A DNA stretch of 64,000 nt. It comes from Streptomyces sp. NL15-2K (GTDB lineage Bacteria; Actinomycetota; Actinomycetes; Streptomycetales; Streptomycetaceae). Within the stretch, counting starts at the first letter, position 1. Each line of letters begins with the position of its first letter. Positions 1-64,000 of the stretch are shown here, piece by piece. The notes under the pieces are model-generated. The model saw only the letters and a list, made by a program, of their open reading frames with translations, was not told the DNA's origin and did no database searches. The position numbers and the translations under genes are program-made. The stretch is taken from NCBI RefSeq assembly GCF_030551255.1, contig NZ_CP130630.1:10601001-10665000 (forward strand). Direction: 5' to 3'.

Positions 1-162
1 ACGGTACGGCGGCGGCCGGAGCGGGACGGTACGGCGGTCCAGGTGCGACGGCGCGGCGGCGGTTCAGGCGGTACGGCGAGACGGCACGGCCCTCGCGTCC
101 ATGACGGCTGCGAGGGACCGTGACGGCTGCCAGGGACCGTGAGGTGAGCAGGCGCGGCGGGG
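1..162. repeat. Non-coding edge with short GC-rich repeats
   Basis: No convincing gene is visible before the stop codon of the transporter at 163. The first 60 bases repeat the short word ACGGTACGGC. A 19-bp unit beginning TGACGGCTGC occurs twice in tandem at 102-120 and 121-139 with one mismatch. It lies downstream of the leftward transporter gene and may be a degenerated intergenic spacer. Confidence 0.5.
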
Positions 163-1502
163 TCAGGCCGTCACCCTCTCCGGCTGCCGCGCCGGGTGGG
201 GCGGGCGCTCGCCGAGTTCCTCCGTCGGGACCCTGTGGGTCTCGCGGGCGGAGAGGACCGCGATCACCGGCGGTACGCACAGGGCCGCGGTGAACAGGGC
301 CACCGCCATCCAGCGTCGCCGTCCGGACCCGCGATCTGCGCGGCGAAGGTGACCGCGAAACCCGCCACGGCGAAGCCGATCTGGGTGCCGATCGCCATGC
401 CCGACAGCCGGACCCGGGTGGCGAACATCTCGCCGTAGAAGGACGGCCACACGCCGTTCGCGGCGCTGTAGACGACACCGAAGGCGACGATGCCCAGGAG
501 CAGGGTCAGCGGGTAGGAGCCCGTCGAGATCGCCCACAGGTAGACGAACATCGCCACCGCGCTGCCCGCCGCGCCGATCAGATACACCGGGCGCCGGCCG
601 ATGCGGTCCGACAGCGTGGCCCACAGCGGGATCGCGACGAGTGCGACGAGGTTGGCGAGCGCGCCCACCCACAGCATGGACGAGCGGGACACCCCGACCG
701 AGTCGCTGGTCGCGTACGCCAGCGCCCAGACCGTGAAGATCGTGCTGACCGAGGCGATGAGCGCGCCCGCGATCACCCGCAGTACGTCCCGCCAGTGCTC
801 GCGCATCAGGATCGCCAGCGGCAGCCTGGCGACGCCCTCGTCGGAGGCCTGCTGGGCGAAGGCCGGGGTCTCGTCGAGAGTGCGGCGGATGACGTAGCCG
901 ACGACGGCGACCGCGACGCTCAGCCAGAACGGCACCCGCCAGCCCCAGGACATCAACTGGTCCTCGGGCAGCGCGGCGACGGGGATGAAGACCAGCGTGG
1001 CGAGCAGCTGGCCGCCCTGGGTGCCGCTGAGCGTGAAACTGGTGAAGAAGCCCCGCCGGTGCGCCGGCGCGTGTTCCAGCGTCATGGAGTTGGCGCTGGC
1101 CTGCTCACCGGCCGCCGAGATGCCCTGCAGCACCCGGCACAGGACGAGCAGGACCGGGGCGAGGGTGCCGACCTGGGCACGGGTGGGCAGACAGCCGATG
1201 AGGAACGTCGACAGGCCCATCAGGATCAGCGTGAAGACCATGATCTTCTTGCGGCCGACCTTGTCGCCGAAGTGCCCGAGGAAGAGCGCACCGACGGGAC
1301 GGGCCGTGTACGCGACGCCGAACGTGGCCAGCGACAGCAGGGTCGCGGTGGCCGGATCGGACTCGTCGAAGAAGACCTCGGGAAAGATCAGCGCGGCGGC
1401 GCTGCCGTAGATGAAGAAGTCGTAGTACTCCAGGGCGCTGCCGATCCAGGCCGCCGTGGCGGCTTTTTTCGGCTGGCCGGGCGGTGCGGCGGGGACGGAC
1501 AC
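163..1502 (-). pseudogene. MHS-type MFS transporter, C-terminal frameshift
   Basis: A proton-coupled membrane transporter of the metabolite:H+ symporter (MHS) type. Seen: an N-terminal segment with EYYDFFIYGSAAAL followed by RPVGALFLGHFGDKVGRKK (the MFS loop 2-3 signature) and about 12 hydrophobic segments. The GTG start at 1502 has GAAGGAG upstream. The frame reads normally to about position 314, then runs into nonsense and stops at 264. The neighbouring frame continues a plausible last helix (MAVALFTAALCVPPVIAVLS) and tail to a stop at 163. One missing base near 312-314 would restore a protein of about 446 residues. The neighbouring dehydrogenase and dehydratase genes suggest shikimate or quinate as substrate, by inference. 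The shift could be a real mutation removing the last helix or a sequencing error. Confidence 0.8.
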
Positions 1503-1575
1503 GGCGTGCTCCTTCGGGGGAACCCCACCCTAGGTGGAGTGAGCGGAGGGGAGAGGGCCGGATCGCGGCTAATTA

Positions 1576-1586
1576 ACCCACTGGGT
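1576..1586. promoter_or_regulatory. Small palindrome upstream of the transporter
   Basis: In the 174-bp gap between the transporter start and the TetR stop, ACCCACTGGGT is an 11-bp palindrome embedded in an AT-rich stretch (AATTA before, AGTTAG after). Its position about 75 bp upstream of the transporter start suits a promoter-operator, but it does not match the stronger operator at 2444-2465. A second, shorter palindrome (CCACCCTAGGTGG) lies nearer the start. Weak evidence. Confidence 0.3.
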
Positions 1587-1676
1587 AGTTAGTAGCGGTG
1601 GGGTGGGATGTTGCGCCGACGTTTCCCGGGTGTCAAGAGGTCGCGCCGAGGGATCTTCCGGTACGGGGGCGGGGTC

Positions 1677-2342
1677 TCAGTAGGCCGCGCGGTCCGCCGT
1701 CAGGTAGGCGATCACCATGTCGCCGAGCATCGCGCGGTAGTGCTCGCGCTGCGCGGGATCCACCAGGTCACGGCCGAACAGGGCGCCGAAGGTGTGCCGG
1801 TTGGCGACCCGGAAGAAGCAGAACGAACTGATCATCGCGTGCAGGTCGACCGCATCGACGTCGGCCGTGAACAGCCCCGACTTCCGCCCCGACTCCAGGA
1901 TCCGGCGGATCACGTCGAGGGCGGGCGAGCCGATCTTCCCGAGCTTCGCCGAGGCCGCGATGTGCTCCGCCCCGTGGATGTTCTCGATGCTCACCAGACG
2001 GATGAAGTCCGGGTGCTGCTCGTGGTGGTCGAAAGTGAGCTCCGCCAGCCGCCGGATGGCCGCGACCGGGTCCAGGTGGTCGACGTCGAGCCGCTGCTCG
2101 GCCTCGCGGATCACGGCGTAGGCCCGCTCCAGCACGGCCGTGAACAGCTGCTCCTTGCCACCGAAGTAGTAGTAGATCATCCGCTTCGTGGTACGGGTGC
2201 GGGCGGCGATCTCGTCGACCCGGGCCCCGTCGTAACCGGCCCGGGCGAACTCCTGGGTCGCCATGTCGAGAATCTCGGCCTGGGTGCGGGCGGCGTCACG
2301 GATGCGCCCGTTCGGTCGTGCCGGTTCTTCGACGCTGGTCAT
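1677..2342 (-). CDS. TetR-family transcriptional regulator
   Basis: 221 residues. The N-terminal helix-turn-helix spans about residues 18-65 and includes the typical TTKRMIYYYFGGKEQLF recognition-helix region. The rest is an all-helical ligand-binding domain. The ATG at 2342 has AAGGAA upstream. It is divergent from the shikimate dehydrogenase gene, and the 147-bp gap contains a 22-bp inverted repeat (2444-2465) of TetR-operator form. It probably represses the quinate/shikimate genes on both sides and is released by a pathway intermediate; the effector is not known from sequence. Confidence 0.88.
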   Translation of the reverse strand: MTSVEEPARPNGRIRDAARTQAEILDMATQEFARAGYDGARVDEIAARTRTTKRMIYYYFGGKEQLFTAVLERAYAVIREAEQRLDVDHLDPVAAIRRLAELTFDHHEQHPDFIRLVSIENIHGAEHIAASAKLGKIGSPALDVIRRILESGRKSGLFTADVDAVDLHAMISSFCFFRVANRHTFGALFGRDLVDPAQREHYRAMLGDMVIAYLTADRAAY

Positions 2343-2443
2343 CGGGTTCCTTCGGGCGAGGGGCCAGTGCCGAGATTGTAGAAGCCGGCGCGCATCGCGT
2401 TCCCGGAGAGGCCTTCCCCCTGCAGCTGCTTTGCTGCTATAGG

Positions 2444-2465
2444 TAACGTACCAGTTCGTACATTA
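2444..2465. promoter_or_regulatory. Probable TetR operator
   Basis: An inverted repeat, TAACGTAC-N6-GTACATTA, has 8-bp arms with one mismatch. It sits in the divergent gap between the TetR gene and the shikimate/quinate dehydrogenase, ending 25 bp before the latter's GTG start. Size, symmetry and location fit a TetR-dimer site. Binding by the adjacent regulator is inferred. Confidence 0.7.
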
Positions 2466-2489
2466 GTGAGCCGATCAGGAGGCCCCTCA

Positions 2490-3383
2490 GTGCTGTCCAA
2501 GGACTCGTATCTCGTCGGACTGATCGGTTCCGGCATCGGCCCGTCGCTCAGTCCGGCGCTGCACGAGCGGGAGGCCGACCGCCAGGGCCTGCGCTATCTG
2601 TACCGGATCATCGACATCGACACCCTCGGCGTCCCGGCCGAGGCGGTGGGCGATCTGGTGCGGGCCGCCCGCGACCTGGGCTTCGACGGTCTCAACATCA
2701 CGCACCCGTGCAAGCAGCACGTGATCCGGCACTTGGACGCCCTGGCCCCGCAGGCGGAAGCGCTGGGCGCGGTCAACACCGTCGTCTTCGAGGACGGTCG
2801 CGCGGTCGGCCACAACACCGACGTCACCGGCTTCGCCGCCTCCTTCGCGCGCGGCCTGCCCGACGTGCCGCTGGAGCGGGTGGTGCAGCTGGGCGCCGGA
2901 GGCGCGGGCGCGGCCGTGGCGCACGCCATGCTCACCCTCGGCGCTGAACGGGTCACCGTCGTCGACGCGCTGCCCGAGCAGGCCGTCGCCCTCGCAGACT
3001 CCCTCAACCGCCACTTCGGGGAGGGCAGGGCGCTCTCCGCCACCCCTGACCGGCTGGCGGACCTGCTCGCGCACGCCGACGGCCTCGGCGGCCTGGTGCA
3101 CGCCACTCCCACCGGCATGGCCGCCCACCCCGGCCTGCCCCTGCCAGCCGAACTGCTCCACCCCGGCCTGTGGATCGCCGAGGTGGTCTACCGCCCCCTG
3201 GAGACCGAGCTGCTGCGCACCGCCCGCGCGCTCGGCTGCGCCACCCTCGACGGCGGAGGCATGGCCGTCTTCCAGGCCCTGGACGCGTTCCGCCTGTTCA
3301 CCGGCCGGGAACCCGACAGCGCCCGGATGCTCGCGGACTTCACCGAGCTGACCGGGACCGGGGCCGTAGGGGCCCAGCAGTAG
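2490..3383 (+). CDS. Shikimate/quinate dehydrogenase (AroE family)
   Basis: 297 residues. It should catalyse NAD(P)-dependent oxidation of shikimate and/or quinate to the 3-dehydro acid. Seen: SGIGPSLSPALHE (substrate pocket), GLNITHPCKQ with the catalytic lysine, GHNTDVTGF, the glycine-rich GAGGAGAA nucleotide loop, and a C-terminal GGGMAVFQALDAF motif. An upstream GTG at 2466 is in frame, but AGGAGG at 2477-2482 is correctly spaced for the GTG at 2490. The partner genes (dehydroshikimate dehydratase, MHS transporter) argue for the catabolic quinate/shikimate class rather than the biosynthetic AroE. The cofactor preference cannot be settled by eye. Confidence 0.9.
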   Translation: MLSKDSYLVGLIGSGIGPSLSPALHEREADRQGLRYLYRIIDIDTLGVPAEAVGDLVRAARDLGFDGLNITHPCKQHVIRHLDALAPQAEALGAVNTVVFEDGRAVGHNTDVTGFAASFARGLPDVPLERVVQLGAGGAGAAVAHAMLTLGAERVTVVDALPEQAVALADSLNRHFGEGRALSATPDRLADLLAHADGLGGLVHATPTGMAAHPGLPLPAELLHPGLWIAEVVYRPLETELLRTARALGCATLDGGGMAVFQALDAFRLFTGREPDSARMLADFTELTGTGAVGAQQ

Positions 3384-3412
3384 CCCGCGATCAGTCCGCG
3401 AACAGCCCGCTG

Positions 3413-3456
3413 GCAAGGCGCCTGAAGAGAACCGCAAGCAAGGGGCCTGAAGAGAA
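3413..3456. repeat. 19-bp direct repeat before quiC
   Basis: A 19-bp unit (GCAAGGSGCCTGAAGAGAA) occurs at 3413-3431 and 3438-3456 with one mismatch and a 25-bp period. It lies in the 87-bp spacer between the dehydrogenase stop and the next GTG start and ends 14 bp before that start, close to an AGAGG ribosome site. It looks like a local duplication of a leader segment. Confidence 0.6.
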
Positions 3457-3470
3457 ACAGAGGTACCGAC

Positions 3471-5336
3471 GTGCGTACGTCCATCGCCACCGTCTCCCTC
3501 AGCGGATCCCTCACCGAGAAGCTCACGGCCGCCTCCCGGGCCGGCTTCGACGGCGTCGAGATCTTCGAGAACGACCTGCTCGCCAGCCCCCTCGGCCCCG
3601 AGGAGATCCGCGCCCGCTGCGCCGACCTCGGCCTCACCGTCGACCTCTACCAGCCGATGCGGGACATCGAGGCAGTGGGGGAGGAGGAGTTCGCCCGCAA
3701 CCTGCGGCGCGCCCGGCACAAGTTCGAGCTGATGGGCAGGCTCGGCGCCGACACCGTCCTGGTCTGCTCCAGCGTCTCCCCGCATGCCGTGGACGACGAC
3801 GCGCTGGCGGCCGAGCAGCTGAGCCGACTCGCCGACCTGGCACAGGACTTCGGTATCCGTGTCGCCTACGAGGCGCTCGCCTGGGGCCGGCACGTCAGTA
3901 CGTACGACCACGCCTGGCACATCGTCGAGACGGCCGGCCATCCGGCGCTCGGCACCTGTCTGGACAGTTTCCACATCCTCTCGCGGGGCTCCGACGTCAA
4001 GGGCATCGAAGACATCCCCGGCGAGAAGATCTTCTTCCTCCAACTGGCAGACGCCCCACTGCTCGCGATGGACGTCCTGCAGTGGAGCCGCCACTACCGT
4101 TGCTTCCCGGGCCAGGGCGGATTCGATATAGCGGATCTCGTACGCCGTGTATTGCATACCGGATATGGTGGTCCGCTTTCCTTGGAGATCTTCAACGACG
4201 TCTTCCGCCAGGCGGAGGCCGGCCCCACGGCCGTCGACGCCCGGCGCTCCCTCCTCGTCCTCCAGGAGACGGTGGGCGTGGCCGCGCCACCCGCGCCGGT
4301 CGTCCCCACGGGCGTCGCCTTCGCGGAACTTGTCACGCCGGACGCGGACCCCGTCTCGGCGGTCCTCGGCGCGCTGGGCTTCGCCCGCACGGCCCGGCAC
4401 CGCAGCAAACCCGTCGACCTGTGGCAGTGGGGCGAGGCCCGCGTCCTGGTCAACACCGGGGCGGCCGTACGCCGTGACGGCACCCAACTCGCCGCGATCG
4501 GGCTCGAGTCACCGGACCCGACGGCCGCCGCCCGCCTCGCCGAGGCCCTGCTGGCCCCCGTGCTGCCGCGCCGCCGTGCCCCGGAGGACGCCCCGCTGGA
4601 CGCCGTGGCGGCGCCCGACGGCACGGAACTGTTCTTCTGCGCCACAGACCGCCCCGAACTCCCCAACTGGCGGGCGGACTTCGAGGACGTGAAGAAAGGG
4701 GCCGTAAAGGATGAGGCCGTAAAGGATGACGTCGTCAAAGATGAGGCCGTCGAGGATGCGGAGCACCCGCCCGCCGCGGCGGAGACGGCCCGCATCGACC
4801 ACCTCGCCCTCACCCAGCCCTGGCACCACTTCGACGAGGCGACCCTCTTCCACCGCAGTGTGCTCGGCCTCGACGCCCAGGAGAGCGTGGACGTCGCCGA
4901 CCCCTACGGCCTGCTGCGCAGCCGCGCCGTCACGAACGCCGACGGCAGCGTCCGCATCGCCCTCACCGTCGGCGCGGCGCCGACCGACGACACCGTCCAC
5001 GCTCAGCACATCGCGCTGGCCACCGACGACGTGGTCGCCGCGGCCCGCCGCTTCGTCGCGGCCGGCGGCCGCCTGCTGCCGATCCCCGCGAACTACTACG
5101 ACGACCTCGCGGCCCGGTACGAGTTCGCCGACGGCGAGCTGGAGACGTACCGCGAACTCGGCATCCTCTACGACCGGGACGCCCACGGCGAGTTCCGCCA
5201 CTGCTACACCCGCACCGTCGGCCGCGTCTTCTTCGAACTCCTCCAGCGCGACGGCGACTACCGCGGCTACGGCGCCCGGAACGCCCCCGTACGCCTCGCG
5301 GCCCAGCACGCCGTCAAGCGGCTCACTGGCGGCTGA
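3471..5336 (+). CDS. quiC: Two-domain 3-dehydroshikimate dehydratase / HPPD-like protein
   Basis: 621 residues. The N-terminal TIM barrel (about 1-265, AP-endonuclease-2 family) carries the expected metal ligands in YEALAWGRHV, CLDSFHIL, FFLQLADAP and LSLEIFND. It should dehydrate 3-dehydroshikimate to protocatechuate. The C-terminal part (about 280-620) is a 4-hydroxyphenylpyruvate-dioxygenase-like VOC domain with the metal-site pattern H (IDHLAL), H (QHIAL) and E (FFELLQR). This two-domain arrangement is known for bacterial QuiC1-type enzymes. A charged repeat of the type VKDEAVKDDVVKDEAV near residues 405-425 interrupts the C-terminal part. GTG start at 3471 after AGAGG. Its 3' end overlaps the converging membrane-protein gene by 14 bp. 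The shikimate/quinate role is strongly supported by context. Confidence 0.88.
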   Translation: MRTSIATVSLSGSLTEKLTAASRAGFDGVEIFENDLLASPLGPEEIRARCADLGLTVDLYQPMRDIEAVGEEEFARNLRRARHKFELMGRLGADTVLVCSSVSPHAVDDDALAAEQLSRLADLAQDFGIRVAYEALAWGRHVSTYDHAWHIVETAGHPALGTCLDSFHILSRGSDVKGIEDIPGEKIFFLQLADAPLLAMDVLQWSRHYRCFPGQGGFDIADLVRRVLHTGYGGPLSLEIFNDVFRQAEAGPTAVDARRSLLVLQETVGVAAPPAPVVPTGVAFAELVTPDADPVSAVLGALGFARTARHRSKPVDLWQWGEARVLVNTGAAVRRDGTQLAAIGLESPDPTAAARLAEALLAPVLPRRRAPEDAPLDAVAAPDGTELFFCATDRPELPNWRADFEDVKKGAVKDEAVKDDVVKDEAVEDAEHPPAAAETARIDHLALTQPWHHFDEATLFHRSVLGLDAQESVDVADPYGLLRSRAVTNADGSVRIALTVGAAPTDDTVHAQHIALATDDVVAAARRFVAAGGRLLPIPANYYDDLAARYEFADGELETYRELGILYDRDAHGEFRHCYTRTVGRVFFELLQRDGDYRGYGARNAPVRLAAQHAVKRLTGG

Positions 5337-6786
5337 CGGTCCGGGTCACGCCGGCGAAGACCGTCGTGGCCAGGATCCAGCCGGCGATGACGAGGGCGTA
5401 CGACAGCGTCTGGTACCAGCCCTCCGGGGCGAACGCCCCCTCCTGACCGAAGGAGATCACCGGCAGCAGCAGGTCGAGCGTGAAGAACACCGGGTTGAAG
5501 TCCGGGGCCTCGGAAGGCTTGAGCGGGCGGGGGTGGTGCAGCGCGTACGCGACCGAGCCGACGGCGAGCAGGGACAGCAGCCAGCCGCACGCCCGAAGCG
5601 GGCGGAAGCCGTAGCCGACGGTGGCGTCCTGGACGTGGCCCCACAGACGGCCGTACCAGGGCAGCGTGCCTCGGTGGCGGCGCTGCTTGGCGAGCTGGAC
5701 GAGCCGGGCCGCGTCGTCGTCGCCGATGCGCCGGTATGCGGCGGTCAACTGCTCGTAGGCGTGCGGGACATAGCCGTCGCCGTCGCGCTCCAGCATGGGC
5801 AGGCGGCGCTCGGCGGGTTCGTGCGGGGTGAGGGAGGTGTAGACGAGGCTGTTGAGCAGCATCCGGTCCGGCACCATGTCCGGTTCCAGGAACAGCACGT
5901 CGATCTGGGCGCGGCGCAGATTGAGGAAGCCGTCCGGAGGCGGTCCCTTGCGCAGCCAGAGTTCACCGATGGTGCAGCTGGTGGCGCGCAAGGTGGCGCC
6001 CTCGGGGTTCGACAGGCGCGCGTACGACAGGTCGAGGCGGCCGGTGACGCGGGCGCCGCGCAGGCCGATCCAGCCGCGTACGTGGGTGTTCCGCAGCGAG
6101 AGGTCGCCGTTCACGGTGAGGGTCTGTGCGTCGAGGGCGATCTGGCCCGGGTGGGTGAGGTGCGCGCCTCTGAGATCGACCGATCCGTTCACGGTCGCCC
6201 CGTTGAGCCGTATCTCGCCGTGTGCGCGCAGCTCCGTCGCCCGCAAGTCGTCCTCGATCAACGCCTGGTTGAGCTTGAGTACGGGGTGCGAGTCGTCCTG
6301 CGCGGTCAGTTCCGTGCGGTCCAGGAACAGGGCACCGGATATCTGCGCGCCGCTCAGCTGGATCCGCCCGCGCACCCGGCAGTCCGACAGCTGCACCACG
6401 CCGTCGACCCGCGCGCTGCCGAGGTCCAGGGCCGGGAGCACGGAGCCGCGCAGGCTGAGTCTGCGCAGCTGGATGCCGTACAGGTCGGGCGGGTCGGTGA
6501 AATGGCAGTGGGTCAGGCGGACCGGGTGGTCGACGACGGCGTGGGTGAGGTCGAGCGCGCCGGTGATCCGTGCGCCTATGACCCTCAGGGCGGCGATCTC
6601 CCCGTCCTCCTGGGGCGCGCTGACCAGCAGCGCCCTCAGCACCGAGGCGCGCAGTGTCCGTTCCGGTCCCCAGTCCGCCCCCGCCGCGCAGTCCTCGTCC
6701 GCGGTGGTACGGAAGTCCACCGCCTGCCCGCAGGGAAAGGCGCGCCACACCTGCGCCTCGGCCGGCGTCAGCTCGTTGATCTCCAT
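5323..6786 (-). CDS. Pentapeptide/beta-helix-type membrane protein
   Basis: 487 residues. Residues about 60-290 are made of short degenerate repeats rich in A/L/D and G (GALDLTHAVV, GRIQLSGAQI, GSVDLRGAHL, GRLDLSYARL), the look of a right-handed beta-helix of the pentapeptide type. The C-terminal quarter has two hydrophobic segments (CGWLLSLLAVGSVAYALH and YALVIAGWILATTVFAGV) that would anchor it in the membrane. Streptomyces homologues are often labelled membrane-associated oxidoreductase, but I see no nucleotide or redox motif supporting that. Its function is unknown. Its 3' end overlaps quiC in convergent orientation. Confidence 0.78.
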   Translation of the reverse strand: MEINELTPAEAQVWRAFPCGQAVDFRTTADEDCAAGADWGPERTLRASVLRALLVSAPQEDGEIAALRVIGARITGALDLTHAVVDHPVRLTHCHFTDPPDLYGIQLRRLSLRGSVLPALDLGSARVDGVVQLSDCRVRGRIQLSGAQISGALFLDRTELTAQDDSHPVLKLNQALIEDDLRATELRAHGEIRLNGATVNGSVDLRGAHLTHPGQIALDAQTLTVNGDLSLRNTHVRGWIGLRGARVTGRLDLSYARLSNPEGATLRATSCTIGELWLRKGPPPDGFLNLRRAQIDVLFLEPDMVPDRMLLNSLVYTSLTPHEPAERRLPMLERDGDGYVPHAYEQLTAAYRRIGDDDAARLVQLAKQRRHRGTLPWYGRLWGHVQDATVGYGFRPLRACGWLLSLLAVGSVAYALHHPRPLKPSEAPDFNPVFFTLDLLLPVISFGQEGAFAPEGWYQTLSYALVIAGWILATTVFAGVTRTVSRQ

Positions 6787-6844
6787 CAGCGGGGACTCTG
6801 ACGCGGTGGCCGGAGGCTGTCAACTCGCCCCCGGCCGTGATGCG

Positions 6845-7432
6845 TTACGTCCGGCTGTTCCATTCCACGATCGCCGGTCGACCGTGTTCTGTAGACAGTC
6901 GACTGACTGTTCCCGTCGCGAGCTGGAACAGTCGACCGTCGGCCGGCGCCAGCCCCAGCCGACGGGCCGTGAGCACCCGCAGGAAGTGGCCGTGGGCCAC
7001 GAGGATCACGTCCCCGTCGAGCAGCGCCGCCTCCACCCGGGACAGCACCCGGTCGGCACGACGCCCCACCTGCTCGGGCGATTCGCCGGGGTGTCCCTCC
7101 GGGCCGGGCGGAACGCCATCGGTCCACAGGTACCAGTCGGGGCGGGTGCGGTGGATGTCGACGGTGGTGACGCCCTCGTAGGCGCCGTAGTCCCACTCGT
7201 GCAGGTCGGGGTCCGTCACGACCCCGGTCAGGCCCGCCAGTTCGGCGGTCCGTCTGGCGCGGACCAGCGGGCTGGTCAGCGCGAGCGCGAAGGTCCGGCC
7301 GGCCAGGAGCGGAGCGAGGAACTTGGCCTGTTCCTCACCGCGCTGGGTGAGGGGCAGGTCGGTCCAGCTGGTGTGCTGTCCCGACGCGCTCCACTCCGTC
7401 TCGCCGTGGCGGACCAGCAGCAGATCCCCCAC
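6845..7432 (-). CDS. Histidine phosphatase (phosphoglycerate-mutase family)
   Basis: 195 residues. Seen: the N-terminal LLLVRHGETEWS motif with the phospho-accepting histidine, the acid residue region HEWDYGAYEG, and the second catalytic histidine in LVAHGHFLR. The GTG start at 7432 has AAGGAG upstream. It is the last gene of the leftward pentose-phosphate operon, 7 bp after gnd. A sugar-phosphate phosphatase role would fit but the substrate is not evident. Confidence 0.87.
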   Translation of the reverse strand: MGDLLLVRHGETEWSASGQHTSWTDLPLTQRGEEQAKFLAPLLAGRTFALALTSPLVRARRTAELAGLTGVVTDPDLHEWDYGAYEGVTTVDIHRTRPDWYLWTDGVPPGPEGHPGESPEQVGRRADRVLSRVEAALLDGDVILVAHGHFLRVLTARRLGLAPADGRLFQLATGTVSRLSTEHGRPAIVEWNSRT

Positions 7433-7439
7433 GGCGCGC

Positions 7440-8321
7440 CTACTCCTTCGCCGACTCGACGGCGTGCCCGCCGAACTGGTTGCGCAAGGCCGCGACCATC
7501 TTCATCTGCGGGGAGTCGTCCTGGCGGGACGCGAACCGCGCGAAGAGCGAGGCGGTGATGGCCGGCAGCGGCACCGCGTTGTCGATGGCGGCCTCGACGG
7601 TCCAGCGGCCCTCGCCGGAGTCCTCCGCGTACCCGCGCAGCTTCTGAAGGTGCTCGTCCTCGTCGAGGGCGTTCACGGCGAGGTCGAGCAGCCAGGAGCG
7701 GATGACCGTGCCCTCCTGCCAGGAGCGGAACACCTCCCGGACGTCCGTCACGGAGTCGACCTTCTCCAGGAGCTCCCAGCCCTCGGCGTAGGCCTGCATC
7801 ATCGCGTACTCGATGCCGTTGTGGACCATCTTGGAGAAGTGTCCCGCGCCGACCTTGCCGGCGTGGACATAGCCGTACGGCCCGTCCGGCTTGAGCGCCT
7901 CGAAGATCGGCTGGAGCCGGTCGACGTGTTCCTTGTCGCCGCCGACCATCAGGGCGTAGCCGTTCTGCAGGCCCCACACGCCGCCGGAGACGCCCGCGTC
8001 GACGAAGCCGATGCCCTTGGTGCCGAGTTCCTCGGCGTGCTTCTCGTCGTCGGTCCAGCGGGAGTTGCCGCCGTCGACGACCGTGTCGCCGGGCGACAGC
8101 AGGCCGCCGAGTTCGTCGACGACGGACTGGGTCGGGGCGCCGGCCGGGACCATCACCCAGACCGTGCGCGGGGCTTCGAGCTTGTCGACCAGTTCGGCCA
8201 GGCTGGCGACGTCGGAGAGCTCGGGGTTGCGGTCGTAGCCGATGACGGTGTGGCCGGCGCGGCGGATCCGCTCGCGCATGTTGCCGCCCATCTTGCCGAG
8301 GCCGATGAGTCCCAACTGCAT
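7440..8321 (-). CDS. gnd: 6-phosphogluconate dehydrogenase, short form
   Basis: 293 residues, about 180 shorter than the classical enzyme and matching the short actinobacterial class. Oxidative decarboxylation of 6-phosphogluconate to ribulose 5-phosphate. Seen: the N-terminal Rossmann motif GLIGLGKMGGNM, DGGNSRWTDD, the substrate-binding GVSGGVWGLQNGY, and KMVHNGIEYAMMQAYAEG with the catalytic lysine and asparagine. It follows pgi by 6 bp and completes the oxidative branch together with zwf and opcA. Coenzyme choice (NAD or NADP) cannot be settled by eye. Confidence 0.92.
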   Translation of the reverse strand: MQLGLIGLGKMGGNMRERIRRAGHTVIGYDRNPELSDVASLAELVDKLEAPRTVWVMVPAGAPTQSVVDELGGLLSPGDTVVDGGNSRWTDDEKHAEELGTKGIGFVDAGVSGGVWGLQNGYALMVGGDKEHVDRLQPIFEALKPDGPYGYVHAGKVGAGHFSKMVHNGIEYAMMQAYAEGWELLEKVDSVTDVREVFRSWQEGTVIRSWLLDLAVNALDEDEHLQKLRGYAEDSGEGRWTVEAAIDNAVPLPAITASLFARFASRQDDSPQMKMVAALRNQFGGHAVESAKE

Positions 8322-8327
8322 GTCAAT

Positions 8328-9986
8328 TCACTTCCTGAGAGCGCGGTATGTGGCCACGAGGGCGGCGGTCGAGGGGTCGAGGCCGGGCACCTCGGCACCT
8401 TCGGTGAGCGCGGGCTCGACCCGCTTGGCGAGGACCTTGCCGAGCTCCACGCCCCACTGGTCGAAGGAGTCGATGTTCCAGACGGCGCCCTGGACGAACA
8501 CCTTGTGCTCGTAGAGCGCGATGAGCTGGCCGAGGACCGACGGGGTGAGTTCCTTCGCCAGGATCGTGGTCGTCGGGTGGTTGCCCTTGAACGTGCGGTG
8601 CGGCACCTGCTCCTCGGACACCCCCTCCGCGCGCACCTCGTCGGCGGTCTTGCCGAAGGCGAGCGCCTGCCCCTGTGCGAACAGATTGGCCATCAACAGG
8701 TCGTGCTGTGCCTTGAGTTCGTCGCCCAGCTCGTCGACGGGGCGGGCGAAGCCGATCAGGTCGGCCGGGATGAGCTTGGTGCCCTGGTGGATCAACTGGT
8801 AATAGGCGTGCTGCCCGTTGGTGCCCGGCGTGCCCCACACCACCGGCCCGGTCTGCCACTGAACGGGGCGTCCGTCGCGGTCCACGGACTTGCCGTTGGA
8901 CTCCATGTCCAGCTGCTGGAGGTAGGCCGTGAACTTCGACAGGTAGTGGCTGTACGGCAGGACCGCGTGCGACTGGGCGTCGAAGAAGTTGCCGTACCAG
9001 ATGCCCAACAGGCCCAGGAGCAGCGGGGCGTTGTCCTCGGCGGACGCGTTCTGGAAGTGCTCGTCGACGATGCGGAACCCGTCGAGCATCTCCAGGAAGC
9101 GGTCCGGGCCGATGGCGATCATCAGGGACAGGCCGATCGCCGAGTCGAAGGAGTAACGGCCGCCGACCCAGTCCCAGAACTCGAACATGTTGTCCGGGTC
9201 GATGCCGAACTCGGTGACCTTCCGCTCGTTCGTCGACAGGGCGACGAAGTGCCGCGCGACGGCCTTGTCCTCGCCGAGGCCGCCCGGACCGTTCAGCAGC
9301 CAGGAGCGGGCCGAGGTCGCGTTGGTGATCGTCTCGATGGTGGTGAAGGTCTTGGAGGCGACGATGAACAGGGTCTCCGCCGGGTCCAGGTCGCGGATGG
9401 CCTCGTGCAGATCGGCGCCGTCGACGTTGGACACGAACCGGAACGTCAAATCCCGTGCCGTGTACGCCCGCAGCGCCTCGTACGCCATCGCCGGGCCCAA
9501 GTCGGAGCCGCCGATGCCGATGTTGACGACGTTCCTGATCCGCTTGCCGGTGTGGCCGGTCCACTCGCCGGAGCGGACCCGGTTCGCGAAGCCGGCCATC
9601 TTGTCGAGGACCGCGTGCACCTTGGGGACGACGTTCTCGCCGTCGACCTCGATCACCGCGTTCGCGGGGGCGCGCAGCGCGGTGTGCAGGACGGCGCGGC
9701 CCTCGGTAGTGTTGATCTTCTCGCCGCCGAACATGGCGTCGCGCAGCCCGAACACGTCGGTGGCGGTGGCCAGTTCCTGGAGCAGGGCGAGAGTCTCGTC
9801 GGTGATGAGGTTCTTGGAGTAGTCGATGCGCAGGTCGCCGACGCGCACCACGTACCGCTCCGCGCGCCCGGGGTCCGCCGCGAACAGCTCCCGCAGATGC
9901 GCGTGCCACTGAGCGCGGTGATCCTCCAGGGCGACCCACTCGGGCCGCCGGGTGAGCTTGGGGGAGCCGGAAACCGAGTCAGACAT
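8328..9986 (-). CDS. pgi: Glucose-6-phosphate isomerase
   Basis: 552 residues, normal for the family. Interconverts glucose 6-phosphate and fructose 6-phosphate. Seen: [17 protein letters not shown] (phosphate loop), [13 protein letters not shown], the catalytic-glutamate region [30 protein letters not shown], and C-terminal [10 protein letters not shown]. It overlaps the end of opcA by 8 bp, so the two are probably translationally coupled. It lies in a pentose-phosphate operon and may be a second copy beside a housekeeping one; that cannot be seen from this window. Confidence 0.95.
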
Positions 9987-10914
9987 GAGAGGGGATCTCC
10001 TTGGTGGCCTCGCCGCGCAGGGCGACGGCGTACATCTCGTCCGCGTCGAGGCGCCTGAGCTCCTCGGCGATGAGTTCGGAGGTGGAACGGACCTTCAGCG
10101 CGAGGGTGCGCGAGGGCTGGCCCGGCAGGGACAGCGTGGCCAGCGGGCCCTCGGGGCGGTCGATGAGGATCTCGCCGTTCTCGGTGCCCAGCCGTACGGC
10201 CGTGACGACCGGCCCTGCGGTGACGACCCGGTCGACGGTGACGCCGAGGCGGGCCTCCAGCCAGCGGGCCAGCAGCTCGGCGGCCGGGTTCTCCTCCTCG
10301 GCCTCCACCGCCGCCGAGATGATCCGCACCCGGGCCTGGTCCAGGGCCGCGGCCAGCATCGAACGCCACGGCGTGAGCCGGGTCCAGGCGAGGTCGGTGT
10401 CGCCGGGCGCGTAGGAGCGGACCCGGGTCTCCAGCACCGCGAGGGGGTTCTCCACGGCGTACAGGTCGGTGATCCGGCGCTGGGCCAGCGCGCCCAGCGG
10501 GTCCTTCGCCGGGTTCTCCGGCGCTTCCACCGGCCACCACACCACGACCGGGGCGTCCGGCAGCAGCAGCGGCAGCACGACGGAGTCGGCGTGGTCGGAC
10601 ACCTCGCCGTACGTCCTGAGGACGACCGTCTCTCCGGTGCCCGCGTCCGCGCCCACCCGTACCTCGGCGTCGAGGTGTGAGTTGGTGCGGTCGCGCGGGG
10701 TGCGGGCGTGCCGCTTGATGACGACCAGGGTGCGCGAGGGGTGCTCGTGCGAGGCCTCCTCGGCCGCCTTGATCGCGTCGTACGCGTTCTCCTCGTCCGT
10801 GACGATCACCATCGTCAGGACCATGCCCACGGCGGGCGTGCCGATGGCGCGGCGACCCTGCACCAACGCCTTGTTGATCTTGCTTGCCGTGGTGTCGCTC
10901 AGGTCGATCTTCAT
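9979..10914 (-). CDS. opcA: Glucose-6-phosphate dehydrogenase assembly protein
   Basis: 311 residues. OpcA-type proteins are needed for assembly or activity of glucose-6-phosphate dehydrogenase in actinobacteria and cyanobacteria. Seen: the N-terminal [18 protein letters not shown], the [11 protein letters not shown] region, [20 protein letters not shown], and [20 protein letters not shown]. The start overlaps the zwf stop as ATGA, indicating coupled translation of zwf and its partner. Confidence 0.93.
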
Positions 10915-12521
10915 GGCCTGCGCCAGCTCCGTCCGTCTCGTGCGAGCATCTCGTCGGCTTCCTCGGGTCCCCAGCTGCCCGACGCGTACTGCGCCGGCCG
11001 GCCGTGCGTCGCCCAGTGCTCCTCGATCGGGTCGAGGATCTTCCAGGACTCTTCCACTTCCTGGTGACGGGGGAACAGGTTGGCGTCCCCGAGGAGGACG
11101 TCCAGGATGAGGCGCTCGTACGCCTCCGGGCTGGACTCCGTGAAGGACTCGCCGTACGCGAAGTCCATCGTCACGTCCCGGATCTCCATCGAGGTGCCCG
11201 GAACCTTGGAGCCGAACCGGACCGTCATGCCCTCGTCGGGCTGGACGCGGATGACGATCGCGTTCTGGCCCAGCTCCTCGGTGGCCGTGGAGTCGAAGGG
11301 GGAGTGCGGCGCGCGCTGGAAGACGACCGCGATCTCGGTGACGCGGCGGCCCAGGCGCTTGCCCGTCCGCAGGTAGAAGGGGACCCCGGCCCAGCGGCGG
11401 TTGTCGACGTTCAGCTTGATGGCGGCGTACGTGTCGGTGGTGGAGGCCGGGTCGATGCCGTCCTCCTCGAGGTAGCCGCGCACCTGCTCGCCGCCCTGCC
11501 AGGCCGGCGCGTACTGCCCGCGCACCGTGTGGGCGCCGATGTCCTCCGGCAGCTTCACGGCCTTGAGCACCTTCAGCTTCTCCATGAGCAGCGACTCGGC
11601 GTCGAAGGCGGCCGGCTCCTCCATGGCGGTCAGCGCCATCAGCTGCAGGAGGTGGTTCTGGATGACGTCGCGGGCGGCGCCGATGCCGTCGTAGTAGCCG
11701 GCGCGGCCGCCGATGCCGATGTCCTCGGCCATGGTGATCTGTACGTGGTCGACGAACGACCGGTTCCAGATCGGCTCGTACATCTGGTTGGCGAAGCGCA
11801 GCGCCAGGATGTTCTGGACGGTCTCCTTGCCGAGGTAGTGGTCGATGCGGAAGACCTGGTCCGGCTCGAACACGTCGTGCACGAGCGCGTTCAGCTCTCG
11901 CGCGCTCGTCAGGTCGCGCCCGAACGGCTTCTCGATGACAGCGCGCCGCCAGGACCCCTCGGGCGCCTTGGCCAGCCCGTGCTTCTTCAGCTGCCGGACC
12001 ACCTTCGGGAAGAACTTCGGCGGTACGGAGAGGTAGAAGGCGTAGTTGCCGCTGGTACCGCGGGAGGCGTCCAACTCATCGACGGCGGAGCGCAGTTGCT
12101 TGAACGCCGTGTCGTCGTCGAAGTCGCCGGGGATGAACCGCATGCCCTCGGCGAGCTGCTGCCAGACCTCCTCGCGGAACGGCGTGCGCGCGTGCTCGCG
12201 CACCGCGTCGTGCACGACCTGCGCGAAGTCCTGGTCCTCCCAGTCCCGGCGGGCGAACCCGACGAGCGAGAAGCCCGGCGGCAGCAGACCGCGGTTGGCG
12301 AGGTCGTAGAGCGCCGGCATCAGCTTCTTGCGGGACAGGTCGCCGGTGACGCCGAAGATGACGAGACCGGACGGGCCGGCGATCCGGGGGAGACGGCGGT
12401 CGCGGGCGTCGCGCAGGGGGTTGGACCAGTCGGCGGCCGGGAGGACCGGGACGGTCACCTCCTGCTCGGCCGGCGGCGTCGTGGTGTCCTCGACTGCCGT
12501 GTCGGGAAGTTTCTTGCTCAT
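10911..12521 (-). CDS. zwf: Glucose-6-phosphate 1-dehydrogenase
   Basis: 536 residues. Oxidises glucose 6-phosphate to 6-phosphogluconolactone. Seen: the nucleotide-binding [19 protein letters not shown], the active-site [14 protein letters not shown] with the substrate lysine and the nearby catalytic histidine, and [18 protein letters not shown]. An N-terminal extension of about 45 residues precedes the Rossmann fold. The ATG at 12521 overlaps the tal stop (ATGA). Upstream neighbours are tal and tkt, downstream opcA. Confidence 0.95.
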
Positions 12522-13663
12522 TCCGCGTCAACCCCCTTGCTGTTCAGGGACTTCGTCACCGCGTCCAGCAGGTCCTGCCAGGCCACCGCGAACTTGGCGA
12601 CACCCTCGTCCTCCAGTTGCCGCACGACCTCGTCGTAGGAGATGCCGAGCCGCTCCAGGGCGGCCAGGTCCGCGCGGGCCTGCGCGTAGCCGCCGGTGAC
12701 GGTGTTCCCGGTGATCTCGCCGTGGTCGGCGGTGGCGTTCAGCGTGGCCTCCGGCATCGTGTTGACCGTGCCGGGCGCGACCAGATCGTCTACATACAGC
12801 GTGTCCTTGTATGCGGGATCCTTCACACCGGTCGACGCCCACAGCGGACGCTGCTTGTTGGCCCTGGCGCCGGCGAGGGCGGTCCACCGCTCACCGGCGA
12901 AGACCTCCTCGTACGCCTCGTAGGCGAGCCGCGCGTTGGCGAGAGCGGCGCGGCCCTTGAGGGAAAGCGCTTCCGCCGTCCCTGTGACCGTCAGCCGCTT
13001 GTCGATCTCGGAGTCCACGCGGGAGACGAAGAAGGAGGCCACCGAGTGGATCTCGGCCAGGTCCAGGCCCTTCGCGTTCGCCTTCTCCAGGCCCGCGAGG
13101 TAGGCGTCCATGACCTCTCGGTAGCGCTCCAGGGAGAAGATCAGCGTGACGTTGACGCTGATGCCGAGACCGACGACTTCGGTGATCGCCGGGAGGCCGG
13201 CCTTCGTCGCCGGGATCTTGATCATCACGTTCGGGCGGTCGACCAGCCAGGCCAGCTGCTTGGCCTCGGCGATCGTCGCCGCGGTGTCGTGGGCGAGGCG
13301 CGGGTCGACCTCGATGGAGACCCGGCCGTCCCGACCGCCGGTCGCCTTGTATACGGGATGCAGGATGTCGGCGGCTGCACGCAGGTCGGCGGTCGTCAAC
13401 ATACGGACGGCCTCATCCACCGTCACGCCCCGCACGGCCAGGTCGGTGAGCTGCTCCTCGTAGCCCTCACCGGAGCCGATGGCGGCCTGGAAGATGGACG
13501 GGTTGGTGGTGACGCCCACCACGTGCTTCGTCTCGACGAGTTCGGCGAGGTTGCCCGACTCGATCCGGCTGCGTGACAGGTCGTCCAGCCAGATGGAGAC
13601 GCCCTCGTCGGAGAGGCGCTTGAGTGCTCCCGCGGTCGCGGTCGCTTCGGTCACTGTGATCAT
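12518..13663 (-). CDS. tal: Transaldolase
   Basis: 381 residues, the long actinobacterial form. Transfers a dihydroxyacetone unit between sedoheptulose 7-phosphate and glyceraldehyde 3-phosphate. Seen: [46 protein letters not shown] with the Schiff-base lysine, and [15 protein letters not shown]. The frame is open further upstream, but that extension is out of character, so the ATG at 13663 was chosen; it lies 19 bp after the tkt stop. The shine-dalgarno region (GAAAGAAG) is weak, suggesting coupling to tkt. Confidence 0.93.
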
Positions 13664-13682
13664 CTTCTTTCTGGCGATCGGA

Positions 13683-15758
13683 TCAACCACGGACGGTGGC
13701 CAGCGATTCCCTGGCTGCGGCGGCGACGTTCTCGGCGGTGAAGCCGAACTCGGCGAACAGGGTCTTGGCATCGGCGGAGGCGCCGAAGTGCTCGAGGGAG
13801 ACGATGCGTCCCGCATCACCCACGAACCGGTACCAGGTCAGACCCACGCCGGCCTCGACCGCGACGCGGGCCTTCACGGACGGCGGCAGGACGCTCTCGC
13901 GGTACTCCCGCGGCTGCTCCTCGAACCACTCCACGGACGGCATCGACACCACCCGCGTACCGACCCCCTCGGCCTCCAGCCGCTCCCGCGCGGCCACGGC
14001 GAGCTGGACCTCGGAACCGGTGGCGATGAGGACGACGTCCGGAGTCCCGGTCGACGCCTCCTTCAGGACGTAACCGCCCTTGGCGGCATCCGCGTTCGGA
14101 GCGTACGTCGGTACGCCCTGGCGGGTGAGCGCGAGGCCGTGCGGCGCCGGGTCGGTGGCGTGCCGCCTGAGGATCTCCGCCCAGGCGACGACGGTCTCGT
14201 TGGCGTCGGCGGGACGGACGATGTTCAGGCCGGGGATGGCGCGCAGGGACGCGATGTGCTCGACGGGCTGGTGGGTGGGGCCGTCCTCGCCCAGGCCGAT
14301 GGAGTCGTGTGTCCACACGTACGTCACCGGCAGCTGCATCAGCGCGGACAGGCGTACGGCGTTGCGCATGTAGTCGGAGAAGACGAGGAAGGTGCCGCCG
14401 TAGACGCGGGTGTTGCCGTGCAGGGCGATGCCGTTCATCTCCGCGGCCATGGAGTGCTCGCGGATGCCGAAGTGGATCGTCCGGCCGTAGGGGTCGGCCT
14501 CGGGCAGCGGGTTGTCCGCCGGGAGGAACGACGACGTCTTGTCGATGGTGGTGTTGTTCGATCCCGCCAGGTCGGCCGAGCCGCCCCACAGCTCCGGGAC
14601 GACCGCGCCGAGCGCCTGGAGCACCTTGCCGGACGCGGCGCGCGTGGCGACGGACTTGCCCTCTTCGAAGACCGGCAGGGCGTCCTCCCAGCCGTCGGGC
14701 AGCTGACCGGCGACCACCCGGTCGAAGAGCCCCGCACGCTCGGGCTGGGCGCCGCGCCACTTGTCGATCCGCTTGTCCCAGGCCGCGTGCGCCTCGGCGC
14801 CCCGGTCGAGGGCCCGGCGGGTGTGGGCGAGGACCTCGTCGGCGACCTCGAACGTCTTCTCCGGGTCGAAGCCCAGGACGCGCTTGGTGGCCGCGACCTC
14901 GTCCTCACCCAGAGCCGAGCCGTGCGCGGCCTCGGTGTTCCGGGCGTTCGGCGCGGGCCAGGCGATGATCGTGCGCATCGCGATGATCGAGGGGCGCGCG
15001 GTCTCGTCCTGCGCGGCCTTGAGTGCCGTATGGAGGGCGTGGACGTCGATGTCGCCGTCGGAGGCGGGCTCGACGCGCTGCACGTGCCAGCCGTACGCCT
15101 CGTACCGCTTCAGCACGTCCTCGGAGAAGGCGGTCGCGGTGTCGCCCTCGATGGAGATGTGGTTGTCGTCGTAGAGGAAGACGAGGTTGCCGAGTTTCTG
15201 GTGGCCGGCCAGCGAGGAGGCCTCGGCGGAGATGCCCTCCTCCAGATCCCCGTCGGAGACGATCGCCCAGATGGTGTGGTCGAAGGGGGACTCGCCCTCG
15301 GGGGCGTCCGGGTCGAACAGGCCGCGCTCGTAGCGGGCGGCCATGGCCATGCCGACGGCGTTGGCGACGCCCTGTCCGAGCGGCCCGGTCGTCGTCTCCA
15401 CACCGGCCGTGTGCCCGTACTCGGGGTGGCCCGGCGTCTTCGAACCGTGAGTCCTGAAGGCCTTCAGGTCGTCGAGCTCCAGCTCGTACCCGGCGAGGTA
15501 CAGCTGTGTGTAGAGGGTGAGCGAGGTGTGCCCGGGGGACAGCACGAAGCGGTCACGACCCGTCCACTCGGGGTCGGCCGGATCGTGGCGCATCACCTTC
15601 TGAAAGATCGTGTATGCCGCCGGGGCCAGGCTCATCGCGGTGCCGGGGTGGCCGTTGCCCACCCGCTGGACGGCATCGGCCGCCAAAAGGCGGGCGGTGT
15701 CGACGGCACGCCGGTCGAGTTCGGTCCATTCGAAGCTGTCCGGTGTCTGCGTGCTCAT
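13683..15758 (-). CDS. tkt: Transketolase
   Basis: 691 residues. A thiamin-diphosphate enzyme moving two-carbon ketol units in the pentose phosphate pathway. Seen: [19 protein letters not shown], the ThDP motif beginning [14 protein letters not shown] and ending with [28 protein letters not shown], and [24 protein letters not shown] two codons earlier is also possible, but the ATG at 15758 sits ten bases after GAGGA and is preferred. First gene of the leftward operon tkt-tal-zwf-opcA-pgi-gnd-phosphatase. The promoter gap contains a 17-bp palindrome. Confidence 0.95.
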
Positions 15759-15810
15759 CTTCAAGAAGTCCTCAAGGGGAGCGAAATAGCTGGTCTGACG
15801 CGTTCAAACT

Positions 15811-15827
15811 TAAAAGTATGACTTTTA
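15811..15827. promoter_or_regulatory. Palindromic operator candidate in tkt/AraC gap
   Basis: TAAAAGT-ATG-ACTTTTA is a perfect 7-bp inverted repeat with a 3-bp centre, 53 bp upstream of the tkt start and 90 bp before the divergent AraC gene. It is strikingly AT-rich for this genome. It could bind a regulator of the pentose-phosphate operon; which one is unknown, as AraC proteins usually bind direct repeats rather than short palindromes. Confidence 0.55.
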
Positions 15828-15916
15828 GGAGGGAAGGTCGCGGTGTGTCAGCCTGTGGTGAAAGTGGGACACCCCCGAACGGCACAGTCCGAGACCGAGG
15901 GCGGCGCGAGAAGGAC

Positions 15917-16822
15917 ATGGCGGACAGAACCATCCAAGGCGGAGACGGTGACGGCGGCATGGACGGGATCAGAACGTTCCCCTTCCCGGTCGAGCTGAGC
16001 GTCGGCGGCGTCGGAATGCAGGTCGGCCCGATGGGCACCGGCCGTACCTGGCACGCCGACGCACCCCTGGAACGCGTCCACCGCATCGACTTCCACGTCG
16101 TGATGCTCTTCGACGACGGCCCCGTACACCACATGATCGACTTCGCCGAGTACGAGGCGACGGCCGGCGACCTGCTGTGGATCCGCCCGGGGCAGGTCCA
16201 CCGCTTTTCGCGGACGTGCGAGTACCGCGGAAGCGTACTGACCATGCAACCGGGCTTCCTGCCCCGCGCCACCGTCGAGGCCACCGGCCTCTACCGCTAC
16301 GACCTCCCGCCCCTGCTGCACCCCGAAGAGCCCCAGTTGGCGGGTCTGAGGTCCGCCCTGGCCCAACTCCAACGCGAGTACGAGGACACGACGACCCTCC
16401 CGCTCAGCCTGCACACGTCGGTCCTGCGCCACTCGCTCACGGCGTTCCTGCTGCGCCTCGCCCACCTGGCGGCAAGCTCCGCGGAGGCGGCCCGACGTCG
16501 GTCGGACACCACTTTCACTCTCTTCCGGGACGCGGTCGAGAAGGGCTTCGCCACCAACCACAGCGTCAGCGCCTACGCCGACGCCCTCGGCTACTCCCGC
16601 CGCACCCTCGTCCGCGCGGTTCGCGCCGCCACCGGCGAGACACCCAAGGGCTTCATCGACAAACGCGTCGTCCTGGAGGCCAAGCGCCTCCTCGCCCACA
16701 CCGACATGCCCATCGGCCGCATCGGCGCGGCGGTCGGCTTCCCCGACGCTGCGAACTTCTCCAAGTTCTTCCAGCAGCACACGGAGATGACGCCGGCGGC
16801 GTTTCGGGCGGAGCTGCGCTGA
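15917..16822 (+). CDS. AraC-family transcriptional regulator
   Basis: 301 residues. An N-terminal cupin-like sensor domain (HHMIDFAEYEATAGDLLWIR, PGQVHRF) is followed by a C-terminal double helix-turn-helix of AraC/XylS type (SVSAYADALGYSRRTLVRAV and IGRIGAAVGFPDAANFSKFF). The ATG at 15917 has GAGAAGGA upstream; upstream in-frame codons have no such site. Divergent from tkt, so a local control role is possible. The inducer is unknown. Confidence 0.9.
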   Translation: MADRTIQGGDGDGGMDGIRTFPFPVELSVGGVGMQVGPMGTGRTWHADAPLERVHRIDFHVVMLFDDGPVHHMIDFAEYEATAGDLLWIRPGQVHRFSRTCEYRGSVLTMQPGFLPRATVEATGLYRYDLPPLLHPEEPQLAGLRSALAQLQREYEDTTTLPLSLHTSVLRHSLTAFLLRLAHLAASSAEAARRRSDTTFTLFRDAVEKGFATNHSVSAYADALGYSRRTLVRAVRAATGETPKGFIDKRVVLEAKRLLAHTDMPIGRIGAAVGFPDAANFSKFFQQHTEMTPAAFRAELR

Positions 16823-16970
16823 TCTGCTCCGCTTGTGCTCTGTGCGGTTGGGGCGTTCTCTTACGGGTCCCGCACGCCCTTCAGGACAATTCCCACTGGC
16901 CCGACGCCCAACGGACCCTGACTATCAGCGCCGCCGCGAGCTCGGTTACACCGACCTCGAGCCGCACCAA

Positions 16971-17579
16971 CTATGTGATGGGAAAATCGAAGTAGGTGTC
17001 CGGATAAGGTTCGTTTTTGAGAGTGTAATGCCACCACTCGTAGTCGTATGCACTGAAACCGCACGTCTCCATGATGGATCGAAGGTACTGACGGTTCCTC
17101 GCTTCGGCTTGTGTGACCCCTTTTGCTCCATGATGTGAGACGGAATCCATGAGGTCGTGGTCACCGCCCATGGGAGCGAGCTCACGGGTGGCCAGGTCAT
17201 AGAGCGTGAGGTCAACGGTGCTGCCCCGGCTGTGGCCCGACTTGGCGGCCACATATCCCTTTTCGAACATCTCGGTTCTGTCGATATTCGGATAGTGCCG
17301 TGACTTCGTCCGGCCATCCTCTGGCTGTTTCGACCAGCGCAGAAAGCAGTCGACGGCGCGCTGCGGGCGATAACCATCCCAGAGAAGTAAGCCGAACCCA
17401 AGAGATTCGGCCTTCTCTCGCGCGCGTTCCAGGGCTGCGCATAAAGCCCTGGTTCCGACAACCCGATTTGCCATGTACCCGTCCACCGGTTTGCCGGTGA
17501 AGTTGTCCCATGTAGCGTACTTGGCATCCCAGCGTATTCCGGATGCAAGCTCGTCCACAAAGGAAAAGTCATCCTTCAT
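16971..17579 (-). CDS. vanX: D-Ala-D-Ala dipeptidase VanX
   Basis: 202 residues, normal for VanX. A zinc dipeptidase that hydrolyses D-Ala-D-Ala so that only D-Ala-D-Lac reaches peptidoglycan precursors. Seen: the metal ligands in SGHSRGSTVDLTLYD and EWWHYTL, and LLLWDGYRPQRAVDCF. The start overlaps the vanA stop (ATGA). Codon 64 is TTA (17388-17390), a codon decoded by the bldA tRNA in Streptomyces. G+C is visibly lower than in the surrounding genes, consistent with transfer. Last gene of vanHAX. Confidence 0.96.
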   Translation of the reverse strand: MKDDFSFVDELASGIRWDAKYATWDNFTGKPVDGYMANRVVGTRALCAALERAREKAESLGFGLLLWDGYRPQRAVDCFLRWSKQPEDGRTKSRHYPNIDRTEMFEKGYVAAKSGHSRGSTVDLTLYDLATRELAPMGGDHDLMDSVSHHGAKGVTQAEARNRQYLRSIMETCGFSAYDYEWWHYTLKNEPYPDTYFDFPIT

Positions 17580-18616
17580 CGGCTTTTTCCCGTCAACGCC
17601 AGCGACACCGTCCGGTCGATCACTTCGGCAAGCGGAAACCCCGCGGCCGCCATCATTCTCGGATAACGGCTGTACGAGGTCATGCCGGGCATAGTATTGA
17701 CCTCGTTGAGCACTACTTCTCCATCGTCCTTGAGGAACATGTCCACCCGCGACAGCCCCCTGCATCCCAAGGTGCGGTATATGGCCTTGGCTGTCCCCTG
17801 AACGAGCAGTCGCGACTCTTCCGGAATGTCGGCGGGAACGATTGCCGTTGAGTTTTCGGAGCCGGTCTCCGGCTCATCCTCCTGATGAATTCTGAAGAAT
17901 CCATGAGAGAGCGCGATTCGATCCACCTTGCCCGCGACCAAATCCAGATCGTTCCCCAGGATGGCGCATCCGATCTCGCTGCCGACGACAGCCTCTTCGA
18001 TCAACACCTTCGAGTCATACTGCCTTGCGGTTTCCACCGCACTCGGCAGTTCCTCTTCACGAGATACTTTGGTGACACCGAAGGATGACCCCGAACGCGC
18101 CGGCTTCACGAAGACGGGATAAGGGAGCCGATCGGGATCAATGTTCTCGTTCGCCGTGACGGTCCAGAAATTCGGCGTCGCGATTCCCGCGCTTCTGGCG
18201 ACGATGTAGGCAAGGGATTTGTCCATGCACAGAGCAGAACTTTGGACGTCGCAGCCGATGTAGGGGATGCCGGAGAGCTCCAGCAGACCCTGTATCGCGC
18301 CATCCTCGCCGAGTGAGCCGTGCAGAATCGGCAACACGACGTCCAGACGGAACGTTTCGTATCGTCCCTGCTCCTGGACAAGCAATCCGTGCACGCTGCT
18401 GTCCGGTGACAACACGGCCGGACGGCAGCTGCCGTTCTCCCAATCTGCGTCAGGCCCGTCGCAGAGCTTCCAGGCACCGCTCTTCGTGATCCCGATATAG
18501 AAGGGTTCATACTTCTCCATATCGAGGTTTCGTGCGACCTCTCGCGCAGACTTGACGGAGACGGGGTGCTCTTCGGAACGCCCCCCGAAGATGATTCCGA
18601 CCTTCAACCTATCCAT
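17576..18616 (-). CDS. vanA: D-alanine--D-lactate ligase VanA
   Basis: 346 residues. An ATP-grasp ligase making the depsipeptide D-Ala-D-Lac. Seen: IIFGGRSEEHPVS, VVLPILHGSLGEDGAIQGL, KPARSGSSFGV, the omega-loop motif HGFFRIHQEDEPETGSEN whose FRIHQE histidine is the residue associated with lactate preference in VanA-type enzymes, and RVDMFLKDDGEVVLNEVNTM. The start overlaps vanH by 8 bp and AGGAA precedes it. No TTA codon was found. It should confer high-level glycopeptide resistance with VanH and VanX. Confidence 0.96.
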   Translation of the reverse strand: MDRLKVGIIFGGRSEEHPVSVKSAREVARNLDMEKYEPFYIGITKSGAWKLCDGPDADWENGSCRPAVLSPDSSVHGLLVQEQGRYETFRLDVVLPILHGSLGEDGAIQGLLELSGIPYIGCDVQSSALCMDKSLAYIVARSAGIATPNFWTVTANENIDPDRLPYPVFVKPARSGSSFGVTKVSREEELPSAVETARQYDSKVLIEEAVVGSEIGCAILGNDLDLVAGKVDRIALSHGFFRIHQEDEPETGSENSTAIVPADIPEESRLLVQGTAKAIYRTLGCRGLSRVDMFLKDDGEVVLNEVNTMPGMTSYSRYPRMMAAAGFPLAEVIDRTVSLALTGKSR

Positions 18617-19586
18617 GCCGATTCCTGCTTTCGAATTTCAGACAGTTGATGAGGGAGTTTTCCACGGTGTCACTCAGAGCGTGGTCCGTGTAGTAGGCGG
18701 TGTGCGGACTGATGAGCACATTTGGCAGCTCGTGCAGCCGCAACAACGTTTTGCTTTCGATGGGTTTGTTTCGGCAGTCGGCGTAGAATATTCCTTCCTC
18801 TCCTTCGAGGACATCCAGCGCCGCACCGCCCAGCCTGCCGCTTTCCAATGCCGATACAAGCGCCTCGGTATCGATAAGCGCACCACGTCCAGTGTTGACA
18901 ATCAGCGCGCCGTGCTTCATCCGCTCCATCCGCTGCCGATTCAGCAGATGGCGCGTATCCGCGTTGAGCGGCGCATGGAGCGTGACCATGTCGCTCCGCT
19001 GCAGCAATTCATCGAGAGGAAGGTAATCGGCAGCGGTCTTGGGGCGATTGTCATGGGCCAGGATTCGGCAACCGAAACCCCGCAGCCTATCCATGACCGC
19101 TACGCCGATGCGGCCTGTTCCGATCACCCCGATGGTCAGATCGCGTAGCTCTCTCCCGCGCACTTCACTCAATCGGTAATCGTGTATTTCCGAGCGACGG
19201 ATGATGGATTTCGCCTCTCGCACCATCATCAACATCAGCATCAGCGTGTAGTCGGCCACGCTGTCCGGCGAGTAGGTGACGTTTTCAACTGAAATGCCGA
19301 CGCTGTCCGCGTATTCCACATCGACATGGTTGTATCCGATGCTCCGCGTAGAGATATACGTCACGCCGGCCTGACCAAGCGCGAGAAGAGTGGCGTTTGT
19401 GACGTGAGTCTTGTGGCCGACGCTGATGCATCGGCTTCCGGATGCCAGTTCAACATTGGCTTCGGATACCGGTGCGTCTGTGATGGTCGGCGTCACGCCG
19501 AAGCGAGGCGCCAGCTCTCGGAATAAAACGGCCTCATCCGGGCCGCACCCGTAGATGGTGATGCGGACCGGTTCGCTGTAGGTCAT
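18609..19586 (-). CDS. vanH: D-lactate dehydrogenase VanH
   Basis: 325 residues from the ATG at 19586; upstream in-frame codons lie inside the shared promoter module. Reduces pyruvate to D-lactate for VanA. Seen: the dinucleotide loop VIGTGRIGVAVMDRL, the catalytic arginine in NTGRGALIDTEAL, the acid in DVLEGEEG and the histidine in ISPHTAYYTD. Codon 21 is TTA (19524-19526), so translation may depend on bldA. Its first six codons (M-T-Y-S-E-P) reappear as the first codons of the vanK leader and, more weakly, of the murF leader. Confidence 0.95.
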   Translation of the reverse strand: MTYSEPVRITIYGCGPDEAVLFRELAPRFGVTPTITDAPVSEANVELASGSRCISVGHKTHVTNATLLALGQAGVTYISTRSIGYNHVDVEYADSVGISVENVTYSPDSVADYTLMLMLMMVREAKSIIRRSEIHDYRLSEVRGRELRDLTIGVIGTGRIGVAVMDRLRGFGCRILAHDNRPKTAADYLPLDELLQRSDMVTLHAPLNADTRHLLNRQRMERMKHGALIVNTGRGALIDTEALVSALESGRLGGAALDVLEGEEGIFYADCRNKPIESKTLLRLHELPNVLISPHTAYYTDHALSDTVENSLINCLKFESRNRHG

Positions 19587-19672
19587 GCCTACAGTCAAGG
19601 CGGCGTGATGTTGCCGGAACGTATGCGGTTTTCAATATGCCGGCGATACACCACGTTGCCTTGACTGGAGGC
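19587..19672. promoter_or_regulatory. Divergent vanH/murF promoter, probable VanR site (copy A)
   Basis: Exactly 86 bp separate the vanH ATG from the ATG of the murF leader. Counting from the vanH side, 52 of the first 62 bases match the vanK/vanR gap (22395-22480), also exactly 86 bp. The most conserved core is 19620-19648, with TATGC words at 19622-19626 and 19636-19640. Both ends carry the element GCCTTGACTG-N2-GGC directly before ATG, in inverted orientation. An OmpR-type regulator such as VanR would be expected to bind repeated half-sites of this kind; binding itself is inferred. Confidence 0.75.
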
Positions 19673-19765
19673 ATGCCTTTCAACGAAACAGCCTCCATCA
19701 GCTCCATCAGCCTGTGCCTTGTCAGCCTGCTCCCGCTCGGCGGCCTCCGCGCCGCGCGGTCATGA
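19673..19765 (+). CDS. 30-codon leader frame overlapping murF
   Basis: An ATG-initiated frame of 30 codons ends in a TGA that overlaps the murF ATG (ATGA). It begins M-P-F-N-E-T, echoing the vanH start M-T-Y-S-E-P, and is preceded by the same TTGACTG element. The middle is hydrophobic ([18 protein letters not shown]) and contains a 9-bp tandem repeat (CTCCATCAG, twice). Since murF lacks an obvious ribosome site of its own, this frame may deliver ribosomes to it by coupling. The peptide itself may have no function. Confidence 0.5.
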
Positions 19766-21105
19766 TCCCGCTCAGCCTCGGCGAGATCGCCGAGGTCGTC
19801 GGCGGGAAGGCCGAGGGCGACAGCTCCGTGACAGTGACCGCGCCGGCCGTGCTCGACGGCCGGCAGGCCGAGCCGGGCGGCCTCTTCGTCGCCTTCACCG
19901 GCGAGCACGTCGACGGCCATGACTACGCCGGCCAGGCCGGCCGGGCCGGCGCCGTGGCCGTGCTCGGCTCCCGGCCCACGCCGCTGCCCACCGTCGTCGT
20001 CGAGGACGCCCAGGCCGCGCTGCAGGCGCTCGCCGCCCACGTTGTGGCCCGGCTGCGCGACGGGCTGACCGTTGTCGGGCTGACCGGCTCCCAGGGCAAG
20101 ACCAGTACCAAGGACCTGCTGGCGGCCGTGCTTTCGAGCGCCGCGCCGACGATCGCCACGATCGGCTCGCTCAACAACGAACTCGGTGTGCCGCTCACCA
20201 TGCTGCGCGCCGACGCGGCCACCCGGTTCCTCGTCCTGGAGATGGGAGCCCGCCATGTCGGCGACATCGCCGAGCTCACCGGCCTGGTCGCGCCCGACAT
20301 CGCCGTCGTCCTCAATGTCGGCCAGGCCCACCTCGGCGAGTTCGGGTCGCGCGCGGCCATCGCCAGGGCCAAGGGCGAGCTGGTGCAGGGGCTGGCGCCA
20401 GGTGGCGCCGCCGTCCTCAACGCCGACGATCCCCGGGTGGTCGCGATGCGCTCGCTCACCGACGGTCCGGTGCTGACGTTCGGCCGGGCGGCCCACGCCG
20501 ATGTACGGGCGCTCGGCCTGGCCCTTGACCGGCTCGGCCGGCCGTCCTTCACGCTGCGGACCGCCGAGGCCTCGGTTCCCCTCACGCTGCCACTCGTGGG
20601 TGCCCACCAGGCGCTCAACGCGTCGGCTGCCGCGGCGGCGGGGCTGGCGGCCGACGTACCCCTCGACATGGCCACGGCGGCGCTGGCCACCGCTTCGCTG
20701 TCGAAGTGGCGGCTGGAGCTGCGCGATCTCGCCGGTGGCGCGACGCTGCTCAACGACTCCTACAACGCCAACCCCGACTCGACCCGCGCCGCCCTGGACG
20801 CGCTGGCGGCGATCGAGGGCGGGCGCCGCATCGCCGTCCTCGGCGAAATGCTGGAGCTCGGCGACGACAGCGAGGCTGAGCACCGCGCCGTCGGGGAGTA
20901 CGCCGCCTCCCGGGCCGACGTGGTGGCCGCTGTCGGCGAGGCCGCCCGGTCGATCGCCGACGGCGCGGGAGAGCGGGCGATGGTGCTGGCCGACAACGAC
21001 GCGGCCGTCGACTGGCTGCGCGGCCACATCGCCGCCGGCGATGTGGTGCTCGTCAAGGCCTCCCGCGGGGCGCGCCTCGACGAGGTCGCCGCCGCGCTCG
21101 CCTGA
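19762..21105 (+). CDS. murF: MurF-type UDP-MurNAc-tripeptide--dipeptide ligase
   Basis: 447 residues. Adds the terminal dipeptide to UDP-MurNAc-tripeptide. Seen: the N-terminal [14 protein letters not shown], the ATP loop [12 protein letters not shown] (about 107-118), [42 protein letters not shown] with the conserved histidine, and [19 protein letters not shown]. The ATG at 19762 matches the usual N-terminus. It lies between vanH and vanK instead of a cell-division cluster, so it is probably a second, resistance-linked MurF that could favour D-Ala-D-Lac. Comparable MurF genes near vanHAX are known in glycopeptide producers such as S. toyocaensis. G+C is high, unlike vanHAX. Confidence 0.92.
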
Positions 21106-21106
21106 G

Positions 21107-21196
21107 TCACTCGTACGCGGGCACCGGGCCGAGGCCGTAGCTGTCGCCATTGGCGACCGGCACCAGGCCGCCGACCAGCATGAGATCCGGCCTCAT
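21107..21196 (-). CDS. Small frame coupled to vanK stop
   Basis: A 29-codon frame starts with an ATG overlapping the vanK TGA (ATGA) and ends one base after the murF stop, exactly filling the convergent gap. The peptide ends GDSYGLGPVPAYE and has a hydrophobic start (LMLVGGLVPVA). The sequence does not look random, but I do not recognise it. It may be a tiny coupled gene or the remaining 3' end of a deleted leftward gene. Confidence 0.35.
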   Translation of the reverse strand: MRPDLMLVGGLVPVANGDSYGLGPVPAYE

Positions 21197-22305
21197 CGCC
21201 CGCGCCGCCTCATATAGAGATCGAAGGCCCGGTAGACCATCGGCCGCAGCGGCAGGTCCCACTCGCCGACGTGCCGCTTCGCCTGACCGCCGGTGCCGAC
21301 CTTGAACTGGATCAGCCCGACGTGCGGGTCGTCGGCGTCGAGGGTGGGGGTGATTCCGCGCAGGTCATAGACGTCGCAGCCGGCCGCCAGCGAGTCGCGG
21401 ATCATCGCCCACTGGCAGGCGTTGGAGCCGCGCACCTCGCGATTCTCGGTGGATGAGGCGCCGTAGGAGTACCACGCGTGGGCGCCCACGCGGACCAGGA
21501 TGGCGGCGGCGACCAGATCGCCCTGGTGGTGGGCCAGGTAGAGCTTGATCCGCTCGGGGTCCTCGGCGCTCAGCGCCGCGAACATGGTCTCGAAGTAGCG
21601 CAGCGGCCGGGGCGTGAAGCGGTCGCGCTCGGCGGTGTGGACGTAGAGGTCGTGAAACGCCTTCAGGTCTTCGCCCACCGTGACCTCGACTCCCTCCTTG
21701 GCCGCCTTCTTGATGTTGCGGCGCCATTGCTGGTTCATGCCCCTGAGCAGGTCGTCCTCAGTCCGGCCGGCCAGCGGAACCTCGTACCTGAACTGCGGAT
21801 GCCCGATCCCGAACCCGTCCTCCGGGCTCTGCGGCAGCCAGCCTGCTTCCCTGAGCCGGCTGGTCACGCGGGCGCCGACCGGGTCGGCCCACCGGCTCCG
21901 CAGCTCGGTGAGCCGCTGGATGTCCGGGGCGGCGATGCCCTCCTTGACCTGGTCGGCGCTCCAGGTGTTCGTGCACACCGGCGGGCTGAGCCGGATCGCG
22001 AACGCGCCGTGTGCCTTGAGATACGCCGTCAGCGGGTCGAGCCACGCGTCGATATCGCCGGTCCAGTCGATGACTGGGCCCTCGGGCAGATAGGCCAGCG
22101 TGAAGCGGTCGAGCCGCGGCACCGGGCGGTGCAGGACGAGCCCCGCACCGACCAGCAGCCGACCGTCGAACCAGCCGAGGGACTCGCTGCGCCACTCGGT
22201 CTTGACGCGGCCCCATGCCGGGGTCTGCAGGAAGCTGACCGACCGCAGTGTCCGCACGAACGCCAAGTGCTCGGCGGCGCTGATCGGCCCGACGGCCAGC
22301 CTCAC
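21193..22305 (-). CDS. vanK: FemX/FemAB-type peptidyltransferase VanK
   Basis: 370 residues. A FemAB-family non-ribosomal peptidyltransferase with a GNAT-like fold. In S. coelicolor, VanK adds the branch glycine to stem peptides ending in D-Ala-D-Lac and is required for growth once vanHAX is induced. Seen: FLQTPAWGRVKTEW, RSRWADPVGARVTSRLREAGW, GMNQQWRRNIKKAAKEGVEV, YSYGASSTENREVRGSNACQWAMI, and YDLRGITPTLD. The GTG start at 22305 overlaps the stop of an upstream 30-codon leader (GTGA). Transcribed from the VanR-type promoter B. Confidence 0.92.
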   Translation of the reverse strand: MRLAVGPISAAEHLAFVRTLRSVSFLQTPAWGRVKTEWRSESLGWFDGRLLVGAGLVLHRPVPRLDRFTLAYLPEGPVIDWTGDIDAWLDPLTAYLKAHGAFAIRLSPPVCTNTWSADQVKEGIAAPDIQRLTELRSRWADPVGARVTSRLREAGWLPQSPEDGFGIGHPQFRYEVPLAGRTEDDLLRGMNQQWRRNIKKAAKEGVEVTVGEDLKAFHDLYVHTAERDRFTPRPLRYFETMFAALSAEDPERIKLYLAHHQGDLVAAAILVRVGAHAWYSYGASSTENREVRGSNACQWAMIRDSLAAGCDVYDLRGITPTLDADDPHVGLIQFKVGTGGQAKRHVGEWDLPLRPMVYRAFDLYMRRRGR

Positions 22306-22394
22306 GCCCGCCCCCTGCCGGCCGAGGAGGACAAGGACACCGGAGACTGGGGCGGCGACTGGGCTGCTGTTCGTGCTGGTTCGCTGTAGGACAT
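22302..22394 (-). CDS. 30-codon leader frame overlapping vanK
   Basis: The frame starts at the ATG matching the vanH start in the duplicated promoter and runs 30 codons to a TGA overlapping the vanK GTG (GTGA). It begins M-S-Y-S-E-P-A-R, and 19 of its first 24 bases equal the first eight vanH codons (M-T-Y-S-E-P-V-R). The remainder is S/P/A-rich and not conserved with the murF leader. The length is identical to that leader (93 bp). It looks like a captured vanH start used for translational coupling; the peptide itself may be functionless. Confidence 0.55.
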   Translation of the reverse strand: MSYSEPARTAAQSPPQSPVSLSSSAGRGRA

Positions 22395-22480
22395 GCCATC
22401 AGTCAAGGCAGCGTGGTGTTGTCGGCGCGTATGTGGTTTTCGATATGCCGACGATATGCGCAGGCTCGTAGCCTCGGGGC
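22395..22480. promoter_or_regulatory. Divergent vanK/vanR promoter, probable VanR site (copy B)
   Basis: Exactly 86 bp between the vanK-leader ATG and the vanR ATG, 84% identical to copy A over the 62 bases from the vanK side. CGATATGC occurs twice at 11-bp spacing (22441-22448 and 22452-22459), with a further TATGT upstream, the direct-repeat layout expected for an OmpR-family dimer. The vanR-side 24 bases differ from copy A. It would let VanR control both vanK and its own operon. Confidence 0.75.
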
Positions 22481-23176
22481 ATGCGTGTGTTGATTGTCGA
22501 GGACGAACCGTATCTGGCAGAAGCCGTCCGCGATGGCCTGCGCCTGGAAGCGATCGCGGCGGACATCGCCGGTGACGGCGACACCGCTCTGGAACTGCTG
22601 AGCATCAACGCCTACGACATCGCCGTCCTCGACCGTGACATCCCCGGCCCGTCCGGTGACGAGATCGCCAAACGCATCGTCGCCTCCGGCAGCGGCATTC
22701 CCATCCTCATGCTCACCGCAGCCGACCGTCTCGACGACAAGGCGACCGGGTTCGGACTCGGTGCCGACGACTACGTCACGAAGCCGTTCGAGCTCCGGGA
22801 GCTCGTCCTGCGGCTCAGAGCGCTCGACCGCAGGCGTGCCCACACCAGGCCTCCCGTGCGAGAGATCGCAGGCCTGCGTCTGGATCCGTTCCGCCGCGAG
22901 GTCTACCGTGACGGCCGCTACGTCGCGCTCACCCGGAAGCAGTTCGCCGTGCTCGAAGTCCTCGTCGCTGCCGAAGGCGGTGTCGTCAGCGCCGAAGAAC
23001 TCCTGGAACGGGCGTGGGACGAGAACGCGGACCCGTTCACCAACGCCGTGCGCATCACCGTCTCCGCACTGCGCAAGCGTCTCGGCGAACCCTGGCTGAT
23101 CGCCACTGTGGCCGGCGTCGGCTACCGCATCGACACAGCACCCGGCACCGGACGTGAGGGACGAGACCATGGATAG
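22481..23176 (+). CDS. vanR: Response regulator VanR
   Basis: 231 residues, OmpR/PhoB class. The receiver domain (1-115) has the acidic pocket E7/D8, the phosphorylation site D51 in VLDRDIPG, T79 in MLTAAD and K101 in YVTKPFE. The C-terminal winged helix (about 125-222) has LTRKQFAVLEVL and TVAGVGYRID. In S. coelicolor VanR activates vanH, vanJ, vanK and vanRS when glycopeptide is sensed. It overlaps vanS. Expected target sites here are the two duplicated gaps. Confidence 0.95.
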   Translation: MRVLIVEDEPYLAEAVRDGLRLEAIAADIAGDGDTALELLSINAYDIAVLDRDIPGPSGDEIAKRIVASGSGIPILMLTAADRLDDKATGFGLGADDYVTKPFELRELVLRLRALDRRRAHTRPPVREIAGLRLDPFRREVYRDGRYVALTRKQFAVLEVLVAAEGGVVSAEELLERAWDENADPFTNAVRITVSALRKRLGEPWLIATVAGVGYRIDTAPGTGREGRDHG

Positions 23177-24281
23177 GCAGCCTGGTTTGAGCGTTCGCGT
23201 CAAACTCACCCTCAGCTACGCCGGCTTCCTCATGATTGCCGGCGTCCTGCTGCTCGCGGCGGTGTGGGTGTTCCTCCTGCGTTACGTCCCTAATCGTGCG
23301 ATGCTCATCAACCCCGATGACAGACCCACGAATGGTGTTTTCCCCATCCGGTCCGTCCTCCTGCAGGTTTTCGCTCCGAGAGCAGCCGCAGTACTGGCTT
23401 TCCTGCTGGTTTTCGGCCTCCTCGGAGGGTGGATCCTCGCCGGCCGGATGCTCGCCCCGCTGACCCGCATCACCGACGCCACACGCATGGCCACGAACGG
23501 ATCGCTCTCCCACCGGATCCGGCTACCGGGCCGCAAAGACGAGTTCCGCGAACTCGCCGACGCCTTCGACGCCATGCTCGCGCGGCTCGAAGCACACGTC
23601 GCCGAACAGCGGAGATTCGCAGCCAACGCCTCTCACGAGCTGCGCACGCCGCTGGCGATCTCGCAGGCACTTCTCGACGTGGCCATCAGCGATCCGAACT
23701 GCGACACCGGCGAAATCATCGACCGCCTCCACGCCGTCAACACCCGAGCCATCGACCTCACCGAGGCGCTGCTCCTGCTCAGCCGCGCCGACCAGCGGTC
23801 CTTCACACGAGAACATGTCGACCTGTCTCTCCTGGCGGAGGAAGCCACCGAAACACTCCTGCCCCTCGCGGAAAGGCATGCCGTCACCCTCGAGACCAAC
23901 GGCGACATCGCCCCCACGATCGGATCTCCGGCGCTCCTGCTGCAGCTGACCACGAACCTCGTACAGAACGCGATCGTCCACAACCTGCCGGAACACGGCA
24001 ACGTATCGGTCCACACCAGCGTCCGCCCCAAGACCGTGGTGCTCACTGTCGAAAACACCGGCGAGCAGCTCACCCCACAGCTGGTCTCGACCCTCACCGA
24101 ACCCTTCCAGCGCGGCACCGAGCGCATCCACACCGACCAGGCAGGCGTCGGTCTGGGCCTGGCCATCGTCAAAACCATCACCCAGGCACACGACGGAACC
24201 CTCACCCTCGCCCCGCGCTCTGCCGGCGGGATCCGCGTCACCGTCGAACTACCCGCGATATCGCCGCACGCCGACAGGTGA
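23169..24281 (+). CDS. vanS: Sensor histidine kinase VanS
   Basis: 370 residues from the ATG at 23169, which has GAGGGA upstream; a GTG at 23154 is possible. Transmembrane segments lie at about 18-38 and 70-92, enclosing a short extracytoplasmic loop of about 30 residues that would sense the drug. A HAMP segment follows, then the phospho-accepting H156 in NASHELRTPLA. ATPase boxes are QLTTNLVQNAIVHN, VENTG, PFQRG and GVGLGLAIVKTI. The start lies inside the vanR end, so the pair is co-translated. Confidence 0.93.
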   Translation: MDRQPGLSVRVKLTLSYAGFLMIAGVLLLAAVWVFLLRYVPNRAMLINPDDRPTNGVFPIRSVLLQVFAPRAAAVLAFLLVFGLLGGWILAGRMLAPLTRITDATRMATNGSLSHRIRLPGRKDEFRELADAFDAMLARLEAHVAEQRRFAANASHELRTPLAISQALLDVAISDPNCDTGEIIDRLHAVNTRAIDLTEALLLLSRADQRSFTREHVDLSLLAEEATETLLPLAERHAVTLETNGDIAPTIGSPALLLQLTTNLVQNAIVHNLPEHGNVSVHTSVRPKTVVLTVENTGEQLTPQLVSTLTEPFQRGTERIHTDQAGVGLGLAIVKTITQAHDGTLTLAPRSAGGIRVTVELPAISPHADR

Positions 24282-24453
24282 AGAATCGGGGAATCGATGC
24301 GCGGCCGGCACGGTAAATCTCCGAAGTCCATATACAGGTACGCGGGCGGACGACGACGACGGTCTCCGGGCTCGCCCTCGCATCGCCGCCGGCCAGGCTT
24401 CTGGGCCGACCTCAAGGCCGCGGTGGCCGTCACGCCGACCTCATGCGTGAGCC

Positions 24454-24480
24454 GGCCCGGCCGGACCGTCCGGCCGGGCC
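24454..24480. terminator. Strong hairpin after vanRS
   Basis: A perfect 13-bp inverted repeat (GGCCCGGCCGGAC with its complement) around a single base forms a very stable GC hairpin 172 bp after the vanS stop and 47 bp before the stop of the converging glucanase gene. There is no T-tract, as is common in Streptomyces, so it may act as a bidirectional terminator. Confidence 0.6.
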
Positions 24481-24527
24481 GATGGGCCCGTGGCTGATGT
24501 CACCGGCCCTGTTGCCCTGTTGCCCTG

Positions 24528-25934
24528 TCAGCGACCGAAGTTGAACCAGTTCACGTTCACGAAGTCCGCCGACTGGCCGCTCGTGAAGGTGAGGTAGACG
24601 TCGTGGGTGCCGGTGACCGAACTGATGTTGGCCGGCACCGTTCGCCAGGACTGCCAGCCGCCCGTGTTGGCCAGGGAGAAGCTGCCGATGGGGGCGTTGC
24701 TACGGCTGTCCAGGCGGACCTCGACCAGGCCGCTCACGCCGCCCGCCGCGCCGCTCGCCACCCGGGCGTAGAACTGTCTGGCCGCGGTGGAACCGAAGGC
24801 GACACCCCGGTAGAGGGCCCAGTCGCCGTTGGCGAGAGCGCCGAGGTTCTGGCCGCCGCCGGTGTCGGACGTGGTCTCGGCGCTGGTGCCGGACTGGCTG
24901 TCGTACGACTCCGCCTGGATGGCGCTGTAGGCGTCACGGTTGCCGGTCGGCGGGGGAGTGGTACCGCTCCCGCCATCGGCCGACTGGAGCACCTGGACGT
25001 AGTCGACGACCATCGGCACACCGGACCGTGTGTCGCCGTCCAGGCCGCCGCCGAACGCGTCCGGGAAGGCGCCGCCCATCGCCACGTTCAGGATGATGAA
25101 GAAGCCGTGGTCGGTGGCGTTGGTCCAGGTCGTCGCGTCGACCTGGTTCTCGGTGACGGTGTGGAAGCTGACGCCGTCGACGAAGAAGCGGATCGCTTCC
25201 GTGCTCGCCGAGCGGTCCCACTCCATGGTGTAGGTGTGGAAGCCGGACTGGCAGGTCGTGTTCGGGCAGGCGGTGGAGTTGCCGAGACCGGTGGTCTCGT
25301 TGCACGGGCCGCCGGGGTTGGTGCCGCAGTGCATCGTGGCCCACACGGTGTTGCGGCCCTGGACGTTCTCCATGATGTCCAGCTCGCCGACGCTCGGCCA
25401 GTTCTGGTAGTTGCCGCGATAGGGCGCGCCCAGCATCCAGAACGCGGGCCAGTAACCCTCGGCTGCGGTGCCGGTGACGTTCGGCATCTGGATGCGCGCC
25501 TCGACCCGCATCTTGCCGCCCGACGCCGGCTGGAAGTCGGTGCGGTTGGTCTCGATGCGGCCCGAGGTCCATCGGCCGGCCGCGTCGCGCAGCGGCGTGA
25601 TGCGCAGGTTGCCGTTGCCGTCGAGCGAGACGTTGTTCGTGCTGTTCGTCATCGTCTCGACCTCGCCGGTGCCCCAGTTGGCGGGGCCGCCCGGATACGA
25701 GGTCCCGGTCGCGTACTGCCAGTTGGAGGTGTTGACGCCGGTGCCCGCGGCACCGTCGAAGTCGTCGAGGAAGGCCTGCGTCCAGCCGGTCGGGGGCGGG
25801 GGCGCGGAGGCGTTCGCGGACGGGGAGGTGACCGTGGCGGCCGCGGCCGCGAGACCCAGCGTGCCGACGACTGCGACGAGCGCCCGCCGGAGGGGACTTC
25901 GCCGTCTGCGGGGTATGCCGGAGGTTTCGCTCAT
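24528..25934 (-). CDS. Secreted GH16 beta-glucanase with CBM6
   Basis: 468 residues. An N-terminal signal (RRRRSPLRRALVAVVGTLGLA, cleavage near ANASA) precedes a GH16 domain of about 235 residues with the catalytic motif VGELDIMENVQG and WPAFWMLGAPYRGN. After a linker (GGSGTTPPPTG), a family-6 carbohydrate-binding module begins about residue 330 (AIQAESYDSQSG, LANGDWALYRGV, GGWQSWRTV, VNVNWFNF). It likely cleaves beta-1,3-glucan (laminarin) outside the cell. GAGAGG precedes the ATG. A 20-bp LacI-type palindrome lies 63 bp upstream, indicating carbohydrate-responsive repression. Confidence 0.93.
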   Translation of the reverse strand: MSETSGIPRRRRSPLRRALVAVVGTLGLAAAAATVTSPSANASAPPPPTGWTQAFLDDFDGAAGTGVNTSNWQYATGTSYPGGPANWGTGEVETMTNSTNNVSLDGNGNLRITPLRDAAGRWTSGRIETNRTDFQPASGGKMRVEARIQMPNVTGTAAEGYWPAFWMLGAPYRGNYQNWPSVGELDIMENVQGRNTVWATMHCGTNPGGPCNETTGLGNSTACPNTTCQSGFHTYTMEWDRSASTEAIRFFVDGVSFHTVTENQVDATTWTNATDHGFFIILNVAMGGAFPDAFGGGLDGDTRSGVPMVVDYVQVLQSADGGSGTTPPPTGNRDAYSAIQAESYDSQSGTSAETTSDTGGGQNLGALANGDWALYRGVAFGSTAARQFYARVASGAAGGVSGLVEVRLDSRSNAPIGSFSLANTGGWQSWRTVPANISSVTGTHDVYLTFTSGQSADFVNVNWFNFGR

Positions 25935-25996
25935 GGTGAGTGCCTCTCGGGTACGGAGTGGAATGCGCGGGTGCCTTCGAGAGCCCTGTGCTGAAG

Positions 25997-26016
25997 CTTT
26001 GAGAGCGCTCTCAAAG
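25997..26016. promoter_or_regulatory. LacI-type operator of the glucanase gene
   Basis: CTTTGAGAGCGCTCTCAAAG is a perfect 20-bp palindrome with the central GCGC typical of LacI-family sites such as the CebR operator. It lies 63 bp upstream of the GH16 ATG. No LacI gene is in this window, so the regulator must be elsewhere. Confidence 0.75.
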
Positions 26017-26128
26017 TGCGCCCAATGTGCTCTCGGTCACTCCGGTCGTCAAGAGGTGAAACAGTGAAAGTCCTTCCGCCGCAGGTGAGTTCACCTCATG
26101 AATGGCGCGAAAGGGTTAAGACGCCGTC

Positions 26129-26392
26129 AGGAACGGACTGCCCCTGTCACTGGGCATCTCCGGCGCCAACATGCACGACAGCCTCGGCCTGAAGCCGCTC
26201 GTGCGCGGGATCCCGCCCATCCGCTCCCGGCGCGGCCCTCGCCGCCGGTGCCCGGCCAAGCTCCATGCCGGCAACGGATACGACTACGACCACTTGCGCC
26301 GACGGCCCCGCCGACGCCGCATCCGCCACCGCATCGCCCGCAAGGGCATCGAGTCCTCCCAGCGGCTCGGCCAGGGGCACAAGCATGGCTGA
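26129..26392 (+). pseudogene. IS5-family transposase fragment (copy 1)
   Basis: The translation contains NGLPLSLGISGANMHDS, then LVRGIPPIRSRRGPRRRCPAKLHA, NGYDYDHL and RHRIARKGIESSQRLG, the middle of a Streptomyces IS5-family transposase. Both ends are missing. The usual DKGYDYDHLR reads as a G-N-G-Y version, and the tail runs into a stop at 26392. It is a dead remnant. Confidence 0.75.
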
Positions 26393-26416
26393 CTGGCAGA
26401 ACATCTTCGGGGGTCC

Positions 26417-26443
26417 CGGCGGTGGCGGACGAGGGCTGCGGCT
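26417..26443. repeat. 27-bp direct repeat, left copy
   Basis: An exact 27-bp match to 27593-27619, in the same orientation. The complement encodes the last residues of the IS5-type transposase (AAALVRHRR). The two copies bracket the nicotinamidase gene, so they are probably two 3' ends of the same insertion sequence. Confidence 0.7.
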
Positions 26444-26489
26444 ACGGCGCGATCTACCGTTGCACCGGTCACGACGCCAAGCCCTGGGT

Positions 26490-26637
26490 CAACATGCCGG
26501 GCAGCGCGACGGCGTCCCCATCGAAGTCGTCCGCCGCCGCCTCGGCCACGCCTCCACCGAGACCACCCAGCTCGCCGACGGAGTCGCCGACAATGAGTTC
26601 CGCGCCCGCCCGACGACGCCGCCGCGAACGGCGCTGA
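26490..26637 (+). pseudogene. Tyrosine integrase C-terminal fragment
   Basis: The translation GVPIEVVRRRLGHASTETTQ is the C-terminal motif of Streptomyces tyrosine recombinases (box II with RLGH). The residues that should carry the nucleophile tyrosine read LADG, and the rest of the domain is absent. It is a remnant of an integrase from a lost element. Confidence 0.65.
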
Positions 26638-26865
26638 CACGGATGGTCCCGAGACCGAGACCCCGAGCCAGGTTCCCAACCACGGCTGGACGATGGACAT
26701 CAGACGGGGCACCGGCCCCGTGCACGGCATGGGCTTCGGCGGGTGCGAATCGTTCCTGCGGTGAAATTCCTGGGCCATGCGGGTGAGCGCTGCCGCTTAT
26801 GTCTCCGGGGGCGTGCGAGGGCGGGTAGAACGCGGGGGGTTGTTCCGTCGTGCTGGAGGGTGGTC
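26638..26865. other. Gap upstream of nicotinamidase
   Basis: No gene or recognisable element family is seen here. The stretch separates the integrase remnant from pncA and should hold the pncA promoter, but no convincing -35/-10 pair stands out. Confidence 0.4.
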
Positions 26866-27462
26866 ATGGTGAGCCGAGGCTTGATCGTCGTGGATGTGCA
26901 GAACGACTTCTGTGAAGGAGGCAGTATTCCCGTGACGGGTGGCGCGCGGATCGCGACCAAGATCGCCGACCTGGTGGAGCGGACCGCGGGCCGTGACTAC
27001 CAGTACGTCGTTGCCACCCGCGACCACCACATCGACCCGGGAAGTCACTTCTCCGAGACCCCGGACTTCAAGGACAGCTTCCCCGTCCACTGCGTGGCCG
27101 GAGGCGAGGGCAGCGAGTTCCACCCCCACTTCGCCCCCGCCGCCACGGGCGGAAAGGTCGACGCCGTCTTCTACAAAGGCGCCCACAGTGCCTCCAAGAG
27201 CGGCTTCGAAGGAGCCGACGAAGCAGGAATCCCCCTCGCGGACTGGCTGCACGCCCGCGGGGTCGAGGACGTCGACGTGGTGGGCATCGCCACGGACCAC
27301 TGCGTGCGTGCCACCGCACTGGACGCCGTGAAAGCCGGCTTCCGCGTGCGGGTACGCCTGGACTACTCGGTCGGAGTCGCCCCGGACACGACGGCCGCGG
27401 CCGTGGACGACTTCCACCGGGCAGGCATTGCTGTATCCGGTGAGGCACCCGCACCGCGGTAG
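26866..27462 (+). CDS. pncA: Nicotinamidase
   Basis: 198 residues. An isochorismatase-fold cysteine hydrolase converting nicotinamide to nicotinate for NAD salvage. Seen: GLIVVDVQNDFCEGGSIPV with the catalytic aspartate, TRDHHIDPGSHFSE (metal histidines), FYKGAHSASKSGFEG with the lysine, and GIATDHCVRATALDA with the nucleophilic cysteine. GGAGGG at 26854-26859 selects the ATG at 26866. The gene is intact although debris of insertion sequences lies on both sides. Confidence 0.92.
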   Translation: MVSRGLIVVDVQNDFCEGGSIPVTGGARIATKIADLVERTAGRDYQYVVATRDHHIDPGSHFSETPDFKDSFPVHCVAGGEGSEFHPHFAPAATGGKVDAVFYKGAHSASKSGFEGADEAGIPLADWLHARGVEDVDVVGIATDHCVRATALDAVKAGFRVRVRLDYSVGVAPDTTAAAVDDFHRAGIAVSGEAPAPR

Positions 27463-27589
27463 TGCCCGCACCAGGCCCGGTGCAAGTCCGGAGCGAACTG
27501 TGGTGCGCCCTGCCTCCGAGAGTCGGCGACAGGGCGCACTTGGGCGCGGCCGAGCCGGAAGTGCTGGTTGGACGTCGCTTCACCGGGTG

Positions 27590-27800
27590 AGTCGGCGGTG
27601 GCGGACGAGGGCTGCGGCTGTGCCGGCGAAGGCCGGAAGTGCTCGGCCTCGCGTTCGTACCGGCGGTGCTGGCGTCGGCATCCGGCCGGCCGGGACACTG
27701 TCCTTTCGACGCCCCAACGGTGGCGGCCGAGTCGCTGGGAGGACTCGATGCCCTTGCGGGGAGCGGATGGGCGGGATCCCGCGCACGCTCTTGGCGCGGT
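27590..27800 (-). pseudogene. IS5-family transposase fragment (copy 2)
   Basis: The leftward translation joins VRGIPPIRS directly to RKGIESSQRLGRHRWGVERT and CRRQHRRYEREAEHF, so the DKGYDYDHLR segment present in other copies has been deleted. Frame changes follow toward the tail (AAALVRHRR). The 27-bp repeat at 27593-27619 lies at its 3' end. Between pncA and this remnant (27463-27590) no gene is evident. Confidence 0.7.
27593..27619. repeat. 27-bp direct repeat, right copy
   Basis: Identical to 26417-26443 and in the same orientation. It lies at the 3' end of the leftward transposase remnant. With its partner it frames a 1.15-kb segment containing pncA and integrase debris. Confidence 0.7.
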
Positions 27801-27820
27801 CGGTCGGAATCGGTGACCGA

Positions 27821-28672
27821 TCACGCCGTAAGAGCCGGTGTCCAAAGCTCGCTCCCGGCCCTCATCACCTCCACGGAAAGATCGTTGTCGACCGTGTAGT
27901 AGGGACGCAGGACCGCACCGCCGACCGTGACCTTCGGGTACACGAACACCTCCTTGCGGTCCGCCACGTCGTCGAGAAGACGGGCGACCCGGATGAGGGG
28001 TGCTTCCGCCGCGGGTCGGACGAAGACGTCCCAGACGCCGCTCCCGGCGGCCGTCCCCGCGGCCAGGTCCTCATGGTCGATCGTGAAGGAGAAGCTCCGG
28101 CCGTCGTCTTCGGCCCGTGGTTCCACGGTGCGCACGGTGCCGCTCCGCAGGCGCAGGCGTACGGCGGCTCCCGCCTGGAGGGCGGCGCCGTGCAGGCGCG
28201 CGCGGACGGTCGTCGACCGCTTCGTTATGTCGATGCGGCTGACCTCGGCGTGGGCGGTGCGCAGCCAGGCCCGTACGGCGAGATAGCCGTCCTTGGTGGC
28301 GTAGGGGATCCGGATGGCCAACGGGGACTGCCAGTCACGGAGGTGTCCGTCGACGAGGACGCGAAGGTCGCGCAGGCCCGGGCGCAGTCGCTGTCGCCCG
28401 GATCCCGCATCCTGGATCAGGTATACATCCCACCGTCCCTCCGCGAGAACCGCGTGCGGACCCAGGACGGTATACAGGCGACCGTCGGCGGCCGGCTCCA
28501 GGTCGAGGACGTGGAGTGCCTTCTCGGGCTGTCCCTTCTTCGGTCGCAGACGCAGCAGCAACTGTTGCCCTTCGTGCCTCTCCTCCGGCGGCGTCGGCAG
28601 GTCGAAGGTGATCCGGCCGTCCGCGTCGACCGCGCAGCCGACGCGTGGGTGCGCCCCGTGTTCCGCGCTCAT
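27821..28672 (-). CDS. Two-repeat beta-rich protein paired with glycosyltransferase
   Basis: 283 residues of unknown function. Two similar halves can be seen: each has a beta-strand run ending with a G-x-W-D-V motif (EGRWDVYLIQD near 80 and GSGVWDVFVRP near 215), preceded by an L-x-L-R pattern. No signal peptide or membrane segment is visible. Its start overlaps the glycosyltransferase stop by four bases (ATGA), so it is co-translated with it. It may bind a sugar or nucleotide partner of that enzyme, which is only a guess. Confidence 0.7.
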   Translation of the reverse strand: MSAEHGAHPRVGCAVDADGRITFDLPTPPEERHEGQQLLLRLRPKKGQPEKALHVLDLEPAADGRLYTVLGPHAVLAEGRWDVYLIQDAGSGRQRLRPGLRDLRVLVDGHLRDWQSPLAIRIPYATKDGYLAVRAWLRTAHAEVSRIDITKRSTTVRARLHGAALQAGAAVRLRLRSGTVRTVEPRAEDDGRSFSFTIDHEDLAAGTAAGSGVWDVFVRPAAEAPLIRVARLLDDVADRKEVFVYPKVTVGGAVLRPYYTVDNDLSVEVMRAGSELWTPALTA

Positions 28673-29934
28673 CGCTGCCCCCTCCGTACGATGCGCAGGG
28701 CGCCGCCGGCCGCGATGTACGCGGCGTCGCGGGCGGCGAAACCCTGGCTGACCAGGACGCGGTGCGGGCGGGCCGGCTGCTGTACCACCGGTCGCCCCGC
28801 CCTTCGCGCCGAGACGGCCTCGGCGAGCAGACGCTCGGCCTGCTCGACCACCGGACCGGGAGCGAACCGCCGCGCGTTCTGCAACGCCGCACGCCCCATA
28901 CGGCGGCGCCGCTCGTCGTCCCGGACCAGTCCCAGCAGGGCCGCGCCCAGCGCGTCACGGTCCCCGACCGGCACCAGCCGGCCGTCGATCCCGTCCTGGA
29001 TGATTTCCCCCGGCCCGTAGGGGCAGTCGGTGCTCACCACCGGCAGGCCGCAGCGCATCGCCTCGACGATCGTCATGCCGAACGGCTCGAAATTGGAGGC
29101 GGCCGCACCGATCGAGCCCTTGACCCACTCCGCCTCCATGGGGGCCGCCGCGCCCATCAGGAAGACGTTGTCCCACAGCCCGAGGTCCGCGACGAGCTTG
29201 CGCAGCCGATCGAGTTCCTCACCCTTGCCGTAGATGCGCAGCTGCCAGTCCCGGTGTTCGGCGGCGACCGCGGCGAAGGCCTCGATGAGCAGGTCGTATC
29301 GTTTCACCGGGACCAGTCGGCCGGCCGCGACGACCACCTTCGCGGTGCCGTCCGCGGCCGGCAGCGCGGGATCCGGCACGCTGTTCGGGAGTGTCTCCAC
29401 CCGTACCCCGGGCAGCCGCATCTTGCGCCGGTAGGCGGCGGCGTCCGCCTCGGTCACCGTGGTGAGTGCGTCCAGCCGGCGGTAGGCCCGGCGCAGCGTG
29501 CTGCGCAGTCTTGGCGAATGGTTGTCCAGGGTGAGGTGCTCCTGCCCGACGCGTGCGACGTGCTGCGGAGCCTGGAGCGCCAGATGCACGTTCAGCCCCG
29601 GCCGGGTTCCGATCACCACGTCGGCGTCGGTCGCGGCCAGGCACTCGCCGATCCGCTGGTCGGTCAGCTCGCTGTACTGCCTGTACCGGTACTCGGCGCG
29701 GGGGAACACTCTCGCCGGTCTCAGGTGTAACGGATGCTCCTTCTCCTGCCTGAGGTCCACCAGTGGCCGCAGCGACACCTTCGGGTCCAGGGTGAAGTTC
29801 GGGTGCTCCCGGTGCCGCAGTACGGAGACGATCTCCACTTCGTGCCGCTCGGCCAGTGCCTGGGCGAGATTGAAGGTGGTGGAGATCGTGCCGCCGATGC
29901 CGTAGGCGTTGTGCAGCAGGAAAGAGATCTTCAT
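28669..29934 (-). CDS. GT4-type glycosyltransferase
   Basis: 421 residues, GT-B fold. Seen: the N-terminal MKISFLLHNAYGIGGTISTT, VVIGTRPGLNVHL, VVAAGRLVPVKRYDLLIEAF (second Rossmann domain), and the donor-binding EPFGMTIVEAMRCGLPVVS with the E-x7-E pattern. The ATG at 29934 matches the family N-terminus, although its ribosome site is weak. It probably transfers a sugar to a cell-envelope or secondary metabolite acceptor; the substrate is unknown. Coupled to the downstream two-repeat protein. Confidence 0.87.
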   Translation of the reverse strand: MKISFLLHNAYGIGGTISTTFNLAQALAERHEVEIVSVLRHREHPNFTLDPKVSLRPLVDLRQEKEHPLHLRPARVFPRAEYRYRQYSELTDQRIGECLAATDADVVIGTRPGLNVHLALQAPQHVARVGQEHLTLDNHSPRLRSTLRRAYRRLDALTTVTEADAAAYRRKMRLPGVRVETLPNSVPDPALPAADGTAKVVVAAGRLVPVKRYDLLIEAFAAVAAEHRDWQLRIYGKGEELDRLRKLVADLGLWDNVFLMGAAAPMEAEWVKGSIGAAASNFEPFGMTIVEAMRCGLPVVSTDCPYGPGEIIQDGIDGRLVPVGDRDALGAALLGLVRDDERRRRMGRAALQNARRFAPGPVVEQAERLLAEAVSARRAGRPVVQQPARPHRVLVSQGFAARDAAYIAAGGALRIVRRGQR

Positions 29935-30013
29935 GGCGAAGTAGACGGCGCCAACTCCCGTACGGTTGTGATCCGTTACCACTTCGTAGCGCTCAGATGT
30001 ACTGAAGGAGGCG

Positions 30014-30793
30014 TCAGACCGAACCGTTCGTGCCCCCGGCTGGGCTCCCCTCGGGCTGCCACCCGAGCGCCCGCGAGATCCCGCGCGCCGCGAGCCGCAC
30101 CGCAGGGATCAGCACCGGCACCTGGGCGCCCTTCTGGGGCACCACGACCGACACGGCCGCGACCAGCGTCCCGTCCGGTCCGCGTACCGGGGCCGCGACC
30201 GACAGGGCGTCCATGGTGACCTGGCGGTCGCTCACCGCCACCCCCGAGCGCCGTACTTCGGCCAGGACCCGGCGCAGCCGTCCCGCGTCGGTGATCGTGT
30301 ACGGGGTGAAGGAGACGAGGGGCTTCGCGCAGTATTCCTGCTGGAGTTCCGGGTCGCCGTACGCCAGCAGCACGAGGCCCACGCCGGTGACGTGCAGCGG
30401 CCAGCGCGCCCCGACGCGGATGTGCACGCCGACCGACGAGCGCCCCGAGATCCACTCGATGTAGACGACCTCCGATCCGTCGCGCACCGCCAACTGCACG
30501 TTCTCGTGCGTCGCTTCGTACAGGTCCTCCAGATACGGCAGCGCCGCCTGCCGCAGTGCGAGCCCGCGCGGCGCGAGGGCGGCGACCTCCCACAGTCGCA
30601 GCCCCACGTGGTAGACGCCGGACTCGTCGCGTTCCAGGGCGCCCCACTCGGTCAGGGCGCCCACCAGGCGGTGCGCGGTGGTCAGGGTCAGCCCGGCCCG
30701 CCGGCTGATGTCCGTCAGGGACAGCGCCGGGTGCTCGTGGTCGAACGCGGCGAGCACGGACAGCAGCCGGTCGGGCGCGGAGCGGACGGTCAT
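30014..30793 (-). CDS. IclR-family transcriptional regulator
   Basis: 259 residues. N-terminal winged helix (RLLSVLAAFDHEHPALSLTDISRRAGLTLTTAHRLVGAL) and a C-terminal effector domain with VHIRVGARWPLHVTGVGLVLLA and VAAPVRGPDGTLVAAVSVV. The ATG at 30793 overlaps the stop of the upstream hydrolase (ATGA), so regulator and hydrolase belong to one transcript with the MHS transporter. It probably controls this small operon in response to an organic acid. Confidence 0.9.
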   Translation of the reverse strand: MTVRSAPDRLLSVLAAFDHEHPALSLTDISRRAGLTLTTAHRLVGALTEWGALERDESGVYHVGLRLWEVAALAPRGLALRQAALPYLEDLYEATHENVQLAVRDGSEVVYIEWISGRSSVGVHIRVGARWPLHVTGVGLVLLAYGDPELQQEYCAKPLVSFTPYTITDAGRLRRVLAEVRRSGVAVSDRQVTMDALSVAAPVRGPDGTLVAAVSVVVPQKGAQVPVLIPAVRLAARGISRALGWQPEGSPAGGTNGSV

Positions 30794-32181
30794 GGCCGAG
30801 GGCCTCCAGGGGGCACCAGGGCGTCGGCCGGGTGCGCGAGGTCGTACGGGCGGGGGTAGGTGGCGGGCCGGTACGTGACGTAACGGGCCTCGCCCGTCGG
30901 ATCCGCCTGCCGGGCACGGGTGTTGAGGACAGGGGCCGAGGTGTCCCAGCGGCCCGTGTCCAGCCGGTGTTCCAGTGTGTGCAGGGCGCCGAGCATCTCG
31001 CCCGGTGTGAAGGTGCAGTGTCCGGGGCCGTCGACGTAGGCCTGGCTGAGCAGGCTGCCCGCACCGGCCGCGGTCGCGGCCCGCCGGTAGGCGCGCTCGG
31101 CCTGGACGGGGATCAGCGCGTCGCCGGTGGTGTGGATGTTCAGCTGGGGATCGGTGAGCCGGCCCGTGAAGGCGCTGGTGTGCCGCATCCACCGTACGGC
31201 CGCGGGGTCGGCGGAGATCCGGGGGGCGTGGTCGAGGGTCGTGAGGTCGTCGCGCAAGGAAAGGCCTGCCTCCTTGTAGAGCTCCGTGACCTCTTTGTAC
31301 AGCGGGGACCGGTGGAGCATGCCTGTGTAGTCGGCGCCCGTGTTCCAGGAGGGGTTGCCTCCGGCCCGGCTCTCCGCCTCCTGTCGCCAGGAGAAGGCGG
31401 GGCGTGTGAGGAGTCCGGTGACGGCCGTGTACTGGTTGGCCTGTTGGGCATTCCAGTCGGTCGGGCCCGGTTTCGGCTGTGCGGGGTCGTTGTGGCCCGG
31501 GATGTTGTGCAGGGCGGCGGCCAGCGCGATGCGAGCGCGGCCGGCAGGGGTCTCCTGGGCCGTGGCGGCCTTGGTGGTGAGCTCCTTCGCCGCGGCGGTC
31601 GCGGCCGCCTGGTCGGCGAAGCCCGTGAGCGGGATGGCCGCGTCGGGTGCGAGCAGGGTCTTGAGCGCGAACACCGGGTCCAGGGTGCTGTTCCAGTTGG
31701 CGACGCCGCCCTGCACGAGCCCGCACATCGACAGCGAGCCGTCGAAGCGGTCGGCATGCCGCTCGGCCAGTGCCGTCGTGACGAAGCCGCCGTAGGACCT
31801 GCCCCAGGCGAGCGACCGCCGGGACGGGCCGAACTTCTGCGTGAACAGGTCCAGCGTGGCGAGCTGGTCGGGCACGGCCTCCGTCACCGCCCAGCCGCTG
31901 GTCGCGTAGGAGGAGCCGATGAGCGCGTAGCCCTCGTCGAGCAGGCTGTCCCGGGTGGCCGAATCGGGCGAGTTCTCGGCGAGGTTGGGCCCGTCGGCGG
32001 GGCGGTAGCCGTGGCTGAAGAGGAGCACGGTGCCGTTCCAGTCGGCGGGTACGTCCATCACGTACGCCGCGCCTGACGGCAGCCGGCCCTCCAGATGGGA
32101 ATCCGTGTCGGCCTGTGCGGGCAGTGCGGTCGCCGCGCACAGGGTCACGGTCAGTAAGGCGATGGGGGCGTGGATCCTCAA
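30790..32181 (-). CDS. Secreted alpha/beta hydrolase, TTG start
   Basis: 463 residues. The likely start is TTG at 32181, whose codon overlaps the transporter stop (TTGA) and has GAAGGGA upstream. It yields a signal peptide (IHAPIALLTVTLCAATALPAQA). The hydrolase fold shows VLLFSHGYRPADGPN, the nucleophile elbow GRSYGGF, and the catalytic-histidine region DGPGHCTFTP. It lies between a transporter and an IclR gene, so it may release the acid that the transporter imports, for instance by ester cleavage. The substrate is not identifiable. Confidence 0.82.
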   Translation of the reverse strand: MRIHAPIALLTVTLCAATALPAQADTDSHLEGRLPSGAAYVMDVPADWNGTVLLFSHGYRPADGPNLAENSPDSATRDSLLDEGYALIGSSYATSGWAVTEAVPDQLATLDLFTQKFGPSRRSLAWGRSYGGFVTTALAERHADRFDGSLSMCGLVQGGVANWNSTLDPVFALKTLLAPDAAIPLTGFADQAAATAAAKELTTKAATAQETPAGRARIALAAALHNIPGHNDPAQPKPGPTDWNAQQANQYTAVTGLLTRPAFSWRQEAESRAGGNPSWNTGADYTGMLHRSPLYKEVTELYKEAGLSLRDDLTTLDHAPRISADPAAVRWMRHTSAFTGRLTDPQLNIHTTGDALIPVQAERAYRRAATAAGAGSLLSQAYVDGPGHCTFTPGEMLGALHTLEHRLDTGRWDTSAPVLNTRARQADPTGEARYVTYRPATYPRPYDLAHPADALVPPGGPRP

Positions 32182-33551
32182 CGGGGCGTCCCTTCGGGTG
32201 TGGGGGTGGTGGTGCGGGACGGAGCCGGGTCGAGCGTGTCGGTGTGTGTCTCGCGCATCCGCCACACGGTGAGCGCGGTGATCGCCGCGCCGCCGCACAG
32301 CAGCCACGAGACAGGGGCGCTGCCGCCGCCGTACGAGGCGAGCAGGCTGCTCGCGATCAGCGGCGAGAACCCGGCGCCGACCAGGGTGGCCGCCTGGTAG
32401 CCGAGGGAGGCGCCTGTGTAGCGGACTCGGGTGCCGAACATCTCGGTGAGCAGGGCACCGAGCGGTCCGTACATCGTGGACTGGGCGACGCCGTGGCCGA
32501 GGGCGAGGGCGAGGATCAGCAGGCCGGGGGAGCCGGAGTCGACCAGTGCCAGCACGGGGAAGGCGAGCGCGGCCGAGGCGAGGGCACCGGCCAGCACCAC
32601 CGGACGGCGGCCGACCCGGTCCGAGAGCGCGGAGGCGGCGGGCAGCACGGCCAGGGCCACGCAGGAGGCGACGGTCACGGCGGTGAGCACCTGCGGTCGG
32701 CTGTATCCCTGGTCGACCGCATACGAAATCATGAATCCGGTCAGCAGCGACTGCGCCGTGAACGCGCCGATACCGACACAGGCGGCCAACAACACCGGCT
32801 TCGGCCGGCGCAGCACCTCCACGACCGGCGGCTTGTCCAGCGGCTCCCGCTTCGCCTGCGCGAACAGCGGGCTCTCGGCGACCTTGAGACGGACGAACAG
32901 GCCGACGGCCAGCAGCACGATGCTCAGCAGGAACGGCACCCGCCAGCCCCAGGAGCGGAAGTCGTCGTCGGGGAGCGCGGAGACGAAGGTGACCACCCCG
33001 GCCGACAGCACGGAGCCGAGCGGAGCGCCGAGCTGGGTGAAGCTGGACCACAGGCCGCGCCGCGAGCCCTGGGTGCGTTCGGCGTGCTCCACGACCATCA
33101 GGGTCGCGCCGCCCCACTCGCCGCCGATCGCCAGGCCCTGTACGACACGCAGGGCGACCAGCAGGACGGGGGCCCACACGCCGATCGCGTCGTATGTCGG
33201 CAGAACGCCGATCAGGAAGCTGCCGCAGCCCATCATGGCCATGGTCAGCAGCATCATCGACTTGCGGCCCAGCCGGTCGCCGAAGTGACCGAAGACGATG
33301 CCGCCCAGCGGGCGGGCCACATAGCCCGCGGCGAAGGTGCCGAAGGCCGCGATCGTGCCGACGGCCGGGTCGGCTTCGGGGAAGAACAGGTCGCCGAAGA
33401 CGAGCGCGGCGACCGTGCCGTACACGAGGAAGTCGTAGAACTCCACTGCCGTGCCGAGCAGTCCGGACAGTGCGACGCGGCGCAACTGCCGGTGATCCGG
33501 GGACGGTTGGGGGGTGGACGTTTGACGGGCGGACGGAGGGGGTGGCTGCAC
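32178..33551 (-). CDS. MHS-type MFS transporter
   Basis: 457 residues, about 12 membrane helices. Seen: TAVEFYDFLVYGTVAALVFG, RPLGGIVFGHFGDRLGRKS, and ALRVVQGLAIGGEWGGATLMVVE. It imports an organic acid by proton symport, by family. The frame is open to 33644, but the GTG at 33551 has AGGGAG six bases upstream and is preferred. It is related to the transporter at 163-1502. First gene of the transporter-hydrolase-IclR operon. Confidence 0.88.
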   Translation of the reverse strand: MQPPPPSARQTSTPQPSPDHRQLRRVALSGLLGTAVEFYDFLVYGTVAALVFGDLFFPEADPAVGTIAAFGTFAAGYVARPLGGIVFGHFGDRLGRKSMMLLTMAMMGCGSFLIGVLPTYDAIGVWAPVLLVALRVVQGLAIGGEWGGATLMVVEHAERTQGSRRGLWSSFTQLGAPLGSVLSAGVVTFVSALPDDDFRSWGWRVPFLLSIVLLAVGLFVRLKVAESPLFAQAKREPLDKPPVVEVLRRPKPVLLAACVGIGAFTAQSLLTGFMISYAVDQGYSRPQVLTAVTVASCVALAVLPAASALSDRVGRRPVVLAGALASAALAFPVLALVDSGSPGLLILALALGHGVAQSTMYGPLGALLTEMFGTRVRYTGASLGYQAATLVGAGFSPLIASSLLASYGGGSAPVSWLLCGGAAITALTVWRMRETHTDTLDPAPSRTTTPTPEGTPR

Positions 33552-33658
33552 GATGAGCTCCCTGGGGCCGGTGCCGTGGGTGTCACCGGTGGGGGACCGC
33601 ACCGGTGCCCCGGTGAAGCTAGGCATCTTTCGTGCGGCCGTCAATCATCTGCACAACA

Positions 33659-34222
33659 TCAGTTGAGGCCGTCCTCCGCGATCCGCAGGAGCAGGGCGTG
33701 CAGGGTCTCCCGCTCGGCGGGGTCCAGCGGGCCCAGCAGTTCGTCGGTCGCCCGCAGGCCGGCCTCGTCGCTGTCCCGCAGGAAGGCGCGGCCGGCCTCG
33801 GTGAGGGCGACGATCCGGCTGCGACGGTCGTCCGGGGAGGGCCGGCGCTCGGCGAAGCCCAGCTTCTCCAGGTCGTCGACCAGGCCGACGATCGCGCTCG
33901 GGTCGTAGCCGAGGGACGTGCTCAGCTCGCGTTGCAGCGCGCCCCGGGACGTGGCGAGGAAGCGGAGCAGTGCGTAGTGACGCATCCGCAGGCCCGACTC
34001 CTGGAGGAAGGCGTTGAACAGCTGCCCGGAGCGCAGGCCGAGCCGGTACAGGAGGTAGCCCGAGTCCGCGTGCAGCCCGCGCATCCACGGCTCGTGCGCG
34101 TCGATCGGAGCGGGGTTCTTGGCCTCTGGCTGACGGGCGATGGCGGGCTCCCTGGTCGAGGCCCCGGGAGGGGCGGTTTCGGTGTCCGGGTCCAGTCTGG
34201 CGCAACGGCCGGTCGGCAACAA
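33659..34222 (-). CDS. MarR-family transcriptional regulator
   Basis: Up to 187 residues. The winged-helix domain (about 60-150) contains MRHYALLRFLATSRGALQ, LGYDPSAIVGLVDDLEKLGF and the wing RRPSPDDRRSRIVALTEAG. The start is uncertain: TTG at 34222 gives the longest form, with no good ribosome site seen; a later start is possible. Divergent from the SDR/amidohydrolase/ligase operon, which it probably represses until a carboxylate or CoA-ester effector appears. Confidence 0.82.
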   Translation of the reverse strand: MLPTGRCARLDPDTETAPPGASTREPAIARQPEAKNPAPIDAHEPWMRGLHADSGYLLYRLGLRSGQLFNAFLQESGLRMRHYALLRFLATSRGALQRELSTSLGYDPSAIVGLVDDLEKLGFAERRPSPDDRRSRIVALTEAGRAFLRDSDEAGLRATDELLGPLDPAERETLHALLLRIAEDGLN

Positions 34223-34224
34223 CT

Positions 34225-34239
34225 ATTGACGTCACCAAT
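34225..34239. promoter_or_regulatory. Possible MarR operator
   Basis: ATTGACGTCACCAAT has matching ATTG/CAAT arms around a GACGTCA-like centre and lies in the divergent MarR/SDR gap, the most AT-rich spot there. Symmetry is only partial. Location supports an operator; identity of the binding protein is inferred. Confidence 0.4.
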
Positions 34240-34292
34240 TATTGCTCTTAACTTCGATCTCGAAGTCGCCACCCCCAGGGAAGGACCCGCTC

Positions 34293-35210
34293 GTGCCCAG
34301 CATCGATCTCACCGGCAAGGCCGCCGTCGTCACCGGCAGTGGTCGAGGCCTCGGTCTCGCCTACGCGCACGCCCTGGCCGCCCACGGCGCGTCCGTGGTC
34401 GTCAACGACATCGACGAGGCCGTGGCCGAGCAGGCCGTGAAGTCCATCACCGAGGCGGGCGGCACGGCCGTCGCCGAGGTCGTCGCGGTCGGTACGTCCG
34501 AGGCCGCGGACCGGCTGGTGAACAGGGCGGTCGAAGAGTTCGGGCGCCTCGACGTCCTGGTCACCAATGCCGGCATCCTGCGCGACAAGGTGCTGTGGAA
34601 GATGACCGACGACGACTTCGACGCGGTGATCACCACCCACCTCAAGGGCACCTTCACCTGCGCCCGCGCCGCCGCCGTGCGCATGCGCGAGCAGGGCGAG
34701 GGCGGCACCCTGATCCTGGTCGGTTCCCCGGCCGGGCAGCGCGGCAACTTCGGGCAGACGAACTATGCCGCCGCCAAGGCCGGCATCGCCGCCATGGCCC
34801 GCACCTGGTCCATGGAACTGGGCCGCGCGAACATCACCGTCAACGCGATCGTCCCGGTCGCCGCCACCGCGATGACCGAGACCATCCCCGGCTTCTCCCC
34901 CTACATCGAGGCGATGCGGAACGGCGAGCCGCTGCCCGGCTTCCTCCGCAAGGGCGAGGGCTTCGGCACCCCCGAGGACTGCGCCGCGCTCGTCCCCTTC
35001 CTCGCCTCCGAGGCCGCGCGGGGCGTGAGTGGCCAGTGCATCGGCATCGGCGGCGACAAGGTGGCACTCTGGTCGCATCCGCAGGAGATCAGGGCGGCGT
35101 ACGCCGACGGCGGCTGGACCCCCGGCGCCCTGGCCGACGCCTGGCCCACCTCGGTCGGCGCGGAACTCCAGACGGTCGGCATCCCGGCGCCCAAGTTCCC
35201 GGAGGCGTGA
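34293..35210 (+). CDS. Short-chain dehydrogenase (3-hydroxyacyl-CoA type)
   Basis: 305 residues, a long SDR resembling the dehydrogenase part of MFE-2-type enzymes. Seen: VVTGSGRGLGLAYAHAL (cofactor loop), TNAGILRDKVLWKMTDDDFD, the serine in LVGSPAGQRG, and the NYAAAKAG Tyr-Lys pair. AGGGAAGGA precedes the GTG at 34293. First gene of the SDR-amidohydrolase-ligase-MaoC operon; with MaoC it could carry out two beta-oxidation-like steps. Confidence 0.87.
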   Translation: MPSIDLTGKAAVVTGSGRGLGLAYAHALAAHGASVVVNDIDEAVAEQAVKSITEAGGTAVAEVVAVGTSEAADRLVNRAVEEFGRLDVLVTNAGILRDKVLWKMTDDDFDAVITTHLKGTFTCARAAAVRMREQGEGGTLILVGSPAGQRGNFGQTNYAAAKAGIAAMARTWSMELGRANITVNAIVPVAATAMTETIPGFSPYIEAMRNGEPLPGFLRKGEGFGTPEDCAALVPFLASEAARGVSGQCIGIGGDKVALWSHPQEIRAAYADGGWTPGALADAWPTSVGAELQTVGIPAPKFPEA

Positions 35211-35214
35211 CACC

Positions 35215-36099
35215 ATGACGACCCTCAACGTCGAGGACCTCGTCGCGATCGACGTCCACACGCACGCGGAGGTCTCCGCCAAGGGCCACGGCTCCCTGGA
35301 CGACGACCTGCACGACGCCTCCTCCGTCTACTTCAAGGTCGAGGGCAAACGGAAGCCGACCCTGGAGGAGACCGCCGCCTACTACCGTGAGCGGAAGATG
35401 GCCGCGGTGATCTTCACGGTGGACGCCGAGTCGGCGACCGGCACCGAGCCGGTCCCCAACGAGGAGGTCGCCGAGGCCGCCGCCGCCAACGCGGACGTCC
35501 TCATCCCCTTCGCCTCCATCGACCCCTTCCGGGGCAAGGCGGGGGTCAAGCAGGCTCGCCGCCTGGTCGAGGAGTACGGGGTGAAGGGGTTCAAGTTCCA
35601 CCCCAGCATCCAGGGCTTCTTTCCCAACGACCGCTCGGTGGCGTACGACCTGTACGAGGTCATCGAGGAGACCGGCACCATCGCCCTCTTCCACACGGGT
35701 CAGACCGGCATCGGCGCGGGCGTCCCCGGCGGGGGCGGCATCCGGCTCAAGTACTCCAACCCGCTGCACATCGACGATGTGGCCGCCGACTTCCCGCACC
35801 TGAAGATCATCCTGGCGCACCCGTCGTTCCCCTGGCAGGACGAGGCCCTCGCCGTCGCCACGCACAAGCCGGGCGTGTACATCGACCTGTCCGGCTGGTC
35901 GCCGAAGTACTTCCCGCCGCAACTCGTGCAGTACGCGAACACGCTGCTCAAGGACAAGGTCCTCTTCGGCTCCGACTTCCCCGTCCTCACCCCCGACCGC
36001 TGGCTCGCCGACTTCGAGAAGCTGTCGATCAAGGAAGAGGTCCGGCCGAAGATCCTCAAGGAGAACGCCGCCCGTCTGCTCGGGCTCACCAAACCGTAA
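35215..36099 (+). CDS. Amidohydrolase-2 family metal hydrolase
   Basis: 294 residues. A TIM-barrel metal enzyme: H15-x-H17 in IDVHTHAE, GVKGFKFHPSIQGFFPND, ALFHTGQTG, ILAHPSFPWQDEAL, and LFGSDFPVLTPDR. The family includes carboxylases/decarboxylases of the ACMSD/resorcylate type and lactone hydrolases. The reaction here is unknown, but its place between an SDR and an acyl-CoA ligase suggests a ring-opened or beta-keto acid substrate. It starts 4 bp after the SDR stop. Confidence 0.85.
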   Translation: MTTLNVEDLVAIDVHTHAEVSAKGHGSLDDDLHDASSVYFKVEGKRKPTLEETAAYYRERKMAAVIFTVDAESATGTEPVPNEEVAEAAAANADVLIPFASIDPFRGKAGVKQARRLVEEYGVKGFKFHPSIQGFFPNDRSVAYDLYEVIEETGTIALFHTGQTGIGAGVPGGGGIRLKYSNPLHIDDVAADFPHLKIILAHPSFPWQDEALAVATHKPGVYIDLSGWSPKYFPPQLVQYANTLLKDKVLFGSDFPVLTPDRWLADFEKLSIKEEVRPKILKENAARLLGLTKP

Positions 36100-36129
36100 A
36101 GCTCACCGAAACCGTAAAGAGGCGTGAAG

Positions 36130-37632
36130 ATGCGCAACGAGGGACTGGGGTCATGGCCCGCACGCCGGGCCCGCAAGACCCCGCACCGCACGGCCCTGAT
36201 CCACGGTGAGCAGTCGACGGACTACCGCACACTGCATACACGCACCACCCGACTCGCCCACGCCCTGCGCGCCCGGGGCATCCGACGCGGCGACCGGATC
36301 GCCTACCTCGGCCCCAACCACCCCTCCTACCTGGAGACCCTGTTCGCGGCGGGCACTCTCGGCGCGGTCTTCGTCCCCCTCAACACCCGCCTCGCCGGCC
36401 CGGAAATCGCTTACCAACTGGCCGACTCCGGGGTCAAGGCCCTCGTCTACGGCCCCGCGTTCCAGGGCCTGGTCGCCGGGCTGCCGGGCAACACCGACGT
36501 ACGTGCGTACATCGAGGTGGGTGCCGAATACGAGGAGGCGCTCGGCGCGGCCTCCGCCGACCCCATCGACGAGCCGGTCGCCCCCGACGACACCTGCATC
36601 ATCATGTACACCTCGGGCACGACCGGTCGCCCCAAGGGCGCGATGCTCACCCACGGCAACCTCACCTGGAACGCGATCAACGTCCTCGTCGACCACGACC
36701 TGATCGCCGACGAGCGCGCCCTGGTCTCCGCCCCGCTGTTCCACACGGCCGGCCTCAACATGCTGACCCTGCCGGTGCTGCTCAAGGGCGGCACCTGTGT
36801 CCTGGTCGAGGCATTCGACCCCGACGCCTCCTTCGACCTGATCGAACGGCACCGGATCACCTTCATGTTCGGCGTGCCGACCATGTTCGACCAGATGGTC
36901 CGGCACCCGCGCTGGAAGGACTCCGACCTGTCCAGCCTGCGGATCCTCACGTGCGGCGGCTCCCCGGTGCCCACCACGCTGATCGCCGCCTACCAGGAGC
37001 GCGGCCTGACCTTCCTCCAGGGCTACGGCATGACGGAGGCGGCCCCCGGAACGCTGTTCCTGGACGCCGAACACGCCGTGAGCAAGGCGGGCTCTGCCGG
37101 AGTGCCGCACTTCTTCAGCGATGTACGGGTGCTGCGGCCCGACCTCGCCCACGTCGAGGTCGGCGAGACCGGCGAGATCGTGGTGCGCGGACCGCACGTC
37201 ATGCCCGGCTACTGGGGGCTGCCCGAGGAGACGGCCGCCGCCTTCGCCGACGGCTGGTTCCGCAGCGGGGACGCGGCGCGGGTCGACGAAGACGGTTACG
37301 TGTACATCGTCGACCGTATAAAGGACATGATCATCTCCGGCGGCGAGAACATCTACCCCGCCGAGATCGAGGACCTGCTCCTCGCCCACCCGGACATCGT
37401 CGAGTGCGCGGTCATCGGTGTGCCCGACGACAAGTGGGGCGAGGTGCCGCGCGCGGTCGTCGTGCCGCGCGAGGGCGCCTCGGTGGACGCGGACGAGGTG
37501 CTGGCCTCCCTGGCCGGGCGCCTGGCCAAGTACAAGATCCCGAAGTCGGTCGTGCTCGCGGACGAACTCCCGCGCACCGCCTCCGGAAAGCTTCTGAAGT
37601 CCCGGGTGCGCAAGCGCTTCGGCAACCACTGA
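36130..37632 (+). CDS. Acyl-CoA ligase (ANL family)
   Basis: 500 residues. Activates a carboxylic acid as its CoA thioester through an acyl-adenylate. Seen: IIMYTSGTTGRPKGAMLTHGN, FLQGYGMTEAAPGTLF, GWFRSGDAARVDEDGYVYIVDR, ISGGENIYPAEIE, and the C-terminal RTASGKLLKSRV with the catalytic lysine. The ATG at 36130 fits the AGAGG at 36116-36121 better than a GTG six bases earlier. It supplies the CoA ester for the neighbouring SDR and MaoC enzymes. Confidence 0.9.
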   Translation: MRNEGLGSWPARRARKTPHRTALIHGEQSTDYRTLHTRTTRLAHALRARGIRRGDRIAYLGPNHPSYLETLFAAGTLGAVFVPLNTRLAGPEIAYQLADSGVKALVYGPAFQGLVAGLPGNTDVRAYIEVGAEYEEALGAASADPIDEPVAPDDTCIIMYTSGTTGRPKGAMLTHGNLTWNAINVLVDHDLIADERALVSAPLFHTAGLNMLTLPVLLKGGTCVLVEAFDPDASFDLIERHRITFMFGVPTMFDQMVRHPRWKDSDLSSLRILTCGGSPVPTTLIAAYQERGLTFLQGYGMTEAAPGTLFLDAEHAVSKAGSAGVPHFFSDVRVLRPDLAHVEVGETGEIVVRGPHVMPGYWGLPEETAAAFADGWFRSGDAARVDEDGYVYIVDRIKDMIISGGENIYPAEIEDLLLAHPDIVECAVIGVPDDKWGEVPRAVVVPREGASVDADEVLASLAGRLAKYKIPKSVVLADELPRTASGKLLKSRVRKRFGNH

Positions 37633-37668
37633 CTCTCTGCATCAACTCCCCGAAGGAACAGGCTACTT

Positions 37669-38124
37669 ATGAGCATCACCGTCAACGGCCTCGACGAACT
37701 CAAGAAGCTCTCCGGCAGCGACCTCGGCACCAGCGAATGGATCGAGGTCACCCAGGAGCGCATCGACACCTTCGCCGACGCCACGGGCGACCACCAGTGG
37801 ATCCACGTGGACCCGGAGAAGGCCGCCGCGGGGCCCTTCGGCGCCCCCATCGCACACGGCTACCTCACCCTGTCCCTCTTCATCCCGCTGTTCACCGAGC
37901 TGCTGGACGTCCAGGGCGTCACGACCAAGGTCAACTACGGCCTCAACAAGGTGCGTTTCCCCTCGCCCGTGAAGGTCGGGTCGCGGATCCGGCTGGTCGG
38001 GAAGCTGGCGGAGGTCGAGGAGGTGCCGGGCGGGGTACAGATCACCGTCGACGGGACGATCGAGATCGAGGGCGGCGCCAAGCCCGCGGCCGTCCTGCAG
38101 AGCCTTTCCCGCTTCTACGCCTGA
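37669..38124 (+). CDS. MaoC-family enoyl-CoA hydratase
   Basis: 151 residues, a hot-dog fold. The catalytic motif appears as ATGDHQWIHVDPEKAAAGPFG, then IAHGYLTLSLF and YGLNKVRFPSPVKVGSRIR. It should hydrate an enoyl-CoA to a 3-hydroxyacyl-CoA, which the SDR could oxidise. GAAGGAAC precedes the ATG. Its end overlaps the converging PaaX gene by 10 bp. Confidence 0.9.
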   Translation: MSITVNGLDELKKLSGSDLGTSEWIEVTQERIDTFADATGDHQWIHVDPEKAAAGPFGAPIAHGYLTLSLFIPLFTELLDVQGVTTKVNYGLNKVRFPSPVKVGSRIRLVGKLAEVEEVPGGVQITVDGTIEIEGGAKPAAVLQSLSRFYA

Positions 38125-38954
38125 TCAGGGCGCACCGGCACCAGATCGAGAAGGCGTTCCGAGGCGTCCCGCGCGAGCGGGGTGAAGCGCTCGTGCACCG
38201 CCCGGAACGCCTTCTCGGCCTGCTCCGCCGGCCAGTCGTCCGGCAGATGCTTGACCGGCAGGCGGGGGTCGCGGCGGATGACCTGCAGCCACTCCGCCTG
38301 CAGTCGCAGCCGGAGCGCGAGCGCCTCGTCGGCGTCCGGCACCCGCGTCCGCCACGGCTGCCAGCGTCCTGCGAACGCCTCGTAGCGCGCCGCCAGTTCG
38401 GTCAGCTCCCAGGTCTCCTCGATCATCGCGCCGATGTCCATGCCGGCGTCGGCGTGCGCGCGGAAGACCTTCACATGGGCGGACAGGCCCAACTCGGCCA
38501 CCAGCGAGGACACCTCTACCTCGCCGGGCGCGATCCACAGGCCGTTGAACAGCGGGCCGAAGCCGCTCCAGGTGAGCTTCGAGCGCAGATCGTGGCGCTG
38601 GCGCTGCCAGGACTCGGGCAGCGAGAACCCGAGCAGGGTCCAGGTGCCGTCCCAGTGCCGGTTGACCGCGCCGGTCTGCCAGACGCGCCGCTCGCCGTCG
38701 CGCAGCACGGCCGCCGACCGCCCGGTCAGCCCGAAGTACATCCGGCGCCCCTCGCGCTGGCGGCGCAGCAGTCCGCGGTTCACCATGCGGGTCAGCGTCG
38801 AGCGGGTCGCCTGCTCGCCGACGCCGGCACGCGCGAACACGTCGATGACGCTGCCCGAGTACACGCACACGTCCCGCCCGAGCACCTGGTCGCCCAGGAA
38901 CGTCAGCATGAGGGACTGGGGCCGAAGCGACTCTTCACCGGTCACGCGGCCCAC
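38115..38954 (-). CDS. PaaX-family transcriptional regulator
   Basis: 279 residues. N-terminal winged helix (SLMLTFLGDQVL, VGEQATRSTLTRMVNRGLLRRQREGR) and PaaX central and C-terminal domains (WDGTWTLLGFSLPESWQRQRHDLRSKLTWSGFG in two parts). PaaX regulators respond to phenylacetyl-CoA-like CoA thioesters. Convergent with the CoA-dependent operon, so it may repress it until the CoA ester accumulates. The GTG starts at 38954 or 38945 are both possible. Confidence 0.88.
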   Translation of the reverse strand: MGRVTGEESLRPQSLMLTFLGDQVLGRDVCVYSGSVIDVFARAGVGEQATRSTLTRMVNRGLLRRQREGRRMYFGLTGRSAAVLRDGERRVWQTGAVNRHWDGTWTLLGFSLPESWQRQRHDLRSKLTWSGFGPLFNGLWIAPGEVEVSSLVAELGLSAHVKVFRAHADAGMDIGAMIEETWELTELAARYEAFAGRWQPWRTRVPDADEALALRLRLQAEWLQVIRRDPRLPVKHLPDDWPAEQAEKAFRAVHERFTPLARDASERLLDLVPVRPDQA

Positions 38955-38960
38955 CGTACC

Positions 38961-39022
38961 TCCGCTCGATCAGTCCGCTCGATCAGTCCGCTCGATCAGT
39001 CCGCTCGAGTCCGTTCGATCAG
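38961..39022. repeat. 13-bp tandem repeat between paaX-like and secreted-protein genes
   Basis: Three perfect 13-bp units (TCCGCTCGATCAG) at 38961-38999, a shortened unit at 39000-39009 and a one-mismatch unit at 39010-39022. The last copy includes the stop codon of the leftward secreted-protein gene. It upstream-flanks the PaaX start. It may be slippage-prone or a spaced binding array. Confidence 0.8.
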
Positions 39023-39867
39023 TCCGTGACCTGCCGGTACGAGTAGACAGCGGTCGCCACCGCGCACACCCCGGGCGGGATCATCTGCGCGCGCAGGGTG
39101 CCGCTGGTGACGTCGTAGTCGACGCCCTCCGTCTCGAACGTGCCCGTGCACACGCTGCGCTGCGGCAGCGCGAACAGGCTCTTGACCTTGCCGGTGACCG
39201 GCTGCCCGTCCAGCTTGTGGGGCAGGTCGACCTGGAGCAGCGGCCGGATCTCGGGGAACAGCGTGCCCGTGGCGTCGTTGGAGGCGCACACCAGCCGGGT
39301 GTCGGTGACGAAGTCGCAGCCCTGGATGTCGCGCACCGGCTTGTCCAGCGTGATCTGCCCGGCATCCTTCAGGTCGCCTCCCGTCGAGGGAGTGGACGGG
39401 TTGAGCAGGGGAGCGGGGAAGACCTGGAGTCTGTGCTGCTCGCCCCACTCGCCCGACACCAGCCACCGCGCGTCGGGCGAGACGGTGGCGAAGGAGTTGT
39501 TCAGCTTCTCGCCCGGGTTGAGCGGGTGGACGTACTCGTAGCGCTTCCCGGCCGGTGTGGTGACGGCGAACATCTTGGACGTGGCCGTGTCGGCGCCCTG
39601 GTAGGCGTCGAAGACGTGGCCGCGCGCGATGTCCGGGTCGCCGATGTGGTTCCAGCCCTTGATCCGCAGGTCCAGCGGGATGGAGGCGAGGCCCCGGTAC
39701 AGCAGCGAGCCGTCCGCCCGGCCGGCGAGGCCCTGCCCGCCGCCGAGCGTGTCGGTGTACGCCGTGCCGGTCTGCGCCCAGCTCGGCTCGCTCACCGCCG
39801 AGGCCGGACTCGCCGCCAGCGAGAAGGCACCTAATAATCCGGCCAGAGTGAGGAGATGACGCCGCAT
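39019..39867 (-). CDS. Secreted beta-propeller-like protein with tandem TTA codons
   Basis: 282 residues, not recognised. The signal peptide is RRHLLTLAGLLGAFSLAAS (cleavage near SPASA). The mature part has repeated short beta patterns (LASIPLDLRIKGWNHIGDPDIA, ATSKMFAVTTPAGKRYEYVHP, RWLVSGEWGEQHRLQVF, LVCASNDATGTLF), suggesting a small beta-propeller, and three or four cysteines. Codons 11 and 12 are both TTA (39832-39837). Its ATG overlaps the stop of the PHP protein (TGATG). It probably acts outside the cell in the glycan or phosphoester locus. Confidence 0.7.
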   Translation of the reverse strand: MRRHLLTLAGLLGAFSLAASPASAVSEPSWAQTGTAYTDTLGGGQGLAGRADGSLLYRGLASIPLDLRIKGWNHIGDPDIARGHVFDAYQGADTATSKMFAVTTPAGKRYEYVHPLNPGEKLNNSFATVSPDARWLVSGEWGEQHRLQVFPAPLLNPSTPSTGGDLKDAGQITLDKPVRDIQGCDFVTDTRLVCASNDATGTLFPEIRPLLQVDLPHKLDGQPVTGKVKSLFALPQRSVCTGTFETEGVDYDVTSGTLRAQMIPPGVCAVATAVYSYRQVTD

Positions 39868-41537
39868 CAGGAACCTTCCACGTCGACGAAGATGGGGTTG
39901 GAATAGAACCACGTATCCGCCCACGGGTCACCGTTTCCGGGCTCATGGGGAATCGGACCGTTCGGGTCCACCGAGGCGCCCAGGTAGCCGGCGCCGTTGC
40001 GGTTGCCGTCGCTGCCGCGCAGCCGCACGTAGAAGGACTCGTCCCCGGCGGTCAGCGGGACGCGCAGGGTGTACGTCCCCTTCCGGCCGGCCACGTCCTG
40101 GGTGCGGACGACCTTGGTGTCGGGCGCCTGCCAGCTGTCCCGGTCGGCCACCGGGCCGCGCACGGCGCCCCGGATCATGTCCACGTGCGCCAACTCCGGG
40201 AGAATTCCCTGGGCGTTGGGCCGCGAGGCCGTCGTCACGGTGACGTTCAGCGTGAGCCGGTCTCCCTTGCGCACCCGCAGCCGGCCGCCGAGCGTGACGC
40301 CCCGGCTCTGGTCGCGCTCCCGCTTCAACCGCACCTCGAGACCGTCCAGCAGATGCCCGTGGTCGAGCCAGACGCGGCCCGCGCGCAGGCCCGCCATCAC
40401 CGCGCGGTAGCCGTAGCGGGTGACGCCGACATGGGTGCGGCTGAACTGGCCGGGCCAGAAGTCGCTGCCGGGCTGCGGGGTGTCGGTGTTCACCGGGTCG
40501 GGCAGCCTGCCGGTGGTGTCGAAGGTCTGGCCAGGCAGCCAGTCGCCGTTCTTCCAGGTGTCGAAGACGATGCGGTGGGCGTCGGAGTTCGTGGTGATCG
40601 AGAACAGGCTGCCTTCTGCCAGCATCGAGTCCCACAGACCGCCGACCGTCGCGGTCGCCCAGTCGAAACCGCCGTACGTGAGGTAGGAATCCGTCGGATA
40701 ACCCGCCCACGACTGCGCCGACGGCTTGTTCTCGTACTCGCCGCGGATCGACGTCGTCCCGCGCCAGCCGGGGATGGCCGCGCCCTGGGCGCCCGGCGCG
40801 CCCTCCATGCCGATCATGATCTCGGGGGCCGCGTCGCGCCAGTTGCGCATCTCGTGCGGGGAGTCGATGCCCAGGCGCATCGGGTGGTTGGCCAGGACCA
40901 GCACATCGTCCACGTAGCCGGTGCGGCGCTGTGCGGCGAGCCACTGGATGGCCTTGACGGCGTGCGCCTCGTTGCGGGCGGTGTCCGCGGCACCGGCGGA
41001 GCCCTCCGTGCAGCCGAGAAGCTTTCCGTCGTAGGCGCTCTCGAACCGGGTGAGGACGTCGACCTCGTGGGGGCCGGGTGCCGTGAAGACCGTGCAGTGC
41101 TCGGCGGCCGGGATGTACCACTCCAGGCCCTGGAAGATCAGCTGGCGCGGGTTCTCGGCCCGGGCCTCGAGGATCTCCTCGTGCTCCAGCGGGGCGCCGT
41201 ACTTGGCGTGCCCGAAGTTGGAGTGCTCGGTGAACACCATCCAGTCCAGGCCGTACTTGGATCCCGCGGTGGCCAGTTGGGAGAACGTGTATTTGGCGTC
41301 GTGGCTGTAGACGGTATGGATGTGGTGGTCGCCGACCAGGTAGGCGAGGTGCGGGTCGCTGCCGCCGTAGCTCTCCTGAGAAGCCGCCGCGGGCACGGCC
41401 GTGGGGCCGAGGGCGAAAGCGGCTCCGAACAGGCCCGCTCGGCGCAGGAGCTGGCGTCTGGAGACACCCTGCGGGTCGAGGTCGGCGGGGGAGACGGACG
41501 GGTCGGCCCAGACGGGCAGCTGCTGCTTGTTCATCAT
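39867..41537 (-). CDS. Tat-exported PHP-domain metallohydrolase
   Basis: 556 residues. A Tat signal with S26-R27-R28 (GVSRRQLLRRAGLFG) and export tail ALGPTAVPAAAS. The PHP core follows: VGDHHIHTVYSHDAKYTFSQ, MVFTEHSNFGHAKYG, and ILEARAENPRQLIFQGLEWYIP. It belongs with CehA/McbA-type proteins; phosphoesterase activity is typical of PHP domains, but the substrate is unknown. The C-terminal 200 residues are beta-rich (LTLNVTVTTASRPNAQG). GAGGAC precedes the ATG. It lies in a row with a second Tat-exported phosphoesterase and a GH2 enzyme. Confidence 0.85.
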   Translation of the reverse strand: MMNKQQLPVWADPSVSPADLDPQGVSRRQLLRRAGLFGAAFALGPTAVPAAASQESYGGSDPHLAYLVGDHHIHTVYSHDAKYTFSQLATAGSKYGLDWMVFTEHSNFGHAKYGAPLEHEEILEARAENPRQLIFQGLEWYIPAAEHCTVFTAPGPHEVDVLTRFESAYDGKLLGCTEGSAGAADTARNEAHAVKAIQWLAAQRRTGYVDDVLVLANHPMRLGIDSPHEMRNWRDAAPEIMIGMEGAPGAQGAAIPGWRGTTSIRGEYENKPSAQSWAGYPTDSYLTYGGFDWATATVGGLWDSMLAEGSLFSITTNSDAHRIVFDTWKNGDWLPGQTFDTTGRLPDPVNTDTPQPGSDFWPGQFSRTHVGVTRYGYRAVMAGLRAGRVWLDHGHLLDGLEVRLKRERDQSRGVTLGGRLRVRKGDRLTLNVTVTTASRPNAQGILPELAHVDMIRGAVRGPVADRDSWQAPDTKVVRTQDVAGRKGTYTLRVPLTAGDESFYVRLRGSDGNRNGAGYLGASVDPNGPIPHEPGNGDPWADTWFYSNPIFVDVEGS

Positions 41538-41558
41538 CTTGGAAGTCCTCGTCGAGGG

Positions 41559-43406
41559 TCAGTGATTCATGAACGACGTGACGGGCAGCGCCCGCTCGAC
41601 GATCCGGACGTCGCCGAGTCGGCCGTAGAGGATCTGGTCGATCTTGCCGCCGTACTCGTAGCCGCCCAGCAGCCACGGCAGCCCGACAGAGGTGAGCCCG
41701 ACGGCCAAGGCGTGCGGATTACGGGCGACGGGGCAGCCCTGGACGTACATCGTCGTGTGGGAGCCGTCGTTGACGACGGCGACGTGCCACCACACCTCCC
41801 GCGCCGTCTCGTCGCCCCAGTTCGTGGCGATGCCCTGCTGGTTGAGCGGGCGGACCGCCCACTGCGGGCCGGGGCCGTCGGACAGGGAGAGCGTGGCCAG
41901 CGGCTCGTCCGGGTCGCCCTCGGTCTTGCCCGCGGCGCCGCCCGTGCCGGTGCGGCTGACGAGCCCGCCCCAGGCGTTGTGGGAGGCGTCCCAGTCGGCG
42001 GGGACACGGTAGAAGGCCTCGATGGTGTAACCGGCCTTGAAGGTCGCCGAGTTGAGTGGCGCACCGTCGACCGTGCGCAGGTAGGCGCCTTTCAGCGGTG
42101 ACTTGAAGCCGTGGAACTCCAGGCTGCCGTGGCCGGGCTGGTCCGGGTGGTGGTCCGAGGACCAGGTCAGCGTGGAACCGCCGACGGTGACGAGGCTGAG
42201 GTCGTTCCCGCGGCCGGACAGGTCACGGACCGTGCCGCTGACGGCCTCCCCGTCGGCGTGCCCGTCGAAGCGCCAGTAGGCGACCGTGCCGGGGACCAGC
42301 ATCTTCGACGCGGGGCGTGCCGGGCGCGGGGGCACCGGGGCGAAGCCGGAGAAGCGGTCCGTGAAGTCGATGTCGACGGAGAACCGGTCGGCGTCGCCGC
42401 TCAGTTCGATCTCCTGCCGCTCCAGCTCGTTGAGCCCCTTCGCGGCCCGGCCCAGGATCCACGGGGAGACCGTCTCCACGTCGATGACGTTCCGGTCCAG
42501 GTCGAAGTGGTAGAGGCGGATCATCGCCGCACCGCCGAAATAGCGATTCTGATAGTTCGTCAGATGAAGGTGGACGTCATGTCCCGCCGTGTTCTCGCGC
42601 GTGGCGCGGCCGGCGGGCCAGTAGTGCCCGTTGAGCGTGAGGAAGATCTGGTCGTGGTCCGCGATCAGCTGGTCCCACAGCTGCTGCCCGTACTCCGACA
42701 GGCTGTCGTCCTCGACGACCAGCTCGTGCGTCGTGAGGATCACCGGAGTCCTCGGATGCCGGGCGATGACCTCCTTGGCCCATGCGTACCCCTTCGCCGA
42801 CAGCCGCCAGTCCAGCGCGAGCACCATCCATTCCCGGCCGGCCGCCTTGAAGAGGTGGAAGGTGTTGTAGCCGTCCGGGGAGGCCCCGCCGAACGTCGGC
42901 TTGCCCTGGAACCGCCGCGGCCCGAAGGCGTCCAGGTACGGTGTCGACCCCCGCTGGTCGTCGGTCGACGACTTCACGTCGTGGTTGCCGGCCAGGACGC
43001 TGTAGCCGACGCCGCGCCGGTCCAGCAGCCGGAACGCCTCGCTGATCGCGGTGACTTCGGCCGGGGCGCCGTTCTCCGTGAGGTCGCCGAGGTGGGACAG
43101 GAAGACGATGTTCTCGTCCTTGCCGTGCTCCAGCAGGTAGCGCAGGGACGCCTCGATCGGCGCCTTGTCGATGCTGGGCCCGTCGAAGAGGTACTGCGTG
43201 TCGGGCATGACGGCGAGCGTGAAGCGGCGGCTGTCGGGGTCGGGCCGCCAGCTCGCCGCGGCAGCCGGGGAAGCCTCGGCGGTGGCCGGCAGCGCGACGC
43301 CCGCCGTGGCGACCGCGCCCAGCAGCGCCGTCGCCCGCAGGAAACCCCGTCTTCCGGCGCCGGCCTGCTCGGCCTCGCCCTGATCGTGCTCATGCGAAAC
43401 GCACAC
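41559..43406 (-). CDS. Tat-exported calcineurin-type phosphoesterase with LamG-like domain
   Basis: 615 residues from the GTG at 43406, chosen for GGAG upstream and because it gives a Tat signal with R19-R20 (AGRRGFLRATALLGAVATA). The metallophosphoesterase core has LAVMPDTQYL, LSHLGDLTENG, VLAGNHDVKSS, LTTHELVVED and LNGHYWPAG. A C-terminal concanavalin/LamG-like domain (about 400-615) has VAYWRFDGHADGEAVSG and YTIEAFYRVP, and may bind a glycan. It probably cleaves a phosphodiester or phosphomonoester on an extracellular polymer. Confidence 0.86.
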   Translation of the reverse strand: MCVSHEHDQGEAEQAGAGRRGFLRATALLGAVATAGVALPATAEASPAAAASWRPDPDSRRFTLAVMPDTQYLFDGPSIDKAPIEASLRYLLEHGKDENIVFLSHLGDLTENGAPAEVTAISEAFRLLDRRGVGYSVLAGNHDVKSSTDDQRGSTPYLDAFGPRRFQGKPTFGGASPDGYNTFHLFKAAGREWMVLALDWRLSAKGYAWAKEVIARHPRTPVILTTHELVVEDDSLSEYGQQLWDQLIADHDQIFLTLNGHYWPAGRATRENTAGHDVHLHLTNYQNRYFGGAAMIRLYHFDLDRNVIDVETVSPWILGRAAKGLNELERQEIELSGDADRFSVDIDFTDRFSGFAPVPPRPARPASKMLVPGTVAYWRFDGHADGEAVSGTVRDLSGRGNDLSLVTVGGSTLTWSSDHHPDQPGHGSLEFHGFKSPLKGAYLRTVDGAPLNSATFKAGYTIEAFYRVPADWDASHNAWGGLVSRTGTGGAAGKTEGDPDEPLATLSLSDGPGPQWAVRPLNQQGIATNWGDETAREVWWHVAVVNDGSHTTMYVQGCPVARNPHALAVGLTSVGLPWLLGGYEYGGKIDQILYGRLGDVRIVERALPVTSFMNH

Positions 43407-43471
43407 GTGTGCTCCGTAACACTGCGTAAAGGTGACAGAGGAGGCGTGGGGGGCAGAAGAGGTGTGGAGGG

Positions 43472-46389
<2,918 letters not shown>

Positions 46390-46390
<1 letters not shown>

Positions 46391-47226
46391 CAGCGGATGG
46401 CCCCCTTGCCGAGGTCGCTGATGATCTGCTTGGCGCCGATCGCGAACACGATCAGCAACGGGACGAGGGCGAGCAGCGCGCCGGTCATCACCATGCCGTA
46501 GTCCGTCGTGCCGTGCGTGCCGTTGAGCTGGGACAGCGCCACCTGGAGGGTGACGTTGTCCGGGTTGGTGAGGGCGATCAGGGGCCAGGCGTAGTCGTTC
46601 CACTGGCCCATGAAGGTGAAGATGCCGAGGAAGGCCAGGCCCGGGCGGACGACCGGGAGCGCCACGTGCCAGTACTGGCGCAGGAAGCTCGCCCCGTCGA
46701 TCCGCGAGGCGTCGAGCAGTTCGTCGTGGATGGCGCTCTTCATGTACTGGCGCATCCAGAAGATGCCGAACGCGTTGGCCGCCGCCGGGACGATCAGCGA
46801 GGTCATCGTGCCGATCCAGCCGAGCTTCGCCATGATCACGAACTGCGGGATGGCCGCCAGCTGGGCCGGCACCATGAAGATCGCCATCATCAGCCCGAAC
46901 AGCGCCCGGCGGCCCGGGAACTCGAACTTGGCGAAGACGAACGCCGCCAGCGAGTCGAAGAACAGCACCAGCACGGTCACCGAGACCGCGACCAGCAGCG
47001 AGTTGAACATCGACCCGAAGAAGTCGATGTTGTCGAAGAGGTGGCGGAGGTTCTCCAGGAAGTGCGAGCCCGGCAGCAGCTTCGGCGGATAGGAGAAGAT
47101 CTCGGTCGACGTGTGCGTCGACATGATCACGGCCCAGTAGAACGGGAAGGCCGACAGCAGCAGACCGATGACCAGGACCGCGTGCAGCGCGATGCCCCGG
47201 CGCCCGGAGCCCTTGATGGATGCCAT
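46390..47226 (-). CDS. ABC sugar permease, inner-membrane component 2
   Basis: 278 residues with about six membrane helices. The MalG-type EAA motif is present as MKSAIHDELLDASRIDGASFLRQY...PVVRPGLAFLGI, and NDYAWPLIALTNPDNVTLQVAL is typical of carbohydrate ABC transporters of the CUT1 type. It pairs with the permease at 47241-48203. The ATPase is not encoded here, which is normal for Streptomyces where MsiK serves many CUT1 systems. Confidence 0.9.
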
Positions 47227-47240
47227 GGTGGCCGGCCTCC

Positions 47241-48203
47241 CTATTCTTCGCCCCGGCGCTGCACCAGGCGCCAGTTGATGATCGAGAAGATGACGACGAC
47301 GAGGAAGATGCCCCACGCCACGGCGGCGCCGTAGCCGAAGTCGTTGTTGTCGAAGGTCTGCTGGAAGAAGTAGAGGACCATGGTCCGGCCGGCGTGGCCG
47401 GGGCCGCCCGAGTACGTCGACTCGTTCGCCGTGGTCTGCAGCAGCACCTGAGGCTCGGCGAAGCTCTGCAGTCCGGTGACCGTCGACACGACGAGCACGA
47501 ACAGCAGTGTCGGCCGCAGCATCGGCAGCGTGATCCGGAAGAAGGTCTGCACGGGACCGGCTCCGTCCACGCGCGCCGCTTCGTACAACTCGCTCGGGAT
47601 CGTCTGCAGCCCGGCGAGGAAGATGATCGCGTTGTAGCCGGTCCACTGCCAGGTCATCAGCGTCGCGATGGCGACCTTGATGCCCCACGGCGTGTTCAGC
47701 CATGCCACCTGGTCCAGGCCGACGGCCTGCAACAGAGCGTTCATCAGGCCGAAGTTGGTGGAGAAGACCGACCCGAAGATGATCGCGACCGCGACGATCG
47801 AGGTGACGTTCGGCAGGAAGTAGGCGAAGCGGTAGACGTTCTTGAAGCGCACCGCCGAGTTGAGCATCACGGCCGTCACCATCGCCAGGAAGATCATGGG
47901 GAAGGTGGCCAGCCCCCAGATGATGATCGTGTTCCCGATCGAGCTCCAGAAGTCGGTGTCGCCGATCAGGTAGCGGTACTGCGACAGGCCCGCCCACTCC
48001 ATCGAGCCGAGACCGTCCCAGCGGTGGAGGGAGAGGTAGAGCGAGAAGCCGACGGGGATCAGGCCGAAGCCGAGGAAGAGCAGGTAGAAGGGGGAGATCG
48101 CGGCATACAGTCGCCAGTGGCTCAGGATCCCCTTCTTGGGAGGGGCGACCGGTGTCTCGGCCACGACGGCCGGGGGCTGTTCGACGGCGGGTGCGGTAGC
48201 CAT
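47241..48203 (-). CDS. ABC sugar permease, inner-membrane component 1
   Basis: 320 residues, MalF-like. N-terminal cytoplasmic tail (ATAPAVEQPPAVVAETPVA) then AAISPFYLLFLGFGLIPVGF. The EAA loop is IPSELYEAARVDGAGPVQTFFRI...MLRPTLLF. The frame stays open upstream of 48203, but the ATG there overlaps the substrate-binding protein stop (TGATG) and is the natural start. Works with the other permease and the lipoprotein. Confidence 0.9.
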   Translation of the reverse strand: MATAPAVEQPPAVVAETPVAPPKKGILSHWRLYAAISPFYLLFLGFGLIPVGFSLYLSLHRWDGLGSMEWAGLSQYRYLIGDTDFWSSIGNTIIIWGLATFPMIFLAMVTAVMLNSAVRFKNVYRFAYFLPNVTSIVAVAIIFGSVFSTNFGLMNALLQAVGLDQVAWLNTPWGIKVAIATLMTWQWTGYNAIIFLAGLQTIPSELYEAARVDGAGPVQTFFRITLPMLRPTLLFVLVVSTVTGLQSFAEPQVLLQTTANESTYSGGPGHAGRTMVLYFFQQTFDNNDFGYGAAVAWGIFLVVVIFSIINWRLVQRRGEE

Positions 48204-49528
48204 CAGTAACTCACCCCCAGGTGGTCCGCGATGCGCCGGCACTTGCTCATGGCGTCCTTCCAGGCCTTGCTCGGGTTCTTGCCGAGGACGCCGACGTTCT
48301 TGATCTCGTCCCGGATGGGCTGCCCGAGGGCGATGTCGTACGGGCTGTTGAAGGCGATCGGGATCTTCTCGGCGGCCGGGCCGAAGACGTCCATCGTGAT
48401 CTGGTCGCCGAAGAACGGGTCGGGTTCGCGCAGCTTCCTCATGTCGTACGAGGCGGGGGTCGACGGGAAGAGGCCGGCGTCGACGAAGCCCTGGGCCTGG
48501 TTGTCCGCGTTGAGGATCCAGGTGATGATCTCGAAGGCCCGCTCGGGCTCCCGGCACGCCTTGGTGATCGCCAGGAACGACCCGCCGACGTTCGACGGGC
48601 CGCCCGGACAGTTGGCCACCCGCCAGTTGCCCTTGGTCTTCGGGAACTGGAGTTTGAGGTCGCCGGCCGCCCAGGAGGCGTTGAGCTGGCTGGGCAGCTG
48701 CCCCTTCTCGGTGGCCGAGATGGAGTCGGGCGTGCCCACGACCAGGTCCGACACGAGCCCGCGCCGCTTGGCTTCCACGGCCCGGTCCCAGCAGGTGCGG
48801 ACGTGTTCGCCGTCGCCGATGAAGTGCCGGTCCTTGTCGACGAACCGTGTGGTCCCCTGGCCGATCGACATCTCGAAGACGCTGCCGACGTCGGTCAGGA
48901 TGCGCGTCCCGGGGATCCGCTGCTTCAGTTGCTCACCCGCCGCGAAGAACTTGTCCCAGGTGCCCATTTCCCTGGACACGTCGTCCGGCTCGAACGGCAG
49001 CCCGGCTCTTTCGAAGACGGCGGGCTGGTAGAACTGCACGACCGGGCCCACGTCGATGGGGAAGCCGACGAGGCTGCCGTCCTCGGCGACCCCCTGCTGC
49101 CACTTCCAGTCCAGGTACTGGCTCTTGAGTTTCTCGGCGCCGAGCGTGCGCAGATCCACGAACTGGTCGGCGTTCGGCAGGTAGGAGGCCATGTCCTCGC
49201 CCTTGAGCCCCGCGATGTCGGGGATGTGGGCGCGGCCGGCCATGGTGGTGATCAGTTTGGAACGGTAGTAGCCGCCGATCTGCTGGGCCTTGAGGGAGAC
49301 GTCCTTGCCGTAGCGGGCCCGGGCCTCCTTGACGACGGTGTCGCTCAGGCCGCCGCTCCAGTACCACAGGACCATGTTCCGGCCGGTGGAGCCGGTCGGC
49401 ACCGCGCAGCCGGACGCCAGGCCGCCGAGCGCCGTGGCGGCCGTACCGGCCAGGCCCGCGCGCAGCAGGCCCCTTCGTGAGAGCCGCACAGCTCCCACCG
49501 CCTTTCGGTTCTGTTCGAGACTTCGCAT
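48203..49528 (-). CDS. Tat-exported sugar-binding lipoprotein
   Basis: 441 residues. A twin-arginine signal with S17-R18-R19 (LSRRGLLRAGLAGTAATA) ends in the lipobox LASGC with the acylated cysteine at position 41. The mature protein is an SBP-bac-1-type periplasmic-binding fold (LWYWSGGLSD, VGFPIDVGPVVQFYQPAVF, WDKFFAAGEQLKQ, FEIITWILNADNQAQGFVD). It captures an oligosaccharide for the two permeases. First gene of the leftward glycan operon. Confidence 0.9.
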   Translation of the reverse strand: MRSLEQNRKAVGAVRLSRRGLLRAGLAGTAATALGGLASGCAVPTGSTGRNMVLWYWSGGLSDTVVKEARARYGKDVSLKAQQIGGYYRSKLITTMAGRAHIPDIAGLKGEDMASYLPNADQFVDLRTLGAEKLKSQYLDWKWQQGVAEDGSLVGFPIDVGPVVQFYQPAVFERAGLPFEPDDVSREMGTWDKFFAAGEQLKQRIPGTRILTDVGSVFEMSIGQGTTRFVDKDRHFIGDGEHVRTCWDRAVEAKRRGLVSDLVVGTPDSISATEKGQLPSQLNASWAAGDLKLQFPKTKGNWRVANCPGGPSNVGGSFLAITKACREPERAFEIITWILNADNQAQGFVDAGLFPSTPASYDMRKLREPDPFFGDQITMDVFGPAAEKIPIAFNSPYDIALGQPIRDEIKNVGVLGKNPSKAWKDAMSKCRRIADHLGVSY

Positions 49529-49561
49529 AGAAGGGCCGATCGTGGGGGTGATCGGGGATGG

Positions 49562-50578
49562 TCAGTGCCGTGCGGGCGGCGTGACGGGGGCGTACCGGAC
49601 GGGCGGCCCCACGTCCGCCGGGATGCGGTCGGCGAGGAAGCCGTACGCCCGCTTCAGCTCGGGATCGGTCAGTGAGCGCCACCAGCGGTCGACGCCGTAC
49701 CAGCCGGGCGCCGCCAGCGCGCCACCGTGATGCCCTACGGACAGCCCGGCCGCCAGGACCGCGAACCGCAGCCGTTCCTGAAGCGGCCAGCCGCCGAGGG
49801 AGGCCGCGACGAAGCTCGCGCCGAAGACGTCCCCGGCGCCCGTCGCGTCCAGGACGTCGAGGTCCAGGGCGGGTACTTCCGCGTACTCGCCCGTCGTCTG
49901 ATCGGCGGCGACGGCGCCGTCGCCGCCGCGCGTGACCACGGCCACCGGCACCAGCTCGGAGAGCGTGCCGAGCGCCGCGACCGCGCTGTCGGTGCGGGTG
50001 TAGGCCATCGCCTCGGTCTCGTTCGGGAGGAAGGCGTGGCACAGGGCGAGCTGGTCGAGCAGGTCGCGGGACCACTGCTGGGTGGGGTCCCAGCCGACGT
50101 CGGCGTAGATCCGCGTGCCGTTCGCCGCCGCCTTCGCCAGCCAGGCGCGCGGTTCGGCCTCGAGGTGCACGAGGGCCGTGCGTGCCTCGGGCGGGTCGCC
50201 CATCAGGGTGTCCTGCGAGTACGGCGGTTCCGTGCCGTGGGTGACCAGGGCACGGTCGTGGCCGTGGGCGAGCGAGACGGTGACCGGGGTGGGCCAGTCG
50301 TCCGCGACCTGGGAGAGCGCGAGGTCGACGCCCTCCTGGCCGGCGAGGACCTCCTGGCAGTGGGCGCCGTAGAAGTCGTCACCGAAGACCGTGGCCAGGG
50401 AGGTCTTCAGGCCGAAGCGGGAGGCGGCGACCGCCAGGTTGGCGATGCCGCCCGGGCCGCAGCCCATGCCGGCCGTCCAGATCTCCTCGCCCGGCGTCGG
50501 CGGCTTGCCCAGTCCCGTGAGGACGAGGTCGTAGAAGAGCAGCCCGGTCAGCAGCACATCGGGCCGGTCGTCGCCCAC
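49562..50578 (-). CDS. PfkB-family carbohydrate kinase
   Basis: 338 residues. Ribokinase fold: GEEIWTAGMGCGPGGIANLAVAASRFG (sugar pocket) and LDATGAGDVFGASFVAASLGG with the catalytic base in DATGAGD. It phosphorylates a monosaccharide freed by the neighbouring glycosidases; which sugar is unknown. It starts at the GTG at 50578, divergent from the DeoR gene. Convergent continuity with the binding-protein gene suggests it is at the head of the leftward operon, with a 33-bp gap to the binding-protein gene. Confidence 0.85.
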   Translation of the reverse strand: MGDDRPDVLLTGLLFYDLVLTGLGKPPTPGEEIWTAGMGCGPGGIANLAVAASRFGLKTSLATVFGDDFYGAHCQEVLAGQEGVDLALSQVADDWPTPVTVSLAHGHDRALVTHGTEPPYSQDTLMGDPPEARTALVHLEAEPRAWLAKAAANGTRIYADVGWDPTQQWSRDLLDQLALCHAFLPNETEAMAYTRTDSAVAALGTLSELVPVAVVTRGGDGAVAADQTTGEYAEVPALDLDVLDATGAGDVFGASFVAASLGGWPLQERLRFAVLAAGLSVGHHGGALAAPGWYGVDRWWRSLTDPELKRAYGFLADRIPADVGPPVRYAPVTPPARH

Positions 50579-50653
50579 GCGCGCATCCTCTCGTCAAAAG
50601 TCTTCAATTCAGTGACCGGAATCGTGCGCCCCTCGACGAGATTGGTCAAGAGT

Positions 50654-50671
50654 CATGCAGAACTGAGCATG
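50654..50671. promoter_or_regulatory. Possible DeoR operator in the pfkB/deoR gap
   Basis: CATGC-N8-GCATG is a short inverted repeat in the 106-bp divergent gap, next to repeated ATTGGTCAA and ATTGGCAAT words. Position suits control of both directions by the DeoR protein. The arms are short and the symmetry modest, so this is tentative. Confidence 0.3.
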
Positions 50672-50684
50672 GAAATGATTGGCA

Positions 50685-51482
50685 ATGACGAGTACTGTTC
50701 ACATCGTGCTGGCTGAACGACGACACCAACTCATCCTGCGGGCCCTGCGCTCGGGTGGCCCCGCGGCTGTGACCGACCTCTCCGAGCAGCTCGGTGTGAG
50801 CCCCGCCACCGTCCGGCGTGACCTCGTCAAGCTGGAGGAGGACGGGCTGCTCACCCGCGTGCACGGTGGCGCGGTCGTGGAGGAGGGCGACCAGCCCTTC
50901 GCCGAGGTCGCCGAGGTCCGGGTGTCCGAGAAGGACGCGATAGCGGCCCGGGCCGCCGCGCTGGTCCAGGACGGCCAGTCGGTGCTGCTCGACATCGGCA
51001 CCACTGCCTACCGCCTGGCCCGCCAGCTGCATGGTCGGCGGCTCACCGTGATCACCAGCAACCTGGTGGTGTACGAGGAGCTCGCCGACGACGAGGGCAT
51101 CGAGCTGGTGCTGCTCGGCGGCATGGTCCGCCGCGAGTACCGGTCCCTGGTGGGCTTCCTCACCGAGGACAATCTGCGCCAGCTGCACGCCGACTGGCTC
51201 TTTCTCGGCACGAGCGGAGTGCGCCCGGGTGGGCAGGTGATGGACACGACGGTCGTCGAGGTACCCGTCAAGCGGGCCATGATCAAGTCCGGTGACAAGG
51301 TCGTCCTGCTCGCCGACTCGGCGAAGTTTCCGGGTACGGGCATGGCGAAGGTCTGCGGTCCCGAGGACCTGGACGTGGTGGTGACGAACGCGCCGGTGAA
51401 CACTCAGACGCGCTCCTCCCTTCAGGAGGCGGGTGTCGAGGTGCTCGTGGCCGGGGAACGTGGAAAGGCTGGTGCAGCGTGA
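50685..51482 (+). CDS. DeoR-family transcriptional regulator
   Basis: 265 residues. N-terminal helix-turn-helix (LILRALRSGGPAAVTDLSEQLGVSPATVRRDLVKLEEDGLL) and a C-terminal sugar-phosphate sensor domain (LLDIGTTAYRLARQL, LVLLGGMVRREYRSLVG, ADWLFLGTSGV, LLADSAKFPGTGMAKV). ATG at 50685 or GTG at 50706 are both possible starts. Its stop overlaps the GH4 start (GTGA). It should sense a phosphorylated sugar produced by the PfkB kinase or GH4 enzyme. Confidence 0.88.
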   Translation: MTSTVHIVLAERRHQLILRALRSGGPAAVTDLSEQLGVSPATVRRDLVKLEEDGLLTRVHGGAVVEEGDQPFAEVAEVRVSEKDAIAARAAALVQDGQSVLLDIGTTAYRLARQLHGRRLTVITSNLVVYEELADDEGIELVLLGGMVRREYRSLVGFLTEDNLRQLHADWLFLGTSGVRPGGQVMDTTVVEVPVKRAMIKSGDKVVLLADSAKFPGTGMAKVCGPEDLDVVVTNAPVNTQTRSSLQEAGVEVLVAGERGKAGAA

Positions 51483-52819
51483 AGCTGACGATTCTGGGCG
51501 GCGGCGGATTCCGGGTGCCGCTCGTGTACGGGGCGCTGCTGACGGACCGCGGCGAGGGCCGGGTTACAGAAGTCGTTCTGCATGATCTGGACGACAGTCG
51601 ACTGTATGCAGTCGCCCGTGTATTGGCTGAACAGGCCGCCGACGTGCCCGACGCGCCCAAGGTCACCGCCACCACCGACCTCGACGAGGCGCTGCGCGGC
51701 GCCGACTTCATCTTCTCCGCGATCCGCGTCGGCGGCCTGGAGGGCCGCGCCAACGATGAACGAGTGGCGCTGGCGGAAGGCGTCCTCGGCCAGGAGACGG
51801 TCGGCGCGGGCGGCATCGCCTACGGTCTGCGGACGGTCCCCGTCGCCGTCGACATCGCCCGGCGCGTCGCCCGCCTGGCCCCCGACGCCTGGCTCATCAA
51901 CTTCACCAACCCCGCCGGACTCGTCACCGAGGCCATGTCCCGCCACCTCGGCGACCGCGTCATCGGTATCTGCGACTCGCCGGTCGGCCTCGGCCGGCGT
52001 ATCGCCCGTGTGCTCGGCGCGAAGAACCCGCAGGAGGCCTGGATCGACTACGTCGGCCTCAATCACCTGGGCTGGGTGCGCGGCCTGCGCATCGCCGGCC
52101 GGGACGAGCTTCCGCGCCTGCTCGCCGACCCCGACCTGCTCGGCTCCTTCGAGGAGGGCAAGCTCTTCGGCGCCGACTGGCTGCGGTCCCTGGGGGCGAT
52201 CCCCAACGAATACCTGCACTACTACTACTTCAACCGGGAAGCCGTCCGCGCCTACCAGCAGGCCGACAAGACCCGCGGCGCCTTCCTGGCCGACCAGCAG
52301 GCCCGCTTCTACGAGGAGATGCGGCGCCCCGACGCCGCCGCCCTGACCGCCTGGGACCGCACCCGCGCCGAGCGCGAGGCCACTTACATGGCCGAGAACC
52401 GGGAGACGGCCGGCGCCGGCGAACGCGACGCCGACGACCTGTCCGGCGGCTACGAGAAGGTGGCCCTCGCCCTGATGCGGGCCATCGCCCGCGACGAGCG
52501 CACGACGCTGATCCTCAACGTCCGCAACCAGGGCACCCTCTCCGCGCGCGACACGGACGCCGTCATCGAGGTCCCGTGCCTGGTCGACGCCAACGGTGCC
52601 CACCCGGTCGCCGTCGCTCCGCTGCCCGACCACGCCACCGGCCTGGTCTGCTCGGTCAAGGCGGTCGAGCGGGAGGTGCTCGCCGCCGCCGACTCCGGCT
52701 CCCGTGCGACGGCTGTGAAGGCGTTCGCACTGCACCCGCTGGTCGACTCGGTCAACGTGGCCCGGCGGCTCGTCGAGGGCTACACCGCCGTCCACCCCGG
52801 CCTGGCATACCTTGGGTAA
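51479..52819 (+). CDS. GH4 family glycosidase (6-phospho-glycosidase type)
   Basis: 446 residues. GH4 enzymes use NAD and a divalent metal and commonly act on phosphorylated disaccharides. Seen: the Rossmann start KLTILGGGGFRVPLVYGALL, ADFIFSAIRVGGLEGR, the metal/active-site region GICDSPVGLGRRIARVL and YVGLNHLGWVRGL. GTG start overlapping the DeoR stop. Alpha or beta specificity and whether a 6-phosphate is required cannot be decided by eye. If a phosphate is required, a kinase such as the adjacent PfkB could supply it, as no PTS gene is seen. Confidence 0.85.
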   Translation: MKLTILGGGGFRVPLVYGALLTDRGEGRVTEVVLHDLDDSRLYAVARVLAEQAADVPDAPKVTATTDLDEALRGADFIFSAIRVGGLEGRANDERVALAEGVLGQETVGAGGIAYGLRTVPVAVDIARRVARLAPDAWLINFTNPAGLVTEAMSRHLGDRVIGICDSPVGLGRRIARVLGAKNPQEAWIDYVGLNHLGWVRGLRIAGRDELPRLLADPDLLGSFEEGKLFGADWLRSLGAIPNEYLHYYYFNREAVRAYQQADKTRGAFLADQQARFYEEMRRPDAAALTAWDRTRAEREATYMAENRETAGAGERDADDLSGGYEKVALALMRAIARDERTTLILNVRNQGTLSARDTDAVIEVPCLVDANGAHPVAVAPLPDHATGLVCSVKAVEREVLAAADSGSRATAVKAFALHPLVDSVNVARRLVEGYTAVHPGLAYLG

Positions 52820-52829
52820 GCGCTTTCCC
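52814..52829. promoter_or_regulatory. LacI-type palindrome before the GH38 gene
   Basis: GGGTAAGCGCTTTCCC is a 16-bp inverted repeat with one mismatched pair and the AAGCGCTT core typical of LacI-family sites. It overlaps the GH4 stop codon and lies 24 bp before the GH38 ATG. It could be a catabolite or sugar-responsive operator within the operon. Confidence 0.5.
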
Positions 52830-52852
52830 CACCCTCTGACCTGGAGACTCTG

Positions 52853-55800
52853 ATGCACGACGAACGCCGCCGGATCGAGGAGCGCGTCGAGCGCGTTCAC
52901 GACCAGCGCATCAAGCCCGCGATCTACGCGGCCACCGTCCCCTTCGAGGTCGAGGCCTGGCAGGCGCCGGGGGAGCCGGTCCCCTTCGCGGAGGCCGCCG
53001 CCGCGCCCTACGAGCCCTTCGCGATGGACACCCCGTGGGGCCCGCCCTGGGGCACCACCTGGTTCCGGATGCGCGGCCAGGTGCCCGCCGAGTGGGCCGG
53101 CAAGCGTGTCGAGGCGGTCATCGACCTCGGCTTCGTGGGCGACTGGCCCGGCAACCAGGCCGAGGCGCTGGTCCACCTCACGGACGGGACACCGCTGAAG
53201 GCGGTCAACCCGCTCAACCAGTACGTGGCGATCGCCAACCCGGCGACGGGCGGCGAGTCGGTCGACTATCTGGTCGAGGCGGCCTCGAACCCCGACATCC
53301 TGGCGAACAACTTCTCGGCGCCGACGCCCATGGGCGATGTACTGACGGCAGGCGACCGTCCACTGTATACATTCCGCCGCGCCGACCTCGCCATCCTCGA
53401 CGAGCAGGTCTGGCACCTCGACCTGGACCTCCAGGTGCTGCGCGAGCTCATGGTCCACCTCGGCGAGCACGAACCCCGCCGCCACGAGATCATGCACGCC
53501 CTCGACCGTGCCATGGACGCCCTGGACCTGGACGACGTCTCCGGCAGCGCCGCGGCCGTCCGCGAGGTGCTCGCGCCCGTTCTGGCCCGGCCCGCGCACG
53601 CCAGCGCGCACACCGTCTCCGGCGTCGGCCACGCCCACATCGACTCCGCCTGGCTGTGGCCCATCCGCGAGACCAAGCGCAAGACGTCCCGCACGTTCTC
53701 GAACGTCACCTCGCTGGCCGACGAGTACGACGACTTCATCTTCGCCTGCTCCCAGGCCCAGCAGTACGAGTGGGTGCGCGACAACTACCCCCACGTCTGG
53801 GCGCGCATCCAGGAGTCCGTGAAGAAGGGCCAGTGGGCGCCGGTCGGCGGCATGTGGGTCGAGGCCGACGGCAACCTGCCCGGCGGCGAGGCCATCGCCC
53901 GCCAGCTGATCCACGGCAAGCGGTTCTTCATCGAGCACTTCGGCGTCGAGACCAAGGGCGTCTGGCTCCCGGACTCCTTCGGCTACACCGCCGCCTACCC
54001 GCAGCTCGCCAAGCTCGCCGGCAACGAGTGGTTCCTCACCCAGAAGATCTCCTGGAACCAGACCAACAAGTTCCCCCACCACACCTTCTGGTGGGAGGGC
54101 ATCGACGGCACCCGCATCTTCACCCACTTCCCGCCGGTCGACACCTACAACGCCCGGTTCAGCGGCGAGGAGATGGACCGCGCCGTGCGCAACTATTCGG
54201 AGAAGGGCGGCGGTACCCGCTCGCTCGCCCCCTTCGGCTGGGGCGACGGTGGCGGCGGCCCCACCCGCGAGATCATGGAACGGGCCCGGCGCCTGAAGGA
54301 CCTGGAGGGCTCCCCGAAGGTCGTCGTCGAGCACCCCGACGCGTTCTTCGCCAAGGCCCGCGAGGAGTACCCGGACGCCCCGGTCTGGAACGGCGAGCTC
54401 TACCTGGAGCTCCACCGCGCCACCTACACCTCCCAGGCCCGCACCAAGCAGGGCAACCGGCGCAGCGAACACCTGCTGCGGGAAGCCGAGTTGTGGGCGA
54501 CGACGGCCGCGCTGCACGCGCCGGGCTACTCCTACCCGTACGCGAAGCTGGACCGGCTGTGGAAGACCGTCCTGCTCCACCAGTTCCACGACATCCTGCC
54601 GGGCTCCTCGATCGCTTGGGTGCACCGGGAGGCGGAGGCCGAATACGCCCGTGTCGCCCAGGAGTTGGAGGCGCTGACGGCCGAGGCGATCGCCGCGCTG
54701 GGCGCCGGCGGGCCGCGCGTGTTCAACACGAGCCCGTGCGACCGCGCCGAGGTGATCCGCACGGCCGACGGCACACCGGTGTACGTGGAGGTGCCCGCGA
54801 GTGGCAGCGCGCCGCTCACCGATGCCGAGCCCGCACAGCCGGTGAAGGCCGAGGGGCGCGTCCTCGACAACGGGCTGGTTCGTGTGGAGGTGGCGGAAGA
54901 CGGGACACTGTCGTCTGTCTACGATCTGCGGTCGAACCGCGAAGTCCTCGCCGGCCAGGGCAACCTGCTCCGCCTGCACACCGACCTCCCGAACTACTGG
55001 GACGCCTGGGACATCGACAAGCACTACAAGAACCGCTACACGGACCTGCTGACCCCCGACTCCGTCGAGGTCGTCTCGCAGGACCCGCTGCTGGGAGCGA
55101 TCCGCGTCACGCGGTCCTTCGGCAAGGGCTCGACGATCACCCAGACCATCACCGTCCGCGCCGACAGCCCGCGCATCGACATCGAGACCGACATCGACTG
55201 GCACGAGGCCGAGAAGATCCTGAAGGCCGGCTTCCCGGTGGACATCAGGGCGCCGCACTCCTCCGCGGAGATCCAGTTCGGCCACGTCCAGCGCCCCACC
55301 CACACCAACACCAGCTGGGAGGCGGCCCGTTTCGAGGTCGCCGGCCACCGCTGGGTGCACATCGGCGAGCCCGGCTACGGCGTCGCCGTCATCAACGACT
55401 CGACGTACGGCCATGACGTCTCCCGCACGGTCCGCGAGGACGGCGGTACGACGACCACGGTCTCCCTCAGCCTGGTACGCGCCCCGCGCATCCCGGACCC
55501 GGAGGCCGACCAGGGCAGGCACCGCTTCGTCTACTCCCTGCTCCCCGGTGCCGACATCGAGGACGCCGTCGCCGAGGGCTACGCCCTCAACCTGCCGCTG
55601 CGCGTGGCGGACGCGGCGGGCGCCCCCGAGCCGGTCGTCTCCGTGGACGGCGAGGGGGTGACCGTCGAGGCGGTCAAGCTCGCCGACGACGAGTCGGGTG
55701 ACGTGGTGGTGCGGTTGTACGAGTCCCGCGGCGGCCGCGCCCACGGCGTGCTGCGCACCGGATTCCCGCTCGCCGGCGCCCAGGTCACCGACCTGCTGGA

Positions 55801-55909
55801 GCGGCCTCTGGAGGACGCGGAGATCGACGGCGAGTCAGCCGTCGCGGTCTCGCTGCGCCCCTTCCAGGTGCTGACGCTCCGTCTGCGGCGCGGCGCCACC
55901 GGCCGGTAG
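52853..55909 (+). CDS. GH38 alpha-mannosidase
   Basis: 1018 residues, normal for the bacterial family. Seen: the zinc-site motif VGHAHIDSAWLWPIRETKRK, VGGMWVEADGNLPGGEA, the nucleophile aspartate in VWLPDSFGYTAAYPQLA, and HQFHDILPGSSIAWVHREAE. Residues about 600-1000 form the family's C-terminal beta-sandwich region (VDIRAPHSSAEIQFGHVQRPT). No signal peptide: it acts inside the cell on imported mannosides. It follows GH4 in the rightward operon. Confidence 0.94.
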   Translation: MHDERRRIEERVERVHDQRIKPAIYAATVPFEVEAWQAPGEPVPFAEAAAAPYEPFAMDTPWGPPWGTTWFRMRGQVPAEWAGKRVEAVIDLGFVGDWPGNQAEALVHLTDGTPLKAVNPLNQYVAIANPATGGESVDYLVEAASNPDILANNFSAPTPMGDVLTAGDRPLYTFRRADLAILDEQVWHLDLDLQVLRELMVHLGEHEPRRHEIMHALDRAMDALDLDDVSGSAAAVREVLAPVLARPAHASAHTVSGVGHAHIDSAWLWPIRETKRKTSRTFSNVTSLADEYDDFIFACSQAQQYEWVRDNYPHVWARIQESVKKGQWAPVGGMWVEADGNLPGGEAIARQLIHGKRFFIEHFGVETKGVWLPDSFGYTAAYPQLAKLAGNEWFLTQKISWNQTNKFPHHTFWWEGIDGTRIFTHFPPVDTYNARFSGEEMDRAVRNYSEKGGGTRSLAPFGWGDGGGGPTREIMERARRLKDLEGSPKVVVEHPDAFFAKAREEYPDAPVWNGELYLELHRATYTSQARTKQGNRRSEHLLREAELWATTAALHAPGYSYPYAKLDRLWKTVLLHQFHDILPGSSIAWVHREAEAEYARVAQELEALTAEAIAALGAGGPRVFNTSPCDRAEVIRTADGTPVYVEVPASGSAPLTDAEPAQPVKAEGRVLDNGLVRVEVAEDGTLSSVYDLRSNREVLAGQGNLLRLHTDLPNYWDAWDIDKHYKNRYTDLLTPDSVEVVSQDPLLGAIRVTRSFGKGSTITQTITVRADSPRIDIETDIDWHEAEKILKAGFPVDIRAPHSSAEIQFGHVQRPTHTNTSWEAARFEVAGHRWVHIGEPGYGVAVINDSTYGHDVSRTVREDGGTTTTVSLSLVRAPRIPDPEADQGRHRFVYSLLPGADIEDAVAEGYALNLPLRVADAAGAPEPVVSVDGEGVTVEAVKLADDESGDVVVRLYESRGGRAHGVLRTGFPLAGAQVTDLLERPLEDAEIDGESAVAVSLRPFQVLTLRLRRGATGR

Positions 55910-55921
55910 AACCCGGCACCC

Positions 55922-55949
55922 GGGGCGGGCACGGCGTCGTGCCCGCCCC
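55922..55949. terminator. Hairpin between GH38 and GH29
   Basis: GGGGCGGGCACG and its perfect complement flank a 4-base loop (GCGT), a 12-bp stem starting 13 bp after the GH38 stop and ending 38 bp before the GH29 start. It may partly terminate transcription or stabilise the upstream message, so that GH29 is made in smaller amounts. No T-tract. Confidence 0.6.
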
Positions 55950-55987
55950 CACGACGAAGTGATCTGGTCCTGTCGAGGAGTTCACCC

Positions 55988-57238
55988 GTGCCCATGCAGC
56001 CCTGGTTCACCGACGCCAAGTTGGGGATCTTCGTCCACTGGGGGATCTACGCCGTCGACGGCGTCCAGGAGTCCTGGTCGTTCTACGACGACATCGTGCC
56101 GCACGACCAGTACATGTCCCAGCTCGACCGCTTCACCGGCGCCAAGTACGACCCGCGCGCCTGGGCCGAGCTCTTCGCGCGGGCCGGCGCCAAGTACGCC
56201 GTCCTGACCAGCCGCCACCACGACGGCGTCGCCCTGTGGGACACCGCGTACGGCGATCTCAACCTGGGCCGCGACTACATATCCGGCTACGCCGACGCCC
56301 TGCGCGAAGAGGGCCTGAAGGTCGGCCTGTACTACTCGCACTCCGACTGGAACCACCCCGACTACGCCTCCACCCGCAAGCCGGGCCGCCCGCCGGAGCT
56401 GGAGGACAACCGCTACTCCGAGGTCGCGGCCGAGGACGAGGACCTCGACGCCTGGGAGCGGTTCATCGCCTACCGCGACGGCCAGATCCGCGAACTGGCC
56501 TCCCGCTACCGGCCCGACCTGATGTGGTTCGACGGCGAGTGGGACCGCAGCGAGGAGCAGTGGCGCATCCCCGAACTCGCCGCGCTCATCCGCTCGTACT
56601 CTCCCGACGTCGTCTTCAACGCCCGCATGCTCAGCGAGGGCGACTACGCCACGCCCGAACAGGGCGCCCCCGTCGTGCCGCCCGAGGGCCCCTGGGAGCT
56701 GTGCCTGACGATCAACGACTCGTGGGGTTACCAGCACCACGACCACAATCACAAGTCGCTCAGCCAGCTGATCCGCTACTTCACCGAGACCATCGGCGGG
56801 GGCGGCAACCTGCTCCTCGACGTCGGCCCGATGGAGGACGGCACCATCCCCGAGCCGCAGGTCGAGCGCCTCGAAGGCCTGGGGGAGTGGATCCGCAAGC
56901 ACGCCGAGGCCGTGTACGGAACGGTGCGCGGGCTCCCGGCCGGGCACCACTACGGGCCCAGCACCCTCTCCGTCGACCGCCGCACCCTCTACCTCACCCT
57001 GTTCGACATCCCCCGCGCCGAGATCGGTGTCCGCGGGTTGGCCACACCGGTCCGCAAGGTCACCGTCCTCGGCACCGGCACGGAACTGGCCCACCGCGTC
57101 GTCGGCGGACTCCACGAGGCCGTCGGCGTGCTGTGGATCGACCCGCCCGCCGCGGCCGACATCGACCCGTACGCCACGGTCCTCGCGGTCGAACTCGACG
57201 GCGAACTGGAGCTGTACCGCGGATCGGGCCGCTTCTGA
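55988..57238 (+). CDS. GH29 alpha-L-fucosidase
   Basis: 416 residues. Seen: WFTDAKLGIFVHWGIYAVDGV, YAVLTSRHHDGVALWDT, VGLYYSHSDWNHPDY, and the catalytic aspartate in PDLMWFDGEWDRSEEQW. A short C-terminal beta domain follows. The GTG at 55988 has GAGGAG eight bases upstream. No signal peptide, so it works on imported fucosyl sugars. Last gene of the rightward glycosidase set. Confidence 0.92.
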   Translation: MPMQPWFTDAKLGIFVHWGIYAVDGVQESWSFYDDIVPHDQYMSQLDRFTGAKYDPRAWAELFARAGAKYAVLTSRHHDGVALWDTAYGDLNLGRDYISGYADALREEGLKVGLYYSHSDWNHPDYASTRKPGRPPELEDNRYSEVAAEDEDLDAWERFIAYRDGQIRELASRYRPDLMWFDGEWDRSEEQWRIPELAALIRSYSPDVVFNARMLSEGDYATPEQGAPVVPPEGPWELCLTINDSWGYQHHDHNHKSLSQLIRYFTETIGGGGNLLLDVGPMEDGTIPEPQVERLEGLGEWIRKHAEAVYGTVRGLPAGHHYGPSTLSVDRRTLYLTLFDIPRAEIGVRGLATPVRKVTVLGTGTELAHRVVGGLHEAVGVLWIDPPAAADIDPYATVLAVELDGELELYRGSGRF

Positions 57239-57428
57239 GGCCACGTCCGAGGTGCCGGGCCACTGCCGGGTCACAGCGGTTCCCATCAAGAATTAAGAAA
57301 CCGGTAAATCACCTGGTCACGGGCGGAATTCGAGGTTCCGTGACCACGGTGCTTCGCCTGCGCGACACCTGGAGTTCGCCTGCCGCCCTCGGGATCGGGA
57401 GCGTACAGCGCGAGAGAAAGGTGTCACG

Positions 57429-58184
57429 GTGCGAGACCCGCGTATGTCCGCGATCGGCAAGGGGCTGAAGCGTCGGGGGAGGCTGATGAAAGAGGCGGTG
57501 AGCCCGCCGCGCCGGAACCTGGACGCAGTCCCCGCGCCCCGCTCCCGCTCCGCGGCCGAGTCGTACACCGCCCCGCGCGCCCCGCGCCTGGTCAAGTCAC
57601 CGGTGTTCGTGCTGTCCTCCGTGCGCTCCGGGTCGACCCTGCTCAGGGTGCTGCTGAACAGCCACAGCCGTATCCGCGCCCCGCACGAGATGCATCTGCG
57701 CACCCTCCACGTCGAGTTGACGCGAGACTTCACCGCCGAGGCCATGAAGGCACTCGAACTGGACAAGGAGGAGCTCGAGCACGTTCTGTGGGACCGGGTG
57801 CTGCACCTGGAACTCACCCGCAGCGGCAAGGACGTCATCGTCGACAAGACCCCGGCCAACACCCTCATCTGGCCCCGGCTGCGACGATGTTGGCCCGACG
57901 CCCGCCACATCGTCCTGCTGCGCCACCCGGGCGCGGTCATCACGTCCCTCGCCGAACCGGAGAAGACCACCCGCGGCCTGTGCGACTACCTCGGTGTCCC
58001 GTGGGAGAGCGCCATGCTCGACTACGGCAGCAAGGACCACGGCACGTTCCGCCCACAGCTCGGCGACTGGAGCAGCACCATCAAGTCGGGCCGCATCCAG
58101 CCCGCCCGGGCCGCGGATCCACAGGCCGAACTGCTGCCCAGGCTCGCGGAGTTGGCGAAGTCGTGGGGCTACCCGGTCGAGTGA
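57429..58184 (+). CDS. Sulfotransferase family protein, internally shortened
   Basis: 251 residues. Seen: the PAPS 5'-phosphosulfate loop FVLSSVRSGSTLLRVLLNSH and the 3'-phosphate motif RHIVLLRHPGAVITSL. Immediately after it the sequence jumps to EPEKTTRGLCDYLGVPWESA, the region that in homologues follows a segment of roughly 60-80 residues carrying the helix and the R-Y-E-D/E motif. The length is correspondingly short. This looks like an in-frame deletion, so activity is doubtful. GTG at 57429 after GAAAGG. Confidence 0.75.
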   Translation: MRDPRMSAIGKGLKRRGRLMKEAVSPPRRNLDAVPAPRSRSAAESYTAPRAPRLVKSPVFVLSSVRSGSTLLRVLLNSHSRIRAPHEMHLRTLHVELTRDFTAEAMKALELDKEELEHVLWDRVLHLELTRSGKDVIVDKTPANTLIWPRLRRCWPDARHIVLLRHPGAVITSLAEPEKTTRGLCDYLGVPWESAMLDYGSKDHGTFRPQLGDWSSTIKSGRIQPARAADPQAELLPRLAELAKSWGYPVE

Positions 58185-58277
58185 CTCGGCGCATGGAGTC
58201 GACCATGGAATTGACCCATGATTCCGGCGCGGAAATGCCCCCTGCCACCGGTCGATCGGCTCCGTAGAGTCGCAGAC

Positions 58278-58799
58278 ATGACGACGACGAAGCAGAACGA
58301 AACCACGCAGGCCCCGGATTTCGCCCCGGTTCTCACCCGTGCCGCGGCAGCCGAGACCACGCGTGACCCCAGCAGCGTGATGACGCTCCTCGCGGACTCC
58401 GCCGACACCGGCGGGCGCCTCACCAGCTACCGCTCGACCTTCGCCGAGGGCGCGGTCGGCGCCCCCGCCCATCTGCACACCAAGGCGTCCGAGCTGTTCT
58501 TCGTGATCGACGGTGCGCTGGAGGTGCTGGTGGGCGAGGAGATCACCGTCCTGGAGGCGGGCGACTTCCTTGTCGTGCCGCCGCACACCCCGCACGCCTT
58601 CGCCGCCGCGCCGGGCGCGACGGCGGACGTGCTGTTCGTCTTCACACCGGGCGCCGGACGCCTCGACTACCTGCGGCTGCTCGGCCGGGTGATGCGCGGC
58701 GAGGCCGACCCGCGGGAGATCAAGGACTCCTCTGAGCGGTTCGACAACCACTACGTCGACAGCCCGATGTGGCGCGAGGCGCTCGCGGCGCGCGACTGA
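58278..58799 (+). CDS. Cupin-domain protein
   Basis: 173 residues. A single cupin fold: metal-ligand motif 1 as GAPAHLHTKASELFFVIDGALE and motif 2 as GDFLVVPPHTPHAF. Such proteins bind a small metal-dependent ligand or act as dioxygenase/isomerase domains; no function is identifiable. It starts at the ATG at 58278 and converges with the ATP-grasp gene. Confidence 0.82.
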   Translation: MTTTKQNETTQAPDFAPVLTRAAAAETTRDPSSVMTLLADSADTGGRLTSYRSTFAEGAVGAPAHLHTKASELFFVIDGALEVLVGEEITVLEAGDFLVVPPHTPHAFAAAPGATADVLFVFTPGAGRLDYLRLLGRVMRGEADPREIKDSSERFDNHYVDSPMWREALAARD

Positions 58800-58838
58800 C
58801 CGGCGAAAGGCCGGCGAAGGGCCGGACGAGCGTGCGGC

Positions 58839-60011
58839 TTACGCCGGGGCGGTGGCGGTGGCGGTGGCCGTGGTCGTGGTCGTGGCGGGAGTCTCGGCCT
58901 CCGTCGTGACCGCCTCGACCGACTGCGCTGCCGGGGCGGGCACCGCCGACAGCGGTTCCGGTGCATCCATCCGCTGCTGCGGGATCGACAGCGGCCGCAG
59001 CGGGCGCGGACCCGACACCACCGTGTAGTCCTGGCCCAGGAACGGCGGCTCCATCTCGCCCGGATCCTCGCCGAGCGCCAACTGCACAGCCGCCCACGGG
59101 GCGTTGACCCCGCACAGGGACAGCTGGTGCAGTCCGCCGGCCGGGCGGGTGTTGACGTCCATCAGGACGGGCCTGTCGCCGAACATCCGGAACTGGATGT
59201 TGGACAGATAGTGCAGCCCGAAGCCCTCCGCGATCCGCCGCGCCGGCTCCAGCCACTGCTCGTGCAGCGTGAAACCACGGCGGCGGCCGTTCTTGGTGCG
59301 GCCCACGGCCAGCCGGACCAGGTTGTCGGGACCGGTCAGGCAGTCCACCGACACCTCCGGCTGCTCCAGCCGCGGCATGACCAGCCAGTCCACCGGCTCG
59401 TCGGCCTGTTCCAGGACCTGAAGCACCAGATCCATCGGCACATAGGGAGTGGGGAAGCCATTGAGGTGCATGAGCGAGAAGGGGGTGCGCGTGATGACGC
59501 GGAAGCCCACCCCGCCCGCGCCCGACGCCGGCTTGAAGCAGGCCTTGTGCCCGCCCGCCTCCAGCTCCTCGACGGCGGCGACGAGTTCGTCCGCGTTCCG
59601 CACTCGCCACCACGGCGGCACCGGCACGCCGATCGCCTGCACCGCCTCGTACGCGATCACCTTGTCGTGGAAGACCGCCACGGCCTGAGGCGGCGGCGCC
59701 AGCAGCGCTGTACCGACCGCCTCGAAGTCGGCGCGGTGCGCCACGATCGCGGACTGGTGCAGCCGGGGCACGAACACGTCGATGCCGCGGCGTTGGCACT
59801 GGTCGAGCGCGTACTCCACGTACGCGGCCGGGGACAGACTCTCCGGCTCCAGGTCGGCGGAGTCGGCGGCGGCGAGGACGGGGGAGTCGGCGTCCCCATG
59901 GGTCGCGTGGATCTCGACGGCCCGGTCGCTGGGATTTCTCCGCAGCTGATCCATGAAGAACACGTTCTCCGCGTACGTGCGGTTGAGCCAGACGCGTACG
60001 CGAGAGACCAT
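58839..60011 (-). CDS. ATP-grasp enzyme of unknown substrate
   Basis: 390 residues. An ATP-grasp fold of the PylC/CarB-like type: KVIAYEAVQAIGVPVPPWWRV, KACFKPASGAGGVGFRVI, VDWLVMPRLEQPEVSVDCL, and FGDRPVLMDVNTRPAGGLHQLS with the metal-binding N-x-R. It ligates a carboxylate to an amine or thiol nucleophile with ATP; substrates are unknown. A C-terminal tail is low complexity (TTEAETPATTTTTATATATA). It is divergent from a phosphoesterase and a phosphopantetheinyl transferase, which suggests a small biosynthetic role. Confidence 0.82.
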   Translation of the reverse strand: MVSRVRVWLNRTYAENVFFMDQLRRNPSDRAVEIHATHGDADSPVLAAADSADLEPESLSPAAYVEYALDQCQRRGIDVFVPRLHQSAIVAHRADFEAVGTALLAPPPQAVAVFHDKVIAYEAVQAIGVPVPPWWRVRNADELVAAVEELEAGGHKACFKPASGAGGVGFRVITRTPFSLMHLNGFPTPYVPMDLVLQVLEQADEPVDWLVMPRLEQPEVSVDCLTGPDNLVRLAVGRTKNGRRRGFTLHEQWLEPARRIAEGFGLHYLSNIQFRMFGDRPVLMDVNTRPAGGLHQLSLCGVNAPWAAVQLALGEDPGEMEPPFLGQDYTVVSGPRPLRPLSIPQQRMDAPEPLSAVPAPAAQSVEAVTTEAETPATTTTTATATATAPA

Positions 60012-60342
60012 GCAGGCCGCCTTTCACGGTTCGCGGGCAGGGCGAAGCAGGCCCGTGCCCGGGCAGGGTGGATGGAGGAACACCAAACCGCCCCGTGCGA
60101 AGGGCGTTCATGGCGGTGGTGTTGGGGCGATCATACGGCTTCGAAGAGGTCCCGCGTGCAACGTGCGTGTTACGGATTTCCGATCATGCTCACACCGGCC
60201 GCCGGGGCGTGCTGAAGACCGGGCGACCCGACGGGAAGACCGGGCGACCCGACGGGAAGATCGGCCGTTTCGATACGCCCTTGTCCTGGGAACCGCAAGT
60301 GTGTTCTCGTGTTCCCATTCGGGTGATCGAAGGAGGCGACAG
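60012..60342. other. Intergenic stretch with a 21-bp tandem repeat
   Basis: 331 bp between divergent genes with no convincing gene. A 21-bp unit beginning GACCGGGCGACCCGACGG occurs twice in perfect tandem (60217-60237, 60238-60258). The stretch should carry promoters for both directions, and AAGGAGG at 60330-60336 is the ribosome site of the next gene. Confidence 0.6.
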
Positions 60343-61203
60343 GTGACGTCGACGGTCGGCGGTGCCGGACAGCTGCTGGCCATCAGCGACCTGCACATCG
60401 GCTACGAGGAGAACCGCGCCCTCGTCGAACGGATGCGGCCCGAGTCGGACGACGACTGGCTGCTCGTGGCCGGCGACGTCGCGGAGACCGTCTCCGACAT
60501 CCGCTGGGCCCTCTCCACACTCGCGGGCCGCTTCCGCAAGGTCGTCTGGGCCCCGGGCAACCACGAGCTGTGGACCCACCCGAAGGACACCGTCACCCTG
60601 CGCGGAGTCGCCCGCTACGACCACCTGGTCGCCCTGTGCCGGGAACTCGGCGTCATCACACCAGAGGACCCCTACCCCGTCTGGACCGGCGCCGGCGGCC
60701 CGGTCGCCGTCGCGCCGCTGTTCCTGCTGTACGACTACTCCTTCCTGCCGGCCGGCTGCACGACCAAGGAACAGGGACTGGCGTACGCGCACGAGACCGG
60801 GGTCGTCTGCAACGACGAGTTCCTGCTGCACCCCGACCCCTACCCCACCCGCGAGGCCTGGTGCCGGGCCCGCGTCGCCGAGACCGCACGCCGGCTCGCC
60901 GCCCTGCCCGAGGACCTGCCCACCGTCCTCGTCAACCACTACCCGCTGGACCGGCACCCCACGGACATCCTGTGGTATCCCGAGTTCGCCATGTGGTGCG
61001 GCACCCGGCTGACCGCCGACTGGCACCGCAGATTCCGCGTCCAGACCATGGTCTACGGTCACCTCCACATCCCGCGGACCACCTGGCACGACGGCGTCCG
61101 CTTCGAGGAGGTGTCGGTGGGCTACCCCCGCGAGTGGCGGAAGCGTCCGGATCCACCGGGGCGGCTGCGCCGCATCGTGCCGAAGGAGGTCGGGGCGCGG
61201 TGA
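60343..61203 (+). CDS. Calcineurin-type metallophosphoesterase
   Basis: 286 residues. Metal-site motifs: LAISDLHIGYEENRA, LLVAGDVAETVSDIR, VVWAPGNHELWT, VLVNHYPLDRHP and MVYGHLHIPRTTW. GTG at 60343, seven bases after AAGGAGG. It overlaps the phosphopantetheinyl transferase gene by four bases (GTGA), a fixed pair in Streptomyces. It may act on a phosphodiester such as 4'-phosphopantetheine or its holo-protein form, but that is inference from the pairing only. Confidence 0.9.
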   Translation: MTSTVGGAGQLLAISDLHIGYEENRALVERMRPESDDDWLLVAGDVAETVSDIRWALSTLAGRFRKVVWAPGNHELWTHPKDTVTLRGVARYDHLVALCRELGVITPEDPYPVWTGAGGPVAVAPLFLLYDYSFLPAGCTTKEQGLAYAHETGVVCNDEFLLHPDPYPTREAWCRARVAETARRLAALPEDLPTVLVNHYPLDRHPTDILWYPEFAMWCGTRLTADWHRRFRVQTMVYGHLHIPRTTWHDGVRFEEVSVGYPREWRKRPDPPGRLRRIVPKEVGAR

Positions 61204-61898
61204 TCTCGGAACTCCTGCCGGACTCCGTGGTGGCCGTCGAGGTGTACGGCAACGACGAGCCCGAGAACGCGCGCCTGTACCCCGAGGAAGAAGCCGTCGT
61301 GGCCCAGGCCGTCGCCAAGCGGCGCCGCGAGTTCGCCGTCGTACGCTCCTGCGCCCGCCGGGCCATGGAGAAGCTCGGCGTGCCACCCCAGGCCATCCTG
61401 CCCGGGGAGCGTGGCGCCCCGGGCTGGCCCTCCGGACTCACCGGCAGCATGACCCACTGCGACGGCTACTGCGGGGCGGCCCTCGTCCGCGCCACCGACC
61501 TGGCCTCCTTGGGCATCGACGCCGAACGCGACGGCCCGCTCCCCGACGGCGTCCTGCTCGCCGTGTCCCTGCCCGCGGAACGGGACCGCCTGCGCCGGCT
61601 CACCCACGAACACCCCGGCATCCACTGGGACCGGCTGCTGTTCAGCGCCAAGGAGTCCGTCTACAAGGCGTGGTTCCCCCTCACCCGGAAGTGGCTGGAC
61701 TTCTCCGAGGCCGACATCGAGCTCTCCGTGGATCCGGACGACCCGCTCACCGGCGCCCTGCGCGCCGAACTCCTCGTCCCGGGCCCGCTGGTGGGCGGCC
61801 GGCGGCTCACTCACTTCGAGGGCCGCTGGACCGCCCGGCGCGGGCTCGTGGCGACCGCGGTGACAGTGCCGCACACCGTCACCGTGCCGCACGCGTAA
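61200..61898 (+). CDS. Sfp-type 4'-phosphopantetheinyl transferase
   Basis: 232 residues. Transfers the phosphopantetheine arm from CoA to carrier proteins. Seen: SGLTGSMTHCDGYCGAAL, GIDAERDGPLPDGVL, and the magnesium/CoA motif FSAKESVYKAWFPLTRKWLDF. The GTG start overlaps the preceding stop. S. coelicolor has three such enzymes, one encoded near this chromosomal neighbourhood; equivalence is plausible but untested. No carrier-protein gene is in the window. Confidence 0.92.
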   Translation: MISELLPDSVVAVEVYGNDEPENARLYPEEEAVVAQAVAKRRREFAVVRSCARRAMEKLGVPPQAILPGERGAPGWPSGLTGSMTHCDGYCGAALVRATDLASLGIDAERDGPLPDGVLLAVSLPAERDRLRRLTHEHPGIHWDRLLFSAKESVYKAWFPLTRKWLDFSEADIELSVDPDDPLTGALRAELLVPGPLVGGRRLTHFEGRWTARRGLVATAVTVPHTVTVPHA

Positions 61899-61943
61899 AC
61901 CCCAGGCACGCGTAAATCCCAGGCGGGCGCAAACCCCAGGCGG
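61893..61943. repeat. 17-bp tandem triplicate between two stop codons
   Basis: Three consecutive 17-bp units (61893-61909, 61910-61926, 61927-61943) of the form GCGTAAAYCCCAGGCRS with a few mismatches. The first contains the TAA stop of the phosphopantetheinyl transferase, and the third ends just before the stop codon of the converging small gene. A local tandem duplication. Confidence 0.75.
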
Positions 61944-61944
61944 G

Positions 61945-62184
61945 TTACGGCTCCGGCGGACACCAGCTGTGCAGCAGCCGGAAGAACGCCTCCTCGTTTC
62001 CGGCCAGCCCCGCCTCCTCCAGCGCCCGCTCCGCCTCGGCCAGCACCGCGGGCGGGACCACGGGTGGTCGGCCGGCACCCGGCGGGCCGGGCGCGACGTC
62101 GAACGAAGCCCGGACCGTGTGCAACAGGCGCAGATAGGCCTGGACGGCGGTGCGCTCACGGTCGGTGAGTACAGCGGTGTGCAT
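61945..62184 (-). CDS. Small conserved-looking protein
   Basis: 79 residues, function unknown. No membrane segment; helical with an acidic C-terminal half (AEAERALEEAGLAGNEEAFF) and a single cysteine near the end (HSWCPPEP). Codon use is normal for the genome. It converges with the phosphopantetheinyl transferase and is divergent from an alpha/beta hydrolase, across a 219-bp gap. Confidence 0.6.
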   Translation of the reverse strand: MHTAVLTDRERTAVQAYLRLLHTVRASFDVAPGPPGAGRPPVVPPAVLAEAERALEEAGLAGNEEAFFRLLHSWCPPEP

Positions 62185-62403
62185 CGGGCGGTTCTCCCCA
62201 CGTCGGTCTGTGCTGTCACACCCCCACAGGGCGGTGCACTTCCAGCTTGCCGCCCACCACTGACAATCGGGCCTCGCTCCGCGTCCGTTCGCCCGCTTAG
62301 CGGAGGGGAAACCTCACCGAAATCCACGGGAGGAATGCGCACCTACGCTGGAAGGAAGGCTTCCGGCCGCCCACCGCGGCCACCGGAACAGGAGGCGAAA
62401 CGC

Positions 62404-63447
62404 GTGGTCGACGCCCCACGACGGCGCCCGGCGGGCCCCGTACGGCTGCGCCCGGTGGGCGACGCGGAACTCCAGCTGAAGTACCGCGTCGTGCACGGCT
62501 ACCGCCGCGCCTACCGCATGGCCGGCCAGGGCCCGGCCCTCGTCCTCATCCACGGCATCGGCGACTCCTCGGCGACCTGGGCCGAACTCATCCCCGACCT
62601 CGCCCGCACCCACACCGTGATCGCCCCCGACCTCCTCGGCCACGGCGCCTCCGACAAACCCCGCGCCGACTACTCGGTGGCCGCCTACGCCAACGGCGTG
62701 CGCGACCTGCTCACCACCCTCGGCATCGAATCGGCCACCCTGGTCGGGCACTCCCTCGGCGGAGGCGTGGCGATGCAGTTCGCGTATCAGTTCCCCGAGC
62801 GCACCGAGCGGCTCATCCTGGTCAGCGCGGGCGGCGTGGGCCGCGAGGTCAACCCCGTCCTACGACTGGTCTCGCTGCCCGGCGCCCATCTGATGCTGTC
62901 CGCGCTGCGCCTGCCCGGCATGCGCCTCCAAGTAGGCCTCGCCACACAATTGATGAAGCTCCTCGACACCGACCTCGGGCAGGACGCCCCCGAACTGCTC
63001 ACCCTCGTCGACGCACTCCCCGACGAGACCGCGCGCAACGCCTTCATCCGCACCCTGCGCGCGGTCGTCGACTGGCGTGGCCAGGTCGTGACCATGCTCG
63101 ACCGCTGCTACCTCACCGAGGGCATGCCGACCATGCTGTTGTGGGGCGACCGGGACAGCGTGGTGCCCGTACGTCACGCGTACGGGGCGCACGAGGCGAT
63201 GCCGGGCAGCCGGCTGGAGATCTTCGAGGGCGCGGGGCACTTTCCGTTCCACAGCGACCCGGGGCGGTTCGTCGCCCTGGTGGAGGAGTTCACCGCCGGT
63301 ACGGCCGCTGCCGACTGGAGCCGGGAACACTGGCGGGACTTGCTGCGGGAGGGGCGGCCGGGGACGGCGGAGGGCCGGGCCGACGCTGCTCACAGCCGTG
63401 CGATCGAGCGTGATTTTCGTGAGGCCAGCGAACGCAGCGCGACGTGA
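62404..63447 (+). CDS. Alpha/beta hydrolase
   Basis: 347 residues. Seen: GPALVLIHGIGDSSATWAEL, APDLLGHGASDKPRADY, the nucleophile elbow LVGHSLGGGVAMQFAY, ILVSAGGVGREVNP, the acid in LLWGDRDSVVPV, and the catalytic histidine in FEGAGHFPFHSDP. A GTG at 62404 nine bases after GGAGG is preferred; an upstream ATG is possible. A C-terminal extension of about 50 charged residues follows the fold. The substrate is unknown. Confidence 0.87.
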   Translation: MVDAPRRRPAGPVRLRPVGDAELQLKYRVVHGYRRAYRMAGQGPALVLIHGIGDSSATWAELIPDLARTHTVIAPDLLGHGASDKPRADYSVAAYANGVRDLLTTLGIESATLVGHSLGGGVAMQFAYQFPERTERLILVSAGGVGREVNPVLRLVSLPGAHLMLSALRLPGMRLQVGLATQLMKLLDTDLGQDAPELLTLVDALPDETARNAFIRTLRAVVDWRGQVVTMLDRCYLTEGMPTMLLWGDRDSVVPVRHAYGAHEAMPGSRLEIFEGAGHFPFHSDPGRFVALVEEFTAGTAAADWSREHWRDLLREGRPGTAEGRADAAHSRAIERDFREASERSAT

Positions 63448-63487
63448 GTCGCTCGATGGCTCGGTCCCCTACGGGGCAAGCCGTCGG

Positions 63488-64000
63488 TCAACCCTGCTGT
63501 GATCCCAAGTACCCCAGCGACGCCTCGATCCTGCCCGCCAGGTGATCGCGCTGCACCGGGCCCCGCGACGAAGAACCGGCCAACCACGCACGGCACTTGC
63601 TGGCCAGAAGGAGGCCGAAGGTCTCCGCCTCCTTCTCGTCGGCCTGGTCGAAGCGGGTGCGGGCGGCGACCTTCAGTACCGTCGCCTGGAGGTCCGCCTC
63701 GTCGTTCAGCAGGCGGGCGGCGACCGCGGCGCCCTCCACGTGGTGGCTGCAGTGCCCGGCCTTCATGTGCCACAACTCGTGGCCGAGGATCACCAACTGG
63801 TGGTCGGGGGTGGTGCGTTCCTCGATGACGACGAGGTCCTGCTCGGCCATGTCGAGCCACAGCCCGCTGGCCGTGCCGGGCGGGAAGGCGGCCGTACGGA
63901 AGTGCACGGGGCGGCCGCGGCGTCTGCTCATCGCGTCGCACAGGGCGCCGTACAGGTCCTCGGGCCGTGCCGGGGCGGCGAGGGTCAGCTCCGCGACCAG
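63488..64000 (-). CDS. ImmA/IrrE-type metalloprotein (cut by window edge)
   Basis: At least 171 residues; the reading continues through 64000, so the start is outside the window (the ATG at 63931 is internal, since the upstream sequence encodes a matching N-terminus, LVAELTLAAPARPEDLYGALC). The HExxH zinc motif is visible as ILGHELWHMKAGH. In actinobacteria such proteins often accompany a helix-turn-helix partner and cleave or regulate it; no partner is visible in the window. Confidence 0.8.
   Translation of the reverse strand: MVAELTLAAPARPEDLYGALCDAMSRRRGRPVHFRTAAFPPGTASGLWLDMAEQDLVVIEERTTPDHQLVILGHELWHMKAGHCSHHVEGAAVAARLLNDEADLQATVLKVAARTRFDQADEKEAETFGLLLASKCRAWLAGSSSRGPVQRDHLAGRIEASLGYLGSQQG

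Follow-up and report, generated by a model that had tools for sequence, protein, structure and literature searches.

An additional murF in a Streptomyces van resistance island is a probable member of the VanR regulon

Gene content and layout of the van island

The window, i.e., the whole 64,000-nt stretch of Streptomyces sp. NL15-2K analyzed here, contains a van island in which all seven genes claimed by an earlier sequence-only reading (vanX-vanA-vanH, a murF, vanK, and vanRS) could be confirmed, at positions 16971-24281. On the minus strand lie vanH (18609..19586; N-terminus MTYSEP), encoding a D-lactate dehydrogenase, vanA (17576..18616), encoding a D-Ala-D-Lac ligase of 346 aa, and vanX (16971..17579), encoding a D-Ala-D-Ala dipeptidase of 202 aa and overlapping the vanA stop with its start. 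All three products scored above NCBIfam cut-offs (vanH_gen, the generic VanH model: 551.5, cut-off 540; D_ala_D_lac_Sc, i.e., VanA-Sc: 673.7, cut-off 650; dipept_VanX: 406.3 bits, cut-off 320), identifying a D-Ala-D-Lac module. Next to vanH, murF (19762..21105, plus strand) encodes a van-type MurF of 447 aa with three Mur ligase domains in Pfam (Mur_ligase, PF01225; Mur_ligase_M, PF08245; Mur_ligase_C, PF02875) and a TIGR01143 score of 413.8 bits (cut-off 288.6), obtained on an open reading frame with 16 extra N-terminal codons. It is followed by vanK (21193..22305, minus strand), for a FemAB-family protein of 370 aa (Pfam FemAB, 169 bits), and by vanR (22481..23176) and vanS (23154..24281) on the plus strand, for a response regulator of 231 aa (Pfam Response_reg and Trans_reg_C) and a sensor kinase of 375 aa (Pfam HisKA, HAMP, and HATPase_c). 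Although vanR-O and VanS-O were the top-scoring models for the latter two, neither cut-off was reached (vanR-O: 459.2, cut-off 505; HK_VanS_O: 510, cut-off 720), so that both proteins are best described as VanRS-like, with no subfamily model passed.

The position of murF between vanH and vanK stood as first read, but the layout needs one correction: murF is encoded on the plus strand, so that it diverges from vanHAX, converges on vanK, and belongs to neither operon. This arrangement is not a chance layout, since it recurs in relatives. When only the closest of the seven van genes was counted on either side of murF, up to 1.5 kb away, 46 of 56 non-redundant murFs from relatives had a divergent vanH, and 33 of the 56 had a divergent vanH to their left together with a convergent vanK to their right, matching the window. 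The two-component genes were more variable: among 71 island loci, some of them duplicates and some short, 42 carried both vanR and vanS, 9 had only vanS, and 20 had neither gene. Matches to VanR and VanS in related islands were 85–94% and 64–79% identical to those of the window, respectively, with the exception of one VanR-like match at 39% (L045/L181, a single locus). The window island is flanked by pentose-phosphate genes, an AraC regulator, and a GH16 protein, with no biosynthetic cluster around it.

A promoter core shared by vanH and murF

A VanR-type 20-bp core (19620..19639, one mismatch to the 20-mer) is centered between the vanH ATG (19586), supplied by the promoter cassette itself, and the ATG of a murF leader (19673), about 33 nt from each. 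On the vanH side, a -10-like TTGACT (19593..19598, minus strand), conserved in the cassette profile, lies 6 nt before the ATG; on the murF side, a second TTGACT (19661..19666, plus strand) sits in a cassette 3' half scoring 36.5, against a background maximum of 9.05. That profile was trained on sites with a core, other murF and vanK promoters among them; the murF side of the window, which lacks its own core in that orientation, was outside the training set. VanR boxes in the usual orientation are absent from the murF side (score -36), so murF must share those of vanH. The leader (19673..19765, plus strand) comprises 30 codons and a TGA that overlaps the murF ATG by 4 nt (ATGA). The same design is found at vanK, whose 30-codon leader (22302..22394, minus strand) ends in a stop overlapping the vanK GTG by 4 nt (GTGA). 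A second core (22428..22447, one mismatch) is centered between the ATG of this leader (22394) and that of vanR (22481), the latter preceded at 6 nt by a -10-like TAGCCT of the vanR-type hexamer set (22469..22474, plus strand). The VanR-type promoter that had been claimed for murF is thus borne out at the level of sequence, i.e., by core, cassette score, and spacing.

Conservation of the promoter cassette across loci

Next, we evaluated this spacing across genomes. Allowing up to 6 mismatches, the core was found 33–35 nt before the murF-side ATG or GTG in 55 of 59 non-redundant murF loci, 43 with a coupled leader and 12 with the gene's own or an in-frame start; these loci are mutually related and do not represent independent events. 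As a control, only 14 of 46,651 ATG or GTG codons had a core at 30–38 nt. The four loci off this rule were L188 and L047, both with murF behind vanX in the vanHAX operon, L190, where cores are present at other spacing, and L048 (Frankia), which has no core. The core and its spacing were the same before vanK, vanR, and a GNAT gene. Most van islands held 2–4 copies of the 20-mer (range 0–6), while at ≤5 mismatches there were 2 occurrences in 881 kb around murFs outside the van clade, and the reversed-pattern control yielded zero matches in 16 whole genomes at ≤2 mismatches. Elsewhere in the NL15-2K genome, another core site stands in front of a vanY-like gene, vanJ, and a vanRS pair in decay, and a core site with two mismatches was found at C1:9128463. 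Overall, the core at a set distance from the start of murF in 55 of the 59 loci, together with the same pattern at vanK, vanR, and the GNAT gene, makes it very probable that the window murF is a member of the VanR regulon, with VanR itself the presumed ligand of the core.

How translation of murF begins is less certain. Of 49 murF starts, 7 were preceded by Shine-Dalgarno-like 4-mers, a frequency close to that in random 13-mers (757 of 6,600), and it is reasonably likely that a leaderless transcript is combined with leader coupling: transcripts would start at the cassette's own ATG, and ribosomes ending the 30-codon leader would reinitiate on murF, which lacks a Shine-Dalgarno-like sequence. 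Leaderless transcripts are described as under-represented among the glycopeptide-responsive genes of S. coelicolor in the part of PMC7947799 consulted, which does not favor a leaderless van regulon.

A separate MurF clade that accompanies VanA

The phylogenetic comparison proposed by the sequence-only reading came out in its favor: the window MurF grouped with the MurF of an Actinoplanes glycopeptide-type cluster, apart from housekeeping MurFs. All 57 van-type rows shared one branch (SH-aLRT 100, length 0.53), with members from Streptomyces, Catenulispora, Frankia, Jiangellaceae, Kribbella, and the Actinoplanes cluster. The tree used 57 van and 44 other rows out of 58 and 83 distinct full-length sequences, all from related loci and genome searches; partial matches were excluded, the window represented L001, one of two L237 copies was left out, and non-van rows were thinned by half with five retained on purpose. 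"Housekeeping" is here assigned by exclusion (<70% identity) and not row by row. This topology rules out a housekeeping copy that moved into the island, while the origin of the clade is unsure, its nearest housekeeping neighbors being long branches. Since orders are mixed in the tree, the island or its genes appear to move.

At the residue level, the P-loop and C-terminal motif positions G109, K113, E160, H190, K204, H282, N286, R317, D332, and N335 carried the same residue in 57/57 van and 44/44 housekeeping rows, and the two clades share 118 conserved alignment columns, among them those of P-loop residues, H282, N286, R317, and N335-A336. A clade-specific active-site change was sought across these 57 van and 44 housekeeping rows and none was found; only nearby positions differed, with clade-specific residues clustering at 281–285 around the invariant H282 and N286.

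The distribution of van-type MurF closely follows that of VanA. Among 392 Streptomyces genomes, in which the top few candidates per genome were scored, 29 carried a van-type MurF (found by similarity to the window MurF; E ≤ 1e-150, 78–100% identity) and 35 a VanA (E ≤ 1e-100), with VanA present in all 29 of the former (Fisher p = 2.6e-38, with no correction for shared ancestry). Because these 29 copies were retrieved by their likeness to the window MurF, an argument from their membership in one clade would be circular and was set aside in favor of the MurF matches across all island loci given below. In this genus search, van-type MurF was absent from five of the 35 vanA-positive genomes (G157, G175, G254, G285, and G316, the island contig of the last being only 4.2 kb long), and a sixth (G050) held a murF fragment at a contig end. 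MurF distances also tracked those of VanA most closely of ten gene pairs (r = 0.78 over 41 loci), and murF lay within 2 kb of vanA in 28 of the 29 genomes. In the remaining one (G144), murF (L168) and vanA are 0.94 Mb apart, and the stray murF retains a full promoter cassette. Likewise, a Rugosimonospora murF (L029) retains the cassette, although no van gene turned up in the 9 kb next to it and vanA lies elsewhere in the genome. These stray copies suggest an active role of murF in the resistance program, as opposed to that of a passenger.

Proposed function of the additional MurF and alternative explanations

Taken together, the locus is probably a D-Ala-D-Lac resistance island of the inducible type, with the additional MurF as a dedicated part of the VanR regulon. 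Specifically, VanR-P would bind the 20-bp core and fire in both directions; VanX would remove D-Ala-D-Ala while VanH and VanA supply D-Ala-D-Lac, a route that starts from pyruvate at VanH and not, as first proposed, from lactate. Less certainly, the window MurF may then place D-Ala-D-Lac on UDP-MurNAc-tripeptide, better than or alongside the housekeeping MurF, and VanK may attach the branch amino acid. That this MurF has a real preference for the depsipeptide is, on sequence evidence, a nearly even call leaning towards doubt.

The strongest alternative, which we consider unlikely but serious, is that preference is unaltered and the second gene merely raises MurF capacity once the pool has been switched to D-Ala-D-Lac, possibly a poorer substrate for a standard MurF. 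The unchanged catalytic columns and the vanA-positive Streptomyces genomes without van-type MurF (5/35) are in line with such a dosage effect. So is the S. coelicolor cluster, whose seven genes (vanRSJKHAX), according to the sections of PMC4790382 consulted, switch precursors to D-Ala-D-Lac and function without a murF among them, so that, in principle, resistance can do without a dedicated MurF. However, any local MurF copy would do for dosage, yet the island loci examined held no housekeeping-type MurF, the lowest full-length match being 71% (L237) and the rest at least 75%. The monophyly of a clade common to several orders and the grouping of its specific residues near invariant H282 and N286 also speak against this explanation.

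Less probable still is a MurF specialized in another way, for example for a different tripeptide acceptor, or for being unaffected by an inhibitor or by scarce substrate when cells are under stress. Differences that fall near, and not in, the invariant motifs would fit, but the constant company of VanA and the close tracking of VanA distances are what is expected if the substrate is the VanA product, and many of these islands lack vanR and vanS. Finally, that murF is carried along neutrally by a mobile van island is very improbable: the tree mixes orders and some islands lack murF, but dN/dS values of 0.23–0.38 in nine pairs with the window indicate purifying selection, the cassette is kept at murFs unlinked from vanHAX, and 43 of 59 murFs have the 4-nt coupled leader.

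Returning to a dedicated regulon member, we tentatively suggest, as a more speculative extension, that the actinobacterial VanR promoter is a portable cassette with a leaderless start, pasted before murF, vanK, and a GNAT gene by way of 4-nt-coupled leaders, with one symmetric core driving two genes and the recruited MurF dedicated to D-Ala-D-Lac. The pathway from pyruvate to branched precursor would then be wholly duplicated under one switch, and glycopeptide resistance in actinomycetes, if this holds, would amount to a duplicated precursor pathway reaching beyond VanHAX. A 20-bp core 33–35 nt from a start codon provides a sharp search rule for every gene of the regulon, and the existence of a D-Ala-D-Lac-specific MurF becomes a directly testable question.

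Comparison with known van systems

Published work already describes murF next to vanHAX, and the module as such is therefore not new, while we found no published account of the wiring of murF into the van promoter. The S. coelicolor vanRSJKHAX cluster (VanB-type) shares vanH-vanA-vanX, vanK, and vanRS with the window, whose VanA passes the VanA-Sc model, but it has vanJ inside and, as far as the consulted sections of PMC4790382 go, no murF, whereas the window has murF between vanH and vanK. The window island thus resembles the S. coelicolor type in having vanK and differs in lacking vanJ: a tblastn search with the L164 VanJ gave no match in the 64 kb, and the genome's own vanJ, 74% identical, lies outside the window at about C1:12.144 Mb. 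Streptomyces islands with S. coelicolor-type gene content and no murF (L163-L165, L170) have the promoter core as in the window. We considered vanJ and murF as mutual alternatives and rejected this, since several islands carry both (L042/L159, L157, L050, L031/L161, and L166).

The sequence-only reading had associated murF near vanHAX with glycopeptide producers; the association held, but a restriction to producers did not. In the consulted part of PMC8698665, murF, murG, or GNAT genes are reported at van loci of Frankiales, Glycomycetales, Jiangellales, Propionibacteriales, and Rubrobacterales/Solirubrobacterales, so that murF is co-localized with van genes in non-producers, like in the window. 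For Streptomycetales, the same part names vanK and no murF, unlike the window, and no promoter or leader analysis of murF-bearing loci was found in it. A glycopeptide cluster in the NL15-2K genome was sought through its halogenases, and the one lead did not resemble such a cluster: the sole halogenase match (60%, C1:11256005) has a single NRPS next to it, with no P450 signature in the ~60 kb read.

Within its own genome, the window MurF shares enzyme family and invariant residues with the housekeeping MurF (C1:3005894), which adjoins another Mur ligase (C1:3007518), but falls in a different clade and is only 56% identical to it. Another counterpart is murF2 of the teicoplanin cluster, where, in the sections of PMC4790382 consulted, a MurF adjoins vanHAX and a sensor/regulator pair as in the window. 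Consistent with this, an Actinoplanes locus (G499), which from its gene order we infer to be that of the producer A. teichomyceticus, reads murF-vanH-vanA-vanX-vanS-vanR, with NRPS (condensation, AMP-binding), halogenase, and P450 proteins near the van genes, and its MurF (L234) is 81% identical to that of the window and belongs to the van clade. The teicoplanin murF2 lies in a biosynthetic cluster, whereas the window murF stands outside one.

The island and its setting

The van module described at 16971-24281 in the sequence-only reading is confirmed and belongs to a known type: coordinates and family models place all seven genes there within exactly those limits, with vanX, vanA, vanH and vanK on the minus strand and murF and vanR-vanS on the plus strand. 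Family models back VanX, VanA (best model VanA-Sc), VanH and MurF and make the vanK product a FemAB protein; the top models for VanR and VanS are Van-O, both scoring below cut-off. One flank holds a glucose-6-phosphate dehydrogenase/OpcA/transaldolase/6-phosphogluconate dehydrogenase group with an AraC regulator and the opposite flank a GH16 protein. The locus belongs to no cell-wall cluster, as the sequence-only reading had stated for murF, and to no antibiotic cluster. The G+C content of vanHAX (16971-19586; 56–59%) differs from that of murF (75%) and vanK (70%; window mean 69.7%), a split that hints at different histories and at assembly from different sources.

A van-specific MurF lineage

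The proposed phylogeny (101 MurFs; quick method with SH-aLRT support, without bootstrap) set 57 van-linked sequences on one side of a single branch (SH-aLRT 100, length 0.53). The window MurF belongs to this van-specific lineage, together with that of L234, an Actinoplanes glycopeptide-type locus, and apart from the housekeeping MurF of its own genome, which groups with Streptomyces sequences of the non-van kind. The nearest non-van sequences are long Nocardioidaceae branches, so the root of the van clade is doubtful. Since orders are intermingled inside this clade, the tree points to spread by transfer.

In its own genome (12.4 Mb), the window MurF has a single other full-length counterpart, at C1:3005894, which is 56% identical and adjoins another Mur ligase. 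The MurF was present (E ≤ 1e-150; identity 78–100%) in 29 of 392 Streptomyces genomes sampled evenly from a larger group, and VanA (E ≤ 1e-100) in 35, including all 29 (Fisher p = 2.6e-38 for co-occurrence, with genomes treated as independent and kinship ignored). The two genes lay <2 kb apart in 28 of the 29 carriers and 0.94 Mb apart in genome G144. Six genomes had vanA but no complete MurF of the van type: G157, G175, G254, G285, G316 (island contig of just 4.2 kb) and G050 (MurF fragment at a contig end). Among the matches listed for a separate sample, full-length MurFs were ≥79% or ≤58% identical, with none between. Van-type MurF was also found in 2 of 67 Actinoplanes genomes (G499 and G473), adjoining vanHAX in both, and at 75–88% identity in Frankia, Catenulispora, Kribbella, Jiangella, Phytoactinopolyspora, Actinopolymorpha and Rugosimonospora.

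Pairwise MurF and VanA distances were correlated (r = 0.78, 41 loci), and murF dN/dS was 0.23–0.38 in nine pairs, which, on this crude NG86 estimate, shows the van-type gene to be under selection. Two loci were unusual. L237, from Actinoplanes G473, holds two van-type murF and two vanH genes within ~20 kb, with a full promoter cassette before each murF. In L033, from Streptomyces odonnellii, the frame of murF extends to 772 aa and vanA was undetected between vanX and vanH, possibly through rearrangement or an assembly fault.

A probable promoter cassette with a built-in start codon

The 20-bp VanR-type core, read towards the gene, is CATATCGAAAACCGCATACG. It occurs in the window at 19620-19639 and 22428-22447, with 1 mismatch each; the remaining listed window sites have 6 or 7 mismatches. 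Islands of relatives mostly hold 2–4 copies (range 0–6, with 0 in L048), whereas only 2 matches at ≤5 mismatches turned up in the 881 kb that surround 51 murFs not belonging to the van clade. Alignment of 140 sites places the core within a longer cassette, between TATCG repeats at 11-bp spacing on one side and, on the other, GCAACACC, a -10-like TTGACT and, 6 nt past it, an ATG inside GGAGGCATG. This ATG is the in-frame start of vanH in 61 of 63 loci. Before murF it usually starts a short leader ORF whose stop overlaps the murF start by 4 nt; the window leader runs on the plus strand from 19673 to the ATGA at 19762-19765, and vanK has the same layout with its own 30-codon leader. The cassette 3′ half before the window murF scored 36.5 against a background maximum of 9.05 (881 kb, both strands).

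We examined the core-to-start geometry in 59 non-redundant murF loci with sufficient upstream DNA, the window among them. An ATG or GTG lay 33–35 nt from a core (≤6 mismatches) in 55, of which 43 had leaders with the 4-nt overlap and 12 had own or in-frame starts; the core pointed at the divergent gene in 29 (the window's type, where vanH and murF share the core) and at murF in 26. The exceptions were L188 and L047, where murF directly follows vanX on the same strand, L048, which has no core, and L190, with another spacing; in L186 murF also lies behind vanX, yet has its own full cassette. The same spacing held for vanH (62/63), vanK (43/53) and vanR (29/37), while in non-van loci a core (≤6 mismatches) stood 30–38 nt from 14 of 46,651 ATG/GTG codons. 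SD-like 4-mers preceded murF starts at only the random rate (7/49 versus 757/6,600), which fits a dependence of murF on coupling.

From the murF and vanK spacing, the leaders and the scarce SD motifs, we infer that the cassette acts as one unit made up of a promoter and a leaderless start codon. One study of S. coelicolor (PMC7947799, in part) counts about 20% of transcripts as leaderless, but finds this class under-represented among glycopeptide-responsive genes. The VanR-type promoter suggested for murF is borne out at the sequence level in core, cassette and spacing, and the window MurF is very probably VanR-controlled.

Candidate regulon sites beyond the island

The genome has a third core site with 1 mismatch (C1:12145783) and a 2-mismatch site (C1:9128463); a reversed-pattern control gave 1 match at ≤3 mismatches here and none at ≤2 mismatches in 16 other van-bearing genomes. 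The cassette near C1:12.146 Mb precedes a vanY-like D,D-peptidase ORF (Pfam VanY 47.6 bits, cut-off 25; NCBIfam vanY_far 57.2, under the cut-off of 250). The ORF is followed by a vanJ (Pfam Exo_endo_phos) 74% identical to that of a murF-less island, and a vanRS copy, with no intact frame listed, is divergent from this unit, which lies at C1:12143957-12145800 (L244:3958-5801).

Six of the off-island sites in other van-bearing genomes were examined. The cores lead to vanJ (L257), a short ORF and vanJ (L250), or a vanY-like and a vanJ-like gene (L273, L253), each with a divergent vanR. At L274 (G144:C1:4903442), ~2 kb from the unlinked murF of that genome, the cassette stands before a leader ORF that is coupled to a gene for a GNAT protein (Pfam Acetyltransf_1); L258 (G390:C1:655688) lacked a start codon where the spacing rule would put one. 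Among 71 island loci, some duplicates and some short, 42 held vanR and vanS, 9 vanS alone and 20 neither, and a second locus of the vanY-like/vanJ/vanRS type may serve strains whose island lacks regulators. The loci with a vanS match and no vanR match at ≥75% were L025 (core-to-start distance too short for a vanR ahead of vanS), L033 (vanS match a fragment), L034, L041, L156, L158, L168, L177 and L178.

Proposed pathway and known systems

The likely pathway runs from VanRS, which would sense the drug, through VanX, depleting D-Ala-D-Ala, and VanH and VanA, producing D-Lac and D-Ala-D-Lac, to van-type MurF, which would join D-Ala-D-Lac to the UDP-tripeptide, and VanK, which would attach the branch residue. 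The VanH, VanA, VanX and VanK roles follow the cited parts of PMC8698665 and PMC4790382; the MurF step is our inference, and specialization of this MurF for the depsipeptide is a hypothesis. Across both clades 118 MurF columns are conserved, motif residues included, and clade-specific columns (e.g., 281, 284, 285, 323 and 380) do not reveal a substrate preference.

Novelty lies in the promoter that murF shares with vanH, which brings its own start codon, and in the coupled leader. Searches of an open-licence library turned up no paper on van MurF specificity, on a leader ORF or on a VanR promoter acting in both directions; part of this may already be known. The window island differs from the van cluster of S. 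coelicolor, which, as the sequence-only reading held and as described in the cited part of PMC4790382, is without murF. A murF adjoining vanHAX is printed for the teicoplanin producer (PMC4790382, in part) and several non-producing orders (PMC8698665, in part). In the cited passages, tei4 and murX are described as non-orthologues of van genes (PMC7325946), and the tei2-3-4 and tei7-6-5 operons are reported to be stably expressed (PMC9779433). Elsewhere in the genome, at C1:11256005 (L279/L283-L285), one ~3,000-aa NRPS adjoins a halogenase that shares 60% identity with its counterpart in the Actinoplanes glycopeptide-type cluster. In L234 the gene order is murF-vanH-vanA-vanX-vanS-vanR, and NRPS (condensation and AMP-binding), halogenase and P450 proteins are encoded nearby: the locus matches the printed teicoplanin layout, in which murF2, vanHAX and two regulators stand together at one end (PMC4790382, in part), and by this analogy is presumably the teicoplanin cluster.
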